Shown here: positions 1 through 20,700 of the stretch, one piece after another
Layout of the letters: every line of letters starts with the position of its first letter
Numbering within the stretch: the stretch's first letter is position 1
Virus record (IMG/VR): IMGVR_UViG_3300047494_000090
Location: 1-20,700 of that record
Direction: 5' to 3' (one strand)
Length of the DNA: 20,700 nt
Source of the DNA: a virus
Notes under the pieces: generated by a model
What the model was told of the DNA's origin: nothing
What the model saw: the letters and a program-made list of their open reading frames with translations, nothing else
The model's database searches: none
Made by a program: the position numbers and the translations under genes

Positions 1-1
1 C

Positions 2-2524
2 AGCGCCCAGACGTGGTTTGAATTCATCGAGCAACTCGGCGTCGGCTATCTTCTGCGCGGCAACGCCTATGCCGTCATCCTTCGCGATTGGCGCGGCACG
101 CCGATCGAGCTCATCCCGATCAATCCGGACTACGTCACCGTCTTCGAGTCGCAGGACGGGTCGATCTTCTACCAGATCATGGCTGTCGGCCTTTGGCTTA
201 TGGCGAAGCTTCAAGGCGAGCCCGTCTTCATCCCAGCGGCGGATGTCTTTCACCTCCGCGACGTCAGTTTCAACGCCCTGGTCGGCCTCTCCCGCATCGG
301 CGCCGCGCGCGACGCGATCGGCCTCGCCATGGTGCAGGAACAGATGGCGGCGCGCTCGGCGGCCCAAGGCGCGCGGCCGTCCGGCGTGCTGACGACGGCC
401 AAGCGGCTCAACGACGACGGCGCCGCGCGGCTCAAAACGCAGTGGGACCAGCTGCAATCGGGCTTGCAGAATACCGGCCGCACGCCGGTGCTCGAGGATG
501 GCGTGGAATGGAAGCCGTTCACGCTCACCACGGTTGATCCGCAGTTCAACCCGTCGCGTCTCACCCAGGTGAAGGAGATTGCCCGGTTCTTCGAGGTCCC
601 GCTCCACAAGCTCGGCGAAAATGAAAGCCTGCCTCGCGCCTCGGTCGATCAGCTCAACGCGGATTATGTTCAGGGCGTCGTTATGGGCGACGCCACGCGC
701 TATGAGCATAAGTTCGTCGACACGTTCGGCCTGGCGGAGCTGGGTCTCGTGGTCAAGTTCGATGAACGCGGCCTTCTGCGCAGCGATCTCGCCACGATGC
801 TCAACACCGCGCGCACTGGCGTCATGTCGGGGCTGATCACGCAAAACGAAGGCCGCGTCTACATCGGTTACGGCCCGATGCCCGGTGGCGACAAGCTGCT
901 CGCGCCGGTCAATCTCGCGCCCAACGGCAGCGCGGCGGACGGCGTCGCGCCCGATGGCGCGGGCCGGCCGCCGGCGGGTGAGCTGCCCGGCGCGGCGAAG
1001 AGCGCGGCGCTCGACGCGGCCGCGCTCGAGGCGGTCATCGCCAAGGCCGTCGCCGTCGCGCTGAAGGGTCACGCGGACCAGCCGCGCGACGCGCATGGGC
1101 GGTGGACATCCGGGGATGGCGGCGCCGTGGTTCCGCCGGCCGCCGGCGACAAGCCGGGCGCGGGCAACCACGAGATCGGTCACGCCGAGTCTTACGATCC
1201 CGGCGAGGAAAGCCGGCGCCTGTGGCAACACAACGCCAAGCTCGTCGTCGGCGGTGTCGTCGTCATCGCGGCGGCCGCCCTGGCCTTGGCATTGGCGCCC
1301 GAATCGGTGTTGGCGGTAAAGGCGGTCAAGGCCGCGAATGAAATATCCGGGGCCATGTTCAACAGCGCGGCGCTGTCCTCCGGCGAATTCCTGCTCAAGC
1401 AGTTGGGCCTTCCCGTCGACCGCGCCAAGGAGATCCTTGCCGGCCTGAACCCCTTGAAATCCATCGCGCCGACGGACGCCGCCATCGCCGCGCTTCTCCG
1501 AGACCGTATCGCAGAGGTCGCGGAGATGGCCCACGACGCGCTCGTCGATAAACTCAAGGCTGATCATTCAAACGCGCCCCATCTCGACGCCGTCATTGCC
1601 GCGATCGGCGCCGCCCGCGACGCCTTCAAGGCGAGGCTCGCTGGCTTCTCGATCGGTGACGCGCCGGGAGGAACATTTAAGAGCCGCCCTTTTGACGGGC
1701 TGAACCCGGCTGGATTGGCTTTCAAAGCCTACAATCCCGATCAGCAGCGTGACGCCCACGGCCGCTGGACCTCGGACGTCGCCCATGTCGTGACGCATAC
1801 CAATGGCGAGACCCTCAAAACCAAGATTCATGGACCGTACCAGACCGAGGGAGAAGCCGAGGCCAAGGTCGAGGATTTACTTCGGGCGCGCTATGACAAG
1901 GTCGCGGAGGAACACGATTTCGGCAATCCCGACGGCGACGAGAAGGAAGCCGAGATGCCGCCGGAATATCCCGGCGCCGATCAGGCTCGCGAGATCCTGC
2001 AAGACTATGGCGAGGACGTTCCCGAACAGCACGAGGTCGCGCTGTCGCGTCGAAGCGGCAAGGCCGATGTCGATGCGATCACGCTGGTCGCGCATCCCAA
2101 GACGACAGGCAAGACCGACGTGATATCCGCCTTCGACAGCGCGCCTCACGCGACGGTCGATGCCACACGACTGTCCCAAGCGTTTTGGCAAGACCACGGC
2201 GAGACGCGCGGTGAAAGCGCTGGCGGCCATGGCGAGTTGGACGACGTCGTGGCGCGATGGAACGCGACGCATTCCGACACGCGCGATCATCTCGACATGG
2301 CGGATGGCGAGCCCCGGTTCGCCCTCAACGGGTCGGACACGCAACCCTATGCCGGCGGCCCGCGCATGGACGATGTCAACGCGCTCGCCGAGCGGCTCTA
2401 TCCCATCGACGGCCTTCTGCCCTATCCCGGCCTCAAAAAGGCGAACGCCTATTTCGAGACGAACGACCTCGGACTTCCCGCTGGCGTGAGCGGCGTTTTC
2501 CGCGTCACCACCCATAAAGTTTGA
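2..2524 (+). CDS. HK97-type portal protein with long C-terminal extension (5' partial)
   Basis: This frame is open from the window edge, so the true start lies upstream; 840 residues are visible. The portal forms the ring at the capsid vertex through which DNA is packaged and ejected. The first ~310 visible residues read as an HK97-family portal: the early motif LLRGNAYAVI, then a segment with EIARFFEVPLHKLGE, then the clip and wing-like end with SGLITQNEGR. After about base 1050 the protein leaves the usual portal length. A motif RDAHGRWTS appears at 1085-1111, followed by a strongly hydrophobic stretch (about 1241-1297, a possible membrane segment) and an Ala-rich helical region. The motif recurs at 1748-1774, followed by ~250 residues of acidic, unrecognised sequence. 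Ordinary HK97 portals are roughly 400-450 residues, so about half of this protein is extra. The portal call is firm; the function of the extension is unknown. Confidence 0.88.
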   Translation, partial: SAQTWFEFIEQLGVGYLLRGNAYAVILRDWRGTPIELIPINPDYVTVFESQDGSIFYQIMAVGLWLMAKLQGEPVFIPAADVFHLRDVSFNALVGLSRIGAARDAIGLAMVQEQMAARSAAQGARPSGVLTTAKRLNDDGAARLKTQWDQLQSGLQNTGRTPVLEDGVEWKPFTLTTVDPQFNPSRLTQVKEIARFFEVPLHKLGENESLPRASVDQLNADYVQGVVMGDATRYEHKFVDTFGLAELGLVVKFDERGLLRSDLATMLNTARTGVMSGLITQNEGRVYIGYGPMPGGDKLLAPVNLAPNGSAADGVAPDGAGRPPAGELPGAAKSAALDAAALEAVIAKAVAVALKGHADQPRDAHGRWTSGDGGAVVPPAAGDKPGAGNHEIGHAESYDPGEESRRLWQHNAKLVVGGVVVIAAAALALALAPESVLAVKAVKAANEISGAMFNSAALSSGEFLLKQLGLPVDRAKEILAGLNPLKSIAPTDAAIAALLRDRIAEVAEMAHDALVDKLKADHSNAPHLDAVIAAIGAARDAFKARLAGFSIGDAPGGTFKSRPFDGLNPAGLAFKAYNPDQQRDAHGRWTSDVAHVVTHTNGETLKTKIHGPYQTEGEAEAKVEDLLRARYDKVAEEHDFGNPDGDEKEAEMPPEYPGADQAREILQDYGEDVPEQHEVALSRRSGKADVDAITLVAHPKTTGKTDVISAFDSAPHATVDATRLSQAFWQDHGETRGESAGGHGELDDVVARWNATHSDTRDHLDMADGEPRFALNGSDTQPYAGGPRMDDVNALAERLYPIDGLLPYPGLKKANAYFETNDLGLPAGVSGVFRVTTHKV
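1085..1111 (+). repeat. RDAHGRWTS linker motif, copy 1 (in portal CDS)
   Basis: This stretch encodes RDAHGRWTS, preceded by ADQP. The same nine residues recur at 1748-1774 in the same protein. Similar RD-x-x-GRW motifs occur in phage proteins at junctions between a conserved domain and a variable one (family knowledge from memory). Here copy 1 marks the end of the portal core. Confidence 0.85.
1748..1774 (+). repeat. RDAHGRWTS linker motif, copy 2 (in portal CDS)
   Basis: This stretch encodes a second, identical RDAHGRWTS, preceded by NPDQQ. It lies 221 residues after copy 1. The codons differ between the copies (for example GACGCGCATGGG versus GACGCCCACGGC), so the motif is conserved as protein and is not a recent DNA duplication. 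It separates the hydrophobic/helical middle domain from the acidic C-terminal domain. Confidence 0.85.
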
Positions 2525-2562
2525 ACGCCGCGACGCGCGGCGCCCGTCATAGGAGCCCGTCC

Positions 2563-3714
2563 GTGAAAAACCGGTCCCCCACGCTGGCCGTCGCGACGTC
2601 CACGCCAGCGCCGACCCACGCGCCCATCCACAAGGCCTATGGCGTCGACACCCAGCAGCTCGGCGACCGCGAGGTCCGCATCGTCATCTCGACGGACCAG
2701 ATCGACCGTTCCGGCGACGTCGTCGTCCAGTCCGGCGTCGACGTCGAAAATTTCAAGGCCTCGCGCACGGTGCTTTGGAACCACGATCAAGATCATCCCG
2801 TCGGCTCCTGCACGGATATCGCGGTCAAGCAGGGTCGCCTCGAGGCGACGGTGATGTTTGCCCCCGCCGGCGTCAGCGCCAAGGCCGATGAAATCTGCGG
2901 CCTGGTCAAGGCCGGCGTCATCAACGCCGCCTCGATCGGCTTTCTCCCCCTCGAGGTCGAGCCGACCGATGGCAAGAACCCGCGCAAGGGCCTGCGCATC
3001 ATGGCGAGCGAACTCTTGGAGTTTTCGTTCGTCAGTGTGCCCGCCAATCCCGGCGCGCAAGTGATCCAGCGGAGCCTGCGGGATGGCCGGGGCGTTGACG
3101 TGACGTGGGGCGTAAACACCCGCGTTCCAGCGACGAAGGGGCTGAACGGCTGCGCCGACTTGATCTGGATATTCCGCGAGCTGTCCGACCAAGTCGAATG
3201 CGCGATGGCGGAGAGCGCGCGGGAGGGCGACGGCTCCGACATTCCCGATCGCCTTCACGCGGTCCTCATCGCCATGGGCGCCATCCTCGTCGACATGACT
3301 AAGGAAGAAGTCGGCGAGCTGCTCGCACCCGACGGCGAGGCCGCCGCCGCCCAACCGCCCGGCGGCGGCGCGATGGAGCCCATGGCGACGGCGATCGCCG
3401 GCTTGCGCAAGGCGCTGGACACGCTCCGCGCCAAGTCCGGCCGCGAAATCTCCGCCGCCAACGCCGAGACGATGCGAACGCATCTCAAGGCGATCGGCGA
3501 CGGACACCAGGCGCTCTGCGCCATGGTCGAGAAGGCCTGCCAGGCGCCGAAGGACGATGACGCGGACGGCGGCGACGACGGCAACGGCGACGGGTCCGAT
3601 CCGGTCGATGACGCCGATGGCGGGGATAAGCGCGCCAAGATCGCCGCCGAGAGGGCCAGGGCCAGGGCCAAGCGATTGCGCGAGCTCGAGGTGCTCAGGC
3701 TCAAGGCGGCGTGA
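2563..3714 (+). CDS. HK97-family prohead protease with C-terminal scaffold-like extension
   Basis: This is the serine protease that cleaves the capsid protein (and often itself) during prohead maturation. The GTG start at 2563 is preferred over a TTG overlapping the portal stop, because AGGAG at 2551-2555 sits 7 bases upstream; that gives 383 residues. The S78 (U35) family pattern is clear: His74 in VLWNHDQDHPVG, Ser124 in NAASIGFLP, and the following ELLEFSFVSVPANP block. His74 and Ser124 are the likely catalytic pair, by analogy with the family. The protease domain ends near residue 175. The remaining ~200 residues include an acidic Asp/Gly-rich run (about 3550-3630) and a basic, helical Arg/Lys/Ala-rich tail. 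HK97 gp4 is about 225 residues, so the tail is extra and could act as an internal scaffold; this is inference, since the capsid protein also has its own N-terminal coil. Confidence 0.9.
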   Translation: MKNRSPTLAVATSTPAPTHAPIHKAYGVDTQQLGDREVRIVISTDQIDRSGDVVVQSGVDVENFKASRTVLWNHDQDHPVGSCTDIAVKQGRLEATVMFAPAGVSAKADEICGLVKAGVINAASIGFLPLEVEPTDGKNPRKGLRIMASELLEFSFVSVPANPGAQVIQRSLRDGRGVDVTWGVNTRVPATKGLNGCADLIWIFRELSDQVECAMAESAREGDGSDIPDRLHAVLIAMGAILVDMTKEEVGELLAPDGEAAAAQPPGGGAMEPMATAIAGLRKALDTLRAKSGREISAANAETMRTHLKAIGDGHQALCAMVEKACQAPKDDDADGGDDGNGDGSDPVDDADGGDKRAKIAAERARARAKRLRELEVLRLKAA

Positions 3715-3736
3715 CGCTTCTTCTCGAAAACATTCG

Positions 3737-3751
3737 CGCGGCGAGGCCGCG
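3737..3751 (+). repeat. GC-rich hairpin, 15-base repeat copy 1
   Basis: The bases CGCGGCGAGGCCGCG form a 5-bp stem (extendable by one pair) with a 5-base loop. They lie in the 69-base gap between the protease stop and the Acb2-like start. An identical 15-mer lies just downstream of the Acb2-like gene at 4065-4079, so the two copies bracket that gene. No T-run follows, so it is not a standard intrinsic terminator. Confidence 0.6.
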
Positions 3752-3783
3752 CTGGCGCCGCGACATCACAAGGGAATTCCATC

Positions 3784-4017
3784 ATGACCGAAAAGCACGT
3801 CGACAGCGCGTCAGACGCGCGGACCGCGAATAACGCCGTTCGCCACACCTATCGTGTTCTCAACGAACAGGAAAAGGCGAACATGGTGGCGCTGAAGGAC
3901 CTTGGCGCCGCCTTCATCGCGAAATGCAACGAGCTCGGCCGTAGTCGCGAGCTGTCCCTCGCGGTCACCAATGCCGAGCAAGCTGTCATGTGGGCCGTCA
4001 AGCACGTCACGGTGTAA
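3784..4017 (+). CDS. Acb2-like anti-CBASS cyclic-nucleotide sponge
   Basis: This 77-residue protein begins at ATG 3784, with AGGGA at 3771-3775. It resembles the Acb2/Tad1 hairpin family of small, helical phage proteins. Acb2 oligomerises in the infected cell and sequesters the cyclic di- and trinucleotides made by CBASS, so the effector is not activated. The visible signature is YRVLNEQEKANMVALKDLG followed by RELSLAVTNAEQAVMWAVKH, the usual two-helix pattern ending in a W-A-V-K motif. Tyr23 and Lys38 are 15 residues apart, the same spacing as Tyr11 and Lys26, which I recall as ligand-contact residues in the PaMx33 protein. It lies between the protease and capsid genes, and I recall Acb2 genes being found in phage structural regions elsewhere. 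No competing family comes to mind; it is called from pattern recognition, without a search. Confidence 0.82.
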   Translation: MTEKHVDSASDARTANNAVRHTYRVLNEQEKANMVALKDLGAAFIAKCNELGRSRELSLAVTNAEQAVMWAVKHVTV

Positions 4018-4064
4018 AGCCGATCACCCAGCTCGGTGATGCCGCTATCGTTTAAAAACCGCTT

Positions 4065-4079
4065 CGCGGCGAGGCCGCG
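4065..4079 (+). repeat. GC-rich hairpin, 15-base repeat copy 2
   Basis: This is identical to 3737-3751 (stem CGCGG/CCGCG, loop CGAGG). It sits 47 bases after the Acb2-like stop, so the two copies flank that gene. Both are preceded by an A-run plus a TTCG element (AAAACATTCG versus AAAAACCGCTTCG), which suggests the similarity extends slightly upstream. Confidence 0.6.
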
Positions 4080-4110
4080 AGATAACCCATTGATCGCTTG
4101 GCCGACCCTC

Positions 4111-4203
4111 GCGCCCGTGTTCGAGCCAGTCAAGGACGACGCGTCGCGTCGCCAGCGGAGCTGGTCGCCTTCGGCGATCCTTGACAGGCTCGAACACGGG
4201 CGC
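4111..4203 (+). repeat. Near-perfect 26-bp inverted repeat with internal hairpins
   Basis: The left arm (4111-4136) and right arm (4178-4203) are reverse complements with one mismatch (A versus T) over 26 bases. The arm cores are GTGTTCGAGCC and GGCTCGAACAC. The 41-base loop can itself form CCAGC-GGA-GCTGG (4152-4164) and TCGCC-TTC-GGCGA (4165-4177), so the whole could fold into a cruciform or a branched RNA. It resembles a small palindromic repeat of the kind scattered in some alphaproteobacterial genomes, but could also be a cis-acting RNA. No transposase is nearby. Confidence 0.8.
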
Positions 4204-4210
4204 ACACTCG

Positions 4211-4263
4211 CCACCAAGCGAAGAATGGTTTGCTTCCCCGCGAACGGGCAAGGCCTTTCGGCC
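4211..4263 (+). repeat. Capsid-flanking structured repeat, copy A
   Basis: It shares CCAAGC, AATGGTTTGCTTCCCC and GGCCTTTCGGCC with copy B at 5818-5875. It folds as hairpin 1 (4233-4240 with 4245-4252, seven pairs and one mismatch, loop CGAA) followed by hairpin 2 (GGCC-TTTC-GGCC, 4252-4263). It lies about 130 bases before the capsid start. Confidence 0.75.
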
Positions 4264-4395
4264 GGTTAATAACCGTCTCGCCAACCCAATCGTAACCATC
4301 CCCCCTTTCCGGCATCGCCGGCGCCCTTTCGCGCCCTGGGCAAGCGCATCCGGCCGCGTGGCCTCTTCCCCGACTTCAAGACAGAAAGGTTCGAC

Positions 4396-5787
4396 ATGAC
4401 CGTCGCCGAACTCAAGGCCGCGCGCGCCAAGCATCTCGACGCGATGCACGCGCTCGCCAATCTCCCCGATCTCGACGACAAGCAACTCGCCGAATACAAG
4501 GGCTTCAAGGTCGAAATCGAAAAGATCAGTGGTCAGATCACGCGGCTCGAGGAAGTTCAGGCCGAACAGACCAAGCTTGCCGCGCCCGTCGGCGCGACCC
4601 GGGTGCCCGCTGCGCCCGAGACCGATCGCTACCTGAAAGAAAAGTCGCTTCAGATCGGCGGCATCGCCAAGATGCTCGGCAGCGGCGGCGGCGGGATCCA
4701 CAACGCCCGCGCCTCGTCCATCGAAATCTACGGCGAGAACCATCCCGTCACCAAGGCGCTCTTTACCGGGTCCGGCTCCGCCGGCGGTTTCATCGTCCCG
4801 CCCGACGTTCTGAGCGAGGTGATCGAGCTGCTCCGCGCCAAGGCCGTGGTGCGCTCGGCCGGCCCACGCATCATGCCGATGACGCGGGGCACCATGACCT
4901 TGCCCGCGCAGACCTCGCCGTCCACGGCGAGCTACGGCGAGGAAGGCACGGCCATCGTGCCGTCGCAGCCGGGCTTGGGCGCGATCGTCGCCAGCTTCAA
5001 GAAGCTGACGGCCCTGGTGCCAATCTCGAACGACATGATGCGCTACGCCGATCCCGCCATCGACGCCTTCGTGCGCGACGATCTCGTGAAGGTCATGGCG
5101 CTTCGCGAGGACTTGGCGTTTCTGCTCGGCGACGGCACCCAGAGTACGCCGCGCGGCTATCTCTCCTTCGCCAACGGATGGGTCGGCAAGCAGGGCGGCA
5201 CGGTCGGCAATTGGAGCCAGAGCGTCGCGAGCACTTTCGCCGTCAACGCCGCGGACCCCGCGAATACGTCCGGCGGCAACTTCATCACGTCGACCGCGAT
5301 TTTCACGCAAGCGACCGTCGTCGCCGAACTCGGTGGAGCTGCCAGCCGGCTCGATACAGCCAATGTGTCCGACACCAAGCGCACCTGGTTCTTCAATCCG
5401 CGCACCTACAACTATCTGTTCAACCTGCAGAATTCGCTTGGCCTCTACGTCTTCCGCGACGAACTCGCGAAAGGCACGCTCAACGGCTATCCCTTCAAGA
5501 AGACGACGCAGATCCCGACGACTTATTGGGACACGACCGGCACCAACAAGGACCTATCCTTTGTCTTCCTTGTCGAGATGGTCGAGGATATTATTTTCGA
5601 CTCCTTGCAGATGCAGCTCGCGGTCTCGATGGAAGGCACCTATGTAAACGCGGCGGGGCAGACGATCTCCGCGTTCCAGCAAGATCAGACAGTGATCCGC
5701 GCCATCGCCGAACACGATCACCAGATGCGCCACGACGCGTCGGTCGCGGTGATCCAGTGCGTGCGCTGGGCGCCGGCGATTTCGTAA
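4396..5787 (+). CDS. Major capsid protein (HK97 fold)
   Basis: This is the subunit that builds the icosahedral head. The ATG at 4396 follows AGAAAGG (4383-4389), giving 463 residues. The first ~65 residues are charged and helical (ELKAARAKHLDAMHALANL onward), like the delta or scaffold domain that the prohead protease removes. The N-arm to core transition shows GGFIVPPDVLSEVIELLR, and the core includes MPMTRGTMTLPAQTS, YGEEGTAI, LVPISNDMMRYADP and LREDLAFLLGDGT, all typical of the phage_capsid family. The C-terminal part carries the usual YLFNLQNSLG and GYPFKKTTQIP blocks. The mature form probably starts somewhere between residues 60 and 125; the exact cut site cannot be read from sequence alone. 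Having an upstream protease and its own delta domain, the protein is expected to assemble as in HK97. Confidence 0.95.
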   Translation: MTVAELKAARAKHLDAMHALANLPDLDDKQLAEYKGFKVEIEKISGQITRLEEVQAEQTKLAAPVGATRVPAAPETDRYLKEKSLQIGGIAKMLGSGGGGIHNARASSIEIYGENHPVTKALFTGSGSAGGFIVPPDVLSEVIELLRAKAVVRSAGPRIMPMTRGTMTLPAQTSPSTASYGEEGTAIVPSQPGLGAIVASFKKLTALVPISNDMMRYADPAIDAFVRDDLVKVMALREDLAFLLGDGTQSTPRGYLSFANGWVGKQGGTVGNWSQSVASTFAVNAADPANTSGGNFITSTAIFTQATVVAELGGAASRLDTANVSDTKRTWFFNPRTYNYLFNLQNSLGLYVFRDELAKGTLNGYPFKKTTQIPTTYWDTTGTNKDLSFVFLVEMVEDIIFDSLQMQLAVSMEGTYVNAAGQTISAFQQDQTVIRAIAEHDHQMRHDASVAVIQCVRWAPAIS

Positions 5788-5817
5788 ACGCGCACCGCGC
5801 GGCGCACCCTAGCCTAG

Positions 5818-5875
5818 CCGCCAAGCAATGAATGGTTTGCTTCCCCCATAAACGGGGGAAGGCGGCCTTTCGGCC
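5818..5875 (+). repeat. Capsid-flanking structured repeat, copy B
   Basis: This is a second copy of the element at 4211-4263, starting about 30 bases after the capsid stop. Hairpin 1 here is perfect: CTTCCCCC (5840-5847) with GGGGGAAG (5854-5861). Hairpin 2 is again GGCC-TTTC-GGCC (5864-5875). The stem bases differ from copy A while the pairing is mostly kept, which points to a conserved RNA or DNA structure. No T-run follows, so it is not a textbook intrinsic terminator. Confidence 0.75.
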
Positions 5876-5924
5876 AATCGAAAACCCTATTTTCACTTGT
5901 CATCTTCCTCAAGGATCCTCACCA

Positions 5925-6398
5925 ATGGCCGATATCGTCCTCCAGAGGGACGTCCAGTCCCTCCTCACCGCCCGGCTCGCTTCCGCTTTCGTTAGCGCGA
6001 CGGCCGGCGGCGCCGGCAACGCCACCGCCGTGACGGGCCTCATCATCGATCGCATGGCGACGGGCTCGCTCCCGCTCAACGCGGAACTCATGTTCGCCTA
6101 TTCCGCGACGCTCGCGGCGAACAAGACGCTGTCGATCGGCGCGTTGTCGCTTTCGGATAGCGCGGATGGATCGACCTTCGCGACTCTCTCGACCTATACC
6201 GATCCCGGCGTGTTCGCGACCGGTCCGACCGGCGGGGCGACGCTCACGGGCGTGCTCAAACTCGGCGTCGCGCTGGGCGCCGCGCGGCGTTTCATCCGCT
6301 TCGGTTTCACGCCGACGCTCAGCAACACCAGCACGGACACGGCGAGCCTCGTCGCGGTTCTGAACCTCGCCGGCTTCGATCGCCTGCCGGCCTCGTAA
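5925..6398 (+). CDS. Small virion protein of unknown function (possible head decoration)
   Basis: The protein has 157 residues. ATG 5925 is chosen over an upstream in-frame ATG at 5832 because AAGGA (5911-5915) precedes it and because the 5832 start lies inside the structured repeat. The sequence opens ADIVLQRDVQSLLTARL and then is rich in Gly, Ala, Ser and Thr with alternating hydrophobics (for example FATLSTYTDPGVFATG), suggesting a beta-sandwich. There is no signal peptide or membrane segment. Its place straight after the capsid gene suggests a head-surface or decoration protein, but I recognise no named family. Confidence 0.6.
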   Translation: MADIVLQRDVQSLLTARLASAFVSATAGGAGNATAVTGLIIDRMATGSLPLNAELMFAYSATLAANKTLSIGALSLSDSADGSTFATLSTYTDPGVFATGPTGGATLTGVLKLGVALGAARRFIRFGFTPTLSNTSTDTASLVAVLNLAGFDRLPAS

Positions 6399-6412
6399 TC
6401 GGAGACCGGCCC

Positions 6413-6718
6413 ATGACGATGTCCCCCGAAAGCGCCACGATCGGCGTCAAATTCACCCGCGCCATGCGCCCCTACGGCGCCGGCGACCCCGCGCTTCTGC
6501 CCCGCGCGGTCGGCGAGCGCATGATCGAAGAGGGCCACGCCGTGGCGCATGCCTTTCCCGACAAGCCGCACGCCAATGGCCCGCTGCCGGACCGTGACGA
6601 GCCGGCCCCGGCCGCTCGGGTCGCGCCTAAAAAGACCCCGATCGAGATCGCGGCCGATATTGCTGGGCGCCAGAAATACGCGGCCAAGGTCGTCCGCGAG
6701 TCCGCGACCAAGACGTGA
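6413..6718 (+). CDS. Small head-region protein of unknown function
   Basis: The protein has 101 residues; ATG 6413 follows GGAG at 6401-6404. The N-terminal half (VKFTRAMRPYGAGDPALLP, then RMIEEGHA) matches the style of a short phage protein often found beside the capsid gene, with a strand, an R-x-Y-x-x-G-D turn, and a helix ending in a Gly-His/Val-Ala motif. The middle is Pro-rich (about residues 45-72) and the C-terminus is charged and helical. Its stop overlaps the GTG start of the next gene by four bases (GTGA), implying translational coupling. No function is assigned. Confidence 0.6.
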   Translation: MTMSPESATIGVKFTRAMRPYGAGDPALLPRAVGERMIEEGHAVAHAFPDKPHANGPLPDRDEPAPAARVAPKKTPIEIAADIAGRQKYAAKVVRESATKT

Positions 6719-7404
6719 GCGACGCGAGTTATGGCTATACGCGCGGCGGCCCGAACGGCCCCGCCCATGTCGTCACGGTGGAAACGCCGGCGTCGTCGTA
6801 CCTTCTCGCCGATCGCGAGATATTCAAGGCGGAGCTGCAAGTCACGGGCTCCGGCGCCGACGCCTATATCGACGCGCTCATCGAACAGGCTTCCGCCTTT
6901 GTCGAGCGCTATTGCAAGCGCGTCTTCGCGTTGGAAACCCTGATCGAGGAATTCTGGCCGGAGCGCGACCCTTATCCGTGGCAGGTGCCGGGCGGCGTCT
7001 TCACGCTGCAGCTCGACCGCTGGCCGATCGTCGCCGTCGCCAGCGTGACGGAGGCGCTCCATACCCTCGATCAGACCCACGACTATCGCGTCGACGCGCG
7101 CAAGGGTCAGCTGACGCGGCTCGATCCGCGCGGCCACTACACGACGTCCTGGCCGCCGGTCCATATCAGCGTGACCTATACCGCCGGCTACGCAAAAATC
7201 CCGGCCGATCTCGCGGACGCCGTTACTCGGATCGCTCGAGCCCGCTGGTTCGCCCGCCGACGCGATCCCAACCTGCGCTCGGAAACCATTCCCGGCGTCT
7301 ACGAGGGCACCTATTGGTTCGGCGGTGGACCCGGCTCCTCCGACGGGCTGCCGCCGGACATCACCGCGATCCTCGACTTCTACCGCGTCCCCACGATCGC
7401 CTGA
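6715..7404 (+). CDS. Head-tail connector protein (gp6 / phiE125 gp8-like)
   Basis: The protein has 229 residues, starting at GTG 6715 within the four-base overlap with the previous stop. The segment LADREIFKAELQVTGSGAD followed by YIDALIEQASAFVERYCKR is the helical start typical of the gp6-like connector family, which forms a ring beneath the portal and joins head to tail. Later blocks fit too: the strand-rich middle (FTLQLDRWPIVAVASVT, YRVDARKGQLTRLD), VTYTAGYAKIPADLADAV, and a C-terminal helix region with RARWFARRRDPN. The C-terminus ends with PPDITAILDFYRVP, common in this family, where the final helix contacts the next ring. The length is near the family norm. Confidence 0.82.
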   Translation: MSDASYGYTRGGPNGPAHVVTVETPASSYLLADREIFKAELQVTGSGADAYIDALIEQASAFVERYCKRVFALETLIEEFWPERDPYPWQVPGGVFTLQLDRWPIVAVASVTEALHTLDQTHDYRVDARKGQLTRLDPRGHYTTSWPPVHISVTYTAGYAKIPADLADAVTRIARARWFARRRDPNLRSETIPGVYEGTYWFGGGPGSSDGLPPDITAILDFYRVPTIA

Positions 7405-7416
7405 GAAAGCCGACGC

Positions 7417-7827
7417 ATGGACAATCCGGGCGCCTTCACCCTCGGCGATTTCACGCTCACGACACCTGGGACGCAGCTCGGCGCGCCCGTGTGCGATCTC
7501 GCCGGCATGCGCGCGGTCGCGCTGCAAGTCCGCTTCGCCTACGGCTCCGGGGGTGCCACCTGCGCCATCTATATCCAAACGAGTATCGACCAGGGCCAAA
7601 CTTGGTTCGACGTCGCCTGCATGGCCTTCGCGACCGCGCCGGGTTTGCAGGCGACCAGCCTAACAACGGGCGCGCCGCTCTCCGGCTTGATAACTCCAGG
7701 CGACGGTGTGCTCGCCGTCAACACGATTCTGAACGGCATTCTCGGCGACCGTCTTCAAGCCAAGGTGGTCAGCACGGGCACCTATGGCAATTCGACCGCC
7801 GTCAACGTCCGCGCGGTCGCGCAATGA
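7417..7827 (+). CDS. Small beta-rich structural protein of unknown function
   Basis: The protein has 136 residues and starts at ATG 7417. The ribosome site is weak (GAGAAAG at 7403-7409, overlapping the previous stop). The sequence alternates hydrophobic and small polar residues (AVALQVRFAYGSGGATCAI, YIQTSIDQGQTWFDVACM), which suggests a beta-sandwich. The segment TSIDQGQTWFDVA resembles the strand-turn of several small phage head or tail accessory proteins encoded between connector and gp10 genes. It overlaps the next gene by ATGA. I can place it by position only. Confidence 0.6.
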   Translation: MDNPGAFTLGDFTLTTPGTQLGAPVCDLAGMRAVALQVRFAYGSGGATCAIYIQTSIDQGQTWFDVACMAFATAPGLQATSLTTGAPLSGLITPGDGVLAVNTILNGILGDRLQAKVVSTGTYGNSTAVNVRAVAQ

Positions 7828-8246
7828 GCCGACGACCGTTCGACAGCGGCGAGCCGAAAACCGATGTCGCCATCGTCTCGGCGTGGCGGCGCGCGATGGC
7901 GCGGCGCGGGCGGATGGTGAGGATCCAGCGCCTCAACGGCGCGGCGCCGCGCGCGGCGACCTTTTCGGCGGACGTACTCGCAATCGTGATGGGCGACGAA
8001 GACGATGTCCGCGCCTCGGCGCGGACTGGGTTCGACGCGTCGAAGCCCGGCGCCATTACGGAAAATCTGCGGACTGTCAGCGTGCTGGAAGATGATTTGA
8101 TCGCCAAGCGCTTTCCGCTGCCGCTGCGCAAGGGCGATCGGGTGGTCCTGATCGGCAAGCCGGACAAGCTGACCGTCGAGAATGTCGACGACGAAAAAGG
8201 CCGCATCGGCGGTGTCATCGAATTGAAGGCCTCGGGAACGTCATGA
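7824..8246 (+). CDS. Probable head closure or head-tail joining protein
   Basis: The protein has 140 residues. ATG 7824 overlaps the previous stop (ATGA) and fixes the start, although the reading frame stays open much further upstream. It begins with a helical, Arg-rich part (VAIVSAWRRAMARRGRMVRIQRL), then has strands with ATFSADVLAIVMG and a C-terminal beta part (LRKGDRVVLIGKPDKLTVENV) reading like a small barrel. Position between the gp6-like connector and the gp10-like gene is the usual site of the head closure or stopper protein. The family itself was not recognised, so the role is inferred from gene order. Confidence 0.6.
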   Translation: MSRRPFDSGEPKTDVAIVSAWRRAMARRGRMVRIQRLNGAAPRAATFSADVLAIVMGDEDDVRASARTGFDASKPGAITENLRTVSVLEDDLIAKRFPLPLRKGDRVVLIGKPDKLTVENVDDEKGRIGGVIELKASGTS

Positions 8247-8710
8247 CATTCGATGTCAAGATAGACGATCGCGCCAGCGCGAAACTCGCGGGCGTCGACG
8301 GGGCGTTGCGCGGACGTCTTCTCGACATCGCGCAAGTTCTGGCCAAGGCGCTCGTCGCCAACGCGCGGGCCAAGGCGTCCGGCGATTTGCTGAAGGTCCG
8401 CACCGGACGCTATGTCGCGAGCATCCATGGAAGCGCGCGCAAAACCGACACGGGCGTATCGGCATCGGTGACCTCGAGCTCGCCGCTGGCGACAATCTTT
8501 GAGCGCGGCGCCGTAGTTCCGGCCCACGACATCCTACCCAACGTTGCCCAGGCGCTGCGATTTCTCGACGACGCCGGCGCGGTCTACGCGAAGGTCGTCC
8601 ACGACCCCGGCGCGGTGATCACGCCAAAACCCGCGATCCACCGCGCCTTTGACGACATGCGTGGCGACATCGTCGATGGCCTGTCGGCCGCCGCGCGCCA
8701 CCTGGGCTAG
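8243..8710 (+). CDS. HK97 gp10-like head-tail protein
   Basis: The protein has 155 residues; ATG 8243 overlaps the previous stop (ATGA). The HK97-gp10 family fits: an N-terminal helix (LRGRLLDIAQVLAKALVANA), then VRTGRYVASIHGS, a strand pair (DTGVSASVTSSSPLATIFERG), and an end with ITPKPAIHRAFDDM and a C-terminal helix. The L-K-V-R-T-G-R block and the R-P/K-P-A-I/F ending are the most diagnostic parts. Proteins of this family sit between head completion and tail terminator genes and are thought to help join or complete the tail. Confidence 0.75.
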   Translation: MTFDVKIDDRASAKLAGVDGALRGRLLDIAQVLAKALVANARAKASGDLLKVRTGRYVASIHGSARKTDTGVSASVTSSSPLATIFERGAVVPAHDILPNVAQALRFLDDAGAVYAKVVHDPGAVITPKPAIHRAFDDMRGDIVDGLSAAARHLG

Positions 8711-8742
8711 CCGCCGTCCGAAACGGTTTTCGGAGATCGTTC

Positions 8743-9171
8743 ATGACAATCCGGGAACACGCCGTCGCGGCGCTTTTCGCGCTTCTGACGAGCGTCGCCA
8801 GTTTCAAGACCGCCTCGCGCCGGGCCCGCGCGCCGGAATCGATCCCCTTCGAGGACACGCCGGCGCTGACTCTTCTGCAGCATGCGCAAGCCTATAAATC
8901 GCCCTCGTTCAGCCAGCCCGCGATCCGAAGTCTCAAATTCTTCGCGATGATCTACGCCGACACCGGCGACGATGAAAACGCCATTCCCTCCGCCATAACC
9001 AATCCGATCTGCGACGCGATCGACGCGGTCCTGAACAACCGGACCCTTGGCGCGCAAACGCTCGGCGGCCTCGTTACGGCGGCCTTTATCGACGGCGACG
9101 TCGTGGAATCGCCGGGTGATTTCACCGGCAAGAACCTCGTGCTGATCCCCATCACGATCCTGCTGCCCTAG
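8743..9171 (+). CDS. Tail terminator / tail completion protein
   Basis: The protein has 142 residues; ATG 8743 follows GGAG (8732-8735). Tail terminators form the ring that caps the tail tube and docks it to the head. The pattern fits the common family: N-terminal helix (EHAVAALFALLTSV), KTASRR, PALTLLQHAQAY, a strand with KFFAMIYADTG, the helix NPICDAIDAVLNN, then QTLGGLVTAAFIDGDVVES and a closing strand VLIPITILLP. Order and length agree with such proteins in other siphophages. The stop overlaps the ribosome site of the next gene. Confidence 0.75.
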   Translation: MTIREHAVAALFALLTSVASFKTASRRARAPESIPFEDTPALTLLQHAQAYKSPSFSQPAIRSLKFFAMIYADTGDDENAIPSAITNPICDAIDAVLNNRTLGAQTLGGLVTAAFIDGDVVESPGDFTGKNLVLIPITILLP

Positions 9172-9179
9172 GAGACCCC

Positions 9180-9440
9180 ATGACGACGGACCCCTCGACC
9201 GCGCCGGACACGGCCGCGGCGCCCCCGGATTCGCCCGTGCTCGACGCGCTGCACACCGCCGAGGCCGGCGTCGCGGCCGGAATCGCCGCCGACGCGGCCC
9301 GCGCCGCCGCGATCGACGCGACGATCCAGGCCTGGATCTCGGCGCATCTCGGCAACTCGCCGGTCTCCCGCAACGTCGACGCGTGGAACCACATCACCGC
9401 GCAAATCCCCGCGCTTGCCACCGCGCTGAAGGCGCTCTGA
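9180..9440 (+). CDS. Small Ala-rich tail-region protein of unknown function
   Basis: The protein has 86 residues; ATG 9180 follows AGGAG (9170-9174), which overlaps the upstream stop. The first ~20 residues are Thr/Pro/Ala-rich and probably disordered; the rest is Ala-rich helix (VAAGIAADAARAAAIDATIQ), ending NHITAQIPALATALKAL. The start, ribosome site and tight spacing support a real gene, but there is no recognisable family. It lies between tail terminator and tube genes. Confidence 0.6.
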   Translation: MTTDPSTAPDTAAAPPDSPVLDALHTAEAGVAAGIAADAARAAAIDATIQAWISAHLGNSPVSRNVDAWNHITAQIPALATALKAL

Positions 9441-9454
9441 AAGGAACCCTCCTC

Positions 9455-10192
9455 ATGTACGCATTCGGCGCGGGTGTTCTCATTGGAACGCCATCGGGGG
9501 CCAACGCGACTCCCGTCAACTTCGGCCTCGTCAACGAGGTCCAAGTCGATGAGTCGGTGGAGCTCAAAGCTCTTTACGGACAGTTCAACTATCCCATCTC
9601 GATTGGCGCCGGAACTATCAAGACGGCGGGAAAGGCGAAGGCCGCGCGCGTCAGCGGCCTCGCGATGGCATCTCTCTACTATGGTGTCACGCCAGTCGCG
9701 GGCCAAGTCGCGAGTTCGATTGGCGAGGGAGGGGTTGTTCCATCCTCGACGGCCTATATTGTCACGGCGGCCAACTCGACGACATGGACGCAAGACCAGG
9801 GTGTCGTCTATGCGGCGACGGCATTGCCGCTGACGCGCGTGGCTAGCTCGCCAACGACTGGACAGTATTCCGTTGCCGCTGGCGTCTACACGTTCGCGAG
9901 CGCGGACGCCGGCAAAGCCGTCCTCCTCTCCTACAATTACACTATTCCCTCGATCGGCTACACCGTACCGATCGTGTCGCGATTGATTGGGAAAACCGTC
10001 AAATTCTCGATCAATCTCTATGGCCAAGACCCGGACGGCTCGGCTTATTCGCTCCAACTTTACAATTGCGTAAACGAAAAGTTTAGTTTCGGCACGAAGC
10101 TGACGGACTTCGTCATGCCGGAATTCGATTTCCAGTATTACGCCAATGCGGCCGGCGCGATCGGGCAGTGGAATCTCCCTGATCAGTTCTGA
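9455..10192 (+). CDS. Major tail tube protein
   Basis: The protein has 245 residues; ATG 9455 follows AAGGAA (9441-9446). The frame is open earlier, but an earlier start would overlap the preceding gene. It opens with FGAGVLIGTPSGANATPVNFG and EVQVDESVELKALYGQFNYP, typical of tail tube proteins that stack as hexamers. The middle carries the block TGQYSVAAGVYTFASADAGK followed by VLLSYNYT, and the end has KFSFGTKLTDFVMPEFDFQ with YANAAGAIGQWNLPDQF. Codons are somewhat more AT-rich than the neighbours. Gene order (terminator, tube, chaperone, tape measure) supports the call. Confidence 0.82.
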   Translation: MYAFGAGVLIGTPSGANATPVNFGLVNEVQVDESVELKALYGQFNYPISIGAGTIKTAGKAKAARVSGLAMASLYYGVTPVAGQVASSIGEGGVVPSSTAYIVTAANSTTWTQDQGVVYAATALPLTRVASSPTTGQYSVAAGVYTFASADAGKAVLLSYNYTIPSIGYTVPIVSRLIGKTVKFSINLYGQDPDGSAYSLQLYNCVNEKFSFGTKLTDFVMPEFDFQYYANAAGAIGQWNLPDQF

Positions 10193-10223
10193 TCCGGGCA
10201 CAACTCTAATCTGGAGTATCCAT

Positions 10224-10580
10224 ATGGCCGAAAACAGATTGTCCCTCGGCGGCAGGACGTGGACGATCGCGCCCCTATCCTGGCGCAAATGCAAGGAGGT
10301 CGAGCCGCTCCTCTTCGCGTTCTTCCGCGCCGCCGCGAACGCTGGCGCCGACGTCATCCTGATGGACCGCGCCGTTTTGAACGGGCTCGCGGACGCCGCT
10401 TTCATCGCGATCTCGGCGGCCGAACCCACCGTCACCCGCGATCAGTTCGACGATTTACCCTTCGCCTCGCGCGATCTCCTCATGATCACGCCCGTGATCG
10501 CTCGCGCGGTCGGTATGGAACCCGTCGCCGCAAGGGGGGCGGCCGAGCCTTTGGGGGAGCTCGCGACTGGGACGAGCTGA
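10224..10580 (+). CDS. Tail assembly chaperone, short (G-like) form
   Basis: The protein has 118 residues; ATG 10224 is chosen because it begins MAENRLSLGGRTWTIAPLSW just after the tube gene and the frame upstream lies inside that gene. It is helical, with KCKEVEPLLFAFFRAAANAG and a Phe/Leu-rich central part. Such proteins bind the tape measure protein before tube polymerisation and are made in a short form and a frameshifted long form. The end of this frame carries an X-XXY-YYZ heptamer (TTTGGGG, 10550-10556) 24 bases before its stop. The following 97 codons in the -1 frame encode the T-like part. Confidence 0.75.
   Translation: MAENRLSLGGRTWTIAPLSWRKCKEVEPLLFAFFRAAANAGADVILMDRAVLNGLADAAFIAISAAEPTVTRDQFDDLPFASRDLLMITPVIARAVGMEPVAARGAAEPLGELATGTS
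10550..10556 (+). promoter_or_regulatory. Probable -1 ribosomal frameshift site (T TTG GGG)
   Basis: In the frame of the short chaperone the bases read ccT-TTG-GGG, an exact X-XXY-YYZ heptamer. Slipping back by one lets both tRNAs re-pair as TTT and GGG, and the next codon is then GGA in the downstream frame. A 6-bp hairpin (AGCTCG 10558-10563 with CGAGCT 10573-10578) follows, though it starts only two bases after the heptamer, closer than a usual stimulator. A second G-run (10533-10538) does not give a proper heptamer in frame. Confidence 0.75.
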
Positions 10581-10849
10581 CCGCCTATGTGGCCAACGCG
10601 ACGGGTTGGCCCTGGGATATCGTCCTGGATCAAATGACGTTCCCGCGCCTCGCGGCGCTGCAATGCGAGTGGGCCCGGCGTCCGCCGGCCGCGTGGTTGA
10701 TCGCGGCCCATGTCAAATACAAGCCGCCCGCCGAAACCACGGCCCCGAGGGGTCGACGCGCGCGTCCGATCGCGACGCAAGACGAACCGCGCGGGCCTAC
10801 GATCGCCGAATTGCGCGCCCGGTTTCCGGGCGGGATCATGAAAGGCTAG
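10556..10849 (+). CDS. Tail assembly chaperone, frameshift (T-like) extension
   Basis: This is the -1 frame continuation of the short chaperone, 97 residues from the heptamer to the TAG at 10847-10849; the full fusion would have about 208 residues. It begins GARDWDELTAYVANATGWPW and continues with a helix-rich part (TFPRLAALQCEWARRPPAAW) and a basic, Pro-rich tail. The DWDELTAYV...GWPWD pattern is typical of T-domains in chaperone pairs beside tape measure genes. No ribosome site or convincing start lies at its beginning (an in-frame ATG appears only near 10635), so frameshifting explains it better than a separate gene. Confidence 0.7.
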   Translation, partial: GARDWDELTAYVANATGWPWDIVLDQMTFPRLAALQCEWARRPPAAWLIAAHVKYKPPAETTAPRGRRARPIATQDEPRGPTIAELRARFPGGIMKG

Positions 10850-10854
10850 GGTGA

Positions 10855-13800
10855 ATGGCCGATTCCGACGTCAAGGTCACATTCGGCGGCGATACCTCCG
10901 ACCTTGCCGACGCCGTCAAGCAGGCCAAGGCCGCGCTCGACGCGATGCGCGCGTCGAGCGATGGCGCGGCGGCGGGCCTGCGCGCGCAAACGGCCGCGAT
11001 GGAGGCCTCGCGCCAAGCCAACCAGGGCTGGGTGGCGTCGCTGCGCGACGGCGTCATCATCGGCGCCGGCGCCATCGCGGTCTTCAAGGGCCTCGCGGCC
11101 GCCTCGAATCAGCTCGACGACGCCGTGATCGGCCTCGCCGAGGGCACGTTGAAGGCCATGGACAGTCTCGTCGCGTTGACAGGCGCGGCGGGCGTCCATG
11201 GCCTTGCGAACCTTGGCCGCGATGTTGTCGAGGCCGGTGGCGCCGTCGCCGGTTTCGCCAGCGCCGCCGGCGCGGCCCAGGTCGCGACGGCGAAATTCGT
11301 CGGAGGCCTCGAACTGAGCGCGGTGCGCGAGGCGGCAACGGGAATCGACGCGGCGTCGAATTCGCTCAAGACTTATTTTGAATCGGCGGCCTACGGCGAA
11401 CGCGCGGCGCGGCTGTTTCGCCAGGAAAACGCCGGAATGGTGCCGACGATCGGGCGCGTGGTCCAAGGCATCGACGATTATTTCAAGGGCGTATCGCTTC
11501 TGAAGCAAGGCACGACCGAGGCCGAGGTCGCGGCGATCGCGGCGGCCGAGGGACTCGAGCGATTCAGCGAAGCGGCGCGTCAGGGCGGCCTCGGCAACAC
11601 CACGGAAACGCTGAGCCATTTCAACCAGATGCTCGCGCAAATCCCGGGCATGACAAAGGACGCGGCGGTTTCGATCGAGACCATGATGGTCGCGATCCCG
11701 AACTATACGACAGAGGCCAACGAGTCTCTTGTCTCGTTTCTTCAGCAAATCTCCGGAAGCGCCGACGAAGCGGTCGCGATGGCGAAAAGAATTACCGAGG
11801 CCTTTAAGGACCCCGCCGGCGGCGGCGCCGCGCTCGGGACCTTTCTGGCGGGCAGCGAAAAAAACCTGGGCGACTTGGTGACGCTGGCGTCGCGGCTTAA
11901 ATCCAGTTTCAGCGACCCCGCGCAAGCCACGGCCTTTTTCGACGCGATGATCGCGAGCATCCGCCAGACCGACGCGGCCTCGCAACGCGCGGACGCTCAG
12001 GCCAGCCAAAGAATGGTAGAGCGGCTCCAAACTTACAAACAGCTCGGTCCGCTGGGTCGCCTGCTCGAAACGAGCATCATGGGCGAAGTCCGCGCCCAGA
12101 CCGCGCAAACCGAGGCGGTCAAGAAGACGACGGAGGCTGTCGAACAGACGGTCAAGGCGTTGGAGGACGAAAGAGCGCTCTACGCCCAGATCGCGGCGGC
12201 GCAAGCGCGCGAGGCGACGTTTCAGAAGACGCTCGTCGACGCGCCCAAAACCGTGGACGAAAAGATCGGCGACCTCACGACGAAGATCGACGTGCTGCAA
12301 GGCCGTCTCAATCGCGCGGCCGGCGCGATGCGCGACTACAGCGAGGCGGAAAAGGACGCCATGGTCCGCACCATTTGGGGCGAGGCGCGAAGCCAGCCGC
12401 TGGAAGGCCAAATCGGCGTCGCGGAAGTTCTCAAGAATCGTGCCGACAACGGCCATTACGGCGACGGGATCGATGGGGTCGCCAAGGCTGGCAACGGCAG
12501 TCAGTTCAACGTGTGGAGGCCGAACGACCCGAACTACGCGCCGATGAACGCGCTGAGCAAGGATAGTCCAGAATACCAGGCGATCCTCAACAATGTCGTC
12601 GAACCCGTGCTGTCGGGCAAGGTCGACGATCCGACCAAGGGCGCGCTGAACTATTACAACCCGGACCATGCGACCGCGCCGTTCCCTATGAACAACAAGA
12701 CGAAAATCGGTGATCATTTGTTCGGCACCGCGCCTGGCGCGCCCGCGCCGATCGGCGCGCTGAGCGACGACGATGCCGCGAAGGCCAAGGCGACGCTTCA
12801 AACCTATCAGGACGCGCTAGCCAAGCTCACAGACGAAAAGAAGGGCGGCACGGCCGTCGATCAAGCTAATCTCGCGATCGTCGAGGAACAGCTCGCCAAG
12901 GGCAAGGATGAGGTGTCGGCGGCTGAAAAGCTCGTCGCGGCGCGAAAGCAGGCGGTCGAGGCCGCGAAGACCGGCACGCCCAGCGCCCAGCGCCAAGCCG
13001 CCGAGGCGCTCGGCAAGGCCGAGCTGGAGCTAAGGCAAAAGCAGGTCGCCGAGACCGTGCTCGCTGAAACCACAATGGCGGACGCCGCGCGCAAGGGCAG
13101 CCAGGACGAACTCGATCACCGCGAGGCCGCGATCGACGCGGAGATGACCCTGGTCGCTCAAAACGGCGCGCAATACGACAAATACGTCCAGCAGAAAAAG
13201 AAGCTCGAAAAGGATTTCCAAGAGGCTCAAGCCGGCGGCACGCCGACGGACCTCGCGAACCTGCGGATCGCCAGGGAGACGCTCGCGACGGGCAAGGATC
13301 AGGTCAAGGCGGCGGAGGCGCTTGTCGCCGCGAAACAAGCGGAGGTCGTCAAGGCCGCCGACAAGTCGCCGACCGATCAGACCAGGGCGGCGCAAGCCCT
13401 TGCGGAGGCGCAGAGCGCGCTTCGTGACAAGCAGGCGGAGGCGCAGAGCGCGAGCTTCAAACTCCAGGCCGCCCAGGCGCGCCAGGGCAGCCAGGAGCAG
13501 CTGGCGGCGCAGCTCGCCGCGCTGAGCGCGCAAGAGGTCGGTCTCGATCACAGCGACGCGAAATTCAAGGAGATCGAGGCGCGGAAGACCGAAACGGCGC
13601 GACGATTCGCCGAGCAGCGCGCCGGAGACGACGCCTCCGGCGCCGAAGCCGATTATCAAAACGTATCGCGCAAGCTCAAGGAGCAAGAGGATGCGATCAA
13701 GGAATCCGCCCGATCCGGAATGATCTCCCGCGCGCAAGAGACCGCCGATCTAACCGCCAATCTCGCCCAGCAAGAGGGCGCCGAGCGCGCCTATTTGACG

Positions 13801-14646
13801 AGGATGGAGGCGATCTACGCGCAAATGCCGGCCAAGCTCAGGCCCTATACAAGGCAAATGGCGGAGCTGAACGAAAAGTACGAGCAACAGCGCGGCGACG
13901 ACGCCAACCAGGCGAACGCGACGCTGTTCGAAAGCTATCGCGGTTATTTCGAGCGCATCGGATCGACCGTTTCGTCGTCTCTGATGGCGATCATCGAGCG
14001 CACTGGCACGTGGCGCCAGTTGATGCAGAATGTCGCGAAACAGGTCCTGTCGTCTTTCATCGACATGGGCGTGAAATGGGTCGCCGATTGGGCCGCGAAC
14101 CAGACCTTCGCGGTGGCGAAATCGCTTTGGGCCCAAGCTCAGATGACGACGGCGGCCGTGACCGGCGAGGCCGCGCGGACGGGCGCGGCGGCCGCGGGCG
14201 CGGGCGCCCAGGCGAGCGCGGCGCTGGTCGGTCTTGCGACGACGGTGCAAGCCGATGTAAAGGCCGTCTTCGCCGGCGTCGCGGCATTCCTCGCGCCGAT
14301 CTTGGGCCCGGCGGCCGTTCCCGTCGCCGCCGGCGTCGCGGGCTCGATCCCCGCCCTCGACATCGGCGCATGGAACGTTCCGGGCGACATGACGGCATTG
14401 ATCCATCGCAACGAACTCGTCATGCCCGCCGCCCAAGCCGGCGCCTTCCGCGACATGCTGTCGAACTACAACGGCGGCACCACGAACAATGGCGGCTCGC
14501 AGACCAACCACAACCGGATGTCCGTCACGAACAACATCAACGGCGCGCGCAGCCCGCGCGCGATCATCAACGAGGTCAGCAATAATTCGCGCGGGCTCGC
14601 CAAGGTCATGGCCCAAGCCATGCGCGAAGGCCAGCACCGCAGGTGA
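10855..14646 (+). CDS. Tape measure protein with embedded SleB-type hydrolase domain
   Basis: The protein has 1263 residues; ATG 10855 lies five bases after the chaperone stop. The tape measure sets tail length and is ejected into the cell envelope ahead of the DNA. The first ~480 residues are Ala-rich helix with a hydrophobic stretch (IIGAGAIAVFKGLAAA) near residues 63-85. Residues ~495-630 match SleB/Hydrolase_2 cell-wall hydrolases: MVRTIWGEARSQPLEGQIGV, EVLKNRADNGHYG and ALNYYNPDHA; Glu510 in GEAR is the likely catalytic acid. Residues ~669-928 are two tandem copies of a 130-residue coiled-coil unit. A hydrophobic C-terminal region (FAGVAAFLAPILGPAAVPVA) precedes a Gly/Asn-rich part and a basic end. 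The hydrolase presumably locally opens peptidoglycan during entry (inference). Confidence 0.9.
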   Translation: MADSDVKVTFGGDTSDLADAVKQAKAALDAMRASSDGAAAGLRAQTAAMEASRQANQGWVASLRDGVIIGAGAIAVFKGLAAASNQLDDAVIGLAEGTLKAMDSLVALTGAAGVHGLANLGRDVVEAGGAVAGFASAAGAAQVATAKFVGGLELSAVREAATGIDAASNSLKTYFESAAYGERAARLFRQENAGMVPTIGRVVQGIDDYFKGVSLLKQGTTEAEVAAIAAAEGLERFSEAARQGGLGNTTETLSHFNQMLAQIPGMTKDAAVSIETMMVAIPNYTTEANESLVSFLQQISGSADEAVAMAKRITEAFKDPAGGGAALGTFLAGSEKNLGDLVTLASRLKSSFSDPAQATAFFDAMIASIRQTDAASQRADAQASQRMVERLQTYKQLGPLGRLLETSIMGEVRAQTAQTEAVKKTTEAVEQTVKALEDERALYAQIAAAQAREATFQKTLVDAPKTVDEKIGDLTTKIDVLQGRLNRAAGAMRDYSEAEKDAMVRTIWGEARSQPLEGQIGVAEVLKNRADNGHYGDGIDGVAKAGNGSQFNVWRPNDPNYAPMNALSKDSPEYQAILNNVVEPVLSGKVDDPTKGALNYYNPDHATAPFPMNNKTKIGDHLFGTAPGAPAPIGALSDDDAAKAKATLQTYQDALAKLTDEKKGGTAVDQANLAIVEEQLAKGKDEVSAAEKLVAARKQAVEAAKTGTPSAQRQAAEALGKAELELRQKQVAETVLAETTMADAARKGSQDELDHREAAIDAEMTLVAQNGAQYDKYVQQKKKLEKDFQEAQAGGTPTDLANLRIARETLATGKDQVKAAEALVAAKQAEVVKAADKSPTDQTRAAQALAEAQSALRDKQAEAQSASFKLQAAQARQGSQEQLAAQLAALSAQEVGLDHSDAKFKEIEARKTETARRFAEQRAGDDASGAEADYQNVSRKLKEQEDAIKESARSGMISRAQETADLTANLAQQEGAERAYLTRMEAIYAQMPAKLRPYTRQMAELNEKYEQQRGDDANQANATLFESYRGYFERIGSTVSSSLMAIIERTGTWRQLMQNVAKQVLSSFIDMGVKWVADWAANQTFAVAKSLWAQAQMTTAAVTGEAARTGAAAAGAGAQASAALVGLATTVQADVKAVFAGVAAFLAPILGPAAVPVAAGVAGSIPALDIGAWNVPGDMTALIHRNELVMPAAQAGAFRDMLSNYNGGTTNNGGSQTNHNRMSVTNNINGARSPRAIINEVSNNSRGLAKVMAQAMREGQHRR
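12859..13639 (+). repeat. Tandem duplication of a ~130-residue unit in the tape measure gene
   Basis: Copy 1 starts at 12859 (DQANLAIVEEQLAKGKDEV) and copy 2 at 13249 (DLANLRIARETLATGKDQV), 390 bases later. Further blocks also align: AAEKLVAARKQ with AAEALVAAKQA, ARKGSQDEL with ARQGSQEQL, and the Gly-Gly-Thr that precedes each copy. The copies are clearly diverged, so the duplication is not recent. A 390-base period should add a fixed length to the tail. Confidence 0.8.
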
Positions 14647-15248
14647 GCGCGCCGCCGGTCTTCCCCGACCTTCGCGGGCTCGGCTGGGGGGTCAAGATGA
14701 CCCCCTCGTTCTCCACCCGCGTCGCGCAGCATGTCTCGGGCCGCACGGTGCGCCTCGGGCTCTACGCGCGCCCGCTCTATCAGTTCGAGCTCGTCTACGA
14801 GGGGCTCGACGCCGGCGGCGACTTTCCTGGCCTTACCGACCGCTCGCTGCAAGCCCTCATGGGGTTCTACATCGCCTGCCAGGGACAGTTGGGCACCTTC
14901 GTTTATCCCGATCCGCTCAAGACCGAAGCCAAAGGCCAAGCCATCGGCTTGGGAGACGGCGCGACGACGGCGTTTTCGTTCCAGCGCGACATCGGTCCAA
15001 CGACGACGCCCGCCTCCTACGTGACTTACGTCGGCGCGGTCTACATCAACGGAATCGCCACGAGCGGCTGGACGCTGAACCAGCCCAACACGCTGATCAT
15101 GACGACCGCGCCAGCCGCCAACGCGGTCATTACCGCCGACTTCAACAGCGGTTATCTCTGCCGCTTTCTCGACGACCAGGTCGATTTCGAGGAATTCATG
15201 AACGGGGTGTGGCAGGTCGAGTCGCTGAAATTCATTTCGGTGCGATGA
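14643..15248 (+). CDS. Distal tail protein (DUF2460, GTA gp12-like)
   Basis: The protein has 201 residues; GTG 14643 overlaps the tape measure stop (GTGA). The family signature runs FPDLRGLGWGVKMTPSFSTRV, RTVRLGLYARPLYQFELVYEGL, then LQALMGFYIACQGQLGTFVY and a D-P motif. The C-terminal part DQVDFEEFMNGVWQVESLKF closes the domain as in the family. DUF2460 proteins form the distal tail ring under the tube; the Rhodobacter gene transfer agent has one at the same place after the tape measure gene. Between ~residues 98 and 170 there is a strand-rich insert (GDGATTAFSFQRDIG) like those seen in other phage versions. Confidence 0.88.
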   Translation: MSAPPVFPDLRGLGWGVKMTPSFSTRVAQHVSGRTVRLGLYARPLYQFELVYEGLDAGGDFPGLTDRSLQALMGFYIACQGQLGTFVYPDPLKTEAKGQAIGLGDGATTAFSFQRDIGPTTTPASYVTYVGAVYINGIATSGWTLNQPNTLIMTTAPAANAVITADFNSGYLCRFLDDQVDFEEFMNGVWQVESLKFISVR

Positions 15249-16165
15249 AAACCGCTCCGTCCGCCCTGACCAGCTACCTCAACGCGCTGCGCGCGTCCCC
15301 CGACGCGCCGCTCTACCTCGCGGACTGCTTTACGTTCTGGCTCTCGAATGGTTCGGTGCTGACCTATTCGAGCCTCGACGTGCCCGTCGCGCTGAACGGC
15401 TTCACCTACCTCGCCAACTCTCTCCAGGTGTCGGGGTTGAAATACAAGGCTTCGACAGGCGTCAACGTCGACAAGCAGCAGATCACGATTTCGGCCTATC
15501 CCGGCTACACGATAGGCGGCGCGCCGTTTCTCGCGGCGCTCCAGCAAAAGCTCTTCGACGGCGCGGAAATTCAACGCGAAAGGGTGTTCTTCTCAAGCTA
15601 CGGGGCCGTGCCGCCGCTCGTGCCCATCGGGAACGGCTCGGTCATTTTGTTCAAGGGCCGCGTCTCGACGATCGAGGAAATCGGCCGCACGACGGCGAAA
15701 GTCACCGTCGCGTCGGACCTCGTGCTGCTTGATATCGACATGCCGCGCAATCTCTACGCGCCGACATGCAATCATGTTCTCTACGACGCGGGCTGCACGC
15801 TGAACCGCGCCACCTATACCGCGAGCGGCGTGGTCGGCGCGGGATCGTCGATCACGAATATTCTCTGGAGCGGCGCGACCTCCGCTTACCAGCAAGGCGC
15901 CCTGACGTTCACGAGCGGCGCCAACGAGGGCACGGAAGTTACCGTCAAGGCCGCGAGCGCCGGCTCGCTCGGGCTGATGTATCCGCTTCTGGAACAGCCC
16001 GCGACCGGCGATGCGTTCACGGTCTGCCAGGGCTGCGACCACACCTTCGCGACATGCAAGGCGAAGTTCAACAACTTGTCGAATTTCCGGGGATTCCCGT
16101 ACGTGCCGAGCCCGCTGATCATTTCCGGACCGCTGGCGTCGACGACAAGCTCGAGGGGGAAATAA
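15245..16165 (+). CDS. Baseplate hub protein (DUF2163, GTA gp13-like) with Cys cluster
   Basis: The protein has 306 residues; ATG 15245 overlaps the previous stop (ATGA). It begins LTSYLNALRASPDAPLYLAD and LADCFTFWLSNGSVLTYSS, then has the beta-barrel strands of the DUF2163 N-terminal domain (TYLANSLQVSGLKYKAST). The C-terminal part holds the conserved cysteines Cys175, Cys184, Cys261, Cys264 and Cys271 (CNHVLYDAGC; CQGCDHTFATCKAKFNNLSN), followed by FRGFPYVP. In the gene transfer agent and in the lambda L family these cysteines bind an iron-sulfur cluster (family knowledge), so the same is likely here. It links the distal tail ring to the hub and tip. Confidence 0.88.
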   Translation: MKTAPSALTSYLNALRASPDAPLYLADCFTFWLSNGSVLTYSSLDVPVALNGFTYLANSLQVSGLKYKASTGVNVDKQQITISAYPGYTIGGAPFLAALQQKLFDGAEIQRERVFFSSYGAVPPLVPIGNGSVILFKGRVSTIEEIGRTTAKVTVASDLVLLDIDMPRNLYAPTCNHVLYDAGCTLNRATYTASGVVGAGSSITNILWSGATSAYQQGALTFTSGANEGTEVTVKAASAGSLGLMYPLLEQPATGDAFTVCQGCDHTFATCKAKFNNLSNFRGFPYVPSPLIISGPLASTTSSRGK

Positions 16166-16170
16166 TCGTG

Positions 16171-16584
16171 ATGCACGAGGCCTATTTCACGAAGCGTTTG
16201 TTGGTTCGACCCGAAGAGAAAGAAGGGGTAAAGGGCTACGCGCTCCTTTATCAAGATGGAACATATGACTCGTGGTGTCCCGCCGCCATATACGAGCGCG
16301 ATTATCACGCGACCGAAGGCGGTGAGATGACCTTCGGCGAGGCCGTCGCGGCGCTCAAAGCGGGCGATCTCGTGCGGCGGCTCGGCTGGAACGGCAAGGG
16401 AATGTTTCTCTTTCTTGTGCAACTCGACGAGTTAAGCAAGAACAATGTCTATCCAGCACACATGATCATTGGGTTTGACCCGCTGCCTTTTATCGCGATG
16501 AAAACGGCACAAGACAGCGTTGTGCCCTGGCTCGCGTCGCAGACGGACATGCTGGCGAGCGATTGGGAAATCGTCCCGGCGTGA
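16171..16584 (+). CDS. Tad2-like anti-Thoeris protein (DUF2829)
   Basis: The protein has 137 residues from ATG 16171; GTG 16168 is an alternative, and AGGGGG at about 16154-16159 serves either. Residues ~53-135 match DUF2829, the Tad2 family: MTFGEAVAALKAGDLVRRLG, WNGKGMFLFLV, then PFIAMKTAQDSVVPWLASQ and TDMLASDWEIV. Tad2 forms oligomers that sequester the cyclic ADP-ribose variant made by Thoeris; some members also bind other cyclic nucleotides (family knowledge). The first ~50 residues (EGVKGYALLYQDGTYDSWCP) are a short N-terminal part seen on other DUF2829 proteins. The coding sequence is more AT-rich and uses codons rare in neighbours, such as ATA, GTA and GGA. It lies between two baseplate genes, where the gene transfer agent has none, which suggests insertion as a moron. 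Confidence 0.88.
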   Translation: MHEAYFTKRLLVRPEEKEGVKGYALLYQDGTYDSWCPAAIYERDYHATEGGEMTFGEAVAALKAGDLVRRLGWNGKGMFLFLVQLDELSKNNVYPAHMIIGFDPLPFIAMKTAQDSVVPWLASQTDMLASDWEIVPA

Positions 16585-17078
16585 CGATGGCAACCGAAAC
16601 CCACGCCGTCGCGCTCATCCCCGAAACCGAGGTCGCCCAACGCGCGGCCGTCGTCGCCGAGGCGCGCACGTGGATTCGCACCCCCTACGTCAATTGCGCC
16701 GACATCCGGGGCCGCGGCGTCGATTGTGGCATGCTGATCGTGCGGTGCTTCGTCGACACCGGTCTTGTCGCGCCGTTCGATCCGCGCCCCTATCCGCCGG
16801 ACTGGCATCTCCACCGATCGGGGGAGCGCTATCTCGGCTTCGTCGGCGATCGTTGCAAGCAGGTGAGCGAGCCCCAGCCCGGCGACGTCGCGGTGTTTAA
16901 GTTTGGCCGTTGCTACAGCCACGGCGCCATCGTCGTCGCCGCGAAGCCGCTGCGGATCGTCCATGCCTTCGTGCAGGCCCGCCAAGTCGTCGAGGAAGAC
17001 TTGGTCCGTAATCCGCACCTCTGCGACACTAAGCGCGCGGTGATGTTTTTCAGCCTCTGGCCCAGCGCGCCGGCATGA
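16581..17078 (+). CDS. NlpC/P60 tail peptidase (GTA gp14-like)
   Basis: The protein has 165 residues from GTG 16581, chosen because it forms a GTGA overlap with the previous stop and is nine bases after GGGAAA (16567-16572); ATG 16587 is the alternative and would shorten it by two residues. The NlpC/P60 fold is shown by ARTWIRTPYVNCADIRGRGV, Cys49 in GVDCGMLIVRCF, the PGDVAVFKFG block and His114 in YSHGAIVV. Cys49 and His114 are the likely catalytic pair of this peptidoglycan endopeptidase family. The gene transfer agent has a peptidase at the same position, where it sits at the tail tip and helps cross the cell wall. Confidence 0.9.
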   Translation: MTMATETHAVALIPETEVAQRAAVVAEARTWIRTPYVNCADIRGRGVDCGMLIVRCFVDTGLVAPFDPRPYPPDWHLHRSGERYLGFVGDRCKQVSEPQPGDVAVFKFGRCYSHGAIVVAAKPLRIVHAFVQARQVVEEDLVRNPHLCDTKRAVMFFSLWPSAPA

Positions 17079-19366
17079 GCGGCATTCTCGGCGGCGGCTC
17101 GAAGGCCACGCAGGTCACGACCTATTCGGGCCTCCAGGTCCAGACGACCTCGGCCGCCGTGCCCGTGCCGATCGTGTACGGCTGCAACGTCCTCAGTCCG
17201 AATTGTTTCTGGTACAACGATTTCAGCTCGCATCCCGTGTCCGGCAAGGGCGGCAAGGGCGGCATTTTCAGCGGCGGCTCGTCGCAACAGACGCTGGATT
17301 ACGACTGTTCGATCATGATGGGCCTCTGCGAAGGGCCTATCAACGGCATCGGCCAGATAATGCAATCGTCCAACACATGGACGTCGCTCGCGGCCCTGAA
17401 CCTCAGCGCCTATTACGGCACGTCGCCGCAAGACCTCTGGCCGTTCCTGACCTCAAACCACTCCGACGAAGCGCTCGCCTATCCTGGCATCGCCTATGTC
17501 TGCTCCGCCTATTACGATCTCGGCTCCGGCGCGACGATCGGCTCGAACATCTTCGAAATCTACGGCACGTTCTACCAAAGCGGATGCAACGGGGTTGATG
17601 CCGACCCCGCGTTGGTGATCCAGGATTTCCTGACCAACATCCAGTATGGTGTCGGCTTCCCCGCCGCGTCGATCGACACGACGGCGCTCCTCGGCGGCAG
17701 CGGCACGGGGAGCTACCAAGCCTATTGCTGGGCGGTGGGCCTCGCGATCTCCCCGGCCTTGAACGATCAGGAATCGGCGTCGTCGATCTTGGAGCGTTGG
17801 CTCCAGATCACCAATTCGACGGCGGTGTGGAGCGAGGGTAAACTCAAGATCATCCCATACGGCGACCAAGCCGTCACCGGCAACGGGCAGACTTGGGTGC
17901 CCGACACCGCCGTCGTCTACGCGCTGACGGACGACGATATCGTCGCCGCCGAAAACGAAGACCCCGTGAAGATCGCGATCACCGATCCTTTCGCGGCCTC
18001 CAATCAGCAGAGCGTGGAAATTCTTTCCCGCTCCGACCAATACAATTCCGGGCCGATCACGACCTTTGACCAAGGCATGATCGACCGGTTCACGCGTCGG
18101 ATCGGGTCGACCGTCACCGCGCACGAAATCTGCGACAACAACGTCGGGCAGGTTTCCTGCCAATTGATCTTGCAGCGCGGCCTCTACATCCGCCGCACCA
18201 TCACGTTTAGGCTCTCGTGGGAATTCTGCTTGCTCGATCCCATGGACCTCGTGGCCGTCACGGACGTCGACTTGGGCCTTCGCGCCGCCGTCTTTCGCAT
18301 CATCGATATCGAGGAAGACGACGACGGGACGCTTACGATCACGGCAGAGGAATACCCGGCTGGCGTCGCCACCGCCGTCCTCTACCCCACGCAAGTCGTC
18401 ACGAGCGCGCCGGGCAACAGCTTGGTCGCGCCGCAGCCCGTCAACCCGCCCATCATCATCGAGCCGCCGCCGGCCCTGTCGGGCAACACGCCTTCGCTTT
18501 GGGTCGGCGTCTCGCCGGAAAACAGCGACCCGAACTGGGGTGGCTGCAACATCTACGCATCGGTTGACGGCACGTCCTACACGCCCCTGCCCGTGGCGAC
18601 GCTGCGCGGCTCGTCAACCATGGGCGTCACGACGGCGCCGCTGCCGCTCTATACCGGCGCCAACCCAGACACGGCCGACACGCTATCCGTCATCCTGGCG
18701 GCGAGCGACACGACGCTCACCTCGACGACGCCGGCCAGCGCCGAAATTGGTTCGACGCTCTGCTATGTCGGCGGGGAATACCTGTCCTTCACGACGGCGA
18801 CGCTCACCGGCGCGGACACCGTCGACTTGCTCGGGATCGGCGTCGCGACGTCCGAGATCGCGCATGGGATAGGCGTCGATTACGGCGGCGTCTCGCAAGC
18901 CGTGTCCGAGACGGACGATTGGGGCGATCTCACATCATCCGTCCTGGCCACGATCGACTTGGGCAATCTCGGCTTCGCGGGCTCGGGGAATTACAATCTG
19001 ACGGGTCTCTATCGCGGCCTAGAAGGTCTGATTTCGGTGCAAGTACCATCGGGCGCGCCGTTCCTGCTGCTCACCGGCAATATCGTCAAATACGATATTT
19101 CGGCGGTTCCGGTCGGCACCACGCTTTACCTGAAATTCCAGTCCTACAACACCTACGGCGCGGCGCCTGAGGATATCTCGGCCTGCGCCGTCTACACTCA
19201 CGAGATTTCGGGCGCGAGCGTGCTGGGGCCTGTTTCCACCGCGCTCGGGCTGGGCATCAACCTGGATTACGGGCGCGTCTCGGAAAACGTCTCCGAGAGC
19301 GACGATTGGGGCGATCTCGTCTCGCCGGTCATCGCCACGATCGACCTCGGCTCGCTCACGACCTGA
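17075..19366 (+). CDS. J-like tail tip / central hub protein
   Basis: The protein has 763 residues; ATG 17075 overlaps the previous stop (ATGA). The start GILGGGSKATQVTTYSGLQV then TSAAVPVPIVYGCNVLSPN is typical of the tail tip attachment family. The next blocks fit the Phage-tail_3/hub fold: DYDCSIMMGLCEGPINGIGQ, LVIQDFLTNIQYGVGFPAA, ILERWLQITNSTAVWSEGKL and DPMDLVAVTDVDLGLR. A Pro-rich linker near residues 450-470 precedes a strand-rich C-terminus with fibronectin-like character. Two copies of a ~31-residue motif (DYG...VSE..DDWGDL...ATIDLG) lie near residues 600-632 and 731-761. It is much shorter than the ~1300-residue gene transfer agent hub and lacks its TIM-barrel part. It probably carries receptor-related function together with the downstream tailspike. 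Confidence 0.85.
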   Translation: MSGILGGGSKATQVTTYSGLQVQTTSAAVPVPIVYGCNVLSPNCFWYNDFSSHPVSGKGGKGGIFSGGSSQQTLDYDCSIMMGLCEGPINGIGQIMQSSNTWTSLAALNLSAYYGTSPQDLWPFLTSNHSDEALAYPGIAYVCSAYYDLGSGATIGSNIFEIYGTFYQSGCNGVDADPALVIQDFLTNIQYGVGFPAASIDTTALLGGSGTGSYQAYCWAVGLAISPALNDQESASSILERWLQITNSTAVWSEGKLKIIPYGDQAVTGNGQTWVPDTAVVYALTDDDIVAAENEDPVKIAITDPFAASNQQSVEILSRSDQYNSGPITTFDQGMIDRFTRRIGSTVTAHEICDNNVGQVSCQLILQRGLYIRRTITFRLSWEFCLLDPMDLVAVTDVDLGLRAAVFRIIDIEEDDDGTLTITAEEYPAGVATAVLYPTQVVTSAPGNSLVAPQPVNPPIIIEPPPALSGNTPSLWVGVSPENSDPNWGGCNIYASVDGTSYTPLPVATLRGSSTMGVTTAPLPLYTGANPDTADTLSVILAASDTTLTSTTPASAEIGSTLCYVGGEYLSFTTATLTGADTVDLLGIGVATSEIAHGIGVDYGGVSQAVSETDDWGDLTSSVLATIDLGNLGFAGSGNYNLTGLYRGLEGLISVQVPSGAPFLLLTGNIVKYDISAVPVGTTLYLKFQSYNTYGAAPEDISACAVYTHEISGASVLGPVSTALGLGINLDYGRVSENVSESDDWGDLVSPVIATIDLGSLTT
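18872..18970 (+). repeat. DDWGDL module, copy 1 (in tip protein)
   Basis: This encodes a unit with DYGGVSQAVSETDDWGDL and then VLATIDLGNL. It matches the final 31 residues of the same protein, about 130 residues further on. The matches run at protein level with several synonymous differences. Confidence 0.8.
19265..19357 (+). repeat. DDWGDL module, copy 2 (C-terminal end of tip protein)
   Basis: This encodes DYGRVSENVSESDDWGDL and then VIATIDLGSL, ending three codons before the stop. Such a short terminal module next to a terminator and a tailspike gene could be the anchor for the spike or a site of recombination; this is inference. Confidence 0.8.
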
Positions 19367-19367
19367 T

Positions 19368-19387
19368 CCGGCCTCGCCGGGCTTTTT
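19368..19387 (+). terminator. Intrinsic terminator after the tip protein gene
   Basis: The stem CCGGC (19368-19372) pairs with GCCGG (19376-19380) around a CTC loop, followed by GC and then TTTTT. It starts two bases after the stop codon. The stem is short, so it may be partial, letting some transcription continue into the tailspike gene. Confidence 0.65.
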
Positions 19388-19410
19388 CCGACCCATCAGA
19401 AGGCTAGCGA

Positions 19411-20700
19411 ATGTCCGTTCAAGTCAAACGGCGTGGCGACGTCACGTCCTTTTGCGCGGCCTTTACGGGCGCGCCGAAAGAAATCATCGTCGATACCGCC
19501 CTTTGGCGTTTGAGCCTGCACGACGGTGTCAGCGTCGGCGGCCACCCCATCGCGCGAGCGAGCGACACGACGCAGCCCGTCGCGCTGTTCGGCGGCGACA
19601 TCACGGGCGCGGCAAACGATGTCAACGCTTGGAACGAATGCGTGTCGGCGACGGGTCAGATCGTCATCGGCTCCGGCGTTTCGCGGATCGCGACGGCCTA
19701 CACAACGACCGTTCCGCTGATCGTCAGCTCGGGCGCCATGATCAAAATCGACGGCGTCGTTCTGACGATCGCCTATGATTTCACCGCATCGCGTACCAGG
19801 CAATGCTTCAATTGCGTGAACGGCGGCAGCGTTGTCTTCACGAACCGCCAGGATCGCTATATTGACTGGTGGGGCGCGATCCCTAACAGTTCCGCGATCG
19901 ATAACACCGCGGCCATCAACGCGGCGCTCGCGGCCGGTGGCGGACGCGTGCGCGCGCTCGGCGCGGCCTATTGGCACGCCGGCACGATCGTCATGGCGAC
20001 GCCGCTTGTCCATTTCGAGGGTTTAGGTGATCAGGCGACGATCTTTAATTTGACCTCGGGTAGCGCGACTCAGCTTCAAATCGGCAACCCGTCGGCGACG
20101 TCTCTAACGGCCTACTATGTTTCGGTCCAAGGAATCGATTTGTTTCGAACCGTCGCTCCGGCGTCTGGGCTTGGCAGCTTCCCCTACACGTCCGCTCCGA
20201 TGGGCATTTCCATCATGTGGGCCGTTTGGGTCGACATCATCAACGTCCATGTCTACCGCTCGCGCATTTCGCTCTATCGCCGACGTACCGCCAATACTTC
20301 CGATTATCGCTTTGTCGCTGAGTTCAATTTCACGGTCGATGGTGGCGACGCGATCGGGCTTTATATCGACGGCCAAGACAGTCAGTTCACGAGCGCGGGC
20401 GCGCCGTCCAACGTCGTCAACGCCTCGACCGCAAGCCAAGACGCGTTTGTTGATTTTATTGGCAACAACGCGACATCGGTCAGCGTCGGCGCATTAGTCA
20501 CGGGGAATTTTTCCGACCAGTGGCTCAGAACCTTTCAGACAGCCAACGGCAACGGCATCTGCGTCGACGGCACGGGTTCCGACACGTCAATGGGCGGTTC
20601 CGTTACCGCCGGAACCGGCGCGAGCTTCACTAACGATTTACACATCATCAACCCGATCATTGATTCGTTTCAAAACTACGGCATCCGCGTCGCCAATATC
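19411..20700 (+). CDS. Tailspike / tail fibre protein, beta-helix type (3' partial)
   Basis: The frame opens at ATG 19411 and has no stop before the window edge, so 430 residues are visible and the C-terminus is missing. AGAAGG at 19399-19404 is the likely ribosome site. The first ~50 residues (MSVQVKRRGDVTSF, then EIIVDTALWRLSLHDGVSVG) match the N-terminal attachment domain common on alphaproteobacterial fibres, similar to the Mtd N-terminal domain. From about residue 150, DWWGAIPNSSAIDNTAAINA and the Ala/Gly-rich segment up to VHFEGLGDQATIF read as the entry to a right-handed beta-helix of the pectate-lyase superfamily. Later sequence is strand- and Asn/Gly-rich (FNFTVDGGDAIGLYIDGQD). Such proteins bind and often cut surface polysaccharide. 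Codons are more AT-rich than in the tail genes, as is common for receptor-binding genes. Confidence 0.8.
   Translation, partial: MSVQVKRRGDVTSFCAAFTGAPKEIIVDTALWRLSLHDGVSVGGHPIARASDTTQPVALFGGDITGAANDVNAWNECVSATGQIVIGSGVSRIATAYTTTVPLIVSSGAMIKIDGVVLTIAYDFTASRTRQCFNCVNGGSVVFTNRQDRYIDWWGAIPNSSAIDNTAAINAALAAGGGRVRALGAAYWHAGTIVMATPLVHFEGLGDQATIFNLTSGSATQLQIGNPSATSLTAYYVSVQGIDLFRTVAPASGLGSFPYTSAPMGISIMWAVWVDIINVHVYRSRISLYRRRTANTSDYRFVAEFNFTVDGGDAIGLYIDGQDSQFTSAGAPSNVVNASTASQDAFVDFIGNNATSVSVGALVTGNFSDQWLRTFQTANGNGICVDGTGSDTSMGGSVTAGTGASFTNDLHIINPIIDSFQNYGIRVANI

Follow-up and report, generated by a model that had tools for sequence, protein, structure and literature searches.

The window, by which we mean the whole 20.7 kb virus record analysed here, is a fragment without host chromosome. 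It holds a head-tail operon in which a Tad2-like gene lies between the baseplate hub gene and the gene for an NlpC/P60-type tail peptidase. The locus raises the question of what a member of this protein family, itself already known, is doing in a tail operon related to those of alphaproteobacterial gene transfer agents (GTA-like), where counter-defence genes are seldom sought. We consider it fairly probable that the gene is a horizontally acquired moron among the late tail genes of a siphophage or prophage that is GTA-like and probably belongs to a Hyphomicrobiales host, and that it encodes a Tad2-family sponge, most likely for a gcADPR of type I Thoeris.

The tail operon and its two-module gene

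The operon runs from a truncated portal gene through an S78 protease, an HK97-type capsid gene, connector and tail genes, the tape measure and DUF2460 to the hub, the Tad2-like gene, NlpC/P60 and a Phage-tail_3/Rcc01698-type gene (Table 1). The start of the hub gene shares an ATGA overlap with the DUF2460 stop. The neighbours that the original prediction had assigned to the Tad2-like gene are confirmed by profiles, with the TIGR02219 match of the NlpC/P60 gene (53.8 bits, E 2.7e-14) lying under the cut-off of 81.9.

Three further observations concern the structural genes. The hub cysteines C175, C184, C264 and C271 do not vary among 24 relatives, in agreement with the iron-sulphur site of four cysteines that is known from the hub of RcGTA (PMC7296036). 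The tape measure contains a SleB-type Cell Wall Hydrolase domain, and the portal gene, truncated at the contig start, is extended at its C-terminal end by a long stretch in which RDAHGRWTS motifs recur.

Table 1. Features of the window (nucleotide positions in the window; residues counted in the respective protein)
Feature	Position	Strand	Basis
Portal gene, truncated	179-2524
Tape measure gene	10855-14646
Cell Wall Hydrolase domain of the tape measure, residues 514-623	12394-12723		PF07486
DUF2460 / Rcc01695-like distal tail gene	14643-15248	+	PF09343
Baseplate hub gene, left flank of the insert	15245-16165	+	TIGR02218; PF09931 and PF09356
Tad2-like gene, 137 aa, N-terminal module and Tad2 domain	16171-16584	+	ORF; PF11195; phrog_872; AF2 model
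N-terminal module of 52 aa, predicted small SH3/Tudor-like barrel	16171-16326	+	conserved in 33 fused relatives
Tad2-like domain, residues 53-135	16327-16575	+	profile (PF11195, formerly DUF2829), motifs
RxGWNGKGM motif, residues 70-78
PWLASQTDMLASDW, residues 119-132
NlpC/P60-type tail peptidase gene, right flank	16581-17078	+	TIGR02219
Phage-tail_3 / Rcc01698-type (megatron-like) tail gene	17075-19366	+	PF13550, PF23666

The Tad2-like reading frame opens at ATG 16171 and ends with the TGA at 16582-16584. Its proposed identity is borne out by an HMM search, in which PF11195 is matched over model positions 1-73 of 73 with 93.4 bits (E 1.3e-26), the curated cut-off being 25 bits. The solved relatives found by sequence in the PDB are HgmTad2/AcrIIA7, SPO1 Tad2, SptTad2 and ModTad2, with E values of 4e-13 to 2e-16. 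An AlphaFold2 monomer model was built from 38 aligned relatives (mean pLDDT 88.4); its Foldseek top match is 8smf, SPO1 Tad2 with gcADPR (E 3.6e-7), and VIA-align gives Z 11-12.6 against all solved Tad2 proteins (12.6 against 8wje), the next fold reaching only 6.0. In family, fold and motifs the protein is as in known Tad2, and we infer by analogy with these relatives that it may function as a sponge.

The Tad2 label that had been given to the whole gene holds for residues 53-135 and fails for residues 1-52, where a second module outside PF11195 had been overlooked. This N-terminal module carries the motif Y-x-D-G-x-x-S-W-x-P...Y, with strands predicted at 2-5, 9-17, 20-27 and 33-37 and a helix at 38-44. 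Pfam and PDB sequence searches with it returned no family and no solved relative. The profile phrog_872 covers the module and Tad2 together, the fusion is seen in most long relatives, and the module also matches phage families without Tad2 (phrog_9467, phrog_32732), with 73 profile matches among the loci fetched. It is a separate, widespread and uncharacterised phage module. The window protein has it and all solved Tad2 proteins lack it; the two-module Tad2 is a variant common in phages.

Weak fold similarity of the module to the RNA-polymerase-interacting domains of CarD and Mfd was seen at Z 5-6. Predicted alone, the module reaches a moderate pLDDT of 74, and its best fold matches are again CarD and Mfd, at Z 4-5. 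Such scores are too weak for naming a CarD/Mfd-type function, and the resemblance serves as a lead only. An internal start at ATG 16327, which would yield a Tad2-only protein, was also rejected, because the methionine is unconserved and replaced by L or V in 13 of the 33 fused relatives. Therefore, one polypeptide is expected.

An accessory insert in a recurrent cargo slot

The lower GC and rarer codons attributed to the gene are real but modest. Its GC (0.563), GC3 (0.681) and CAI (0.539) are each the lowest of the 17 genes compared, the next-lowest values being 0.579, 0.703 and 0.558, and only 2.2% of 414-base stretches are equally GC-poor.

Queries with the hub and NlpC retrieved about 190 syntenic loci from virus contigs and genomes. 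The nearest genome matches belong to Hyphomicrobiales (Methylovirgula, Beijerinckia mobilis and Xanthobacteraceae MAGs), and the carrier is probably a GTA-like siphophage or prophage with a host in this order. Among the 187 loci with both flanks (duplicates kept in, window included), the gap between hub and NlpC is at most 60 bases in 119 and exceeds 200 bases in 57, and Tad2 occupies the junction in the window only. The original prediction had named presence of the gene in all related phages, with matching composition, as the outcome that would speak against an insertion; the same-locus comparison found it missing from the junction in every other syntenic locus examined (about 186). A tree built from 86 hubs places the window hub in a clade of 24 (SH-aLRT 99), and the junction is empty in 23 of the 23 other members. 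These empty junctions, together with the deviant composition, bear out that the gene was inserted, and it stands as an accessory insert (moron) between hub and NlpC. Since the window hub branch is long (0.32), the insertion is not datable. The nearest relatives of the window NlpC differ from those of its hub. Import of Tad2 and NlpC as one block was considered and set aside, as the AU test does not reject a topology that constrains the window NlpC to the hub clade (p-AU 0.72).

The GTGA coupling to the peptidase gene that had been described holds only if NlpC begins at GTG 16581, and is lost if it begins at the in-frame ATG 16587, 2 bases past the Tad2 stop, which is at least as likely a start. 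In 17 close relatives the hub and NlpC genes share a four-base overlap, and with the GTG start the Tad2 stop of the window occupies that place. The single promoter-like site counted before the gene (16139-16166, against 0.3 expected) lies too near to the start codon, and no sense-strand terminator-like site was found 3' of the gene.

The embedding of the gene in the tail operon and its coupling to the peptidase gene might suggest that the protein has turned into a tail or virion component instead of serving counter-defence. We regard this as very improbable, because almost all related tails lack the gene and have the hub directly joined to NlpC, and because the genes of the closest proteins (L002, 57% identity; L003, 52%) immediately adjoin portal genes of SU10 or P22 type in unrelated, podovirus-type phages.

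The insertion itself was thus correctly recognised earlier, whereas the general nature of the junction as a cargo slot was overlooked. On the hub tree, the cargo or empty state of the junction requires 13 changes, and 9 of these changes are forced by well-supported branches. The hub-NlpC junction is a recurrent cargo slot across the relatives, with at least 9 forced state changes. In L108 it holds, on the opposite strand, a 337 aa protein combining TIR_2 with CAP12/Pycsar-TIR (4798-5811, minus strand), which matches the PADLOC candidate defence PDC-S35. In L134 and L160 the cargo consists of DUF2019 and DUF4760 proteins, and elsewhere of small genes of no known family, many of the ORFs in these gaps being mechanically listed ones that may not be genes. 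In another group of relatives (L238, L259, L260, L267, L273, L274 and L276), the hub-NlpC junction holds at least 2 kb of cargo; at L274:2494-3213 an Imm52 immunity protein lies beside large unknown proteins, and this content looks like toxin-immunity cargo.

The DUF2460-hub junction is a second cargo slot. A short and different Tad2 lies there in three relatives from another clade (L247:3742-3996, L235:974-1291 and L258:638-937). Together with the window Tad2 in the hub-NlpC junction, this implies at least two entries into the junctions flanking the hub. In the three short proteins the flanks are alike, the segment between the two pocket motifs is strongly divergent and the motifs themselves are altered (GWTGEKM, GWRGAWA, SHGD), a pattern that would suit exchange or diversification of the ligand site. 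That a candidate TIR defence gene in L108 and a putative sponge for a TIR signal in the window share one slot is suggestive but amounts to a single pair of cases; Tai systems provide a precedent for placing genes of defence and counter-defence close to structural or tail functions (PMC11364771). The cargo slot at the hub gene offers a new and useful hunting ground: by synteny alone it can be mined for unknown genes of defence, counter-defence and toxin immunity in environmental phages of Alphaproteobacteria.

Pocket motifs and the probable ligand

Tad2 proteins are tetramers whose gcADPR pockets are formed by the beta1-beta2, beta3-beta4 and beta4-alpha3 loops, and they bind cyclic dinucleotides via a long insertion between beta2 and beta5 (PMC12043709, review). 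In the predicted model, GWNGKG and WLASQTD sit in the corresponding loops. The residues G56, R70, G72, W73, N74, W120, S123, D126, L128, D131 and W132, invariant in the 38 relatives, are all present in the window protein. Loss of pocket residues had been named as evidence against the Tad2 assignment; it was not seen, and the family-invariant residues of the two pocket-lining motifs, GWNGKG and WxxSQTDxLAxDW, are intact.

The spacer from GWNGKGM to WLASQTD comprises 42 residues in the window protein, compared with 43 in SPO1 Tad2, 54 in SptTad2 and 61 in HgmTad2, and the long beta2-beta5 insertion is absent. This bears on whether the protein is a cyclic-dinucleotide (CBASS) sponge, alone or besides acting on gcADPR. 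Two members of the family, HgmTad2 and SptTad2, are cGG binders (PDB titles; PMC12043709), and overall fold scores fail to separate SptTad2 from SPO1 Tad2: the apo SPO1 protein and cGG-bound SptTad2 tie against the model at Z about 12.5, which counts against the gcADPR reading. However, binding of cyclic dinucleotides is tied to the long insertion (PMC12043709), and with a spacer unlike those of the two cGG-solved proteins a cyclic-dinucleotide site is less likely; we consider such a sponge improbable.

The second pocket motif bears on His-ADPR, the signal of type II Thoeris, which is bound by ModTad2 (PMC13299392). Sequestration of His-ADPR by the window protein would agree with the common family and short spacer, with the match of the model to 9eib (ModTad2 with His-ADPR, E 4.8e-7), and with the lack of an adjacent STALD ThsA for most of the small ThsB-like TIRs in the probable host order. 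We nevertheless find it unlikely, because ATWTPSVSDILAEDW of ModTad2 corresponds to VPWLASQTDMLASDW in the window protein: the SVSD type of beta4-alpha3 loop is absent, and SQTD is present as in the SPO1, Hgm and Spt proteins. A ModTad2-like form occurs in only two of the 38 aligned relatives, L056 and L072. In these two fused proteins S[VI]ND replaces SQTD, so the N-terminal module may accompany either ligand type.

The short spacer and, if the SVSD/SQTD motif sets ligand specificity, SQTD as well point to a Thoeris signal of gcADPR type rather than to cyclic dinucleotides or His-ADPR. The original prediction had left the target as Thoeris, CBASS or both; this is only partly supported, a lack of preference not being borne out, and a gcADPR-type ligand is our best guess from four characterised relatives and the review. 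By analogy with these proteins, the sponge would assemble through its Tad2 domain and would hold a TIR-made ADP-ribose signal, most likely a gcADPR of type I Thoeris, in pockets of the GWNGKG and WLASQTD loops. The Thoeris effector would thereby be kept from triggering NAD+ loss and abortive infection.

HgmTad2 was deposited as AcrIIA7, an inhibitor of type II CRISPR-Cas, and phage homologues are annotated 'anti-CRISPR protein', which would suit an AcrIIA7-like action on Cas9. The name is inherited from one family member, however, and the conserved residues fall in the nucleotide-pocket motifs; anti-CRISPR activity is hence a highly unlikely role for the window protein. Klebsiella phage phi1_146050 has two genes with this annotation separated by one gene (L294:3310-4381); one is a Tad2 match and the other may be a second copy.

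Complete-looking type I Thoeris, with STALD ThsA beside ThsB, was seen in 2 of the 297 genomes sampled from the probable host order (0.7%). The target thus exists in this order, and its rarity in the sample counts against a type I Thoeris sponge. ThsB-type TIR matches were found in 46 of the 297 genomes, many of them inside large unrelated proteins. Tad2 above the cut-off is carried by 6 of the 297, and among the fetched carriers none has Tad2 adjoining window-type tail genes.

Expression timing and comparison with known systems

Thoeris ThsB1 senses the major head protein Mhp (PMC12043709). With a structural protein as trigger, a sponge expressed from a structural operon would be timed with that trigger. 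Such timing fits the window, L002, L003, L018, phage phiAH14a and the three relatives with Tad2 in the DUF2460-hub junction. We offer it as a hypothesis and not as a rule, since early or lysis regions are the site of many Tad2 genes. A late-operon position as a general trait of Tad2 was rejected, the neighbours being mixed (portal, head, terminase, lysis, replication and early regions), and none of the 80 loci obtained with the Tad2 query contains window-type tail genes.

The observations could be joined into one broader proposal, which we regard as improbable. Both junctions flanking the hub would be a dedicated slot for conflict genes, holding TIR defence in some relatives and a TIR-signal sponge in others; the sponge would be made from the late structural operon and appear with the structural proteins that trigger Thoeris; and the Tudor-like module would place it, for example at RNA polymerase.

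Proteins of phrog_872 (for example those of Ruegeria phage 45A6, Pseudomonas phage phiAH14a and Escherichia phage Louie) share the two-module architecture with 40-45% full-length identity, but their genes lie in the head operon, lysis or early region and none in the hub-NlpC junction. SPO1 Tad2 (gp34.65; 8sme, 8smf, 8smg) is the best structural match, alike in fold, RxGWNGKxM, SQTDxLAxDW and spacer; it differs in lacking the N-terminal module, in a domain identity of about 45%, and in its host and genome place. HgmTad2/AcrIIA7 (8kbi-8kbm, 9kzr) and SptTad2 (8wjd) belong to the same domain family with shared motifs and about 40% identity, and are set apart by the long insertion tied to cyclic-dinucleotide binding. 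ModTad2, from a Myroides odoratus prophage (9eib, 8v3e), has the domain and short spacer of the window protein and differs by SVSD in place of SQTD and by binding His-ADPR. The RcGTA tail cluster, finally, has the flanking genes in the same order, hub g13, peptidase g14 and megatron g15 (PMC7296036), with nothing between g13 and g14, whereas the window carries one added gene between hub and peptidase.
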